DNA of 64,000 bases from Eumeta japonica (Eukaryota > Arthropoda > Insecta > Lepidoptera > Psychidae): positions 1 through 64,000 of the forward strand of contig BGZK01000726.1 in NCBI GenBank assembly GCA_005406025.1, read 5' to 3'. A model generated the notes under the pieces. It did not search any database, was not told the origin of the DNA, and worked only from the letters and a program-made list of their open reading frames with translations. Positions 1 to 64,000 of this stretch are shown piece after piece (position 1 is the first letter of the stretch; every line of letters begins with the position of its first letter). Both the position numbers and the translations under genes were made by a program.

Positions 1-400
1 TGTAAACCATTTTACATCAAGATCGGTCAAACTGTTTATAAGGTATAAAAGAACATACACACTGACAGATAGACAATAGCCTATAATTTTCCGATCTATC
101 AAACAGTCCTTATGTTATAAAAAGTACATACAGAGCGAGATACATAAAGACAAAAAGAAAGGCAGTATTAAAGGCAATATCTATCATTTGCCCAATAACA
201 CGCTTAGACTGTACACAAACTTTTATCGCGATTGGTCACACTTATAAAAAAAGAGAACAAACAGACAGATAGATAAGACACACAATAAACTATACTTTGC
301 GCAATGATATATTTTTACTATATACCTATTTTCATCACCATCTGTCAAACCGTTCTTAAGTTATAAATGAACTTACATACAGACAGATAGTTAGTCATAA
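1..400. repeat. Degenerate tandem-like repeat with cagacagatag motif
   Basis: Three or four diverged units of roughly 90-130 bases recur. Each combines a phrase like tcatcaagatcggtcaaac, a short ttataa stretch, acatacagacagatag and a tatcatttgc-like stretch. Similar phrases recur singly near 20050-20170 and 47430-47720. I read this as an old interspersed lepidopteran-type repeat with internal duplication. No coding frame is supported. Confidence 0.45.
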
Positions 401-403
401 ATT

Positions 404-1172
404 TAAAATGCTGGCCAAGAGCACGTCGGACCATGCTCATTATAAGGTTTCGAAGCCATTATAAGAAAGAAAGGCACTACAGATGAAAAAAATACGTTGT
501 TACACTTTTTCCATGTTTCCCGCACAGAATCGTTATAAACACTTTAGTCGCCTATAACTAGAAAAACAACTATATCCATTATATTGTTATTAAAGTAGTG
601 TTAACTAAAGTACATTAGCAAAAAAGCGCATCTTCATGGCACTTACGTTTTGTTAAGAATTGCAATTTTTCGGCAAAACTCAAAAATAGTATATCCGACG
701 ATGTTCAAAATAATTTTTGTTGAAAGTATTTATTAAGTGTTACCTTTCTTATTTTTATCCATATTTTTTATACATGATTTACCAAATAGGGGGCGGAGGG
801 GCACAATTTCTGCAAATTTCGGAGCGATTATTTATGTAATCATAAAAATAGTATAAAAATCTTAAAGTGTTTTTAAAAGAATTGTGGAATTCTTTTAAAA
901 ATTTGTGGAATATGTGCCACACATTAAAGTTTGCTGAAAATATTTTTTTTAGCTTCTGTTACATGTATGGTGTGCCCCCACTAGCAATATTTATTTTTGT
1001 TATTTAACCAAAGTAAGTAGCGGCTTATATAAGACACCCACATTATAAATTTTATCAATATACGTCGTGTAATTTTTGAATAAAATGCTTGTCACATACG
1101 GATGGACGAACGGATGGACGGACATGACTAAACTGTAAGGGTTCTGTTGTTGCCACTTTGGTTCAGAACCTC
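404..1172 (-). repeat. Interspersed repeat, gggttc...cttggcca family, copy 1
   Basis: Begins ctggccaagagcacgtcgg and ends tttggttcagaacc. The same ordered landmarks occur at 11567-12313: the ctggccaagagc start, actacagatgaaaaaa, tcccgtacagaat, tattaagtgttaccttt, tacggatggac, and the gttcagaacc end. On the opposite strand the ends match those of the 24856-26196 repeat. It holds no open frame, so it is probably non-autonomous. Two direct copies at about 770 bp show it is a defined element; the superfamily is not clear to me. Confidence 0.75.
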
Positions 1173-1880
1173 AAAAATGATAGAATTGGGTCAGTACATC
1201 ATAAAACATTTTCAAAAAACTTCAAAAGAAAATTTAATGTTCAGATAGATGTTACAGATTTACATAATAGTGTGGAAAATGTGATCAAATTCGTTTAATG
1301 AGTGCAAATACGAATACTGTATCCCAGACCGCGCCGGCCGTCATCCGACGACGATGTGCTCTTATTGAAACTTTCTGCACGGGCCATTTGTAATAAGAAC
1401 ATTAAAAACAATTACCGTTATTGAAAATGTAACTCTTTGACCATAAGTTACATGTCAGTTTGTGCCAATTGTCATTTATTTTTCATTGTGAAGTCGTTTT
1501 GAAGATTGTGTGTCAGTATTTGCGTGCGAATGCAAACAAATTATGTGCAACTTTCCTGTAATTTATCCCTCGGTCTTTCATAAAATCCTTAATTTACTCA
1601 ATAAAATTACTATTTATTTCGCAGTTCTGTGCTAAATATAAATTTAATTATGTAACATGATAAAAAAAAAATGTAACAAAAATTCGAAACTGATTGCACG
1701 CTAACAGCCGTGACAATAGACGACCCACAAATTGCTTATTATGTGTAACGGTTTCTATTCTCTTATATTTTTATATAATTTTCAAATGCGTAGTGACAAT
1801 ATGAATGGTGTTCTGACACCCTTCTATCCACCCCTCGATCCATATAAATTGGAGAGTTCGCTAGATTTAAATTTTTTGCC
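1173..1880. other. AT-rich DNA, nothing recognised
   Basis: No convincing coding frame, RNA gene or element end was found. A small GC spot (gaccgcgccggccgtcatccg, split here by eye) lies near 1327-1350. The short frame at 1732-1974 runs into the GC-rich patch that follows and has no recognisable similarity. Confidence 0.5.
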
Positions 1881-2200
1881 TGGCGGATGTTTATTGATGA
1901 GGTCGTCATCGGACCCTTCCGTGGGGCTTGGACTAGGCCCCGGCGGTCCCGTTGTCACCGCTCGTCTCTGTTGAGCCCGGGGTCCATGGTACCTCCCCTG
2001 ACCGTTCCGTCTGTCCTCAGCGCTTCCGTTTCTGCCAAGCCTGAGGTCCAAGGCGCCTGCTATAGCCGCGCCGCCTGCCCACAGCGTATTATTTGCGGTC
2101 GTCCGTTGTTGCGGAACCCGAAACCGTGGCGCCTTCGCCGCGCGTCAGGTGCTCGGTACCGCCGCGTCATCTCCGAGCGGTCGTATATACAGGTGTATAA
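1880..2200. other. GC-rich patch with overlapping frames, unrecognised
   Basis: This 320-bp block is much richer in G and C than its surroundings and stays open on both strands (frames at 1824-2051 minus and 1887-2213 plus). The minus frame is rich in Pro, Gly, Arg and Ser and ends with KHPPGKKFKSS-like sequence, compositionally like a retroelement ORF1/gag. I do not recognise either product. It could be an exon, a gag remnant or a CpG-rich regulatory patch. Confidence 0.25.
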
Positions 2201-3270
2201 TAATCGTGAATAAACTTTTGTCAGGATCGTGGTTTTGTTTGTCAAAGACACTGACTGCATGTACGTAGCCCTATAAAGTTCTTTTCGCTGGGACCCGAAA
2301 CGGACGCGAACAAACTCGTGACACCTTATGGCGGAAAAAGGAAGACAGGGGCGGGTGAGGGTACGTAGTCGTAAAAAGAAAAAAATAGTGGTTGAAAAAC
2401 AAGATTCAAAAAATCATAATAAGAAGATATATTAGATTTCCAATAGCAAGCAATTGGGCAATAAGTTAACTCGCAATGCAATAAAATCTCTTCGAATGAA
2501 CAATAATAGTAGAAGTAAATGAGGTGAGAACAGCACAGTTGGGATGCTCGTCATCGACGTCGCGGCCGCACCGAGCGGCCGTCCTGAGCAGACGCGATAA
2601 GTCTCGTTAACAATCACAAATAAGAAAATTACAATTCTTGATGAGATTGTAATTCTCGATGTCAACGAAATCATTAGTGTTAAAAACTTAATCTCTGTTT
2701 ATAAACTTTAAATATATTTAATGCGTAACCTGTACTCTTACACTATATGTAATAATCTTTACTTCAAAATGTAATGTAAAAGTTTCACTTCTCCTTAATA
2801 CAATATAAGAACCGAATCCGACTGAATTTATCGGTGACTATTTTTAAACAAAGAAAATGAAACATTCATGTACAAAATTCTAACAAAACTAGCTCATTTG
2901 AGGCACAATTTGTTTTATACAAGAAAAAGCTAAACTTCCTAAAGTATTTAATCCTATCCAAAATATATAGCAAAATAAAACTGAAAATTTACCTTCACTT
3001 AAAAAATCCACGGCGTGCAGTTTGTTCCAAAATTATCTGTTTTCACAGTAAAAAAAAAATATTTATAATTAATGAAGTTTGTGTACTTGTAGTTAATAAG
3101 TAGAATCATTTATCTTATAAACTTCATTCTGAACAACGAGAAACGAAAAATTCAAAGTAAATTAATTGTCGTGACAATTTTAGATCATGGCTAAACGTGA
3201 ACACGATAAAATAAAATTTTCAACAAAATGAAAAAGTATTCAAAACCTTGTTTAAATAATTGCTAAAAAA
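2200..3270. other. AT-rich DNA, nothing recognised
   Basis: Mostly AT-rich, with one GC spot near 2555-2600. No coding frame, element terminus or RNA gene could be supported. Confidence 0.5.
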
Positions 3271-4310
3271 TGCTTCAAAAATAATTAATTAGTTGTTTTT
3301 GGAGTCGGTTCCAGCTAAAGATAAATTAGACACAGTTGTTTCCTTAGAAGATCTTCTTTTTGACTCAATATTTAAATTTTCATATTTATGTTTACAAATT
3401 GCATGTTCTTTAACCTTATTTTAGCTGGAACCAACTTCAATAATAATTAAACAATTGTTTTTGAAGTATATTTAAACAATTATTTAAATATGTTTTTGAA
3501 GGCGGTTTTTTTTTTGGAAAAAGTATTTTATATCACGTTTTTTAGGTATCAAGTAATTATAATTTTGTAACTTAAGCCAGTTTGCTGGCGAATTAAACTA
3601 TGGTTAATAAATTTAGCCAGATGCCTTCTTTATTTTTGTACAGAGCATGTGGAAAAGTAGTATTCCGATTAGACATTTATTGTCCCTGTATTCCTTCCTT
3701 CGTCTTTACATTCTTAATTGGAGTGCAACTACCTAATTATTATTTCACAAACTACATAAATTGTATTTATCTTTTATAAAGTTCTACAAATCATGTAAAT
3801 CATATTTTTATTAATTTCCACACAAAATTATTGTGTGGAAATGATTAAAAAATATGAGCTGTAGAAATATGCTGTTTGCGTAATCACAATATTTCTACTG
3901 TTTTCGCTAAAGAGTTCCGATGTGTTCCTGCTAATATCGTTACGTTAGAATTTATATAAATAGATGAACATATGTATAACATACTAATGACATGATGAAC
4001 ATAGTAATAACTATTGAAAAGTGGTTTCGGCCGACAAATCGCAATATTATCCCCTGTCTATTAACCGTTAAGGAGCGCTGTGGCATTCGTCATCAGCTCA
4101 GCGGTAGGAGATAGTAATAACAGGACGTAAAAACATGAATAACTTCAAACACTTCAAACAGCGTTCATATACACTGTAAGGTCTTATACTATTTGAGGAT
4201 AACCCTTGATTTTCCTAGCATCCCATCATCAAATCCTGACTTGGTGATTGCGACCACTTTGGGAATATAACCTGTCAAACAAAAAAATACTGAAATCTTT
4301 CCTCAAATAG
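3270..4310 (+). repeat. About 1-kb interspersed repeat, copy A
   Basis: Collinear with 62015-63070 in the same orientation. Shared landmarks in order are: taattagttgtttttggagt, gctggaacc, tatggttaataaa, ttgattggagtgca, tttctactgtt.tcgct, gttc..atgtgttc, aaggag.gctg.ggc, and acttggtgat..., ending near cctgtcaaacaaaaa. The copies are strongly diverged, with many small indels. No frame is preserved, so this is probably a non-autonomous or 3'-end relic; the family is not assigned. Confidence 0.7.
3801..3857. repeat. Inverted duplication (hairpin) inside repeat copy A
   Basis: ATTTCCACACAA at 3814-3825 is followed, after a 5-base loop, by its exact complement at 3831-3842. Pairing continues outward, with one or two indels, through CATATTTTT / AAAAAATATG. 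The other copy of this repeat (near 62600) lacks the hairpin, so the inverted duplication arose after insertion. Confidence 0.8.
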
Positions 4311-5330
4311 AAGCACCTCCTAACCTTTTTCTTTATTGTAATACGATAATATACAACAAGCAAATTATACTTCGGTCGTCGTTGGATACTTGTAACATTT
4401 CTATTGTCGTGTTCTATCTCCGAATGTAGTAGACCGTTCACACGCAGAACGGTCTGTCAAATCACCACCTATCGTGGTCTGTACGTCCAGGTGGCGTCGA
4501 ATCGTCTGATGGCGCAGACGACCTCGAGACAATAATATCGACGGTCGTCGTTCTTACATACTGAGTCGTCAGCATAAATTTATACAACAAAGCTCGTCTG
4601 TATTGACAGGCGCCTGGAAGAAGCTTTCTCATTTCCAAATACATCAAACGTCCCACGTTTAAGCGGCTACAAGAAAATGTCGAGATTTACAGATTTTAGG
4701 GAAATGTTCGTAATCCATTTATTGAAAAGATATTTTGAATATCATACTAGTTATTTTGATACCACTAGCGGTATCAAAATAACGTAGGAAGAGCCGAAGA
4801 TGTGAACCGTATTTAAACTTTGTTAAAAATAGTTTAAACGTCACGTCGATGCCCCATATCTCCAGCACTTTTAAATGGGATTCAATAATTTCTTTTATTG
4901 GATAAGTTGTACCTCGAGTATAAATTTTAAAAAGGACTGATAAAGGGTTCGAGAGATCGAAGCGAGAACTCAGTGCACAATTTTGTTCTTATATTTCGAT
5001 CGGTAACGTTTGCGAACTGAACTACCTCGATGAGCACAAATCTCAGAAATTTCAGCTGAAGCATTACGCATCTAGGATCCCTTCCGTTATTTCTGCTGAT
5101 AGCTTTCTATTGAAAGGAAAGATAATTTTTTTCCTTATTGAAGTGAAACTTCTTTAGAATCGTTGTGATTTTAAACCGGTTGCAACGGAAAAAACGACAG
5201 GTAAGAGACACAAATACAAAAATATGTAGGATTAAGCCGGCAAAGAATGAGACAGATATATATACACTATTTCCTCTTTGTGCCATGCTTCGCAGCATCC
5301 CCACTCCCGTCTTCTAAGCATAATCGCCTG
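4310..5330. other. Unassigned DNA
   Basis: Only short, unsupported frames occur (for example a 64-codon minus frame at 4462-4656). Apart from the hairpin at 4750 I see no recognisable gene or element end. Confidence 0.4.
4750..4783. repeat. Perfect 14-bp inverted repeat, 6-base loop
   Basis: GTTATTTTGATACC is followed by actagc and then the exact complement GGTATCAAAATAAC. There are no flanking duplications or other element signs, so it looks like a local inverted duplication and not a transposon end. Confidence 0.9.
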
Positions 5331-5581
5331 TAATCAGTGAGCCAGAGCGAGAAAGTAAATGTCAGTGTGTATGTATATTGCACACTGTTTAAGACTTGCT
5401 TGTATTTGAACATTTAACGTGTGTTAGTATATGTGAAAAGTACGTGAGCTAATACTACTGTACACTGTATGCTGCTGGGTATTACAGCTTTTTTAGTAAG
5501 AAGTCAGCGTGGTGTGTTATTATTTAACAGTGTTTGTGAGTATTTTTATATCTTGATGTTCTAAATAATAAATTTTATAAG

Positions 5582-5635
5582 ATGCCGAAAACTAATGCCG
5601 AAATGTGTCGTCAATATCGACGCAAAAAAAAATGA
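5582..5635 (+). pseudogene. Short ORF MPKTNAEMCRQYRRKKK, probable remnant of an insect gene start
   Basis: An ATG opens a 17-codon frame reading MPKTNAEMCRQYRRKKK and then stops. The basic, Arg/Tyr-rich start resembles the MPK/R-T-x-A-E-x-C-R-x-Y-R-x-K opening I remember from many insect predicted, often repetitive, proteins. The ~250 bases upstream could be its leader. The stop straight after a run of nine A bases suggests a frameshifted or truncated copy. This is weak evidence, resting on motif memory and position only. Confidence 0.3.
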
Positions 5636-5639
5636 AAAT

Positions 5640-6840
5640 ACTTTCATTTTTAAACAAATATACTTTGTAATTATCCTACCCTTGTTATATTATTCATCTC
5701 ATTCTTTTGTCGATTTATTGAAGTTTCACTTCTATCGTGTGTGAATCGCACACACACCTGTTTTTTCTCAAGTGAATGACGTTCAAATTCTCTTCATTAA
5801 GTTGTGCTATTACATTTGAGCAACGTTTTTCGAAATTCAAAATTTTTTAAGTTGGATTATTTTTTGTAATGAAAATATTAATAAGTATAAATATTTGCCC
5901 AACAAAAAAAAATGCTATAAAATTTAAATAATAATAAAAACTGCCTTCAAAATTAATCTTAATTGACTGATTAAATTTACAATTATTAATGGATACTTTT
6001 TGTATTATTTGTACCACCTCGGATCCTGCTGCTAGAAACGTTCAATCGACATAAAAGTTGAAAGAATCGATTCAGTGTTTATGAGAGTGATACCCGAAGA
6101 TAAGTATTAATATTCAACCTTTGTTTATTCGTTTTATTCTGCTTCTGCTATTTTCAAGCTAAATTAAATATTCATTTTAGGATTGAGTATTTCAAAAGAA
6201 AATAGAAATCAGCATAAGATTCCTTTGTTGTCCGACGATCTATTTGTTTGTCTGTCTAGCCATCTTTAAAAGTTTTTCTTAAGATCGAGTAAAGAAATCT
6301 CAATTAATGCAAAATATTTAAACCACGCATTAGAAAATTTAAAAAACATAAATGCTTAGAAAGTTCGGTACCGACAACTTGTCAGTGGCAGTATCAAAAA
6401 CAGACATAAATCGGCGAGATCCTTCATGGTTAAAACATCTGCATACGTAATTACGTCTGTCAGAGTACTTAGGGCGCGTCTCCCACCGCACTTGTTCGGT
6501 TTTTAGCCACACAAAGGAGATTAGGCTTCATGGACCAGAAGTATAATATGTCGTCGTTGTCTTCGGAGAAACTACAACGAAGTCCACCTACCTATTTGGA
6601 ACTCGATAGGGCATTTAGCTGTACTGCACGCCGGATAAGAAGTAGCGCAGCAGGTTAACGCGGACGGATACCGCATCGACGTCACGACCCAATTCGAACA
6701 CTCGACATGTCACTGTAACGCAACTGGAACTACATTACTCAATCAAAAAAATTATCAACCGCCGCAGGCGCCCGATAAAGCTTTAAGGGCTTCACCTATG
6801 CACTAGAAAGTCGCTTCTTATCGCCGATGCATTTCATTTC
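5640..6840. other. AT-rich DNA, nothing recognised
   Basis: No supported gene. A phrase aaaaactgccttcaaa near 5937-5953 recurs at 62022-62040, next to repeat copy B, and may mark an eroded fragment of that repeat. Confidence 0.4.
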
Positions 6841-6859
6841 ACAAATCCCGTAGGAAGTT

Positions 6860-7477
6860 TTCATGGAGAGTCACCATCTGTCGGACTGCGACCGCGGAGC
6901 TCGCTCGTGGTCTTCGCCGGCGTGGCGGCGGGGCCGGACCGCCTCCGTCGTTAGTTTGGCAACCGGAGGACTCACTACGACCGTTTGCCGGAGAACTAAA
7001 GGCGACCGACGCGGGATGAACCGATTCGGTTGCGATCGATAAAAATCGAAAACTATATGACGGACGAATCGTCCGATGAGTTTTTTACTCAAGTCGAATC
7101 GAAGCACTCGTTTCGTGCCTCGTAAATGACGCTAAGCCGTCGGTGTCGGCGGCGCGGGCGGCCGAAACTAACACCTGACCATCGGGCGACTAAGACCGAG
7201 CCCTCGATCTGATACAAATGTTGGAGGGCCTCGACAGCGCGGCTATTAAAAAACCGACACTCGACAGTGTAGATTAGGCTGTAAGTGGAGCTATTGGCCG
7301 ATGCGATGCGGCGGCGCGGGGCGCGCGCGGGCGGCGCGGGGCGGGCGCGCCCATATAAGGGCGGGCGCCGGCGGCCCGCGACCGTCCGCGCCGCCGCCCG
7401 GGGCCGCTCGCTCGCTCCGCTGCTAACTTTTTACGCGAACGCCACATTCGACAAACTCCGCACTCGACCGCTCCGAG
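6860..7477 (+). promoter_or_regulatory. CpG-rich promoter region with TATA box and likely 5' non-coding exon
   Basis: GC content rises sharply in this otherwise AT-rich sequence and CpG is frequent. A TATA-like core (ccATATAAGGgc) lies at 7351-7362. About 30 bases downstream begins a GC-rich stretch ending in gag|gtaagc, a strong consensus 5' splice site at 7478-7483. This suggests a plus-strand first exon of about 7385-7477. It contains no ATG after the TATA box, so it would be untranslated. The nearest confident coding sequence on this strand is the TGF-beta exon at 26881; that link is inference. Confidence 0.5.
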
Positions 7478-8920
7478 GTAAGCCGCCGAATTCCCTATTC
7501 ATAAAATAACTTGTGTTCATGCGTACTAAAAGACGCGAATGGACCGCGTATTCTACTTTAAAACGACGATATGAAACTGTGTAAAAGTAATATCAACGAA
7601 TCCTGAAGAAATTAAACGATTACTTAATGAAAATAATAATAATGTACAGGATTTTAAGATTAAAAAGTATAAAGTAATTTCTCCTAACCGTATGCAAATT
7701 TATAATGTAATACAGATACCTAACCTCGTGCAGATTGTCTTAAAAAATTTGATTTTAAATTTTCAATAGCTACATAAATAGTCCCTCGATATATAAATTG
7801 TCTAGTCGAATCCCTCACATTTTTATTACATCGGAAAGACACTAGCCGTTGTGGAGTCGGCGCCGCCCGCCGGCCGCCACCCGCCGCCCTCCGCATCGGC
7901 CCACGTCCGTCGTTTCATGTCTCACTAGTATTTTCGTACCTGTTGAAAATTCACAGCCACAAATTTTCAAGGCAATTTGTAAGGGATCAGAAATTCGAAG
8001 AAAACCAGAAGAAATGATTTTATGCTTTTAGTCCATTTTAAACAAGTAATATATTATTTATTGTTTCAATAATTATTTTGTGCTTTTAATGTTGTCTGCA
8101 ATTTTGCAATCGAACATCAACGTCTCGACGAGACCACGACAGAAACACCACTTGTTTCAGGTTTATTTCCGTTCCTTTTTGTCTAATCGTATGTAAGTAG
8201 TAAATTGGAATACTTACCTACCAATAATAATATTCCAGTCTGATTTATTATTATTTTCTTGAAACATAAAATAAAAAAGCAAACAAAATTAATTTGGTTA
8301 AAAACATTTTTATTTCAATACCAAATTAAAACATAGCCATATTCACCTTAGTTTCCATTTCAAATATAAGACTCACTGATGATGTAGGAGATCCCAGTTG
8401 TCGTATTCTTTTCGATCAAACCTATTTTAATTTTTTTACTAAAAAACAAATAGACAAAAAAGCGAGTTAATATTACGTTATCAATAAATTCTGAGTTATG
8501 TTAACAATTTCAAGTCTCTTACTCATATCACTGCGACACTTTCGTCATACAAATCGCAAAATTTGTACCTTACATGCAAACAAACATACAAAAAAAGCGC
8601 GATAATACAATAATTTAATAAATATCCAGTCTGTCTGTTTTCATAAAATGATTCATGTCATGAAAACTATCGAATTAGAATACATTTTATATAGTTGCAT
8701 TTTTTCTTAGAAGCTGACTTAAAATATGCGTGTTACGTAATTCAGCAGTTTAAAGCTAAAATCGCAACCTGTATTCTTTTAACTATATCTAACTATATTT
8801 TTATACCGCATACGGAAGGTAGTTAAAAAAGGAAAGGGCTCAGTTCCTTTAATTATACGTAGCTACGACCGGTATTGCTGTGATAGCGATATTCAGAGTA
8901 CCTTCGATCCACGCAATAAA
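7478..8920. other. Mostly AT-rich; possible intron sequence
   Basis: If the donor at 7478 is used, this would be intronic. A small GC-rich block lies at 7850-7910, with an open plus frame of 60 codons that I do not recognise. Nothing else is supported. Confidence 0.35.
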
Positions 8921-9350
8921 CCTTTCTTCTACACTTTCCCACGAACACTCACGCGTGGTGAGCAAACTCGTGTGAAGATCGATGTGTAGAAAAAAGTACG
9001 GACAGAACCGCAAACGCTCCTGAGCGCGCCCGCGCCGCCGCCCGCGCCGGTTTTAACGATTAGATCGATATTAGCTCCTATTAATAAAGCTAATTCTGAG
9101 GCTGAGAGACTGTCACCGGTGACGATGCATAATTTATGGCGGCGTGATAGCGCGCGACTCGCTCGAATCGATATCCGAATCGCGCGCCCCGGCGCGGCCG
9201 CCGCAGCCCGAAACCGCCTAGAAAAGTCCACAACGAAATACGAGAAGAGTAAATAGGGTCCTTAGCAGCTTGCCTGGGCGTACTTCTTTTTAACACGTGT
9301 AACTCGGCCGATGCACATCCTGCGCCCGCGCCGCCGGCGCTCGTCCCCGA
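8920..9350. other. GC/CpG-rich island, possible regulatory region or exon
   Basis: Several blocks are rich in gcgcgccc, ggcgcggccgccgc and similar runs (9020-9050, 9180-9210, 9320-9345). Frames on the minus strand (8929-9231 and 9090-9296) stay open only because of this composition. They show no recognisable domain. In an AT-rich genome such islands often mark promoters or 5' exons. Confidence 0.3.
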
Positions 9351-9359
9351 GACTCGTCT

Positions 9360-10400
9360 CGAAGATCCCGGCCATCAAATCGTTTTGTTTGACAGACACT
9401 AAACTTTGAAGTAGCGAATACGATATCTTAAAATAATTTCCCGGAAAATTGTTTTTTTATCAAGTATTATCACTTCAGTGTCATATTCACGCAAAAAAAA
9501 TCTAAACAGAAAGTTGGCCTGCCTTTATTTTGCGACGTTTGCGGCGTCGAAGTGGTTGTAATTATTTCACTAAAAGTTATTTCTTTATAATGTACCGGGA
9601 ATCCGCACATCGAACGGTTCTTTATCGATTTCCCTACACAGGTAGAGTTTATCGTTCGTGCGTTTCAACTTTACGGTCTCACGCTCGTCGAGAAATAAAA
9701 TAACTTTAGTACCTAAGCGTAGTGCGCGTTTTAAGTAGTCGTTTACTAAAGCGACGCAGTATTCTACTGAATAGGAAATAGAATTATATATATAGCTATC
9801 CGTGCCAGAGACGCGAAACTGGAACAATTGTCGGGATACGCGGACGCCGGGCCGCGCCCGCCGCGCCCGCCGCGCGGGCCGCGGAGGTGCTGCGGCGCAG
9901 ATCAGCTGAGCTTTCACATACACTTCTTGTCGCTAACGCTTCGAAACAAATACCAGACCTAAATTCATAAAGCTCTCTGGAAAAACGTAAGTGATCAGAT
10001 AAGGTTTTAATTGACGTACTAGAAAAAAAAATTGAGATATGGAAATAGTATAATTTTGAGATAAACCAAATTAAACAATCCTTATTTTCATTTTCCCAAA
10101 AATTAACCACATTACCCAATTACAGTACCGATCAACTAAAAAAATATAAGTATCATTTTTCTACACAATTAAAGGAAAATTAGTAATGATGTCGATATTA
10201 AGCGAAAAAGTTTACATGCTGAGTTTTTAAATTCTATACCAAAATACTAAATATTTTATGCAATAGAACGCGATTTCAAATGACGTTAACTCAAGAAGAA
10301 CGTGAGCGAGAGCGTGATCGGCAGCGCCCCCCCCCCCTTCCACCACCCCCCGCGACCCGGCGAGTGTTCGCCCTCAAATAATTTCAGGATCAAACACAGA
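9360..10400. other. Unassigned, with GC block and C homopolymer
   Basis: A GC-rich block with repeated cgcgcccgc lies at 9840-9900. A run of eleven C bases occupies 10327-10337, followed by caccacccccc. Minus-strand frames over the GC block (9585-9923, 9796-10119) read as low-complexity Arg/Ala and are not convincing proteins. The island could be an alternative promoter. Confidence 0.3.
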
Positions 10401-10689
10401 AATGTGTCGGGCCTTGTTCGCGTCTGACCGCGGATTCTCTTACGGGTCAAAAACGCTCTTCTTCTGGCGCAGCGAAGTCAATAAATACAAGAACCGATCT
10501 AATTATTCCCAGTACAACTGTCGAATAAAATACCTTACTTCAGAGATTTTAAAGATGTGCTCCGCTCTCTATCGTAGTCTAAATGATGAAAACGAACTTT
10601 TTAAAACATTCCTTAACGCAAACAAAGACGGAGCGGGACATTAGTCTTACTATCGAGAACGGAAAGTTGACTCATTTGACATTTGCGAC

Positions 10690-10800
10690 TGCTTGAATGA
10701 CATAGTTGATAATGACCCTACCTGCTGCGCGGGGGACGCGGGTTCAACTCTCGCACGAGACAAACATCTTTAGTCGAAAGGTTTCTATATATTATTTGCG
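10690..10800 (+). repeat. SINE-like fragment with a pol III B-box-like motif
   Basis: The phrase catagttgataatgaccct is followed by ctgc...gggggacgcgggttcaactctcg. The GGGTTCAACTC part resembles a tRNA-type B box, and the order resembles the tRNA-like head of lepidopteran SINEs as I remember them. No intact cloverleaf can be drawn, so this is not a tRNA gene. Confidence 0.4.
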
Positions 10801-11053
10801 TATGTTTACAAAAAATATATCAACTATCTGATAAGTAGGTACCTATAAAACAAGCTTCGTTACTTAGTTTTGGGACCAGATGGCGCTGTGTGTGTGTCCG
10901 ACGTTATTAAAAAGATATTACTATTTTATGTATTTTAGAATTGGACTTTCGTAGTAGAATAAGAACAATGATTATTATTCTTTATCATGGCCTCATTTCA
11001 CTGTGTTTTAAATCTACATTTTATTTAGGAGACAAAATAAAAAAGAATTTAAA

Positions 11054-11121
11054 CAATGTTTACCATCTCTGGTAAACATTGTAACGCTTTCTTTTTGTAA
11101 CGTTCTCACGTTACAAAAAGA
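11054..11121. repeat. Two adjacent perfect hairpins
   Basis: Hairpin one (11054-11081) has arms CAATGTTTACC and its complement around a 6-base loop. Hairpin two (11090-11121) has 14-bp perfect arms, TCTTTTTGTAACGT and complement, around a 4-base loop. They lie only 8 bases apart, in a region with no other element signals. Confidence 0.9.
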
Positions 11122-11566
11122 GAGCCGATGCAATTTATACGTGTCAACAATAATACTACTATCAATACTTAAAATATTGATTCCAGTTGCAGTTACTAAC
11201 CGTTTGACTTTTCGGTAATATATTCTACTAAGTACATATCCATTTACAAACGCCAGACTGAGGCGCGGCCATTGAGCGACCAAAACATGAATACCCCCAA
11301 TTTTTATTTCATGCAACAAAAATTTTAAAGTCATAGGAACTTGTAAACGATTTCATTTGATCTACATCTTTAAAAACATATCCCATAACACTATCGTTTT
11401 TAGGGTTCCGTATTCAATAAGAATCTCAAACAGTATGATCATGTGCGTGTGTATGTCTACATGCGGCTTAGCTCAGATGCTCTCAGTACTAGGAAGCTGT
11501 AATTTAGTATGGGTTTATTACATATTTTTATTGAGCTTATTGACAAAGTAGTAGATTAAAATGACA

Positions 11567-12313
11567 TAAAACTGGCCAAGAGCAAGCCGGACCATGCTCA
11601 ATGTAGGGTTAGGAAATTGTTACTACAAAAAAATCCACTACAGATGAAAAAACTAAGTTGTTATTTTTTTTCTATATTTCCCGTACAGAATAGATACAAA
11701 GCACTTTAGATGCCTGTAACTAGAGAAACAATAAATATTTTGACTATTACTCTTTTAAACTAGTGTAAGCTTAAATGCACCAGAAAAAGAACGTATCTCA
11801 ATGGTACTTACATCCTTTTCTTGAGAAACGGAGTTTTTCGGCAATAGCTCAAATACACGTGTCCAATCGTGTTCAAAATGATTTGCATTGAATTTATTTA
11901 TTAAGTGTTACCTTTCCAATTTTTAAAATTTTTTTGGACATACTGTTTATAAAATCAAGGGAGGAGACACAATTTCTATTACTTTCGGAACGATTATTTT
12001 CAAAAATATTAATTAATAAAAAAAAATTAATAGAAACCATGAATTATTTTAAAAATATCTTTCGAAATATATATCACACGTTGATGTTTGCTGAAAAAAA
12101 ATTTTCGCTTTCTGTTACATGTATGAAGTGCTCCCTATAAATATTTATCTTTATTATTTAACTACTAAACTAATTAGCAGTTTGTGCAAGACACCTATAC
12201 TCCAGATTTTATGAATATATATTTTGTAAGTTTTGAGTAAATGCCTGTGACATACGGATGGACACAACGAAAAATTTGAGTTCCGTTTTTTGCCATTTTG
12301 GCTCAGAACCCTA
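11567..12313 (-). repeat. Interspersed repeat, gggttc...cttggcca family, copy 2
   Basis: Direct repeat of 404-1172 with the same ends (ctggccaagagcaagccgg; tttggctcagaaccc) and the same ordered internal phrases. Read on the minus strand it starts agggttctgagcc and ends ctcttggccagtttt, matching the ends of the longer relative at 24856-26196. No coding capacity was seen. Confidence 0.75.
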
Positions 12314-12435
12314 ATAATAATAAAAATAAACGAATATGTGTATTTATATACGCACGTACGCACGCTTCTTTGGTATAACAAAACTCCAAAATTTCATCTC
12401 GCGTGCCTGTATTCTACGTTTGTAAAACAAGTATT

Positions 12436-13690
12436 ACGTAGGGCGCACTATAAGTTTCTGGAACTAGCCACTTCATCAACAATATTTAAAAATAATTACT
12501 ACATTTTAAAATGAAACTCTTTGGCTTTGGCTGTAAAATACAGTTTTTTTTCTCTAACAGTCAACTTTTTTTACATTGTGGTGCCATTTAAAAAATTGCG
12601 TGTTGTCATCACTATGGATTTAAGTGGTGAAAATTTTCATAGTATGATTTTCTGCTATTTTAAGTGTAATTTGGCAGCTCAGCAGTCTCTCTCGGCTTTG
12701 AACTGCTTTCAGCGTTGAAGCATCAAATGTGACAACTATTTATAATTAGTTTACAGAATTCAAGCGCGGTCGCATAAATCTCAGTGACGAATTTCGTGAT
12801 GGTCGCCTGTGAACAACAAAAACATCGATGCTGTACGCCGTGTAATCGAAACAGACAAACATATGACCTACCATGAAATTCGGGCATCCTTAGACGGGGG
12901 CATGAGTCAAACACAATCAATCCTACACAAGCATTTGGGTATAGAAAGGCTGTGCTCGCGGTGGATTCTACATAATTTGACTGAGGCTCAAAAACGAACC
13001 GTGTCACTCGGTGCAGTGCAATGCTTACCAGATAGAAGGAAAGGGCGTCAAATATGCTGTGAGACATAGTAATAGGTGACAAAAACATGAATTTTTTGCT
13101 ACGACTCCAAAACAAAACAGCGATCGACAGTATGGGTCTATCAAGATCGGCTGAAAACAATAAAAGTGGCGCTCAAGCGAAGTACCTCTCAGCCGATGAT
13201 TGCTTTTTTTTTCCAAAAACTAAGTATTTGACTACTGTTGCTTTGGAGAATTGTCGTTTCGTGAATACTGATTGGTGCACGGCCATTTGTTTGCCGGAAG
13301 TTATTGACGTCCTTCGTAAAAATAACCACGACAATGCCAGTTCGAACATGACCAAACAGACAAATAAATTTTTGAAAGAGATAAATGTAGAACTTAGGAG
13401 CAATCCTGCATACAGTCCCGACCTGGCAACTTACGACTTTTTTTTAATTCTTATTAATTAAGAACCAATTACGCGATCAGTGATTTTCATTATCAGAAGA
13501 GGTTGTCAAAGAAAAACATATTTCAATGGTCTCCGGGGAGGGGCGGCATAAATGTTTACAAAATTGGTTTTTCGTATGAAAAAGTGCATTTATGCTAACG
13601 AAGAATATTTTGAGAAACAATAAATTCATTTTTTACCATTCATAGTAATTTTTTCTCATTCAATCCAGAAATTTCCAGTGTGCGCTACGT
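12436..13690 (+). mobile_element. Complete but inactive mariner element (irritans-like)
   Basis: Termini are imperfect inverted repeats: acgtagggcgcactataagt... at 12436-12462 against tccagaaatttccagtgtgc... at 13664-13690. The overall length of about 1.25 kb is standard for mariner. Each end sits at or beside TA, the mariner target. It encloses a frameshifted transposase relic in the same orientation. It is autonomous in layout but dead. Confidence 0.85.
12614..13622 (+). pseudogene. Mariner transposase pseudogene
   Basis: Encodes a D,D34D-type transposase broken into at least four frames. Readable parts include the N-terminal helix-turn-helix start (NFHSMIFCYFKCNLAAQQSL), the second HTH linked by NNKNIDAVRRVIETDKHMTY, the LTEAQKR motif, then NHDNAS with the second catalytic Asp, and PAYSPDLATYDFF with the third. 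The region of the first catalytic Asp (normally GDETWIY) is mutated to GDK. An internal deletion removes part of the catalytic core. Family length is about 340-350 residues; no full-length frame remains. The minus-strand frames at 12723-13216 are its antisense shadows. Confidence 0.9.
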
Positions 13691-13699
13691 ATAAAATAA

Positions 13700-14980
13700 A
13701 CTAATTTTTCATATATAGTATAAAAAATGCACATTGTACAGTGTTAATTGATATACCAAAAAATAATTGAAATATAATTTTTCAAATAATTAGTCAAAGA
13801 ATAATGTAATTATAACAATAATCATTTATAATGTTAACAAATAAAAATTATTTATTAAATTATTGTAAAGGATTTTTTATACTCAATACTAACATTTTTT
13901 ATACTCAAATCTTTATAGTACCTACCAAGTAAATGATAATTCTTGGATTAATGAAAAAAATAATTATTAACGTTAATTAACCTCAAATCTGTAAACACAC
14001 TTAAAAAAGCTTATATCCCGTGTTTCATTCATGTTTACATATACCATAAAAATTCTTGGGAAATCGGATAACAAAAATACGTATACTTTTATTTTTTAAA
14101 AGTGACAATAAATAGTAATCATCTTCGAATTTTTGTTACCCAAGTTTTCAAAAATTTTTATCATATATCACACATGTACTTAAAAAAGTTTATAGTACGA
14201 AAAATCACTTTTTTCATTAGTATTCACAATAAATTATTAATAAATATCATTCACTACCGTATATTATTTAAAAACATACATGGACATATATGTTTATATA
14301 CAAAGGAACATGGGTTGTAGATTCAGGAATATTGGAATAACTACTTGGAAAATAATTATCAGTTCTCACGCACGCGTAAACATACATGGTAGATGTGCTT
14401 ACTTTTACTTTGTTGGTAGCCTTTTGTGCAAAACTTGAGAGACGTTTACGACACCACATATTATTTATGTGGTGTCGATTTAGATGTCGATAGCCGCGAG
14501 AACTTCATGGTGTCGATGTAGATGTCAGTATTTGCGCGCATCATTTCCAAACATTCAGTTTCATCATTTTTTTCTACACGTTAAAAGATGTGAAACTTCA
14601 ACAAAAATTTTAGAGTTCCCACACTTAAACTGGGAATGAATCGTTTTATTTCGCCTATCTGATAGTGTGGAATGCCATTGGATAGCTCATTCAAAAACAT
14701 TGCGTGTCTGTTAAACTATTTTTCGATTTAGGGACTCGTTTGAGAAATATTAAGCTATAAAGTGCTAAAGTTTTTTAGATTTTAATGATAATGGTACCTA
14801 TCAGGTAAATGGTTATTCTTGGATAAATAAAAAAATTCACCGCAGTAGCATATATAACTAAGCTAAAAGGAAACCTTTTACGGCTAAATACGTGAACTGG
14901 CCCCAGAGCTTCTTAATTGAACCTGTAGGTGGTCCGTCGGAAGCGAAGTGGACTGTATGTGGATGAAAGTGTGAAGGAGA
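13700..14980. other. Very AT-rich DNA, nothing recognised
   Basis: Long A/T runs and short frames only. The one structured item is a perfect 12-bp hairpin at 14449-14477 (CGACACCACATA, 5-base loop, complement), listed in the findings. No supported gene. Confidence 0.5.
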
Positions 14981-14988
14981 GGTATGTA

Positions 14989-16360
14989 GTCTAGGTGACA
15001 AGTTGTAGATGCTGTAAAATAGGGATACTGGTCCTAAAAATATATGCGATAGCTCGTTCGATCCGAAATAATGTCTAGAAATTGTGTAGAAAGCGTTTAA
15101 TAGCACATAAAAAATTGCAAAAATTATATAGGTACAATTAAAGTTAAAAATTTTTTTTTCTTTTTTCACCGATATCTCATAAATAATTAATATGAAGGAA
15201 ATTAAAAAAAAATCTTTAAAGAAGAGAAAATTTCCTATGAATAATTTCTAGTTTCCAGAACTCTACCTCCATTATTTATAATTTTAATTTAACGCTGAAT
15301 ATGGGCCTCCGCTCGGCATTTTTAGATAGCGCGCGCAGCTTTAAAATCGAGTATGTCACACTAAATTATTTATTTAAGATATTAAATATTATTTTACAAT
15401 TTTAAAAAAATTATGGGATATTGAAGATATTTCAGAGGATTTATTTCCGTTAGATATTGAACTTAAAGTCATTTTTATAACAAGTTAAACTATTATTAAT
15501 AAACAAAATTTTCTCCAAATTTCATTTTCATTGTATATTTAAAAAAATGTTTAAACAATTGAAATAAAATTTTTTTCGGTACGTAAAGATCTTTTTATAT
15601 ACGTTCTTAAAAAGATCATGCCATAATAATTAAAAGGTTTCAATACTCTTTTTATAACAATTTGTTAACTTATACAATATTACTTTGATTTTTCATTTTT
15701 TTTTAGTTAAAAATTTATTATAAGCGAAGTACCGATTTTTAATATTTTGTTATAGCATGATCTCGTTCGACATATATATAAGAGAGCTCCACGAAGAGAA
15801 AAAAAATAATTTAAATTATTTAAACATTTTTTTAATTTAAATGAAGATGAAAGTTGGAGTAAATTTTGTTAATAAACAATAGTTTAACTTGTTATAAGAT
15901 TGACTTCAAGTTCAATTTCCAGCAAAAATATTTTTTAAGTATCCTGAATACCCCATAATTTATTCAAAATTGTAAAATAATAATTAATACCTTAAATAAA
16001 TTATTTAGTGTGACGTACTCCATTTTGTAGCCATGCGCGAAACCTCAAAATGCGCGCGGAGGCCCATATTAAAATTACAAATAATAGAGGTAGAGTTTTG
16101 GAAACTAGATTTTTTATAGAAAATTTCCTCCTCTTTAAGGATCTTTTTTTCAAATTTCTTATATATTAATAATTTACGAGATATTAGCGAAAAACGAAAA
16201 ACCTTTTTTATTTTAATTGTATAAAGATTTGCAATTTTGGTGTGTTAATTAACGCTTTCGACACATTTTTCTAGACATTATTCCGGATCGAACGAACTAT
16301 CACATGTATTTTTAGGACCAGTATCTCTATTTTTCGCCATTTACAATTTGTCACCTAGAC
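14989..16360. mobile_element. Long-hairpin (foldback) element 1, Tc1/mariner-type target
   Basis: Two ~650-bp arms are inverted copies of each other. The left end GTCTAGGTGACAAgttg is mirrored by the right end caatTTGTCACCTAGAC. TA lies immediately outside both ends (14987-14988 and 16361-16362), as expected for a Tc1/mariner-superfamily target duplication. Arms share gggatactggtcct, tctagacatt-like, gaagagaaaatttcct and cattatttataattttaatt phrases in mirror order. There is no coding frame. Total 1372 bp. Arm sequence is related to the 52631-54611 element, so both belong to one family. Confidence 0.85.
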
Positions 16361-16519
16361 TAATAGGAGGTAACGATAACTTACTGTCTATGGTTGTTGT
16401 ATTCGACTTTTCTAAAGCGCGGTTCTTTATAGTGATCTCGTCTCGTGCACACTTACTTTAATTTGGAACTGTCTTTGAATAACATATAAGTAATCAGCTT
16501 CTACCCGTGGTTCCGCTTG

Positions 16520-16800
16520 CGTGAATATAGTACGAGTCCTTCATCTTATACATCGATCAATTACGATCTTATTCATACGCCTGTTCGTCCTTAGTTCTGA
16601 TCGCGGTCCTGCTCTCGATACCAATTTTTTTCACTCTCGTTTCGATGGCAGTCCTGATCTTGATTTCGAAATCGGTGTCGATCTAAGTAGATTTCGATTA
16701 TGGTCCCGCTCTCTACTGTTTATCTCGATTCTGCTCTTCTTTCTAATTCCGATCACGTTCTTGAATCTACTTTTTCATATCACATGCATTAAAACAGCTA
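16520..16800. other. Degenerate cgatttcgat/ctcgatt-rich stretch
   Basis: Phrases such as gatcttgatttcgaaatcgg, tcgatctaag, gatttcgatta and tctcgattctgctc recur irregularly, like a decayed short-period repeat. Similar phrases appear at 17705-17770 and 59310-59385. The 147-codon plus frame (16521-16964) over it is hydrophobic and has no recognisable domain; I do not accept it as a gene. Confidence 0.35.
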
Positions 16801-17710
16801 GTTTTGATCTCTGTTTTGCCAGTCGAAATAAGACAATTTCAGACCAATGCGACTGTGCCGGGCAGAAACAACGTTGTTTCTGCCCGGCACATTCATATAT
16901 TTATTATTTATGTCTTTATTTCAAGATTGTCAGAATCGAATTTGTTTATTTTAAACAAAAATGAATGAAAACATAATCGTCTGACAGCTGTCGTCAAATC
17001 GTTGTCAGAGATTTTAATCAATTAAAAATAAAATGAGTACCCAAAATTGTAATAGTATATTGTGTGACTAGGGATGAAACAAAACGATTTCAGACCAGAG
17101 TGAAGTTGGCTGCCCGAGCGAAGCGAAACATCACTCGGTCTGAAATCGTGTTTCATCCACACTACTATATTTTCATATCAACTGTATTGAAAAATTTATT
17201 GTACTCTTTTAAATATTTTGATTTTGATATTGACATATCATGACACAGGGTTATAATATGTCAATACAATTGACGGTTAGAATGACAATTATAAAGGCAT
17301 GAAATAAACAAAAGATACTCTGACAGGATTGAAAATAAATCTGCAACTTCGTTCAGCGGGCAGAAAATGATCAATTGCTGCCCGGCGACGGTCGCATTGG
17401 TCTGAAATTGACTAGTTTCTGTCGGCTCAACAGGCATGAAACTAGGCATTTTCAATGCAGGCGATATGAAAAAGATATTACTGCGCTGTTTGTCTGAAAT
17501 AATCTTACTTCGACTGACAACAGATATCAAAACTCGTTGTTTCATTGCTTGTGATATGAAAAATACAGTGTGTGGCGCGGGATGAAACAAAGACCATTTC
17601 AGACCAGGGCGATGACAGCGCTCGCTTCGCTCGGGCAGTCAACTCTCGCCCTCGTCAGGAATCGTCTTGTTTCACCCCGCGCCACACAATATCCTATTAG
17701 TCCCACACTC
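16800..17710. repeat. Cluster of related palindromic units (atttcagacca / gatgaaac)
   Basis: At least four units carry atttcagaccaRWGCGA-like and gatgaaac-like phrases in mirrored order. They lie at about 16833-16891, 17047-17170 (gatgaaacaaaacgatttcagacc ... ggtctgaaatcgtgtttcatc), 17340-17450 and 17566-17700 (tgtggcgcgggatgaaac ... gtttcaccccgcgccaca). Each can fold on itself. A perfect 38-bp palindrome sits at 16854-16891. This looks like a small MITE-like family, or one multiplied locally; no terminal duplications were established. Confidence 0.6.
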
Positions 17711-17719
17711 AATCCTGAC

Positions 17720-18680
17720 CTTGATTCCGTTTTTGATTTCAATCTCCCCCGGCCACGACTTTCGACTATTGCTCGTCGCGTTGTTTTCTATAAGTGGAAG
17801 TATTTTTAGCACCTATAATAGCACAAATACGGGGATGATGCCAAATAGTATATTATACTCAAGACGCTTCTTATTCATGAAGGAATTTTAGGATCGGTTG
17901 AGAAGTTTAGTTCAATAGTGAGTATCTATTACAGTTATTGTAATTTCTTACTAAAAACAAGTCTTTAGCAGAATTAAAAATAAACTATAGCACTCGAGAA
18001 TCAGAATAATAGCTTTTTATTAATAAGAAAATTTTCGGAATCGGATCAGTAGTTCCAGACCCTGTAATTCAAATTTACAAGTTTCCTAACTTTACCTCTT
18101 TGCAATATTAGTGACTAACAAAGATATCTTTTATTTAAAAAAGATAAAAAATTTTTTTATAACAAGCTTTTATTAGTTGTTAATAAAAAGAACTAAAAAG
18201 TTATAAATAATTTAATTCTGTTAATTAATATACCATTTTATAGGTATGTTATATCATATTTTTTTAAATAAAACTGTTTTACACCTTATTTATTTCTCTT
18301 GTTGTCAACATGTAAGTCAAACGTTTTAATTAAAAAAAATGTAATATAATATACTTATAAAGTGGTACATTTCTTATCAGAATTAAATTATTTTTAACAT
18401 TTTACTTCTTTTAATTGACAAGTAATAAAAGCTTTTTATAAAAAAAACATTTTCTTTATTTTTAACTTCTTAATATTTATGATTTAGGATTTACTACGGT
18501 GTTAGCGGTATGGCACCCTCATACCCTCATATGATTTATACACCCTCATACCCTTCAGCCCTCGGCACGTGCTCACTTTGGCATTCAGCCATCCATTTAG
18601 TCAAACAGAATTTACACCTAAAACAACTGGAACGTCCTTATTTTTCCAAATCTGATGAGGTTACATATGGATATTATCTA
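17720..18680. other. AT-rich DNA, nothing recognised
   Basis: No gene or element terminus is supported. A short direct repeat, caccctcatacc, occurs twice near 18510-18555. Confidence 0.5.
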
Positions 18681-18690
18681 AGACCAAAGT

Positions 18691-19140
18691 ACTCATCAAG
18701 ACGAATCAAACGAGTCTAAAATCGATGCGGTTACGTTTTTTTATTACAGAGATCCTGTGGCCCCCTTCCAGCTTTATCATCAAACCCTAGTTGCAATTTA
18801 GGTCAAAAGTGCTCATCAACACGAATCAAACGAGTCCAAACTCGATGGGATTGTGTCGTTTTATCATGAAATTCCTATGGCCACTTTCCAGCTCCATCAT
18901 TAGACGCTGGATACTATATAGATACAAAGAACTGGTCAAGACGAATTGTACGAGCCCAAAGTCGATGGAGTTATGTCGCTTCATTACAGGATTGCTATGG
19001 CCACGTTCCAACTCCATCATCAGACCTTGGATACCATCTGGAGACATAGAACTGGTCAAGACAAATTAAACGAGTTTAGACTTGATGGGGTTGCATCGTT
19101 TTATTATGAAGTACCTTTGGCCACCTTCTAGCTCCACGTC
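18691..19140. repeat. Tandem array with exact 120-bp period (about four units)
   Basis: The phrase actcatcaagacgaatcaaa and its variants start at 18691, 18811, 18931 and 19051. The phrase gctccatcat and its variants start at 18771, 18891, 19011 and 19131. Spacing is exactly 120 bases each time although units differ by many substitutions. Because 120 is divisible by three, frames on both strands stay open through the array (92 codons plus, 77 codons minus); this does not prove coding. The motif ctccatcatcagacc also anchors the array at 30137-30510. Confidence 0.85.
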
Positions 19141-19175
19141 ATCATAATGTTGCTTTGTTACGCGATATACACATA

Positions 19176-19771
19176 CAGTGGTATCTCAATAATTCGAACC
19201 TCGTTAAGTCGAAATCCTCAGTAAGTTGAAAAAAATTGCCATTCCCTTCCGATGATCCCCTAAATACGCGGTATCTCGAATCATTTAGACTTTGTAACTC
19301 GAACAAAATGTTATTTCCCTACGAAGTGTTGATAATACATATTTATACTCTTTAACTCGAATTTCAAAAAGGAGACTCCGTAAGTCGTAATTGATAAAAT
19401 ATAATAACGTCTTACTTGGAATTCCCCAAAATAATAGCAATACATTTCAAAATGAATTTTCGGGTTCGGGGCTTCTAATCTATTGTTTTTGTCTTGTACA
19501 CGTGCAGTGAATGAATATATTCATGAAACTTTCTAAGTAGCACAGCTGTGAACGCTATATTTGTTCCTTGCCGACACAGGACACGATTACTTTTAGCGGA
19601 GCTTGTCCGTCAGTATTATTTTAGCTGTTAACTAACAACAACATGAGTTATTGTAAGTCGAAACTTCAACAGTTAAGTTATATGTATCTCGAAGTTCTTG
19701 TTAAGTCGAAAACTCGTTAACACGAATTTTTTTGCATTTCCCTTGACAATCGAGTTATTGAGATTCCACTG
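19176..19771. mobile_element. Pogo/Tigger-like MITE
   Basis: Terminal inverted repeats start CAGTGGTATCTCAATAATTC on the left and, read inward from the right, CAGTGGAATCTCAATAACTC. Both ends are flanked by TA (19174-19175 and 19772-19773). CAGTGG ends with a TA duplication are characteristic of the pogo/Tigger branch of Tc1/mariner. Length is 596 bp with no transposase frame. Short subterminal phrases taagtcgaaa / taactcgaa recur several times inside each end and may be transposase-binding repeats. Confidence 0.85.
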
Positions 19772-19779
19772 TATATGCT

Positions 19780-22680
19780 AAATTTTAGCACAATCGGAAA
19801 CCGGAAAGTGAATGAAATTTAACTTACGAGATTTGATTACAAGCAGACAAGTGAAAGTAAATAAAAGCTAGTAATAAATTTCAATAAATTAAATAACATA
19901 TTTACATAACCTATTAAAAACCAAAAAATAACAAACTGTAATTTATCTAATCCTATTTTCTGACTGGATAACAATTTTCGTCAAGATTACTTAGTTTTTT
20001 TTTTAATTAAAGACGACAAACGGAGAAACAGTAGCCTACCTTTTGCGCGATCAAAAGTTCTCACTGTACACCAATGTTTATTAAAATCGGTGAAACTTTT
20101 CTTAATTTCTGAGATGATATACAAACATATAGATGCACGATAGCTTATCATTTGCACAATAACCAAATAGCCAAATAAAAAAAAATTATATACAAACAGA
20201 CGCTATAAATTTATATATAGAAATAAATATAGATTAAGCGTTTATAGCGAATAACGAAGTGTCGTTACAGCAACGTAGCGACAAGCGTATGTGGGGAGGA
20301 GCGTGCGCGGGGAGGGGCGGGGGCGTAAATGACGTTGTTGGTTGTGTAAAATAGACAACCATAAGGAAATACAAGTTTATGAACCATGTAAAATTATGGA
20401 AGTATAAAATCATAATATCTTAACACCGGGCACATGAGGGCACTTGTTAGACATTATTATCCAATAAAACGTGAATTCTATTAATAGATTTATGTTGTCA
20501 AACAAAAGCCCCCTTTTTTGTCCTTCTCCTCCGATGGTCAACTACGGAATCCTACACTGCGAGACCCGACTTCACTGGGCCGGTTTTTTTATTTTAATAT
20601 GTTAATAAAGTTTGAGAATTATAGCATTTTTAGAATTTTAGGGGCTACATACTTCAAAACAATCACTTTTTATCTCACCCTGTCTGTCTTTAATGACCCC
20701 TTTTCTCCAGAAAATATAGAAATATCAAGTTGAACCCATTTTTTTTTTTTTTTGTAATAAAGCTGATTTTCTATTTATTCAAAATGCATATTCTTTCTAT
20801 TTATTCAAAATTGGAACGTTTACCTTGAACTTTTTCAAATTTGGTTTCTTCGAATCAGTACATACACCCACATACGCACATATACACGCACGCACACATA
20901 CACACACACAAAGTATATCCTTACAAAACAAAGCCTTAATACAAACTATACATGCTTCTAATTCCTGTTAGCAATCGTAGTTAAGGCGAGTTTTGGACAC
21001 TGTTTTTTTTTTAACGGAAATTCGAGAGAAAAAAAAAAGATATCCTCCATAACTTTAAATTTTAAATGCTATAATCATTACATTACAAGTGACAAATAGA
21101 AGTAAAACTGTAAGATTCAAACATATTTAACATGGAAATAAAATGTTCGAATTATTGTCTTTTTATAATATTTTTTTTTTGACCTTTAAATTTGAAGCGA
21201 GTTATAAATACAAAAATACATCACCTCTAAGAACTCTATAAGATTTTCAGATTATAAGCAGAATTTAAATTAGTATACAGGATGGAGTCGATCACGCATC
21301 TGTTTGCAAATATTCATAATCTCCTTTTATAAAAAAAAACTTTTCCAAAGTAACTATAACAAAAATATATCATTAAAAATGTACTTATAAATAATATAAA
21401 ATAATATAGACACAATAAATGCTCGGCAATACTGCAAGCGTGACCGCGATCGGTCGCAGCGCGACGGGACCAACTCTTATCACGGCAAATTCGCAACTGA
21501 TCGCGGCTGTGCGAAGGAGATCACTGTCTGAGCGCGCGACGCGCTGTGGCGCAATACCTAAGCGTCAACTGTCTTAAGGTTATCAGTACGACATTTCTAC
21601 TTTGATGTTGTAAGCTATTTTCTCAGAACCGGCTACTTCATTGACTAAGATTTCTTTGGCGAAATTGTTTTATAAGGGCAGGAGGTTATGAATATTTACG
21701 AATAGACGCATAATAAAATGCATTCTGCATACACGAGTTTTATGGGATCATGCAATATTAAACGGCATTAAACTCAAGGCGGACGGTGCGCGGCGATAGC
21801 AGGGACGCGCGTCCACACGTCGGCATCGCGCGAACAGCATGCCGCTCCTAGGTTTTGCATGTATCGCAAAATGTCGTCCAGTAACATGAACATTTCGATG
21901 AAAAAAAAAGCCTTGCAGCCGCCGGCCCTGCAATGCGTTCGCTGTCCTCGGTTCTGGGATGTCTTTGCGCAATATATTTTAAAGCATCCAATTATGGTTT
22001 ATACACTATCTATCTATCTGTCATTTGTTTTTTTCGCGGCTAAACCTCTGAATCGATTTTAAAAAGATTTGACTGCACCTTTTTGAATTGTAGAGTTTAA
22101 TTATTGTTTGACAGTGCCTGCTATGGACGGCGATACCCGAAATAACTAATCGAAGTCGTATATGAATATAGCTAACTTATATTTTTAATTTAGTCGCATT
22201 TTAATAGTAAATACATACTGAAGCATATAAGGCAGAACGTTTTCGTAAAAGAATATAGATTTGAATAGCTTCATTATAGAACGTTATCGTACGAAAAATA
22301 TAATATGTATTGTTCCGTTCACAAAATAATACATAATGATGTTATATATAATATATGTGTGTTATAGACGACCGTGTCCGTAATAGGTGCATTAAACTGT
22401 AATAACTTTTGATTCGTAATAATATAGTTAGATTCAGCTTATTTTATTTTGTATTTTATAACTAACTTAGTGGATGCACATTTGTAAATGCATGATGAAA
22501 TTTCACTAGATATTGCATCATCCTAGAATAAAAGCTATGCATAGAACCAGATAGAAAAACATAGCAGATAGAGAGGGGATAGTCGATGCGGCCACCCAAA
22601 TTAGATTCGAATATGCAATCAAGGATTGTTTTTGGTGTGTTTCATTTTCCCTAATAATTAGATAAACATAATCGGTTTGT
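19780..22680. other. Unassigned, AT-rich, with a CA-rich microsatellite
   Basis: An interrupted CA-rich run (acacccacatacgcacat..., acacacaca) covers about 20865-20912, and T or A homopolymers lie near 20740 and 21030. GC-rich spots occur at 20275-20330, 21430-21560 and 21780-21850. The small frames over them have no recognisable similarity. No gene is supported. Confidence 0.4.
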
Positions 22681-22847
22681 CATTGGTCCTCAAACGGCCA
22701 GTATATCCTGGGGTATACTCGATATGTGGTAGCAGCAGGGGATCGTATGGCTGTATGACCCAGTTCTCGATATTTGGGCATTAACGGCATGCAGCCAGGT
22801 CGCTACCGTAAACCGGAACATGTCCAGTCTAATTTAAAAAAATAAAA

Positions 22848-23770
22848 ATATAATGGCAAACGCACACGGGTGCTCTGCCGTAATTACAATTGGACGCCAT
22901 ACGCCGAAAGCTACCACAACTCATCTCTTTTAACGCGCGATCTAGAAAATAATATAGTAGAATTAGGTAAATGTGCGACGGAGTACTCAGCGGACATAGT
23001 CCTCGTACAGGAAACCTTCCTAAAGCCAAACAGGATGAGAACTTGTAAATTAGCCATACAAATACAGAATTACAGATTGGGTGCTCCTAGAGGTGGTACT
23101 GCCGAGTACTACAAAAGAAAACTACACTGCTGTCCGATATATATTTCACCGTTATTAAATTTAGAAGCCTCAGCGTGCAGATTGGCTATGACTGGGCACG
23201 GTACTCTGATCAAAGTGTCAGTCTATCTTCCGCCCAAGAAACGGAAGTAATTCACCTATTCTGTGGCATTACAATTACAAATACTTAGGAATCACGCTCG
23301 ACAAATATCTTCATTTCAAAGACCATATCAAGCATATTAAAAAAACGCTCAATTGTACCTATTATGCCTTAGCCGTATGATCGATAAAAAGAGCAATACG
23401 GTCAGTGATGACGTAGGCGGCGCCAGTCTTCGCCCACGCCGACCCAAACACTCTCTACCGACTCGATTCTGCAAAACAGCTTCTGTAGAAGAACTTCCGG
23501 CGTACCCTGGTACGTCCGGAATGACATCCTTCATAGGGATCTAGAACTTCCTACAATTTCCAAATACATGCAATATATGTCGAAAAAATTCTTCGACATA
23601 GCCGCAAAATACCCGAACCCGTTATTACAATCAGCCGTGTCATACGAGGCACCTCCTTTACACCAGCTCATCCGAAGGCCACGGAATATCTTTCAGATCC
23701 GCCCGACGAGCTCACCTCTAAGGTCGAAAGGCTAATAGAAATCAATAAAAATATGTCACAAGTCTAGGCG
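22848..23770 (+). pseudogene. Jockey-like LINE ORF2 remnant (endonuclease start plus RT tail)
   Basis: The 5' part (22870-23250) reads as an APE-type endonuclease with the segments NNIVELGKCATEYSADIVL, VQETFLKP, GPRGGTA-like and VSVYLPPKKRK. The rest of the endonuclease and nearly all of the reverse transcriptase are missing. From about 23265 the sequence resumes with the conserved RT C-terminal phrase YKYLGITLDKYLHFKDHIK, and further with LELPTISKYMQYMSKKFFD (shifted frames). It is an internally deleted, dead non-LTR retrotransposon. About 150 bases upstream (22740-22815) also reads as mobile-element-like sequence in one frame. Confidence 0.8.
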
Positions 23771-24415
23771 CAGACACCACCGTATTACAACCATAAACGG
23801 TCACCCACCCGATGCGCTCCCGGAGCTCCCGACACCCCGCTGGGGGATTCAGCCCGTACTGAGTCTCCACGTGATTTCCTATGCCGAGATGCCCACCTTG
23901 TGGCATCCATTGGACATTCACGCGCTGACGGCATCGTGTCGATCAGCCGCGATAGACGAAGTCCTCAAAGTCCCAATATATTGGGACTACGGACAACCGC
24001 CTACCAATATGTTTAAAAAAGGCCTAATTTGTCAGTTCGAGTGCAGCGGTCGACGGAAGAAGAACCCCGAAAAATTGAAAAGGGTGAAGGCAGTTTGTAT
24101 ATGTGTGAAAAGTGCAACGACGACGGCGTTTCATTTCAGAACCACTTTCCTTTAAAGGAATGTTCGTCTTACACAGCGCCATTCATAATGTAGCAGGCGT
24201 AGGTAGATTATACGCATACGTCCTTTGTAAGGAAAGATTCTATACTAATTCGGATGTTTATTATGTACATAAGAAATTATTTCGAAGTATTTAAACCTAC
24301 ATCGGCAGCCGCATGATCAATGTTTCTCTATAATGCATAGAAAAAAAACTATATTCTTAGATCTCTAGCCAATTGAAAATTATTCTGAAAGCAACAGGGT
24401 ACGTGTTGAGCAAGG
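23771..24415 (+). other. Sequence downstream of LINE remnant, possibly element tail
   Basis: A 94-codon plus frame (23871-24155) with Trp, Cys and a Lys/Arg-rich RRKKNPEKLKR stretch continues from the Jockey-like relic. I do not recognise it. It could be LINE ORF1 or another element's gag-like piece. After 24300 the sequence becomes AT-rich and featureless. Confidence 0.3.
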
Positions 24416-24419
24416 ATCG

Positions 24420-24840
24420 ACTTATTAAAAAAAATTGGTTGTCTATAAAATCGGTTTACGGACGATAATTTTACTTGATAATGTCATAAGAAAACATTGA
24501 TGAAAAATTGCATTCTTTAATAAATTGAACTGAATTATTATCACTGAATTATCATTATTTTGTATAATACAAAGAAGGAGTTAATTGAAAATGACAATGT
24601 TTTCGACAAATTAATATTCATTTGCACTCGTTAATTCAAATATTTTTCTACTTAAATTATACAGTAAAGAGATAAATGCATTACAAGCCGAACGCTTAGA
24701 CCGACCGTACCTGTCTATCGCTTGTTCCGCGCTCTCGCTCGCACGCTCGGCTCAGGCGGAACGCGACAATGAGTGTTGCTTTTTCGTGCGCGCAGCCCGC
24801 GTTCATCGAATTATACGACACTATCTCGTCAAAAACATTT
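24420..24840 (+). repeat. Truncated copy of the 48085-48620 repeat
   Basis: aaaattggttgtctataaaatcgg and the following tttacggacgataattttac match aaaattggttgcctgtaaagtcgg...cgggcgaaagttttac at 48090. Further on both share a ctcgctcgca/ctcactcgctctc part, a gcggaacgcgaca / gcggagcgtaacgc part and a ctcgtcaaaaa / cacgtcaaaaa end. It is non-coding. Confidence 0.55.
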
Positions 24841-24855
24841 ATGCTTTAATAGTGT

Positions 24856-26196
24856 TTTTAGGGTTCTATACCTCAAAAGAAAAAAACGGAACCCTTATAG
24901 GATCACTCTGCTGTCCGTCCGTCTATCTGTCAAGACCATTTTTCTGAGAAACCCGTGGAGGTATCAAGCTGAAATTCATATCAAATACTCAAGTTTACTG
25001 TCCCTTGGAGCTGTGAAAAAATCAAACTTCTACGTCAACGCAATCAAAAGAAATAGCAATTCAAACCGCATATTTTGAAACTCGCAACTACTCGCAAGAA
25101 AATCAAAACCTAAAGGGTACTTCCAGTCGACCTAGAATAATGAAATTTGGCATGAAGCAACGTTTTATAGCATACATAAGGGAAAATTCCGAAAATCTTA
25201 AATTTTTAGTTACATCACATAATGTATATTTTTAATAAGTATAAACCTTTTTCATCATGAACGCGTAAAGGTATCAAGTTGAAATTAATATCAAATACTT
25301 AGGTGTAATCGCCTTTAAGCTGTGAAAAAAAATTATAAGCATAATTGTACTTACCGCATTGACCGCAACTTATGTCTATGTATGGGGAGGGGACAAGATT
25401 CTATCGCGTATGTACGGCGCTATTTTAAGGATACCGCGAAGGACGGATCATGTAAAAGATATTATTTTAATAACCCAGGCGCTGCAAAAGGCCATTGTGA
25501 ATGTTTGCATTTTGAAATGTTTAATGTCAGAGTGATAACCATATATAGGTCACCTCAATGTCAAATTAATGTTGCAACAGAATGCATAAATACAACAATA
25601 GACGGCGGCAACCTCAATAGGTATACTTCGTGTTCTCGTTTGATTGTTGTGGGAGACTTCAATGTCGATTTTAGAATGAATTCTCAAAATGGAATTTTCA
25701 CATATTTTTCATCCATAAATATGTTTCCGTTAATAAATACCGGCACTAAAAGAAGTGATACAACTACATATAACGTTTTTTCGAACTTCAATGTTCAATG
25801 TGGTACTATTCATACCTTTTTAAGTCACCACTTACAGATCTGGTCCAAATTTAATAATTAATTAGTATTTTTGAACCAGATTTCTAAATAGTGACTAAAA
25901 ACTTTGTAAATAAATAACTTTGATAAAAGAACATTTGCTAGACTGCTGCAAGGCTAGTCTAGGTATTTTAGTTATAAGTTAAATGATATATATGTGTTAA
26001 TATTACTGAAACGATAAAAAGACCTTTATCTTAAATTTATGCTCCTCCAGCATTCCACATTATAATGTTATGGATTTCATTTTGTAATAAAAATAACTAT
26101 GAGTCGATTGTCGTAATGGGTGAACTTATATACCTATAGGTTTGTACGGATCCCTCGATGCACTAGTCCGACTCGCACTTGGCCGATTTTGTTTTT
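24856..26196 (+). repeat. Interspersed repeat, gggttc...cttggccga family, interrupted copy
   Basis: Starts agggttctatacctcaaaag, followed by aaaaaaacggaacccttata, and ends gtccgactcgcacttggcc. These ends match copies 404-1172 and 11567-12313 read on the minus strand. The internal text, including ggtatcaagctgaaattcat, appears twice (24960-25020 and 25268-25325), so there is an internal duplication. LINE endonuclease sequence occupies 25380-25861 inside it. Long and short forms sharing termini suggest autonomous-derived and deleted versions of one family. Confidence 0.6.
25380..25861 (+). pseudogene. LINE endonuclease fragment
   Basis: The frame contains the APE-endonuclease core VVGDFNVDF (the GDFN motif) preceded by VRVITIYRSPQCQIN, matching the usual order of YRSP... 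then GDFN in CR1/Jockey-type ORF2. A later TTYNVFSNF stretch fits the segment before the conserved SDH, which is altered to LSHHL. The N-terminal catalytic part and the RT are absent. It is a 5'- and 3'-truncated remnant. Confidence 0.75.
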
Positions 26197-26360
26197 AATA
26201 TAAAACGTAAAATAGTATGACTAAACTCTTCTTATTTCATAAAAAAAATATTTTTGCTGAATAAATTAAAAATAAAATGATATCAACTCGTCTTACGGGA
26301 TCTCTTTGAGAAGAAGAATGCAATTCGCTTTGTTAACATTTATAAAATATTTTTCTTTGC

Positions 26361-26504
26361 AGATATTTGCGAAGAAGCAATGCCGCGACGGACACAGAGA
26401 CTAATGCGCTGGCAGCGTCGACGCGCGCTCGGCGCTGGCGGCGCGGGCGGCAGTGCCGGCGCCGGCGCACACAGACATCACGTGTTTTTCCATATTTGCG
26501 ATTA
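26361..26504 (+). other. Possible exon: strong splice acceptor followed by GC-rich open frame
   Basis: tatttttctttgcag at 26346-26360 is a very good 3' splice site. It is followed by a GC-rich stretch (unlike the flanks) that is open in one frame, with ICEEAMPRRTQRLMRWQRRR and then Gly/Ala-rich residues, to a stop near 26504. It lies 380 bases before the TGF-beta exon on the same strand and could be a prodomain exon. I cannot show a matching donor in the required phase, so this is a candidate only. Confidence 0.3.
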
Positions 26505-26880
26505 ACTAGGAGAATTGAGATTATGAATTGATGCCGACGTTTACTCGAGGCGCTCTGTCAACTTTTAGCTAATATAAAACTTTAAGCTATAGATAGATAA
26601 AAATTTAATAAGTAATACCTTATTTAAAAATATGAGCCGTGCGGGCGGTCACCGTGTGTTCGACCGTTGGCCGTCCGGAGCGGCGGGCAGCGGGCGGACA
26701 TACGCAGCCCGCAGCCACGGGCGACCCCCGCCCACACGCGCTCTTTCTGGCACTCGAGTTTGACGCCGTTTGTACAATGATTGAATTGAATCACTCCACC
26801 TATTATAGTAGAACATTTAGCGACGTATTAAGACACGAGCTTAGACTTGATGTTGACTTCGGCTGTTTCCGTATGCACAG

Positions 26881-27653
26881 GACCCACGCTGAAGGGGCAA
26901 CGGGTGTTGGAGTTCCGGCTCGGACGCGAGGCTCGCGGGCCGGGCGGCGTCGACGGCGACATGCGCGTGCTGTCGGCCGAGCTGTTGGTGCGCGCGGAGA
27001 CGGCGCCGGCGAGCCGGGGCCGAGGAGGCGCCGAAGCGCGCCGGCTGCGGTACACATTGTGGGCGTTTACGGTAGCGGGCAATGGGTCGGCGTTGACGTT
27101 GGGCACGCTGGCCGGCGCGACACAGCGTGACCCGTCACGTGCATGGCAACGCCTCGCAGTGACGGAAGCGGCCCGCGGCTGGGCGGCGCGCGGTTGGGGC
27201 GGCGCGCTACGGTTGGTGGTGGACTGCTCGGGCTGCGCGGGGCGGGTGCGCCTTCGGTTGGGAGGCGGAGAAGGTGCACGACCGCTGCTGCGCGTGCGTG
27301 TGGCTTCGACGGGCTCGCGTCGACGACGACGCGCGTTAGAATGTGCAGCGGCGCCGGCCGGTCTCTGCTGCCGCGAATCTTACTACGTGAGCTTCCACAC
27401 GCTCGGTTGGGACGACTGGATCGTGGCACCGGAAGGCTACCACGCCAACTACTGTCGCGGCGCGTGCGCACGCACGCCGGACACGTTCGTCTACTACCAC
27501 ACTCAAGTGGTAGAGGCGGCACGGATGCCGGTGGCAGCGTGCTGTGCGCCGCTGCGCTTCTCACCGCTGTCACTCATCTACTTCGGCGACGACTCGAACA
27601 TCATCAAGCGCGACCTGCCCGAGATGGTGGTGGAGGAGTGCGGCTGCCCGTAG
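26881..27653 (+). CDS. Activin/inhibin-beta-like TGF-beta ligand, last coding exon
   Basis: Encodes the end of the prodomain and the whole mature ligand of a secreted TGF-beta superfamily protein. The exon probably begins at 26881, after tttccgtatgcacag, in phase 1. The upstream ATG in this frame lies in the intron. A furin-type RRRRR site is at 27318-27332. The mature part is ~106 residues with nine cysteines (EC, CC, NYC, GAC, ACC, EEC, GCP), the activin/TGF-beta-type pattern and not the seven-cysteine BMP pattern. LGWDDWIVAPEGYHANYC and the terminal VEECGCP are diagnostic. It would signal as a dimer through activin-type receptors and Smad2/3-type effectors. Activin-beta or dawdle orthologue is likely; which one is unresolved. 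GC content is far above its flanks. The signal peptide and most of the prodomain must lie on unidentified upstream exons. Overlapping frames on both strands here are composition shadows. Confidence 0.93.
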
Positions 27654-27960
27654 CCATCGCTGTACATCGCCGCCGCGCCCCGCCCGCGCCCCGCCTGCCG
27701 CCGCGCCGCCCGCAGCCCCCGCCCGCCCCGCCGACGCCGTCCCGCGGCCCGCTTCTGCCGCTCTCCCGACCGATTTATCCGAATCGATTATAAATAATAT
27801 CCTTGACTCGTGTAACGTTTTGTTCCTCGCGTTCAAAAGACTCTATAACCTAAATATAAATAAATAATTGAATACGCTGTTTCATTTCGCCGGTTCGGTG
27901 ACCGCTTGTAATTATTGTAAACTGTATTATAACGTTAATTATAATAAATCAACTTTTTCA
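27654..27960 (+). terminator. 3' UTR and polyadenylation signals of the TGF-beta gene
   Basis: A C/G-rich 3' UTR start (to about 27780) turns AT-rich. Overlapping AATAAA motifs occur near 27855-27866 and again near 27944 (ataataaatcaac). Either could direct cleavage within the next 30 bases. Confidence 0.6.
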
Positions 27961-27979
27961 TAATTATTATTATCTTTTT

Positions 27980-28500
27980 TATTTTCCCCATCGAGATCGC
28001 CCAAGAGTGCTCGCTCGCTCTGCCGTCGGCGCAGTCGCGTGCGCCGGAAGAGTCTCTCCCTACTTTTTGTAAGAGATGTCGTATTGGGACACGTCACCCG
28101 CGGGCGGCCAGACTCGTTACACCATTTACTGCTCGTCTTCGCGGACGTCGCCGTTGTGTTTGTTGTGTTTGACTTACATCATATTTCCTAAGGCAAACGG
28201 TACTTTTAGCAGATATCATTTAAGCATTTCAGATATATTTTTCTTTAGCATCGTTGTCAGTGCAGAAAAATTACTTTATTTGGAATATCTATTCTAGGAT
28301 CGACATCGATATATCTCAAAAAGAAAATATATTTCCAACGTAGTTAACTAAATGCTTTAAATTGTAAAAGTAAAAGATATTCATAATTTCTCCAAATAAT
28401 AAATAAATTTTTAGTAAAAATATAGTCCTTTCATGGAAATTTTGCATTATTGGATTAAATCTCTCACGGACCGTTTTCTAACAAATATTTTTATACGTGG
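27980..28500. other. Unassigned downstream flank
   Basis: A moderately GC-rich block at 27990-28160 with a short open plus frame (28076-28297) is not recognised. The rest is AT-rich. Confidence 0.4.
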
Positions 28501-28545
28501 TGATTTCAATACAAAAACATTGAAATAATTAGGAAATCGTGATTC

Positions 28546-29210
28546 TTGAATTCCATAAATGATTTGAAAGAGTATGAGTGTGGACTAAGGATGGATGAGC
28601 TATCTGTCAAATGCCTCGTGTACGCCGACGACCGAGTAGTCCTTGCGCCGTCGGCGTACGGGCTACAGAAGGTGGTACATAAAATGAATGATTCTGTTAA
28701 GAAAAGGGGTATGAAAGTTGATGTTGGTAAGACTAAAGCGATAGTGAATGAAAGGAGTGAAAGCACGACTGAATGCGATATACTTATAGAAGGTCAGAAA
28801 GCCGAACAAGCGAAAGAGCGAAAGAGTTTGTATACTTGGGTAGTCTGTTTACAAATGATGGTGAATATAACGGAGATGTCGAAAGTAGAGTGAATGCGGG
28901 AAATAAAGAGAATGGGACCTTGCTCGTTATTATGAATATTAAAAGCATGTCACGACAAGCGCGCTTGGTTATCTATAATGGAGTCCTAATCCCTACGCTT
29001 ATGTATGGTTGTGAAAGCTGGGTATGGCTAAAGAAAAATTAAAGTAAGATCAATGCAGTGGAGATGCGATCGCTGCGTACTATGTGCGGAGTGTCTCGGA
29101 AAGATAAATTAAAAGCAGTGATGTTAGAGAACGGTGTGGTTTAAAGGAAGATATAGTGACTAGAGTAGAAAGATGTATCTTGCGATAGTTTGGCCATCTG
29201 AAGTTTATAT
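28546..29210 (+). pseudogene. RTE-type LINE reverse transcriptase, C-terminal fragment
   Basis: Contains the RT catalytic YADD box (CLVYADDRVVLAPSA) followed by GLQKVVHKMNDS, VGKTKAIV, then after a frameshift FVYLGSLFTNDGEYNGDVES and GVLIPTLMYGCESW. This is the order seen in RTE-like ORFs. Downstream, shifted frames give INAVEMRSLR and RKDKLK-like pieces of the same tail. The 5' half and endonuclease are gone. The copy at 48880-50330 is the same family on the other strand. Confidence 0.85.
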
Positions 29211-29219
29211 TAGTAGGCA

Positions 29220-30130
29220 GGCGTTCATACAATGTAATATAAATGAGCAAATACTTTGAGAATATGCACCACGGGAATGATCTCAGCAGGATACTTTATT
29301 TTATTCGTAGTTGGGATAAGAAAATAATATGTTACAAATCTTAAACAAGCAGAAATATCAAGAATCGCCAATATCCTTATAAGCACAAGGCGAACTAAAA
29401 TTACTGCTAAGCCGTCCACGTGGCCCGCATTATTGTTAAAAGCGCTGCCTACATTTTCTAAATTGTAACTGAAATTGTAACAATTGCAATACTGTACTAT
29501 TCTCTATTCTATCCTATTATATTCTTATATGACATATAATACTCAACTCGTAGAATACTTCTTTTCTTATTGAAATGCAATTGTAATATTTTGCTATTTT
29601 TATAGGAATCCACTTCACTTCTACGGTGCATATACAGTAGGTACGCAAATATTTAATCCCAACTATTAATTATCTTTGACTTTATGGTAAAGTTAAAAGT
29701 TTAAATACGTACTTCAATTTGTGCGCTTGTGCCATATGGAAGGTGAAAGGGAGGTTTGTTCCATACGGAATACCAATTCTCAAAAGGTTTCTTTTGTTGT
29801 ATACAAGAACTATGTGTATCGTAATATCAAAGGTTGCTTGAAATCTATGTATATAGCAAAAAAACAATCGAATCTGAGGTAAAGGTATGAGTCACAACAT
29901 TGAGAGGGACAATAAGAAAATGCTAATGTAAGCGAAAACCACAACATTCAAATTGTTTGTTAGTCTGTCTAACTAGTATAAACAATGCGTAATGAACATT
30001 TCTTCCAAATTACAAATATGTAGGAATTAAATTCAAAAACTGAGAGAAATTAATTTTTAAAGTTGCACTTTAAATATTAATTTTCATATATAGCTCTCGG
30101 TATGCAAATTAGTCGAAAACGTCGAAGTTT
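29220..30130. other. AT-rich DNA, nothing recognised
   Basis: Only short unsupported frames occur. Confidence 0.5.
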
Positions 30131-30136
30131 GGAAGC

Positions 30137-30510
30137 TCCATCATCAGACCCTGAAAGTCAATCGTGGTCAAAATAGATTTTAGGGCAATTCCAACAAGTC
30201 TAATTTTGGTTAGGATATATTGTTCCGTCATGATATGTTAATTCCGATGCCAACCGTCGAGTTCCATCATCAGACCCTGAAAACCAATTATGGCCAAGTC
30301 CACTAAAAAAATTCTATTAAGAACACATACGACTAGGTTACGTTGTTCTATTATGGAGTACTAGTGCTTACCTTCCGGCTCCATCATCAGACCCTGAAAA
30401 TCACTCATGGTGGAGAGTACATCTCAAGAGAACTCTAATAAGCTCAAACACGACTAGGATATGTTATTCCGTTATAGAGTTCCTGTGTCTACCTTCTAGC
30501 TCATTCATCA
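30137..30510. repeat. Second ~120-bp tandem array (ctccatcatcagaccctga)
   Basis: The phrase tccatcatcagaccctga starts at 30137, 30263 and 30380, with a decayed fourth copy near 30501. Spacings are about 126, 117 and 121. Units also share a cgttgttc / gtcatgatatg / ttatggagt part. The same anchor phrase and similar period occur at 18691-19140, so the two arrays come from one repeat family. Confidence 0.8.
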
Positions 30511-30699
30511 GATCAGTTCAATTATACCATATTGTACAGCCATCGGTCCTCGATAAGTGCGCAAAGTTTAAATTTATTCTAACGCTTTAAAGTCACTCAA
30601 CATTGCGTATAAGAATAACATTTTTTTATACCTAACAATTTCGACTCATAAATCGATTCCGGAATCGCAATCGATTTCTACTTTTACGTAATAAAGCCC

Positions 30700-31832
30700 C
30701 CAGATGATGTATAGCAACGAGTTCGGAAAATCAGCGGGCCCGCAGCTCAGCCGCCGCTCAGCCGGGAAACACGTACTCGATATCTGTGTGCCGAGTGCTT
30801 CACACCATAATATAGTAGAGAAAATTATTAAGACAAATTTCCATTCGAATACTAGAATTATAATTTTAATTGGTAGAAGGGAAGAGACTGACAAAAAAGA
30901 TATAATTCATTGTTTGCTAAAACTAAATAGTATGGAAGATGTAAGCAAAGTAATTTTGTTCTATTTTCCATTCAGCCAAAACTTGTCACAAAAAGAAAAT
31001 AATTATCGACGTAAATTGAATATTAACATCCATACATTGACATGTCGTCATTCCAATAAATTTCATTTCACGGACACCAATAAAATTATTGGTTAATATT
31101 TTTGTTTGACAAGAGGGCAGTATTTTCCTTCAAAATATATTTTACGACAATTAACGGACTCGCTAAGTTATTTTATTATTAACATGTCCAGTTCCGTCGA
31201 CAAACAATTGTGTTCTTCTATTGAAGCATTTACATTGAGTATGATTTAAATTAGTTTATAAGACAATAGAGAATACCTCTTGCAATTTTTCGACATTATT
31301 CCAAAATTGTAATAACTCGAAAACAAATAAAAAATAATAATCATGTTCTACAAGCATATGAAACTCAATCAATAATGCCTGGACCAATGCACACTCAATC
31401 TGGTGTATCAAAATATACAGGGAATGTCAAGTCAGGAACTGGAAATTGAATTATTTATAAATTATAATGATATTGACATATTATGTATTACAGAACATTA
31501 GCTTAGAAGTCACCAGTTCATGTTTAACTTCAGTATGCACCATGTAGCAAGTTCGTTCAGCAGAGAAAAAGCTATACATGGCGGCTCTCTAATAATAGTT
31601 AAAAACAATATAATTTTTTTGTGAGCTTATCTGTTGAGCGAATTATTGAAGTGCCTGCATAGAACTAGCGCGACTTTTTGTATTAAGCGTATACGGTCTG
31701 TGTACGCTGTCTGTATACGCCAAAGCCATTGTATGATTTTCGAAAAAGTAATTGATGATATTTTGTACAAAATAAGTGAATATAATAAAATTATTGCTAT
31801 TTGCGGATATTTTAATATAAGTTTATTGAAGA
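30700..31832 (+). pseudogene. CR1/Daphne-like LINE, part 1 (ORF1 tail and endonuclease start)
   Basis: 30704-31096 reads as a 130-codon frame with RIIILIGRRE, LNINIHTLTCRHSNKFHF and DTNKIIG. I associate this type of sequence with the region before the endonuclease of CR1/Daphne-like LINEs. From 31430 shifted frames give NIQGMSSQELEIELFI and IDILCITEH (endonuclease N-terminus with the catalytic E), then GGSLIIVKNN and IIAICGYFNI (a mutated GDFN box). Many stops and frameshifts. It continues after an insertion at 33115. Confidence 0.75.
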
Positions 31833-31847
31833 ATTCTTGTCTATGCA
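31833..31847. repeat. Target-site duplication, left copy
   Basis: ATTCTTGTCTATGCA is repeated exactly at 33115-33129. The host LINE reading frame resumes across the pair, so it is a 15-bp duplication made by insertion of the segment between. Confidence 0.9.
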
Positions 31848-33114
31848 CTTAAAAAAAAACTCATAATATCAGTAGGCTTAAAATTAAATGAAATTTAGAT
31901 CAAGATGTTAATCAGAGACCCAATCAACAAAAGCATAGCCACACATAAAGAGGAAATAAATGGAGTTCTAATTACTCCTGTGGACACAATTAAATATCTA
32001 GGTACGTACCTGTACTCAAAGTTGAATCGGAGGAATACGATAAAGCCAAGATGTAAACAAGGAATCCGTAATGCGAAAGGTTTCATACCCTTCATCAAGA
32101 AGACGAAAATGCACTAGAAAATCGCCAAGTTGACTTACTAAATGGTATTTTTCGCTCCACGATATACGGTCTGAATGTAGTACCACTAACTAAATCAAAT
32201 AGAAGAAGACTGAGACAGTATGAAAAATGAAAGTATGAAAGACATGTCACAAGCCGCAAGAAATCAATCTACACAGAAAACACAAGAAAACACAATCACT
32301 AAAATCATCAAGGTTAGAAAAATATGCTACTACGGTCATCTTTTAAGAAGAGACCAACCCCACATACGTTACTTTGCTCTAAAATATATAACAATAAAGA
32401 GAAAAGTTGAACGTCCTATTTATTCATGGGAAGATTCTCTTTGACAAGACTTCAGTTATCACAATACGAACCAGAAGGAATGAGCTACATTAGCTAAGAA
32501 CAAAATACAAATGAAAAAAGCTACGGATGAACAATACCAACTCCCAGAAACGGACACTGAAAGCTCAGCGCCAAGTGAAGAAAATGAAAAATAAAAAATT
32601 AACGGGAGAAATAAATTTATTTCAGTTTTCTAATATACATAAAGTAATATACATACACATTACTACACCAGCAAATTAGAGATTAGAAACGCTGGGGATG
32701 AACTGTATCAACCCTCACTAACACCGAAACTTAAGCAAAGAAAATGAAGTATGAAATATTAACTGAGGAAACAAATTTATGAAAAAAGGATGTCTTAGAG
32801 CGCATGTGAGTTATCACAACAAGAACTAAAGGCAAAAAGGCTACATTAGCAAAGAGCAATGTAAAAACTAAAAGATTGTGGATGAACCAACACTGAAAGC
32901 TCTGCACCAAGCAAAGAAAACGGAGAACGGAAGACAAACGGAAGCAACTTACCCTTTCCCACTATTATTATTGACACATAATAGTATCTTTCGTCGCTCC
33001 TAACCCATACTAGAACCTGCACTCCCCCCTATAACTTCGCTCTCTTATATATCGGGACTTGTCGCTTTCAGTCATTGCGAATGGCTGAAGTTTGAGCGAT
33101 GATGACGATGGAAA
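31848..33114 (+). mobile_element. 5'-truncated second LINE inserted into the CR1-like LINE
   Basis: Flanked by the 15-bp duplication at 31833 and 33115. Its frames read as an RT C-terminus: LIRDPINKSIATHKEEINGV, ITPVDTIKYLGTYL, IRNAKGFIPF, then KVRKICYYGHLLRRD and RPIYSWEDSL. After the stop the ESSAPSEEN-type tail is repeated in degenerate form (32560-32940). The 3' end finishes in a gatgatgacgatgg stretch with no poly(A). The 5' truncation, plus strand and target duplication fit target-primed reverse transcription. Confidence 0.85.
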
Positions 33115-34095
33115 ATTCTTGTCTATGCAGCAGAATTAAATCTTTATTCCAATGTTATCATTTAGAGAATTTATATTTGGAACCGGCTAGGTTCACAGCT
33201 ACTTCGGCATCTTGTGCCGATAATTTACTCACAAATATTAAGCCACAATTTCAGTCGGTTATAAATAAATTATTATCTGACCATTGTGGACAACTGGTTA
33301 AGTTTGAAATTAATTCTAAAATAAATATAAAACATAAGATCAAAATTATGCCTGTGAACACTGGTCGTCTTGAGCAGCTTAGAAACAACGTACTAAAAAA
33401 AATCGTCTAACTTGTCATTGTAAAGACCCTACAGGATATTGTTCACTGCTTACTGTAACCAGGTCTGAATGCAGCAATATTTTGATGAAAAAATATTAAT
33501 GTTAATAATAATTTATCATTTAGTGATTGGGCGACAGTGGGCATTCATAATTGTAGGCGTTGATTATACGCACTTTATAAAGAAAAGTAGTTTAACAATT
33601 CGGTTAATTTAGTCAATTATGTAAGAAATTATTCCAAGGTATTTAAGCGTGTATTTGCAGCCTCAAAATCTATGTTAATCAATAATAAAATAAAATATAG
33701 CACTGATATGATAAAAACTACTTGAAATATAATCAATAGTAAAACTGGAAAACACACACCCACCATCATACAGAATTTCAATTAAAAATTGATTACAAAA
33801 TTTTAAACAAAAACAAAGAAATTGCTTTTGCTCTTGAAAAATTTTTTGCTAGAATTCCAATTTTAACTACACAATCTCTAAAATCATCGTCCATTCTCGC
33901 TGAATCTTTGTTGAAGCGAAAGTTGACACCTGTGACATTATGTTTGAATTTAATCATGTCAACTACAATGACGTTATTAAAACATTCAAATGCATAAAAA
34001 TGAAAAAACCTGCTGATCTTGATGGCCTTTCTATTAAAACAATAGATTCATTAATAGACTGCATTGCTCCATGCTTAGTAAAGTCCAGTAATTTT
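33115..34095 (+). pseudogene. CR1/Daphne-like LINE, part 2 (end of endonuclease, linker, RT start)
   Basis: Resumes the host LINE with SRIKSLFQCYHLENLYLEPA, SASCADNLLTNI and INKLLSDHCGQLVKF, which is the endonuclease C-terminus with the conserved SDH. It continues through linker sequence to FKCIKMKKPADLDGLSIKTI, the LDGLS-type start of the RT palm. It stops abruptly at the inverted terminus of the transposon at 34096. Confidence 0.8.
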
Positions 34096-34101
34096 AGGTT
34101 T

Positions 34102-34400
34102 CATCTGCGGAAAAATTCCTAGTGAGATGAATTTTTGTATAAACCTTTATTACGGCGTTGTAATGAAGATGTGAAAAATCGACATTGATATCGTGCCGGC
34201 TAAAAAAGTTATGAAGGTCAAAACGTCATGAAAATCCATTTTTCGCAAATATCTCGAGACTTATTGCTCGGAGGTTAATAGAGGTCATTATAAAAATTGT
34301 CGTAAAATTATCTACAAAAAATGCATTTTGCATTTTTCTGTAAAATTAACCATTTTCGGATTAGAGCACTGAGAAAGCGACTACATTATGACGATGCATT
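34102..34400. repeat. Left terminal inverted repeat of the PIN-CXC transposon
   Basis: Read rightward it carries atctgcggaaaaattcctag, acctttattacg.cgttgtaatg, gccggctaaaaaagttat, caaatatctcg, acttattgctcggaggt, tgcatttttctgtaaaatta and gagaaagcgac. The same phrases occur in inverted order at 40810-41105 with about 10-15% mismatch judged by eye. Confidence 0.85.
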
Positions 34401-34699
34401 CGTTTCTTCACCACCTTCGAGGTAGAATGCAAGGCGCGTTTTTTTTTACATGGTTTCACCCGCAGACATAATACATGATATGTAATGAGAGGTTTTTTTT
34501 TATTTGAGAGTGAATAATTTTTTATTTGAATACTAAAAAATAAACTTTACTATATAATTTTTTTATCATTTATTATCGATATCTACAGTTTCTACCTCAT
34601 TAATAGTTGCTGACAATACGTCGAGTGGATTTATTTCTGTATTTAAATCGACATCTTTATCATTTTCATCGTTGGTTGACTCTGCGTTTAAGCATGACT

Positions 34700-34850
34700 G
34701 GCCACGGCAATGTCCACAAACTTTTGAACATCTTAATCCAATTTTTTTGCATCCACATTTGCCGCCACAACCTTTTGTACAATTACAAAAGATTGTGTTC
34801 AGTAGATCATCGAGTGCTGGTGGTAATAAAGTTGTTATTGGCTGTAGAAT
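34700..34850 (-). pseudogene. Tesmin/TSO1-type CXC domain
   Basis: The sequence FCNCTKGCGGKCGCKKIG continues into LRCSKVCGHCRGQSC. The spacing C-x-C-x4-C-x4-C-x-C-x6-C-x3-C-x2-C-x4-C fits one half of the zinc-binding CRC/CXC DNA-binding domain (tesmin, TSO1, MSL2). It sits at the C-terminus, after the PIN-like domain, followed by an Asp/Glu-rich tail. DNA recognition of the terminal repeats is a plausible role. Confidence 0.8.
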
Positions 34851-35149
34851 ATTATTTTTTAACTCCCGACCCCACTGTTCTGGTTCAATTTCTCTTCCTA
34901 GCCAGGTTTGTATTTGATAATACACTCGATTAATATACTGTGGAGCTGCTGAAGAAGTAGGTGGTAACAATGAAAATTTGACAGCTGTGCTTTGTCTTGT
35001 TAGTTTAGCAAAGCTACAGTATCTGTAATTATCTATCGAATGTTCTGATTTCGGAGCACCGTACATTGCTAGTAGAAAATGGATTCCGGCATTGACAATG
35101 ACATCTGGAGAGCAATTTTTTGGTTGGAATATTTCTGCAGAATTGTTTA

Positions 35150-35838
35150 AATCGGGTCTTTTTTCAAACATCTTCATGACTTTCATTTTTCCTTTCCCAA
35201 AAAGTGCTGAAGTTGTATCACATCCGGTCATGGCATATAGAAACAGAATATTTCTGTTGCAATGTGGATACTTGTTGAGGCTATCAGTCGAATATATTTT
35301 GGTTTCAACATTGTTTTCCCTGGTTTTAAAAAAAAAATTGATGTAAGTTGATCAAGTATTTTTGTGCGTGCTATGAGGAGTACCAACAGATCTATGTCTT
35401 CGCCAACGATAATTGTAATATTATTTAGTGATTGTTCAATCGCTGTTTCAACTATTAAGACGTCAGCATCATCACGTAACTGTCTTGTAGCAATACCAAC
35501 TTCTTCGAACTTCTCAATAAGCATTTGAATTAGTTTTCTTTTGTTAAATCGATTAGCTAAGAATTTTTCTTGACTGATAGGAATTTCCATCGATTCATTG
35601 AAGTTCACTTCAGAAGATGTAGAAACGGCAGCGGTTCGTCTTAGCTGTTCCAACGTTTTGATATTTTACTGGTATCAGAGTAACCATCAAAAATTACAGC
35701 AATATTTGTACCAAAATTATTTGATAAATAATTAATATATTTGTTAATGATAATATTAAATGTATCATTTTTTTTTTGCCATACGACACGATGCATAAGA
35801 AATCCACCATCGATTATGTATGTTGCATTATTACAAAC
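35150..35838 (-). pseudogene. PIN / flap-endonuclease-like nuclease domain within the transposon gene
   Basis: Acidic motifs appear in FEN1/XPG order: YIIDGGFLMHRVVW (first Asp), IAVIFDGYSDT (second Asp, like FEN1 VFDG), then after one frameshift RDDADVLIVETA (the EAEA-like site), IIVGEDIDLLVLL (the DxD site, like FEN1 EDMDCL), and MTGCDTTSALFGKGK (like GSDY...). All metal-ligand positions appear kept although the gene is frameshifted. A metal-dependent structure-specific nuclease is therefore the likely activity of the intact parent; this follows from motif order only. Confidence 0.7.
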
Positions 35839-38559
35839 TAATTGATAATTAATTGGCTCGAAGTAGTCGTATATTTAGACGTTTGAGTTTTTCTTATGCC
35901 AACATTATCAAATAGTGCTACTGGATAAGGACTTAATTCATATTGTAAATGTTCACAAAGATTTTCTTCAATTTTTTTATTTAAACTAATTCGTTGAAGT
36001 AGTAATAACGGATCGATCGTGACCTTACAGTTATGAACCATGATAGAAGTGTTTACTGATGATAATGGAAGAATTCTATCAGAGCATTTTAATGTAATTT
36101 TATCGAATGTTACTCTTATAATTTTTGACTGCAGACCAATTTCTTTGGCATTATAACAGTTGATTTTATTATTGCCAACAACTCCTGTTGATACAGAAAC
36201 TACTTGATTGTAAGTTGAAAAAAGGATTATGCAAAGCAAACCACCCTACACCTTTCTTAATGTCAGTATTGTCTCTTTCAATGCGTGAATCTCTTGAGTC
36301 TACATGTTGATCCGCGGTATCAAATGAAAGGTCGCAAAATTTTTCAATTTCTTCACAAACTGCGTTTGTTGCATGCATGCCATATATCCACTTAGATAAG
36401 ATGCTTTCATGAGTACTCGTTCCTTGAGAAACCCCCTCCTTCACTTTTCATAGACTTCATCAAACTTTGTTCAATAGTCATGTCGGTCCAGGTTCCACAA
36501 TTTAATTTATGTGTGCGTCTTACTGCAAATGTTTTTGTAAAGTTTATATAGTCTTGATTATCCATTGTATCTTTCAAAGCTATCGTATCTTGCTATTATA
36601 GATGTGCAGATTTAGCATACAGGAAATGACCAGACGCATGAAAATATGGAAGCATTCGCTGAACACTTGCAAGATAATCATTCCAAGACCCTAGTCTCTC
36701 AGCACGAATGAAATCATTAGCTATTGATATCATTTAAATGTATTGTAGCCATAACTGAGCAGTAGGACCACGGCTTTTTAATTTAGCTACTTCGTCATTA
36801 AATAACTGTATTAGTCCGTTCAAAACTTCTTCAGATTCTTCAATATTATCATAATACATCGTCCTTCTCATGATATCCATGATGTAACCTTCCAAAAACT
36901 CTTGGAGATTTTGATCGATCGCTAATTTATCATAATTAAGCTTCATTAGTGCAACTCTAATTAGTCCATGTCTTCCTACACTTCTTGCAAAAGCATGGCC
37001 ATCTAACATTTTTCCAACTGAATTTGGATCATAAATAACACTAAGAGCTTCCTTGAGTGCACTTCCTTCCATTATATATCCTATAGATCCAAGAAACGAC
37101 ATAAGCATATGGTAACCACCTAGTCTTACAATAACGTTCGATATATCAGATTGAACATCAACAGCAGCTACAATTTCGCGAGCCTTATAGTAAAGTGGCT
37201 GATCAAAAGTAATAATGTAACAATTCTGTCCATGTGATTTGGCACTACGTACTGCACAATCTAATGTGGTGTAAATTGTATCTTTATTATTTTCAGGATG
37301 ATGAATAAAGGGTAGGAACATTACGTTCGATGTTGTAAAGTCTTTATTATTTTTTGTTAGCTTCTCTGAAAATCCATTCCACCCTGGTAGACCGTTGACA
37401 TCTCTCCACTTTGCGTATGCCCACAATAAGTCGACATTACTACAAATTGCTTCGTTTAAAATAACACAATAATCGATTTCTACAACTGTAATCTTACTCA
37501 TTCCAACTACTTCATTATTTTCGTAAATTAAAAGAGGTACGTCTGAAACTGCAGCTAAATCCTCAGCGTTTGGTTTACTTTTACATTTCACGGTAGGCAT
37601 ATCAGCTACCATAACGTTACTTGGAGAAATTATTTTTATTGCACCCATTATATGTTCAGTATTATGCCCATCAAAGGTGGAAACGTTAATGTCTGCATTA
37701 TCTGCAGCATACTGTAACATTACATCAGGCTGTGAAATAAAGGTAGGTTGAGGATGATAAATAATTGACACTTCATAATTCACAGCATCGTTATATGGAG
37801 CACAAAATCCAAAACTTGACAAAACATCTCATAATCTTTTTGAGGCATATCTTTTATTCAGAAATACAGAATGGCAGCAGCTGTGATGAAAACGATCGTC
37901 GACTCAGTACACTCGTTATAGTATCGGCTATGGCTGTAGATTTTGCTGCCTTTTTATTTTCACAATTAATTCATGCATGTGTTAAACGTCATTAATATTA
38001 TCTAATATTCGACTTCGGAACGAATAACTTCTTTAGTACACTATCTACGGGCATTATGAGAATTTCAAGTCGGCCGTGGTTTCGCAAAAACCCCAAAAAT
38101 CGCGAAAATTCGATGTTTTAGTAAGAAAAAATTTGAGGATCTAAGAAAAGCATGATTTTATGTATTTCGATCTGTGAAATACTAATTTTGATTGTGCTTC
38201 AATTATAAGCTATTTTAAATCGAAAAAATTGGAATTATCTCGGTATAAAAATTTGTGGACATTGACGAAAATTTTGATGTTATTTGATTTTCGATCTGAT
38301 GCTGTAATAAATTTAGCCCATAATGCCCTCAAACATTCATAAAACGACAAAAATTGATGAAATAACAGAAAATTGCTGCTGAAAAATAGAAAAATCTTTT
38401 AAACACGATTAAATAAACTTCTTGTATTTTTATCTATAAAATACAAGATTAAGATCTGAAAACGCAAAAAAATTGTATAATTTATAAAATGACGTATAAA
38501 CAGAATACGTCCAACAGAAAGAATAGAAACAGAAACAGAATATCTCCAAATTTCTTCTT

Positions 38560-39010
38560 CCTCTTCTTCATCTTCTTCCTCCATTGGCATTCTTCTTTCT
38601 CTACTTCCATCTCTTCAAGAGCTTCGGTTTCATCATCAATAACTGTTTTCTGTGGCTTAACAGCTGATGAAACATTGATTTTATTTTACTTCTATTTGAA
38701 GAAGTAAAACCGGCAATGTCAGTCATACAGAAGTAACAGTTGTGCAATTTGTTGGTGAAGTCCAAATCATGGGAATCGTAAATTTTAAGTTTTCTTTTGT
38801 CTTATTTTTCCCATCGTATCAACATGATATGACATCGACCACAAACAAAGTGTGGGACCCAAACTGAATCAAATTTGTAATCTGAATGAAAGCATTCTTC
38901 ATAACTTTGTTTTAATCTATCTGTAAAATTCTACGGTTTTGTCGGCTCAAACTCCCCACAAATGTAACAGAATAGATCAGGATTCTTATTGCACAGATGG
39001 GAATTAATAG
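38560..39010 (-). pseudogene. Zinc-motif gene fragment carried by the nested element
   Basis: Minus-strand frames read HLCNKNPDLFCYICGEFEP, then after a stop FTDRLKQSYEECFHSDYKF, SVWVPHFVCGRCHIML, and after further breaks HNCYFCMTDIAGF. The C-x2-C pairs and the WVPHxVC phrase match an insect/arthropod predicted-protein family I remember as repetitive and uncharacterised. The downstream part becomes Glu-rich. It is a remnant of the element's own gene or a captured one. The plus-strand 72-codon frame here is its shadow. Confidence 0.6.
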
Positions 39011-39245
39011 TACACTCTCCAGTAGCCAAGTTTCCCACTACTGAAGAGCTGCAGTCGCTGGATGACGACGCCTACCCTGACCAGACGCCGATACTGGGTT
39101 TCCGGATCCCTGCATCGTAAAGTACTTATCACTTGTGCCATGACGGCACACACCCGTTAACCCAGGGACTCTGCCAGATGGTTCTGTTGCCCACCGTCAC
39201 CCTGAGGAGGTGCCCTGGTTGCAAGTACAAGCGATCATGCAATGA
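39010..39245. other. GC-richer spacer inside nested element, unrecognised
   Basis: This part (ctggatgacgacgcctaccc..., ctgaggaggtgccctggttg) differs in composition from the AT-rich arms. It may be captured foreign sequence. No protein was recognised. Confidence 0.3.
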
Positions 39246-40809
39246 AATGAAATTTTCGTCAATCCGCGTCCACAAATTTTTATACCGAGATAATTCCAAT
39301 TTTTGCGATTTTGCAATTTTAAGGATTTTTCCAATTTTTTCGATTTAAAATAGCTTATAATTGAACAAAATTAGTATTTCACAGATCGAAATACATAAAA
39401 TCATGCTTTTAGATCCTCAAACTTTTTCTTACTAAAACATCGAATTTTCGCGATTTTTGGGGTTTTTGCAATTTACTCGAAACTGAGGGCTGGACGGCCT
39501 AAACCGACTTGAAATTCGTGTTTAGCGGGTCGAATGCCCGTAGATAGGTGGCGCTCGGTGTACAGACAACTTTTTTTTGTGTGCCGGTGTTATTGATCAG
39601 CTGCTTCTTTGAAGACATTCATCACAATGATTTTGTTTTTTTTCTTCGTACCACGAATTAGCCAAAATATTAGTTGCAGTATCTAATTAAAAAATAGAGA
39701 AAAATATTGTTAAAGATTTACTTTTCGTGGTAATCACAATATTACTCCCATATCGAACAATTAATTTTGTTATTATTGTTTTATCGTCTGGAACGTAATC
39801 TTTAATCACATTTTTTAACTCAGCCAATGTGAATTGACTATAGTCATTATTTTCTATGTAATGAAAAACCACTCTCCATGGCAATTCTAATATTTTCATC
39901 CAATGGACGGCCTGCATCACCCTTTCCACTGATTAATAAAAAAATAGAAAAACATTTATCATGATACTTAGCTTCGACAGATACTAAGTCATACTCAAAA
40001 TTTACACGCTCCTTTACACTTCTTCCATATTTATCACCACGCGCCTCTGCGGCTTTCAACACTGTGTCTTTAAATGTAAGAGTCTTCTCTAAAAACGCGT
40101 CTGTATTTTTTTTCTGTTTTTCTCTTAATTCCTTCACTCGCTTCTTCTCCACAAACATCATTTTTTGAAATCAAAAGAGTTGATTCTCCTCTTACGCGGA
40201 AATTTTGATGTAATCGGTTATTCTTGGCATCATTTAAAAGCCGCAATACTCAAATTGTTTGTATAATTTTTACGACAATTACTATGAACATTCACAAAAG
40301 TCACAGCATTTAAATTTTCAATATTACCATCATATTTAATCAAACTATCTTAATATTACCTCTAGCGATACTAGCATTTTTTATTGTTTGTAGACCACGC
40401 CTAACTTCTACTTCATCACCATCTGATAACAATTCATTGCATACAAAACATGTATCACTCATTATGAAAACTGTTCAAGAGCTTGAAACTATGAAAATAA
40501 CGTCTTTAACACTCAAGAAATATTTTTCAACTGAGCTAAACACAGTCCGACAGACAATAGCAGGTATAAAGGGACGGGCCCCGGAACAATAAAATCGGGA
40601 ATATCTGGCAGATGCCAGTGAAGGTCGTTTATACAATAATAATAATATGCAGTAGATTTTACTAAGTTCCAAAACCTCTATAATATATGTATATTTTTCA
40701 CAAAACGCCTAAATATCAGATAGAAATTTTTAAGACACTTAAAAACATGAATAAAAAGTAATAGAATTTACGCTCTGGTGTACGGTATATAATACCGTAT
40801 GTGGGTGCA

Positions 40810-41106
40810 TTTTAGTCGCTTCTCAGCGCCTCTACTCCGAAAACGACTAATTTTACAGAAAAATGCGAAATGCATTTTTATAGATGATTTTACGACAAAC
40901 AATTTTTATAATGATTTCTATTGACCTCCGAGCAATAAGTCGCGAGATATTTGCGAAAAACTAATTTTCGTGACCTTTTGACCTTTATAACTTTTTTAGC
41001 CGGCATGATATCAATATCGATTTTTCACATCTTCATTACAACGTCGTAATAAAGGTGTATACTAAAATTCAGCTTACTAGGAATTTTTCCGCAGATTTGG
41101 GTTTAA
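40810..41106. repeat. Right terminal inverted repeat of the PIN-CXC transposon
   Basis: Mirror of 34102-34400: gtcgcttctcag, taattttacagaaaaatgc, acctccgagcaataagt, cgagatatttgcg, ataacttttttagccggc, cattacaacgtcgtaataaa and ctaggaatttttccgcagat. Confidence 0.85.
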
Positions 41107-41130
41107 AATGACTAAAATGATTGGACTAAT

Positions 41131-42700
41131 AGTAATTTTTTAATGATTGCGTTGATTGTGATGTGTTTCCCGATCTAATGGAGCAAAGTAAAGTTATTCC
41201 ATTATTTAATCGACATTATCGAATCGATCAGACGCTACTAACTTTAGACTGATATCAACACTACCGACAGTCAGTAAAATTTTTGATAAGCTTATTTTAA
41301 ATCAATTATTACGGTGTTTTTATGATAATAAATTAATAAACGTTAAACAATTCGAATTCACAAAGGGTCGCTCAACTGAACTGAAGCCGATGGTGAGCTT
41401 ATTCAACAGATATTTGATGTCTGAGAAGATTCACGGGACGCGATCGGTGTCTTTTGTGATTTATCCAAGGCTTTTGATTACGTTCATCATGACACTTTAA
41501 TAAGGAAACTACATTATTATGGTGTCACAGGTCAATCACTTGCATTTCTAAAGCCTTATTTAAGAGGTAAAATTCAAAGAGTTGATGTTAATGGTGAGAG
41601 GTGTATCGCAGGGTTTAGTTCTTGGACCGTTTCTGTTCCAAGTTACATCATTGATCTACCAAATCTTGTTAAAAATGGGCGAGCGATTGTACTGTTCGCT
41701 GATGATACTTCTTTACTTTTTAATATTAATTAGCAACAACCAGCTTTTAACGCTGGTACCATCTCTGAAATAGTTGAGTGATTTAGTATTAATTATCTTT
41801 TTGTCAAGGATTGGAAAACAAAACCTGTTAAATTTTCCTTAACTATTTCTAAACCGGTTAACGGCAACGTAATAATCGAGAACGAAATAATGGATACTGT
41901 GGACACGACCTTATTCTTTGGTCTCACTTTAGATGCTAAATTGCATTGGAATCATTCTATTACCAGATTGGCGAAAAGGCTTATTTCTGCAGCATATGCA
42001 GTGCAAAGAATTCGGCGACTTACAGATGAAAGCACCACGAGACTAGTTTATTTCAGTTTTTTTCATAATCTTATTTTGTTATGAGGTCACACAGATGATG
42101 TTAACACAATTTTCGTGCTGTAGGCGTGAACTGATTGTGCTGTTTATGATTTAAGACCAATGGCATCTCTCAGAGAAAAATTTAAGGAAATTAATATTTT
42201 AAATTTCGCATCATAATACTTATACAAAAACCTGGTATATGTCAAGAGACATATAGAGTCGTTCCAGAAAAGGAACGACATCCATAACATTAACATTAAA
42301 CATTATAACAATCTTGCTACTCATAAAACCCGTCTAAGAAAAGTCAATAAATCGTTTAAGGGACAATATGTGCCCCTCATAATAAGATCCCAGCTGAACG
42401 TAAAAATTTATTATTTCATGAGTATAAACATTTCGTTAAAATAAAGTTATATGGCAAAAACTATTATACCGTATCTGAATATTTTAATGAAAAAACCCAT
42501 AGGATTGAACTGGCCGTCTATCAGGTTGCTTCATGTTATTTCTAAGTATTGTACAAAATCATTAATTATTCAATATTTTGTATCGATGAGTAAAAAAGAG
42601 CAAACCTTGAGTCTCTTGTCCGTTTTTCTCATGGTGAATCAGCATTTGAAATGGGTGGTAATTTTAATGTCGAAAACTATTGTTTATGACGCATTTTAGT
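41131..42700 (+). pseudogene. CR1/Daphne-like LINE, part 3 (reverse transcriptase and C-terminus)
   Basis: The host LINE resumes after the transposon: NDCVDCDVFPDLMEQSKVIP, then EFTKGRST, VFCDLSKAFDYVHHDTL (RT palm), LAFLKPYLRGKIQRV, GRAIVLFADDTSLLF (the FADD catalytic box), FFGLTLDAKLHWNHSI and KRLISAAYAVQRIRRL. Frames shift repeatedly. The order is complete to the usual C-terminus, so the pre-insertion LINE was near full length (30.7-42.7 kb minus insertions). Confidence 0.85.
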
Positions 42701-42749
42701 TTGATTTCTACTAAATAAAAATTTGTTTGATTGTTGATTGATTTGATTT

Positions 42750-43150
42750 GAAAAAAACTAAATTGTCTAGGATTTCGACGATTAACGCACCAGTCCCAAG
42801 CCAATTCTGTCAATTTGCTCGGCCTTTTGACAGGATTAGCATGGGAAAGATCTCAATTAGACAGACAAAACAAACTGTCAACCCAACAACAAACAAGTTT
42901 ATTGACTTAGTTTTATTAAATCTAAATTTTGTAAGCAAAATGACACATTAGTGAATAAGAGCTTCACATTATTAGGATGTATAATTCACATTTGCAAATG
43001 GTTTATGAATCCAAGAACAAAAGTAACTTCGTTTAACCCTTTAGTGCAGAGCGAGCTAAAATATTGTAATCATGTTTGGAATCCAAAGTACAAATGGTAT
43101 GAGAGTTGTAAAAAAAAATTGCGGTAAAGATTTTTCTGTCATCACTATTT
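42750..43150 (+). pseudogene. LINE fragment (endonuclease end fused to RT C-terminus)
   Basis: 42748-42951 ends PTTNKFIDLVLLNLNFVS, the IDLVL phrase typical of the endonuclease C-terminus. It is followed in another frame by FTLLGCIIHICKWF and LVQSELKYCNHVWNPKYKWY, the conserved RT C-terminal LEYCSVVWNP-like motif. Everything between is deleted. Confidence 0.65.
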
Positions 43151-43254
43151 GTTATGGAGTGTTGTAGAATGGTCAAACACATTAATTGTTACAACTACAT
43201 TATTTTAAAACCGTCTTAATTTTTATAATTTTTTTATATAGCATAGTCGACACA

Positions 43255-43620
43255 AAAACGAGCAGGCAAGTCATCAGAGAGTAGATTATCACTGCCGCCC
43301 ATGGATACTCGAAATTCTAGAGGAGCCACCAGTGCGTTGCCGACCTCTACAGAAATAGCATAGATATCTAATGGTAGAGAATCGGGTATATTGATGGGGA
43401 GAGAGGGAGTGTGCTACAGGAACTCTTACTCACTAACCGAAACGCAAAAGCCGAAACTGCTACTTGCGTCCTTATTCTGTGAGCATGTAGTATTTCATCG
43501 GTCAAGCCGGCTCATGTTTGTGCTGCAGCCAAATTGGCCACAGTGTGGCCAATACTTACCACAATACGCAAGTTCCTATATAATTTTATTGGTTTTCCTA
43601 ACCAACTAATGGTGATACAT
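43255..43620. repeat. Probable interspersed repeat fragment
   Basis: Contains ctgccgcccatggatactcg, agtgcgttgccgacct and later cagccaaattggccacagtg. These phrases resemble abundant lepidopteran short repeats as I remember them. There is no second copy in this window to confirm it, and no coding frame is credible. Confidence 0.35.
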
Positions 43621-44290
43621 TTAAAAGGCTAATACAAGCTTGATGACCTAGTAGATATGTGCCCCTTATTGTTAAACCTTATAAAACAAATGCAGTGTAG
43701 AACTCACCATTGAACCGAATGACTAAACATTATGAAGAATTCCATTCTGATACAGTTGCAGATAGTTTTGGCTACATCTCTAGAGGTTGAAGAAGTCAAT
43801 ACCTAACATAATTCGAAAATACTAACCTTATTATATGCTTATTATCATTTCTTTTTTTTATGTTTGTATATTGTTTTGCTTTGTTTGATACGTGTTTCTT
43901 ATGTCTCTTTTTGCAAGCTATGAATATCTTTTATTACTAAGACATTTAACAAACGTACGTATCAATTTGGTGTAAGAAGTATAAAATTTTGTAAAACTTG
44001 TGTACTTATTTTTCGTCTTCCAAATAAACAAAAAGCAATACTTTACGGTGATTTGCTTCTTCTTGAATACGTCGGCATTTGATTTTGCAGTTGCTATGCA
44101 ATTCGTCTAGTCTTGACAGTATTCCAGGTTGCGGCAGAAAGCAGTATTTCAAGGTTTACAAAACCATTTGCCACCTACCGGCAATATAGACAGTAGAATA
44201 TATAAATTCGTATCTTGTATTATCATTGCAGTAATAGAGTCGGCATAGGTGTTGTAATCATCCAACTTCATTCAAACGCATCCCCATAAG
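43620..44290. other. Unassigned
   Basis: AT-rich with no recognised feature. Confidence 0.5.
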
Positions 44291-44299
44291 TAGGATGAA

Positions 44300-44572
44300 G
44301 TAAGTGAGTACTACTAATTCCATCCCAGTCCACCAACCGCTGCTACAACCGCCACCAAAGCCATGTGAATGTCATCACACTTTAAATCAAGCAGTAATTT
44401 GGCACCCCAAATGGGACGTCAACGAAAACCTTTTATTTCTTGGAGTTATTAAAGTTAGTAAAAGATCCAATAAGGATGGGTTATTACTCGCTACCTCCGA
44501 GACTCGAGTAGAAAACGATACTAATTGCGTCAAACCATAGACTAAGGCAAAGTCGTTTACAAATCTCCCCAC
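44300..44572 (-). pseudogene. LINE endonuclease C-terminal fragment
   Basis: Minus frame FALVYGLTQLVSFSTRVSEV, NNPSLLDLLLT and FSLTSHLGCQITA matches the Jockey-like endonuclease end, in which ...QLV..PTRV....SLLDL and the S..G.SDH motif occur in this order (SDH altered to QIT). It is short and isolated. Confidence 0.7.
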
Positions 44573-44589
44573 ATGATCGGTAGTTGCCG

Positions 44590-46680
44590 ATCCAAGGCAT
44601 CAGGAGTGGTGAATATTAAAATGTCTTAAAATTACGACCTATAGGCCAAAAGACCTGCTCGAACATGAAGTCAACTACCGCCTGAACGCTCTCAATGATT
44701 CGTTATTTCGAAATACCAAAATAGCGGCAATAACCGTTTGTGATCTGTTGTAACAGGCGAAAATCCGAACATAGTCATCGCAATGCACACGTACACAAAG
44801 AATAAACAGGGCCCTAATTTAAAAACTGCCGAGGCGTCGGAAACATCCACCTGTCGGAACATAAAGACATTCATTAGTGCAGAGCACAAAAAAGTATAAC
44901 AAATTATATCCTGAGTAGCGTAAACACGACACATTAGCCGAAGAAGATATTCATGATCTCGATCAAAAGGAGCAGAATCGGTTTTGCCATCTTAATACGG
45001 TGATGGAAGGCGTTTAAGTTTGTATAAACTCCTCTGTTATTGCAAAAGTCTACAGACGGCATGGAAAAGGACGCCGTTATTGGTTTGCTCAGTTTTACAT
45101 CATCAGATAAATAAAGCTGGTTTGCGCCTCTCCAGAAAATGACGGGCGGCTTGAACGGTAACGCCCTTAATTATTCAGCATCTTTATACAAAACATTATT
45201 TTTATATAAAAATATTTGTGATTTTTAGATAGTATGTTATATAATATTATGATCTACGAGAATCGAGATTCGAGGATTGAGAAAGAAAGAAAAGTATGTA
45301 GGGGTCAAATGTTAAGTTCACGAAGCGGAGGAGCTTTCCATGAAACGATTAATAGATATCATTGAAATAAGAGATGAGTGCAAGGATCCTACTATGGAAA
45401 TCTGTGCTCTTTAGACACTTTTCCACGAAATGCACTCGAGTAAATCAAATAAAGTCCTAAATAAACACTAGAACGAACTAGAACAATTTTAGTTAACCGA
45501 ACTTAAAATTCACTACTAATCGTACTTCACTTATTATTCTAATGATCGCCAAGAGAAAACTAATTTCCGAAGTCCGAACTCCTTTATTTATACCCTGGAA
45601 TAATAAACCTTAAAGATTATTTAAGTTTAAATAAAGTATGTAATATTTAATTATAAAAAAGTCCTTAAAATGTCACTTAGACGTAAACAAACAAATACCT
45701 AATATTTTCTGGAATACTGTGATCAAAAAATTTCACATATAATATAAATATCCACATCAAGGCATTTTGAGATAAACAATTGGAGGCCCAATATGCTCAT
45801 CAGATCGAAGGAGGGGTTATTCTGCTATTTTATTATTTGTTCATTATTCTATTTTATTGTTATTCGTTTGAGGGTGTAGTTCACAACACAACACTATCAA
45901 TGTGTAAAACGAGAAAAAATACTAATCTCCACCGCTAACCAGAAAGTAACCTGACCCGGCCCACTAGATTCCCGGCCACCAGCGCTGTGACTAGAACAAA
46001 ATTATGATAACCACTCCAAATATAAAACCAAGACTCACCAGCAGCTCTGCTGTTTTTGGCTAATAATTTGGTTTATTTTTCCTCTGCTGTCCATGCTAAA
46101 AACGACTTAAACGATTTTAATGAGATGTATTACATACATTCACTAATATGGCAAGGTACCTGTTACGTTTTGTGTTTATTCCATTCCAATCGGTCCACAA
46201 ACAAAGAAATTATGTTAATCTGTACATATTTCTTTACATCAGTCTCTTGAATCATCTACGATATTTAGAAGTTTGATCGAAAACGACTAAATAATATAAT
46301 TTAATCTTAATCAATCGATATACAAAATGAATTTTATGTTCACGCGCGCGCAGCCGCAGGCGGAAACTAATAGTTCAATATAAATCTTAAAATTAAATGA
46401 TAGACCCAGAATTTTACTGCATTCAAATATAATTTTAATAATCGTTACCTAAAGCATTACTTAATACGGTGAGAAAAAGTAACCTAATTAACAATAAGAA
46501 GTATTATAAAGTAGGTATAGAATTAATAATTAGCTGATAACAATATATCAAAAAATCGGCCTCCAATTGCAAATATTTATCATATTTGATTTTGATGGTT
46601 TTGTAAATCATCCGGTTGCCATCTTTTCAGTTCACTTTTACGCATGCGAGTTTTTTTTTTGTTTTTTAATTATTTTTTTA
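44590..46680. other. Unassigned, mixed composition
   Basis: Shifted frames around 44650-44960 suggest an old coding relic (for example NYRLNALNDSLFRNTK on plus) but no family is recognised. The remainder to 46680 is AT-rich with short frames only. Confidence 0.35.
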
Positions 46681-46689
46681 GTAAAATGT

Positions 46690-46870
46690 GAAGTTGCACG
46701 TTCGTGACTGCTCAGACGTCGGTGAGCGAGCGGCGCGAGCGCGGGGCGGGCGCGGCGCCGCGGCGTCTGGGCGGGCGGCGCCGCTGCGTCTGCACCCGCG
46801 AGCCGATCGATACACGCCCAGACGCCGCGGCGCCGGCGTTCCGGTCTGGCGCTCGTGTCAAAATTTTCTT
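46690..46870. promoter_or_regulatory. GC island with a 21-bp perfect inverted repeat
   Basis: An isolated ~170-bp CpG-dense block in AT-rich DNA. 46753-46773 (containing GGCGCCGCGGCGTCTGGGCG) is exactly complementary to 46815-46835, with a 41-base spacer. The plus frames over it (46688-47020, 46704-46895) are Arg/Ala-rich and unrecognised. It could be a promoter or 5' exon of a gene beyond the window. A gtgagc donor-like hexamer lies at about 46721. Confidence 0.4.
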
Positions 46871-48080
46871 GTGCACCTTAGTCCAAAAAGAGTAGTGTTT
46901 TTTTACAGTTCATGGGTATATTTATGCGAAATTCGTTATTCGGCCACAAATTTAACGCTTCTAACAATTAGGATGTGTGTAGTAACGCCTTTTATTATTA
47001 TCCCAGATGATATAGGCTAAGGGAAATTAAAAAAAAATGGAAATGTGTATAACCTTTAAACGCGATTGAAACAAAACTTTTTATTTAGCATTGTGATAAA
47101 TTACAAGTACATTTAACATCAATAGGTAATTCTAGAATTTAGTGACGCGAGCCGAGATTGGGATTGAGATCAAAAGAGAGACACTCGATATAAATAATTA
47201 TGAATTCGATCTATGCTTATCAGGCGGAACCGCGGATACAGCTAGTTATTAATAAATTATTTTTTATTAATAAATATGAATCTGTCATTTCATACTATAT
47301 GACTATACCATTTGAATCTATCATTTTCAAATATTAGCCAATATAAATTTGATGCTTGTGGTTTGGCAATATATTCAAAATCTATACTAATATTAAGAAT
47401 ACGTATTATGAATAAGTGTTTCTATCACGTTTTAACGCCTAAACCGCTTCACCAATTTTAAAGAAATTTGACATGGAGATAGTTTAATACCAGAGAACGG
47501 AGATAAGCAATTTTTGTTTGTCTATTTGTTCGTTTGTATGCTTTATCATAGCTCAACGAAAAACTGATTTTAATGAATTTTAGTGTATTGATAAAATACG
47601 TCATATTGTCATACATACCTAAGTTATTGTTTGTTTATCTTTCTGTCAGTTTATCTGTACGTCTACAGATGTAACTTGACAATGACTTAACCAATTTTGA
47701 TGAAATTTAAAAAACTGAGAGAACTAATTATCAAATGAAATATTAGTTATCATTTATTTATCTTCTTTGTAAATTTATCTGTATGATCCCTTATAAGTCG
47801 AACATATAAAAGTCATTAATTTTATTTCATTCTGTGTACCATGCTTACTGTTTGCTTTACTTGGAGGGGAAGCGGTGTTGAAATGGGCGATGAGAATTGG
47901 GAGGGTAACAAAGAGGAAAGATCGAATGTAAGCGTAAGCACCGGGGAAGACCAAGGAAACTCTCACAATCAAAGCCGTTAATAGTAAATAAATATATCTC
48001 ATCGTTACAATCTGTTTTAACGAGATTTGGGTTGTAATGATTTCAATTCTAGATGTCACTTTTTTTCTAGTGTTTTCAAA
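46870..48080. other. AT-rich with degenerate repeat phrases
   Basis: Two diverged units at about 47430-47560 and 47640-47760 share accaattttaaagaaatttgac / accaattttgatgaaattta, followed by ttgtttgtctat and similar. They match the phrase types seen at 1-400. No gene. Confidence 0.4.
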
Positions 48081-48084
48081 ATAA

Positions 48085-48620
48085 ATGAAAAAATTGGTTG
48101 CCTGTAAAGTCGGTATACGGGCGAAAGTTTTACGTGACAACGAGTTTGAGTGGTAAAATCATTTTAATGTGAATATTCATTCGTATAGTAGGAAGAAGGA
48201 TGAAATAATAGTAACAATTTAAAACATTTATTTATACAAAGAATTATATTTAAAACATTAATTTATACAAAGAATCTCGCACTGAATTTCATATTAACAA
48301 AATTTTATTTTTACCTTTACACATACATACGTATTTATATACAAATATACATACAATAACTTGCAATACATTTGCGTACAATGAAACAGCGTTTACTACA
48401 ACAACTTGTTCCTATCTGAGTGGAAGGGACGCGTGCCTTTCACTTTTATGTCTGTCTCTCTCGCTCTTAGGCGGGCTAACCATGCCCGAGTGGAAGGACG
48501 CGTGCCTCTCACTCGCTCTCATTGTGAGCGCATAACGTGAGCGGAGCGTAACGCAGTTTCTTGAAGTGTCACCCGGCAAACCAATTTATAAGACGTTGTC
48601 ACGTCAAAAATTATAGAAGG
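48085..48620 (+). repeat. Interspersed repeat with internal 70-bp duplication
   Basis: aaaaattggttgcctgtaaa begins it and acgttgtcacgtcaaaaatt is near the end. A truncated relative is at 24420-24840. Within it, gagtggaagg(g)acgcgtgcct occurs at about 48418 and 48489, each followed by tcactcgctctc-like text, a ~70-bp tandem duplication. No coding frame. Confidence 0.6.
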
Positions 48621-48879
48621 GTGCAGTTTTGAATTTTCCAAATATGTTAATTTGTAGTTAACAAATTTGACTAAGAATAACTTTTTTGTTATTAAAAACT
48701 AACAACTGAAATTAGTGTAAGGGTCGTGATTAATACTAATACATGGAATAACAGTTTTGAAATGGCCGTTGTGAAAGATCAAGATTTTCAAAAAATTTTG
48801 AATAAAGCAAAAGTTTTGTTATATCTGGGACCGAAATATCGCCAGTGTTGGTATCAAAAAAAGATAAAAACTGTCCAGA

Positions 48880-50330
48880 CTCTTGATGAATGAAATATTT
48901 TATAAACAATTAATTTTATACTGAACCCTCTGGGTACAAATCCTGTTTATTAGTACGCCACCAATTTCGTCTTCATATCATTTCCAGAGAGACCTCCACC
49001 AGTACTTCAATCACACACATTTCTTCTATAAATTTACTTTGTCAGTCTCAGTCAGTAATATCACCTTTCTTACGTCCGTATTTCAAATACACCCATTTCA
49101 CAGCAAGAACCACATCTCCAAATCATTAATTCTATTTTTATTTTTCTTCTGCCATCCCTAACTTTCACTACTGTAGATGAGCGTGTATGCGCTCATTTAC
49201 AGTAGTCAATGATGTATATCACGACCCTTTTATCGATATCCCTATGGGTTTGGTCGTGAACATTTTTACTGTAATTCACAATAGCAAGCGAGACCTCATT
49301 CGTTTATTTCCCGCATTCACTCATTTGTAAACATAATTTCAATATATTTGAAAACTTAAAAAATAAAACGGTTGACCCTGCTGGGCATCCGTTAAACTTT
49401 CTACTATGATATTTACCGATGTTTATATATGTCCCTTGTGTTTAATATATTGTTTACAAATTTTGAACTTAAAAAATTCAAAGTTTATTGATCCAGCAAG
49501 CCATCACTGAACCTTCTTACTACTTTCGAACTCAAACCGTTCAAAAATAACCTAGCAATAGATTATTGAGTTCATTACGCTCGAGAGATCGATTTTAGTG
49601 CTTTTTCAGGTTTTCCGTGCTCAAAAATATAACTCTAATACATTTCGAGCTCTTCGAGTTCAAAAACTTGTGTATGTATATAAAAAACGCTTTTTTAAAA
49701 TATTTCAGTGACAATATCTTTCCGAAGCGATGTTGACTTTTAATCTGCTTTATTGCATCCAATGAAGTTTTATAGAAAAAGGTGACTGAGTCCAAAACAT
49801 CATAAATTTCACATGTGTTATTAAAAACGTGTTTTTCAGGGAATAAACTTGGTCCGTACACCCCATCTTTTTGAGATCCCGCGTGTACAACTCAGATCTT
49901 AGTTTCAGTCTCATTCTCCCCTTTCAATAATGATTTTCGCATAAAGTTTGCCGACGACGCTGAGGAGGCTAATACGTCCGGTAATTTGTATAAACTTGCC
50001 GTGAGCCTTTCCTTTTATAGAAAGGTTACAATGACGACTTTAGATTAGTTATCAGGTACCTTACGGCTTTTCCAGTATTTATCAAAAATTTGGTGCAGCA
50101 TGCTTGCCACTTTCCCTTGTCACCCACCATCTTTCAGCATCTCTGAAGAAATCCTATCTTATTCAGCAGCTTTTCACCTTTCATAAATTTTAGTACTTTC
50201 ATAAGGAACCACGGGCACAAACTAATTTCAATAGTGAACGATTTCACAGAACTTTTCTTCCGTCCGAAAAAAGTTTTCATTTACTATCAAGTCGCGCTTA
50301 AAGAAGCTTTACTTCAGTAACAGAGTGAAT
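48880..50330 (-). pseudogene. RTE-type LINE reverse transcriptase remnant
   Basis: Minus-strand frames (N to C) give ASMLHQIFDKYWKSRKVPDN and SRQVYTNYR around 50160-50000. A degenerate middle follows, then near 49340-49130 ECGK.TNEVSLAIVN, SESWGWQKKNKNRIND and EMWFL. This is the same order as the family member at 28546-29210. It is full of stops and an inverted duplication (49167-49206) replaces part of the GVLIPTLMYG region. Confidence 0.7.
49167..49206. repeat. 17-bp inverted duplication inside the RTE relic
   Basis: ACTACTGTAGATGAGCG at 49167-49183 pairs with 49190-49206 at 16 of 17 positions over a 6-base loop. The event overwrote LINE coding sequence. Confidence 0.85.
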
Positions 50331-50812
50331 ATGGTGCAAGAATATTAATCAAATTTGAAGAAGAATCACAAAGATTACAAGCGTAATCGTAGTCAAGATT
50401 GCAATAGGTGGATTGCAAAGCCTAACCAATGACATAATACAAACCTGTCGGAAATTAAATCGCCTCAGAAATATAAACCGACGACATGTCTATAGAGAAA
50501 TAATATAACAAATCAATATTTAAGCCAAAATTCATTTTAAGAGTATGTTTTTGTGAAAATTGGGTTTTAAAGTAGTTGGTGAAAGTGGCCCTTCGGAGAT
50601 TGAAGTAAATTATGTTTAAACGGCAATTTAATTATATATAAAATGTTTACCTTATATAAAGAATGGAATCAACTTAAAAATAATAAGCAATCTTTAAGTG
50701 AATATTTAGACATCATTAATGAAGACATGAATATAGCTTTCTATAAACCCAGTACCAAAAAAAGACTTGGATAAACTTCATGCGTTTTCAAAAGATAAAA
50801 TATTCTGTAGAT
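50330..50812. other. Unassigned flank between LINE relic and hAT
   Basis: AT-rich. Fragments near 50380-50500 (for example tcgtagtcaagattgcaata) may be LINE-derived but cannot be assigned. Confidence 0.4.
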
Positions 50813-51266
50813 CATATGTGGGCAACTAGCGGCCCGCGGGCCGCATTCGGCCCGCTATAAGATTTGATTCGGCTCGCGTGACATTTGAAAAACCTAACAA
50901 AAAAATGTATTACACGACTTACTCACGAAATCAAGTGAGCGAGCAAGCCGAATAGCAGTGATCATCAAAGAGTAAGGAGGCAAACATCAATGGCTTCACT
51001 GCCTGTCCAACAAAAGATTATTGCTTCTCAATTGCTCTACACTAGACGATTCTAAATCATTCCTTTATTTTGCTTATATAAGCGGGTGGATGTCCCGAAC
51101 TTTAGTTCAGTTCTATTTGAACCACCGAGGTGACAATTTTGACATGTAATTTGGATATCCTAGCGAATTGCTAGTGCCGTCAATTTGCTTTGTGACTTTG
51201 TGAGTATCTTGAGTGCTTATTAATTATATTTTGTTATTAAGTTTATCGGACGAAGAGTAAACGAAA

Positions 51267-52600
51267 ATGATGTCTGGGGGAAAGAAACGAAAAGTAGATG
51301 CAGAGCGTTGGCAGTTTCAACAAAAATTGACAGAAGAATTCTTTTTTATCTTGCACAATGGTAAGCCTATTTGTTTGCTCTGTAATAAATCTATTTCTGT
51401 GATGAAAGAATTCAATATAAAGAGGCATTCCTCAACTAAGCATTCTAAGCTATACTAGCTAAAAGGATAAATAAGAAAAGATAAAATCGAGAACCTTATC
51501 GCAAATTTGGAAAAACAGCAGCAATTGTTGTATAAACAAAGGACACAACTTGATAATGTTGCCAAAGCTAGTTTTATAGTTAGTCCTAAATTGCCAAAGT
51601 CATTAAAAACATTTGTCGAAGGAGAATTTATAGAAGAGTGTATAATAAATGTTTGCAGTGTTTTGTGTCATGAAAAGAAAATTGAATTTGAAAAAATTAG
51701 TTTATCAAGACGAACTGTAGTCCGACATTTAAAAATGATGACTAATGATATAAACATAACATTGACGGGCCGTATGGCTGGTTTTGAATCATTTTCCATA
51801 ACATTAGATGAGAGCAACGATTTGTCTTACACGGGTCAACTGGTAATATTTATTCGAAGTGTTGATAAAGTGTTCACTGTTACTGAGGAATCGCTTGCTT
51901 TACAGCAGCTAAAAGGAACCACTACAGGAGAGGATATTTTTAATGAAGTTCAAAAGTTATTCACAAAGGTTTGGCTTGCCATGGTCAAAATTAATTGGAG
52001 TATGCAAAGATGGTTTACCTTCTATGGTCGGCTTATGTAAAGATTTCATCAGAATTTTGAATGAAAAAACAACTGAATTAAATGTACAAAAAGATGATTT
52101 GATAATCCTTCATTGCATTATCCACCAACAGAACTTGTGTTCTAAGTTTATTCGAGTCCAGAATGTTATGAATATGGTATTAAAAACCATCAATTTTATT
52201 CGACCGTGAGGACTTAATCATCGTCAGTTCAAGGCGTTTTTGGATGAAACATCAGCCGAATATAACGAAGTAACATATTGTTGTGAAGTTAAACGGCTTA
52301 GCAAAGGGAAAACACTGAAACGGTTTTACGAGCTGGGAAATGAGATTTTATGCAAATAAATAAAAAAAATCACTATCTGAATTGAGTGACCCAAAACGGA
52401 TATGTGACTCAGCATTTTTAGTCGACCTTACAGACTATTTGAATTATTTAAATTTGAAACTTGAAAAGCAAGGACAATGATTTGAAAACGTTTCAGAACA
52501 AAATCCTCTCGTGAGAGGTACAACGCTGTTTGGTAACAGTTACCATTTCACCACGCTCACTGCGTATTAAAATATTGCTTATGCTTAGTACGCTGAAGAA
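51267..52600 (+). pseudogene. hAT transposase pseudogene with BED-type zinc finger
   Basis: Starts MMSGGKKRKVDAERWQFQQK. A BED-type finger follows: PICLLCNKSISV with C-x2-C, then IKRHSSTKHSK with the paired His. After a stop, further frames give NLEKQQQLLYKQRTQLDN, SRRTVVRHLKMM, and SFSITLDESNDLSYTGQLVI, where LDES holds the first catalytic Asp of hAT. Next comes LHCIIHQQNLCSK and then the EELKLLLEHF part, interrupted by the hairpin element. It resumes at 54614 with NRFSDFKTWKTIF. Several frameshifts; not functional. Confidence 0.85.
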
Positions 52601-52630
52601 CTCAAGTTATTGTTGGAGCATTTTTCGATA

Positions 52631-54611
52631 GTCTGGTCGAGAAGTGAGTTTTCTGCGAAAAATATTTAGCACAATTTTAAAAATATGGGGTTTGGTTTTT
52701 TGTATTTAGAATTTTATTCTGAAAATGGGGAATTTTGTAATTTTTTTGCTATTAAAAATTGCAATTGTTATTAACAAAAAATGAAGAGAGAGAAAGATGG
52801 TCTCCGTTTTTTAGCAATAACCTAAAAAATTATAAAAAAAAGCTCCATTTTGGAAAGAGATTCTGAAAGAAGAGAAAATTTCATGAAAAAAGTCTCGATT
52901 CCCGAAATTGTAGCTCCTTTATTTATAATTTTAATTTAACGTTGAAAATAGCGTTCGCGCGGCAGTTTCAACGTTGTCGCGTCGCCGCCAAACAAACTAA
53001 GCGTCACAAAATAATTTTTTTATAATATTTATTATCAATTCAAAAACTTGAATAAATTATAGTATCATTTAGACACTTGAAGGAATACAATCCAGTGTAC
53101 AAAAAATGTTTAACTTGATTTTTCTTTAAATTATTCAATTGTTAATTAAGTAATTTTTATGAACTTAAGCTAACATAAAATCTGTCATAAAAGTTTAAAT
53201 AATGTAGCTACAAATCTTTTTCCTCTTGGAGCCTATTCTGATATACTCAATCAACAAGATTCCGGTATAAAGATTTATTAAAGTTTTTTTATTTGTTTAT
53301 AATGATTGTTCAAAGTTAACAAAGAATGAAAAATCTGGAAAATGTAGTTAAAAACATTTTTTTACGAAATCTTTGATTTTTACTGTTTTTTATGTATTTT
53401 TTTACATTTCATTGCTTAGTTGAAAAATTTTTTACATCATTTGTTTAAATTTTTTTTATATACAATTAGACAAATTTAATATTAAAAAAAAATTTTTTTT
53501 GGCATTGTATTGTTAAAGTCAAATTAATGATTTTTAGAAAAAAAATTTTCCTTAAAAAAATATTTTAATTGTTAATAACCGTTTTTTTTTATTTATCCGA
53601 CCTTTAAATTATTAATTAAGAAATCTGTTTTTTTCTAAAAATCATAATTTTCTAATTTTAAATAGAATTAAAAAAAACAATTTTTTAACAACATTTTCAT
53701 TGTTTACTTTATTAAAGAAATATTTTTTTTTTCTAAAAATCATTAATTTGACTTTAACAATACAATGCCAAAAAAAATTTTTTTTTAATATTAAATTTGT
53801 CTAATTGTATATAAAAAAAATTTAAACAAATGATGTAAAAAATTTTTCAACTAAGCAATGAAATGTAAAAAATACATAAAAACAGTAAAATCAAAGATTT
53901 CGTAAAAAAATGTTTTCTTCACATTTTCCAGATTTTTCATTCTTTGTTAACTTTGAACAATCATTATAAACAAATAAAAACTTTAATAAATCTTTATACG
54001 GAATCTTGTTGATTGAGTATATCAGAATAGGCTCAAGAGGAAAAAGATTTGTAGCTACATTATTTAAACTTTTATGACAGATTTTATGTTAGCTTAAGTT
54101 CATAAAAATTACTTAATTAACAATTGAATAATTTAAAGAAAATCAAGTTAAACATTTTTGTACACTGGATTGTATTCCTTCAAGTGTCTAAATGATATTA
54201 TAATTTATTCAAGTTTTGAATTGATAATAAATATTATAAAAAAATTTTTTGACGCTTAGTTTGTTTGGCGGCGCGACAACGTTGAAACTGCCGCGAACGC
54301 TATTTTCAACGTTAAATTAAAATTATAAATAAAGGAGCTACAATTTCGGTCGAGACTTTTCATGAAATTTTCTTCTTTCAGAATCTCTTCAAAATGGAAC
54401 TTTTTTTTAATATTTTTTAGGTTATTGCTAAAAAACGGAGACCACCTTTTTCTCTCTTCGTTTTTTGTTAATAACAATTGCAATTTTTAATAGCAAAAAA
54501 ATTCCAAAATTCTCCATTTTCAGAATAAAATTCTGAATACAAAAAACCAAACCCCATATTTTTAAAATTGTGCTAACTATTTTTCGTAGAAAACTCACTT
54601 CTCGACCAGAC
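52631..54611. mobile_element. Long-hairpin (foldback) element 2, inserted at TA in the hAT
   Basis: Two arms of about 900 bp are near-identical inverted copies around a ~190-bp AT-rich centre. The ends are GTCTGGTCGAGAAGTGAG and its complement, with TA outside both (52629-52630 and 54612-54613). Removing the element and one TA brings the hAT frame ...EHF together with ...DTNRFSDF. Arms share gaagagaaaatttcat, cctttatttataatttta and ttaacgttgaaaat with element 1 at 14989-16360. No protein is encoded, although a 1.98-kb transcript would form a very long double-stranded hairpin. Confidence 0.9.
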
Positions 54612-54719
54612 TACAAACAGATTTAGTGATTTCAAAACATGGAAGACCATTTTCGAAAAAAATATAATAGTCATCTGAATTTGTTTATAACAAATAATAA
54701 GCAATTAAAATATTTATAA

Positions 54720-57700
54720 AGAAATTTTTTTTTGCTACTTTACTTAGAAATGGCAATTATGATTTCTGAACTAATTATTTATAGACGCTTACCTGCAACA
54801 TGCATTAACATGCAGCATGCAACCCACCGCTGACCCTCGAATCTGCCTCTCCACTACGAATCTCTATCCAAATGATTGAATATTGATTCCAGAGGATTGA
54901 CAGATATCGAACACCTAAGCAAGTGTTATTTATTTTTATAATTATCTTACTCCGCTAAAAATACCTTTATCAAGAATTAACACGATTTTGCACTTGTCAT
55001 CTGGACTACTATAAAACTGTATGCCATACAATTAACGGCGTATGATCTTAAGCCAAACTTCAAGCACCTGAAACCGATCAACATACGTGGAATATAGAAA
55101 AGTCTGTGAAATTGTACCTTTCTTAGAAAAGACATAAGTTTATAAACAAAAATATTGTAAAAATATTTTTTTTAGCTTTTACATATAAATTACACATAAA
55201 TGAACCCTTATTCAAGTACATACATTAAGTCATTTTGTGGGATCATAAGATCCCTTTAATCGTTAACTAGTGTAAGTCTTAAATAATGTTTACGCTTATA
55301 TATCATTCGTTGTATTTATAAGGGATTGATTTCGTAAATGAAGTAGGCATAAAATCCTTATATGTATGAGCTCGTACAATACTTCGATGTTATTATAATA
55401 TATTTTATTACAAAAATGTATATGCTCATAATAATTATTATTAAAGATTTTGTATCTCCTTAAACCTTTTTTTAGCTGCGATTAAAAAAAAGAATTTCAT
55501 TTTTTTTAGAAACAAACCCACTTTGAATTTGTACAAATAGAATATTAACAAACTTACATACAAAATTCAAAACTCGGCAACGCAAGCGCACGCGTGTGAG
55601 GGTTTTGACCTTCGGAGGTACACATTGCTGATTGAATAATATATTCGATACCTGCGACTGCGTGTAATCTGTGGATTTTAAAAGATCAAGGAGCTGTTTA
55701 TAAGCTGATTTCATTGAAAGATTTGGAATTACAGACATGTTTTCCCTAACTATTTTTGTCCAGGTATGCTCAGTGATTAAAAGTAGAAGAATTACCGTTA
55801 AAACGTTTTTATCATTGTATTAAAACTATTATGCTTGTAATATAGTTGTCTTTACATAGTAATATGTAAGGCTCTAACACAATACTCCAAAACTTAAATC
55901 ATTTTAAAAACACGCTAAAGCAAAAACAGCCATTCCAAATGCTCATATTTATTTAAAACAAAAATTTAAATCCGGCTAAGGGATAGTTGGACTCGTGTGA
56001 AGAGGGTTGCACACTATAAATAAATTAATAAATGAAAAACATTCCATAACCTATTATGACTTTTTTAAAAATTAGTTTCCAAATATTATTATTGTTGGTT
56101 CGTTGTTTTTAATTTGAACCATCACGGTCCATAAACTCTCGAACAGTCTCTTTGTGGGAGCGAGGCACAGCAACTGAGTATGGCACCCGCTTTTCTACAA
56201 AATTGATTAGCCGCAGAGGGTTTTATTTTTGTTTTCATCAAAATCATATTAACCGGCAGGGGCCGGTTTAGAGTATACTACAAAGTACATTAATTTGAGT
56301 TGAATAGGAGTATCATGACCCTTCAATGAGACTGTAGCAGCAGGCAGTGCAGTGCTTGCAATGCCTTGCGCATCTCCACACGCTACACGGTCACCGACCT
56401 AGATGCACTACATACACAGAACACGCTAACGAACTAATTAACTACCAAATACATACACCGGCTCACCGCGTACGTAATGCGTTCTTAACTTATGTCCGCC
56501 TTCGAGCCTTCGTCTCATCCGACGTCAGTAGGCAGTGCCTTACTTGACTCCATAGTATTACAGAACTAATATATACAATTTAATACATCCCATATCATCA
56601 TAGCACTTAAACTACCGGATGAATATTTTCTCCCGGGTGTTTTACTCGTATAAATATTTTACAGTTCATCCCTACTTAAATGCGACAGACTCGCACTGTT
56701 GTCGGTCTGTTCGACCCTTTTCTACCGCCCTTCTAACTGTAACGAATGCGAATTCACCTTCACAATCATTTTTTTCAAAATACATTGAGCATCTCGTTTC
56801 TTATGAACGAGTGCAAAACAATCGAAGAACCGACCAAGCGCTGTCTAATCTCAAGAATTGTAATTAAAAGCAATCGAGCAAACTAATGCTCGCTATTAAT
56901 ACCATTTCATTTACGTTATTTCAAACATTATTACTGTTAGATGCGGTACGACTATCGTGGTTCGAGGATTGTGATAGATGCAAAGTAAATACTTGTATAT
57001 TACGTATATTCAGTAACACTGAGACACATTGTTACTGGTTACTCAGATAGTAGAACCATTTTCACGCATTTAAGACGACATAGTACTTGAGAAATATCGT
57101 AAGTTGGAGTTTTTTGTTAGAAACAGGAGTTACAAACGCGATGTTTAGCCAATGACGTTCGAGCAACGCCGGTTGCAGGCCGAGTTCACAGCGGATTAAA
57201 CGTAATTTTAAGAATTCAAAAGAGATAATCAATTAAAAAAAAACTTGTTTTTTTTTAATTTGCAGTCGTGAAATAGACCTGACGAATCATTGGATAATGG
57301 GCTTTAATTTAATAATATCATATTAATTCATTTGTTTAGTTTTCATTATTATATTCTAATAATTTTTATTTAAAAAAAGAGAGTAGTGAAAATATGAGCA
57401 TAATATGGTTATAAGTGGTCGACTCAATGCAATATGTATTTTGCAATAATATTATGATATCTCTCAACTATATTGCTATTAATGTTATGAATTAGTCAAT
57501 ATATAGCAACATTAGTTATCAATAAATAAACTGTAGCCAAACTTGCATTATTAATTCCTGCACTCAATCTGATCTATTTATGTTTTTTCGAATGTGTACT
57601 AGACTTAAAGGCGACTATTCGCGCGTCAGTAAAACTATAGTTTAGAATAGACAATGCCCGTTGAGAATCTTTCATGATTTATATCGTTGTTTTAACGTTT

Positions 57701-57900
57701 GGATATTTTTTGTTTCCCATATTAAATTATTCAGTGCTTTAATACTAAAAAAGATAATATTATTGATATTATTCAAAGAATCGATACATACAATTTACAG
57801 GTTCTGCAGAACGATATTGTTAGTAGGTAAAAATATTTCCTTTATATTTTTATATTTTCGTATAAAAAATCAGTCAAATACGCAGAGCGATAAGCGTCAG
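54720..57900. other. Mostly unassigned AT-rich DNA
   Basis: Short frames only (for example 55472-55738 minus and 56347-56547 plus), none recognised. A somewhat GC-richer stretch at 56130-56540 holds no clear gene. A 14-bp perfect A/T-rich hairpin lies at 57231-57260. Confidence 0.4.
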
Positions 57901-57921
57901 AATAAGAGACAGAAGCCACGC

Positions 57922-57980
57922 AGCGGCTGAAACGAAGTAGCGGCTGAAACGAAGTAGCGGCTGAAACGAAGTAGCGGCTG
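57922..57980 (+). repeat. 17-bp minisatellite, 3.5 units
   Basis: AGCGGCTGAAACGAAGT occurs three times without a mismatch, followed by a partial fourth (agcggctg). Confidence 0.95.
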
Positions 57981-58458
57981 CTTGAGGCGGACTGAGGGCT
58001 CAAAATGGCATTACCGTCTTTAAGGACGTTGTTCCTTCGGCGTGAATTGAAGAGCGAAATGCGAAAGAAACAAAAGAAAATGAAGATTTGATCTATCTAA
58101 TTTTGTAAAACAAACTTAAAATGTAAAAAATTGCTGCTTTCGACAAGAAATTTTTCTTTCTCCTTCTGTTATGATAATTACATGCCTTAACATACGTTAT
58201 AAAGTCATTTCGATTTAGAATTATGAATCGTTTTAATCAAACCACTTTATATGCAATGGCTAAAATTGTATTATTCTCATTTGTATTAATATCATAATAA
58301 AGTTTTTTTGCTTTCTAATATATGTTTGTGTTTTTCAAAAATTACTTGAAAAATTAAGTTGGTTGGATCGGCTACTTATTGTAGTATGTAGTCGCCTTGA
58401 TTGCATCTAACTTGCAATCGATCAAACGAAAACTAATTTGTCACCATTCGGATTCTGG

Positions 58459-58541
58459 TATATATAACCCTCGGCGAGTAGTTTATAAAATTAAATTTTC
58501 AGAGTGTAAACAAAATCATAAATCATTTACAAAACGAAGAT
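58459..58541 (+). promoter_or_regulatory. Candidate core promoter and tiny first exon
   Basis: TATATATAA at 58459-58467 lies about 30 bases before aaattttcagagtg, a plausible initiation region. A short leader follows and ends in acgaagat|gtaagc, a strong splice donor at 58542. The layout (TATA, ~50-base leader, donor at the start codon) resembles small secreted or cuticle-type insect genes. The possible partner acceptor is at 59233. No protein family is recognised. Confidence 0.35.
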
Positions 58542-58599
58542 GTAAGCACATTAAGACCGACGTAAACTGGTAGCATTATCGTATCGCATGAACTTCTAC

Positions 58600-59540
58600 A
58601 TTTCTTTAATATATAGCATTATAGAACGTTTTTCAAAAATAAAATTGTATAAAAAAACACTGCATATATTATTTAACTTTTTGACAACAACTTTAAAAGT
58701 TTAAAGTTAAGTAACATTTGACATCAGTTACATACTAGCACGTTGCCTATACTTAGCTTCGAAATGAAATAAATACTACTTTTTATTTATTTTTACAAGT
58801 TGCATAGTGAGTTTAAACGATGCCGTTTTATTCTTTAATAAACCATAATTTTGCATCTTCCTACAATTTAATCTTGAAACTCCGTGTTATTTTTTATCTC
58901 AGAGCTGTATTTTTAATTAATTTTAAACATTCTCTTTATTATAATTTTTCAGCTGTAATCCAGACACAAAATGCAAATATAAGCACGTTTTTAACATAAT
59001 TGTAAACAAAATTAAGAATCAAACTCAAACAAAATATAATAATACAACAAATATATTTTATATATCCCGGTAATTAAAATACTTTTAATTATGTTTCGTG
59101 CGAAATTTTGCCAGATATTAATTAGGCTTAGTATTCTCACAGTCGCTACGATAATAATTAGAAGTTTCTAAATTAATTTTACATTGTAACGTAGATCTTG
59201 GAAGAAGATACATTTTTAATTCCTTATTTACAGGCTTCTACTAGTTGCCCACGTGGACATAAATTCCTTAGTCCTTTATACAGTGTTCGTCCTAGTCCAA
59301 TTTTAAATGTTGTCATCGATTTTTATTCCGATTCTAGCTAGCTAATTCTTCTTCGATTTCAATTTCCATTTTAGTTCTTCTTTTAATTGAATATTCAGAG
59401 AAAAATCTATCATTTTTGGAACAAGGTTCCTTATCACACGTCAACACTCAGGCGCTCGGAGGATGGGAGCTACACGAAAATAAATTTAACCACGACGAGA
59501 AATGCTGAGCGTTATTGCTTTAGTTAACATTTTATCAATC
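58600..59540. other. AT-rich DNA with one candidate splice acceptor
   Basis: ccttatttacag|gcttctact at 59222-59242 is a fair acceptor. Spliced to the donor at 58542 it would complete an ATG and open a hydrophobic start (MLLLVAHVDINSLVLYTVF), but a stop follows after 24 codons. Nothing else is recognised. Confidence 0.25.
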
Positions 59541-60250
59541 TGTTTGCGAACGTCCTCGCCGCGCCGAACGCACCGGGCGCCGCCGGCCAGACAGCGGCGG
59601 CGTGGTGTTGGCTTTTAACACGCTTTCACCTATATTTTTGTTTGTAACCGACTCCTTTGAACTTGATTTCATTACACTTTATAAAATTTAACAATTTTAG
59701 AAAAATTTTCGATAAATAAATTTCTATTCAAGATTTTGAAAAAAAATGAAATTTTGAAATTTACATAAAAGTAGTTAGTTTTGTAAATAATTGAATTTCT
59801 GAAAAATTCTAAAACTTGAAAATAAAAAATCTTAAAAAACTTGTATATGTCACAACTATAAGTCGCACAGTGCAACGTTAACTTATGACCAGCGCTAAAT
59901 TTTCACTCAGTTTTGAAATAACCCAATGCAGTGTAATATAATATAATCCATATAAACGTGGCGAGGGATGGATGGCAGAGGGTGTTTCAAAATGTCACGT
60001 CGCTGCGGCCAACTTCAGGTGGTCAGGGCGAGGCTGTGCGGCAGATTATACAGTCACTTAGCTGGTTCTCGGTTGTTTGCTGCCGGACAGGCTTAAGAGG
60101 CTTAAACCGCGGAAGGTCACTGAATGGAATTCAAATAAAAGAACTTAATTGCTCAAAGCTAACAGGGAAAGTTCCATGTATTAGCGATTGTTGTGTAGCG
60201 TTAGATCAAATGAAAAGGTTACGTAGACATGAATGACGTAAATTTAAATT
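59540..60250 (+). other. GC spot and possible LINE tail, uncertain
   Basis: A GC-rich spot at 59550-59610 is followed by AT-rich sequence. A 92-codon plus frame (59958-60236) opens MARDGWQRVFQNVTSLRPTS, reminiscent of the Arg-Asp-x-Trp phrase near LINE ORF ends, but this is too short to be sure. No other gene evidence. Confidence 0.25.
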
Positions 60251-62010
60251 CATTGCCACATGTAAGATATTTACAATGGGTCTCTTTTTGCCATATTTTG
60301 CATACCATTTTTGGACTATTTGTACCGATCGAATATTTTCGAAAACTGATTTATCGAGCATCCCACGCTTTTTTCACCATAATACTAATATTTTTCGTTC
60401 ATTATTGTATTCCTGTATTAAGAACTATTTTCACTTTTTAGTTCGATTTATCATTAAAGCGAGTTTTTAGTTTTTAAACTATATTTGCTTGTGTTGCATT
60501 TTTTATGGCAATTTATAATAAAAGATTAACTATAATATTTATTATAATTTTATGCTTTATTATAATTCAATATAATAAAAAAATATAATTCCTTCATTCT
60601 TTTTGCTTTATATTTCGTTTCCTTACGTTCAAAGGTTGTTAATTTATTTCATTGTACTTGTATATAAATGTTCAACTGAATATGTTCAACTACTGATGAG
60701 CCCTGTTCTACAACAACTGCTAACTGGGCAGATTTTGGATGCCCCTCAGAATACGTGGGACTGGCCGAACTTGATGGCCCGGGGCGAGATTCTCCATCTT
60801 GTAGTACTCACCGGAGTACTGCCTGGGTTATGGAGAAATAGTAGAAAACTACCCGCCTGGGCTAGTTTTCTACTATTTCTTAAACGCATCGTATTGTTCT
60901 GTTACTAGTGCTCCATTGGTCTCTAGTGAGTATTTAGCTTGAAGCTACCAGAGTCCATCTCACATGGTCATAGATGTTCGGGCCGGACTTGGAGATAGAT
61001 TTGTGAAGTGCTATTATTATTATTATTAATTAATATAATTAATTCCTTTCAAACGGTTTAATTAATTTCATTTTTATTATTTATTTAAAAAACATATTTA
61101 CATATAGCAAAAGGAACTTTGATCCAACCGGGTGTCCCAAAGATTCCTAATGTTTTTTTTTTTAATTTTTCTTATCGAATAACATTTAATAATCCTTAAG
61201 AAAAATACACTTAAATACTTTAAGTCTATGTCAGTTAGATTCCTCAAAAAGTCGCAGATCATGAACTCGTATCTTGTCTATCTTATTCCTGGCAGATGGA
61301 GCTTGGGACGTGTATAGAAAGTCAAAGAAACAGTTGAATGAAAACAAGAATGTACTTTTATTTTGTGACTTTATTTGTTCTCGTGCTTAGCTTTACACAA
61401 AACGAAGATAAGTATGAATTATGTTTCGAATTAAGCCTCCAATTCTACGGCACCAACGTTTATATGTATGTGCCTGCCTCGGCTTGCATTAAGTATGCGC
61501 TGTGCGTGCGCCCTGGTGCGAGCGCACAGCGCAATCTAACCTAACCTAGCGCTAAAGTAGGTGACCACTAGAAGGCACAGTTTTAGCTTTGCATCCGTTT
61601 TGATAACCAAATTGTCAATAAGTTGATGAAAATCTCAGATTTTTGTAAGTATTGTTGAACATAAAAATTGATATTGATTTCTAAGTTATCTCAATTATTG
61701 AGATTAAAATAGTGATTGCTTAAAATTTAGTTTTTGTTTTAATTATTTAAGTATACCTTTAGAACAGAAATAAAATTATTAATATCTTTTAGTTTTTATA
61801 TATCAATATGTAATAAGTTGTAGAACAGTGAATAGTAAATCACTATACTATTGAATAAAATCAACTCAACAAGAACCTTACAATAAAATTCACAAAAGTT
61901 TATTCTAAAGAATCTTTTTATAGCTATGTAGGTCACAATTAATTTTTTTAGAACTGACCACTTAGAAACTGTAAAATAAAAAATGTTTAAATTTATATAT
62001 TTTTTCTAAA
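60250..62010. other. Unassigned AT-rich DNA with one perfect hairpin
   Basis: A GC-richer segment at 60700-60970 contains the 18-bp perfect hairpin 60834-60880 (AGAAATAGTAGAAAACTA, 11-base loop, complement). A short (ATT)n run lies at 61013-61030. No gene is supported. Confidence 0.4.
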
Positions 62011-62014
62011 AATA

Positions 62015-63070
62015 ATAAAAACTGCCTTCAAAAACTTGTTTCAATATTTTTTTAAAAGATTTTAAAAGCAACTAATTAGTTGTTTTTGGAGTCGATTGCA
62101 ACTAAGACAAGGCAAAGGAACATATAATAAATAAACATGAATGCTCAAGGTCAAACGTTAACTTTACTCAAAAAGACATTTTCTTCTTTTAAGAGACACA
62201 ACTGTGTCTGATTTGTATTTGGCTGGAACCGAGTCCAAAAACAGCTGATTAGTTGTTTTTAAAGTCTGTTTAAAAGTTTATTTAAACAGGTTTTTGAAGA
62301 CAGATTACATTTTTTTTTTCACAAAAACATTTATTTCATATTTTTTAATTATCGCATAACATAATCATTTATTTAGCTACTTTATATGTGAATTAGGCCA
62401 TGGTTAATAAAATCGACCAGACATTTTTACTTTTGTATGGAACAAGTGGGAAAGCAGTTCCGATTCCGAATTTATTGTCCGCCGTGAGCGCTCAAGGTCT
62501 TTACACTCTTGATTGGAGTGCATCTACCAAATTATTTTTATACACACTACCTTACCTAAATCTATTCTTTATAATATAAAAGTTCTAAAATTCATATAGA
62601 GTATATTCTTATACACTTCCACATTATATTAATTTGCTCTACTTCTACTGTTATCGCTAAGAGTTCTAATGTGTTCTTGGTAAGAATATCGCGTTGGAAT
62701 TATATAAATGAATGAATATATGTAGGTAGATTATTAAGTAATTAATTTTTATTCGGTATATAACTAGATTTTACTAATAGCCACTAAAAAGTAGATTTTT
62801 TAGCGACAAATCATAGTGTTGCCGCTAAACTTTTAACAATTAAGGAGTGCTGCGGCTTCTGTCGTCAGCTGAGCAGCATGATATGATAACTACCATACGC
62901 AAAAACTTGAACAACTAAAAAAAGTGCTCAAACATACTATTATTCGTACCTATGATGTTCGAGTTTTCCCACAATTTTCCTGCGACTTGGTGATCATGGG
63001 ACTACGTTGAGAGTATACCCTATCAAACAAAAAGCAAATCAGAATTGATCCACATTTGAAGAAAAATATC
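62015..63070 (+). repeat. About 1-kb interspersed repeat, copy B
   Basis: Direct copy of 3270-4310; see that entry for the shared landmarks. It begins ataataaaaactgccttcaa and ends in the cctatcaaacaaaaa region. It holds no hairpin at the position where copy A has one. Non-coding. Confidence 0.7.
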
Positions 63071-63241
63071 ACTGGACATACATAAAAAAAGTCATACATA
63101 GCACATAAAACATCTTCCTTTTTGAAATCGGTTAAAAGTGGAACTTTTTACCAACCTTATTATGTATATTTCATTCATCGGTCATTTGTTTTTACAAATT
63201 GGCGGCAAAAAGAATATTGTTTATCCTGTGTCAACATGAAT

Positions 63242-63832
63242 TAGATGCGAAAAAACTTTCGTTCAATGATTTTCTATATCTTACATTGCCATTTACGCCA
63301 GCAAGGAAATTTTAACAGACTTTCGTTTACCCTTCATGATGAAACTGCATCCTCCTTTCGTACCATTGTTTATAACCGTTTTAAGGAGTTCAAACCTGAT
63401 CTCATTAATCTGACTGACGATCTGCGTGAGAGACGTCCTTCGACGCCGACGACTGAAGGCAACGTCAATACTGTGCGGTTCACGATAGAGACTGACAAAA
63501 TAGTTACCTACACAAGCTTCGGAGAAGGTATGGTAAGCATCGGTATGAGTCAAGTGCTCAAAATCCTTCATTAATATTAACAGCCAAGAAACTTTACTCG
63601 GCGAATACCTCAAAAATTGACCGAAGCTCAAAAACTCCGCCGTATTAATAGGTGCTGCAAAATGATGGGGATATTTGCCGATGGTGTCTTAGATGCTGTA
63701 AACGATATAATTACGGGTAACGAAAGCTGGATTTATTGTTACGACCCCAAACCAAAAAACAATCTGCTCAGTGGGTATTTTGAGGATTTGCCTACTAAAA
63801 TTAAACAAAGCTGACGCATCGAAAAATATATG
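63242..63832 (+). pseudogene. Second mariner transposase fragment
   Basis: Reads NFRSMIFYILHCHLRQQGNF (first HTH), then FKEFKPDLINLTDDLRERRP, TEGNVNTVRFTIETDKIVTY, IGMSQVLKILH, LTEAQKLRRINRC and DIITGNESWIYCYDPK. The last is the first catalytic motif, with the Asp of GDESW replaced by Asn. It then stops near KYMVASIF, so the other two catalytic Asp residues are missing. It is a different copy from the 12.4-kb mariner and is truncated at its 3' end. Confidence 0.85.
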
Positions 63833-63923
63833 GTGGCCTCAATCTTCATATTGACAGGTTAATACATTTGATATAATTGTTTTATAAGGTATGCGTGGCG
63901 AAAATATCTTCCTAGCTTTACCA

Positions 63924-63955
63924 ATGTTTCGGTTGGTGGCCGCCAACCGAAACAT
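63924..63955. repeat. Perfect 13-bp hairpin
   Basis: ATGTTTCGGTTGG, 6-base loop, exact complement. Confidence 0.9.
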
Positions 63956-64000
63956 ACTACTCTACTCAACTCTCATTGTACAACAGTTTTTTTCCGGACA

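Follow-up and report, generated by a model that had tools for sequence, protein, structure and literature searches.

A decayed DNA transposon of Eumeta japonica, most probably of the AcademX lineage, that encodes a predicted DDE transposase with nuclease and CXC parts

The window analysed here, the first 64 kb (64,000 nucleotides) of contig BGZK01000726.1 of Eumeta japonica (C721 in our numbering), contains a block framed by long inverted repeats and holding a long minus-strand gene with nuclease-like and CXC-like parts. An initial sequence-only reading proposed that this block might represent an undescribed class of DNA transposon, with a 9-bp flanking repeat and without a recognisable transposase. 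The question was therefore whether the block is a mobile element of a new kind or a member of a superfamily that has already been described. The window was compared with relatives in its own genome (702 Mb in 5067 contigs), with homologous proteins and with published descriptions of transposon superfamilies.

Boundaries and target duplication

Inverted termini of about 300 bp were borne out. The main arms (34103-34300 against 40899-41096) extend over 198 bp at 91% identity, with further arms at 34317-34366/40830-40879 (90%) and 34297-34320/40875-40898 (92%); anchored at the tips, the alignment covers about 300 bp and includes a 10-bp gap close to the tip, where the right repeat is about 10 bp longer than the left one. 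By repeat comparison and tip alignment, the left terminal inverted repeat was placed at 34081..34366 (plus strand; downstream end of the gene) and the right one at 40830..41128 (minus strand; upstream end of the gene). The left tip reads AAGTCC, which is TAGTCC with one change, and the right tip reads TAGTCC in reverse complement.

The 9-mer AGTAATTTT, originally taken for a flanking direct repeat, does occur on both sides of the block (34087-34095 and 41131-41139); its left copy, however, lies inside the inverted repeat. In a chance control, two random 30-base stretches of the region shared some 9-mer in 146 of 20,000 draws. A short foldback relative on contig C685, with two ends (TAGTCCAGTCATTTTAGG and TAGTTCAGTCATTTTAGG) and flanks ACA/ACA, indicated that the window's left AGTAATTTT is the counterpart of sequence within the terminal repeat, and the equivalent stretch (for example CAGTCATTTTAGG) is terminal repeat in the C685 copy and in coding relatives alike. 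When the genome was searched with the C685-type tip, allowing at most one mismatch, nine matches at eight sites were obtained; both tips were present at three of these (C685, ACA/ACA; C262, TAT/TAT; C459, TAA/TTA), and one tip was seen in the fetched stretch at the other five.

An abundant non-autonomous family in the same genome (26 loci, L005-L030; 1.0-2.0 kb) was also observed, with TAGTCC tips and 3-bp duplications. Its members show 77-79% identity to window positions 34400-34475 (30 matches, 26 of them fetched as loci), and its tip, TAGTCCATT(G/A)AAA(A/T)GTTAC, is the same as that of coding copies C173 and C1584. With up to three substitutions tolerated per tip, both tips were located in 20 of the 26 loci, one tip in five and none in one within the fetched stretch. 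The flanks of the two-tipped loci carried an exact 3-bp repeat in 19 of 20 cases and a 4-bp repeat in the remaining one, against a 3-bp match in 33 of 380 control pairings of left and right flanks from different loci. Related copies, for which duplications of 8-10 bp had been anticipated, thus carry 3-bp duplications almost throughout, and with the left 9-mer located in the terminal repeat the 9-bp duplication was rejected.

Given the TAGTCC tips and 3-bp duplications of these relatives, the window element was determined to span 34081..41128 (minus strand, 7048 bp, nested element included), with GTA (34078..34080) and ATA (41129..41131) as its target duplication, the two copies sharing two of three bases. 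A reverse-transcriptase piece is present in the right flank (PF00078, RVT_1; E 6.9e-6, 26.4 bits, below the Pfam cut-off of 29.6), and a frame judged by eye to be of the same kind in the left flank, in agreement with the earlier observation of a LINE reverse transcriptase on both sides. The transposon was most probably inserted into this LINE, and the 3-bp model would fit the host LINE better than the 9-bp model under the reverse-transcriptase spacing that we assume.

These results also bear on a Mutator-like origin, with long inverted repeats and 9-bp duplications, a form to which the block had been likened. Mutator-like elements make 8-10 bp duplications. Although the inverted repeats of the window element are indeed long, its family makes 3-bp duplications, and a Pfam scan of six transposon pieces from the window (five, then one more) and of seven homologues gave no family above its cut-off, MULE among them, so that the initial failure to see a MULE motif stood and a Mutator-like element is highly improbable.

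The broken gene and its protein

Between about 40.47 and 34.57 kb, the minus strand encodes successive pieces of one long protein in changing frames. The long multidomain gene reported between the termini is thus present in broken form, and against protein P0001 alone it falls into six frame segments. Its N-terminal part (39636..40462; tblastn with residues 1-273 of P0002) bears Cys and His residues, is zinc-finger-like by eye, includes the motif CFVCNE (40433-40450) and contains several frame breaks. The transposase gene is split by a nested second element at approximately 38084..39469, recognised by its inverted arms (38084-38260 and 39268-39469, about 180-200 bp, 95-100% identical per block) and by a gap in homology from 39636 to 37943. 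With its frame breaks and the nested insertion, the window copy is dead. A small Cys-rich frame within the nested element (38805-38930) weakly resembles zf-AD (E 6e-4, cut-off not reached).

A DDE transposase domain was delimited at 36410..37870 (minus strand) from the homologue alignment, the predicted fold and tblastn, in contrast to the earlier statement that the protein had no identifiable DDE motif. The first DDE aspartate lies in ADNADIN (37685-37705), which has two conserved aspartates, either of which may be the catalytic one; the second lies in TFDQPLYY (37187-37210) and the glutamate in TDMTIEQ (36467-36487), and the domain also contains the motif RLGGYH (37109-37126), all on the minus strand. 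In the model, this core adopts an RNase H fold that is interrupted by an inserted alpha-helical segment, a feature shared with P, hAT and RAG. In an alignment (A1) of 88 of the 108 relatives recovered with the read-through of the broken gene, DNxD, TxDQPL..KA, LGGFH and D..IEQ.LM were invariant or nearly so. A Foldseek search with the DDE model returned no row at E ≤0.001, its top rows being small bacterial regulators, and DUF6589 gave a weak match in four of seven homologues (best E 5.1e-5, 22.6 bits; cut-off of 27 not reached).

The predicted DDE fold, with its conserved residues, argues against an undescribed class that makes 9-bp duplications, has no DDE transposase and uses its nuclease as the recombinase. 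Such a class would account for AGTAATTTT on both sides, but given also the position of the left 9-mer within the terminal repeat and the 3-bp duplications of the family, it has very little probability.

Downstream on the minus strand, an EXO1/FEN1/XPG-type nuclease domain is predicted at 35208..35895 from a profile match and structural alignments, with the motifs YIIDGGF (35800-35820), VIFDGYS (35677-35697), DDADVLIV (35450-35473), VGEDIDLL (35384-35407) and TGCDTTS (35208-35228). The 88-row A1 profile matched Exonuclease 1, whereas a PDB sequence search with a single nuclease piece of the window gave no match. Further down A1, DGG, FDGY, DAD, the two aspartates of GEDxDLL and those of GCD were invariant or nearly so. 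The C-terminal part carries a CXC (Tesmin/TSO1-like) cysteine motif (34692..34787, minus strand; read from the sequence), and several homologues bear the source name "Tesmin/TSO1-like CXC domain-containing".

Coding copies and homologues

A search of the genome with P0001, in which 42 of 773 candidates were scored, gave at least 56 matches, four of them within the window. Thirty coding loci were fetched, two of which are the window's own, and additional stretches were retrieved to examine five other sites. Inverted ends were found within 3 of the 30 fetched loci. Both tips were read in seven coding copies, window included, as TAGTCCGG or TAATCCGG, TAGTCCAT, TAGTCCAG and TAGTACAG, and a single tip was read in copy C1343. 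Exact 3-bp duplications flank four of the seven (C1210, AAC; C632, ATA; C387, CTG; C706, CAG), two of three bases agree in two others (the window, GTA/ATA; C173, TTT/TTA), and no duplication was seen in the last (C1584, CAA/GGT).

Remnants of the gene therefore lie between matching inverted termini at other genome sites, in support of the earlier claims that the block moves as a single DNA transposon and carries the nuclease/CXC gene as its own. Termini that never occur together with this gene had been named as evidence against the proposal; gene pieces and matching tips were found together at several sites. It follows that passive carriage of a host CXC-domain gene between unrelated inverted repeats is exceedingly improbable: several homologues do carry the source name "Tesmin/TSO1-like CXC domain-containing protein", but gene pieces, matching tips and 3-bp duplications co-occur at several sites, and the protein matches number at least 56 in a single genome, four of them in the window.

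Two copies in the same genome merit mention. One relative (C877:12500-19700; L061, L063, L069) has an open C-terminal frame of 1143 residues and inverted repeats 90% identical over 614 bp, with a divergent tip (AGACCAGGGT) at which no duplication was found. The copy on C632 (L055) is internally shortened, and its inverted repeats, 99% identical over 426 bp, may reflect recent activity in the Eumeta japonica genome.

Beyond this genome, the named members of the 108 relatives include many insects and one mussel. A profile of 23 distant members, used with helicase-bearing (AcademH) relatives in view, gave 493 matches at E ≤0.001; each of these two protein searches scored the 7,994-7,995 candidates sharing most words. 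Corals, mussels, a limpet and a periwinkle appear among the 120 matches listed, most of which have no Pfam label and none of which has a helicase label. When viral contigs of IMG/VR were scanned with A1, 14 stretches were matched and none of them was confirmed. The source given for homologue P0045 is the rust fungus Austropuccinia psidii, for which contamination and horizontal transfer are both possible.

Placement among described superfamilies

In AcademX the nuclease is XPG-type, and a Cys8 zinc finger is present in Academ proteins. Academ is listed as a DDD/E superfamily (PMC9587614), and according to the available text of PMC10045372, AcademX encodes a nuclease and makes target duplications of 3 or 4 bp, whereas AcademH encodes a helicase and makes duplications of 9 or 10 bp. 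By description, the window element resembles AcademX in its DDD/E transposase, its nuclease and its 3 or 4 bp duplications, and no difference from AcademX was established at this level, the window copy being broken and carrying a nested element. AcademH also belongs to the Academ superfamily and has a DDE transposase, but its 9 or 10 bp duplications differ from the 3 bp of the window family, and no helicase match was obtained in the six pieces of the broken window copy or in seven homologues. In the parts available, PMC9587614, PMC10799480, PMC12730594, PMC4455052, PMC9004415 and PMC9143410 do not describe the domains of the nuclease-bearing Academ protein.

Two other known systems were compared. 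The P-element transposase is 11% identical to the window protein, and the P element makes 8-bp duplications, whereas the window family makes 3-bp ones and adds flap-nuclease and CXC parts. The EXO1/FEN1/XPG nucleases differ in that the window nuclease is fused to a transposase, and identity to EXO1 in structural alignments is 12-14%.

The element thus most probably belongs to the AcademX lineage (Academ superfamily) and is a decayed copy of an autonomous cut-and-paste DNA transposon. Judged by published descriptions, this membership is strongly indicated, not proven. On the same description-level comparison, the DDE transposase, the nuclease and duplications of 3-4 bp together correspond to AcademX, leaving the proposal of an undescribed transposon class unsupported; instead of a class of its own, the element looks like a new member of a described superfamily.

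Also considered was a DDE transposon that shares this design but belongs to a separate unnamed superfamily and resembles AcademX without kinship. Such an origin draws on the comparison with Academ by description, not by sequence, and on the finding that no Pfam family reached cut-off in seven homologues. It is unlikely, however, as both the domain set and the duplication length fit the AcademX description, as far as the sources go, and the hosts overlap: according to the available text, Academ elements are common in bivalves, where their mean length is 5565 bp (PMC10294476), and are present in the Lepidoptera B. mori, M. sexta, D. plexippus and Biston betularia (PMC5704228), and the homologues occur in Mytilus, Porites, Patella and insects. 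A more specific form, in which a non-Academ lineage has its P/RAG-like DDE core joined to an entire flap endonuclease of EXO1/FEN1 type and to a DNA-binding CXC tail, its own end-processing enzyme setting the 3-bp duplication, is likewise unlikely.

For the preferred AcademX assignment, the domain architecture suggests a working model. The DDE core would cut at the TAGTCC tips and join the element to target DNA at positions 3 bp (occasionally 4 bp) apart on the two strands, the flap nuclease may trim flaps or single-stranded ends arising from excision or integration, and the zinc-binding and CXC parts would bind the DNA ends. With its DDE core fused to a flap endonuclease, the element lends itself to testing whether a nuclease supplied by the transposon affects duplication length, as has been proposed in print for Academ (PMC10045372, available text). 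Furthermore, the abundant animal family of "uncharacterised CXC-domain" proteins, with 493 matches at E ≤0.001, seems to include transposases, and gene models of this family should therefore be checked as transposon-derived.
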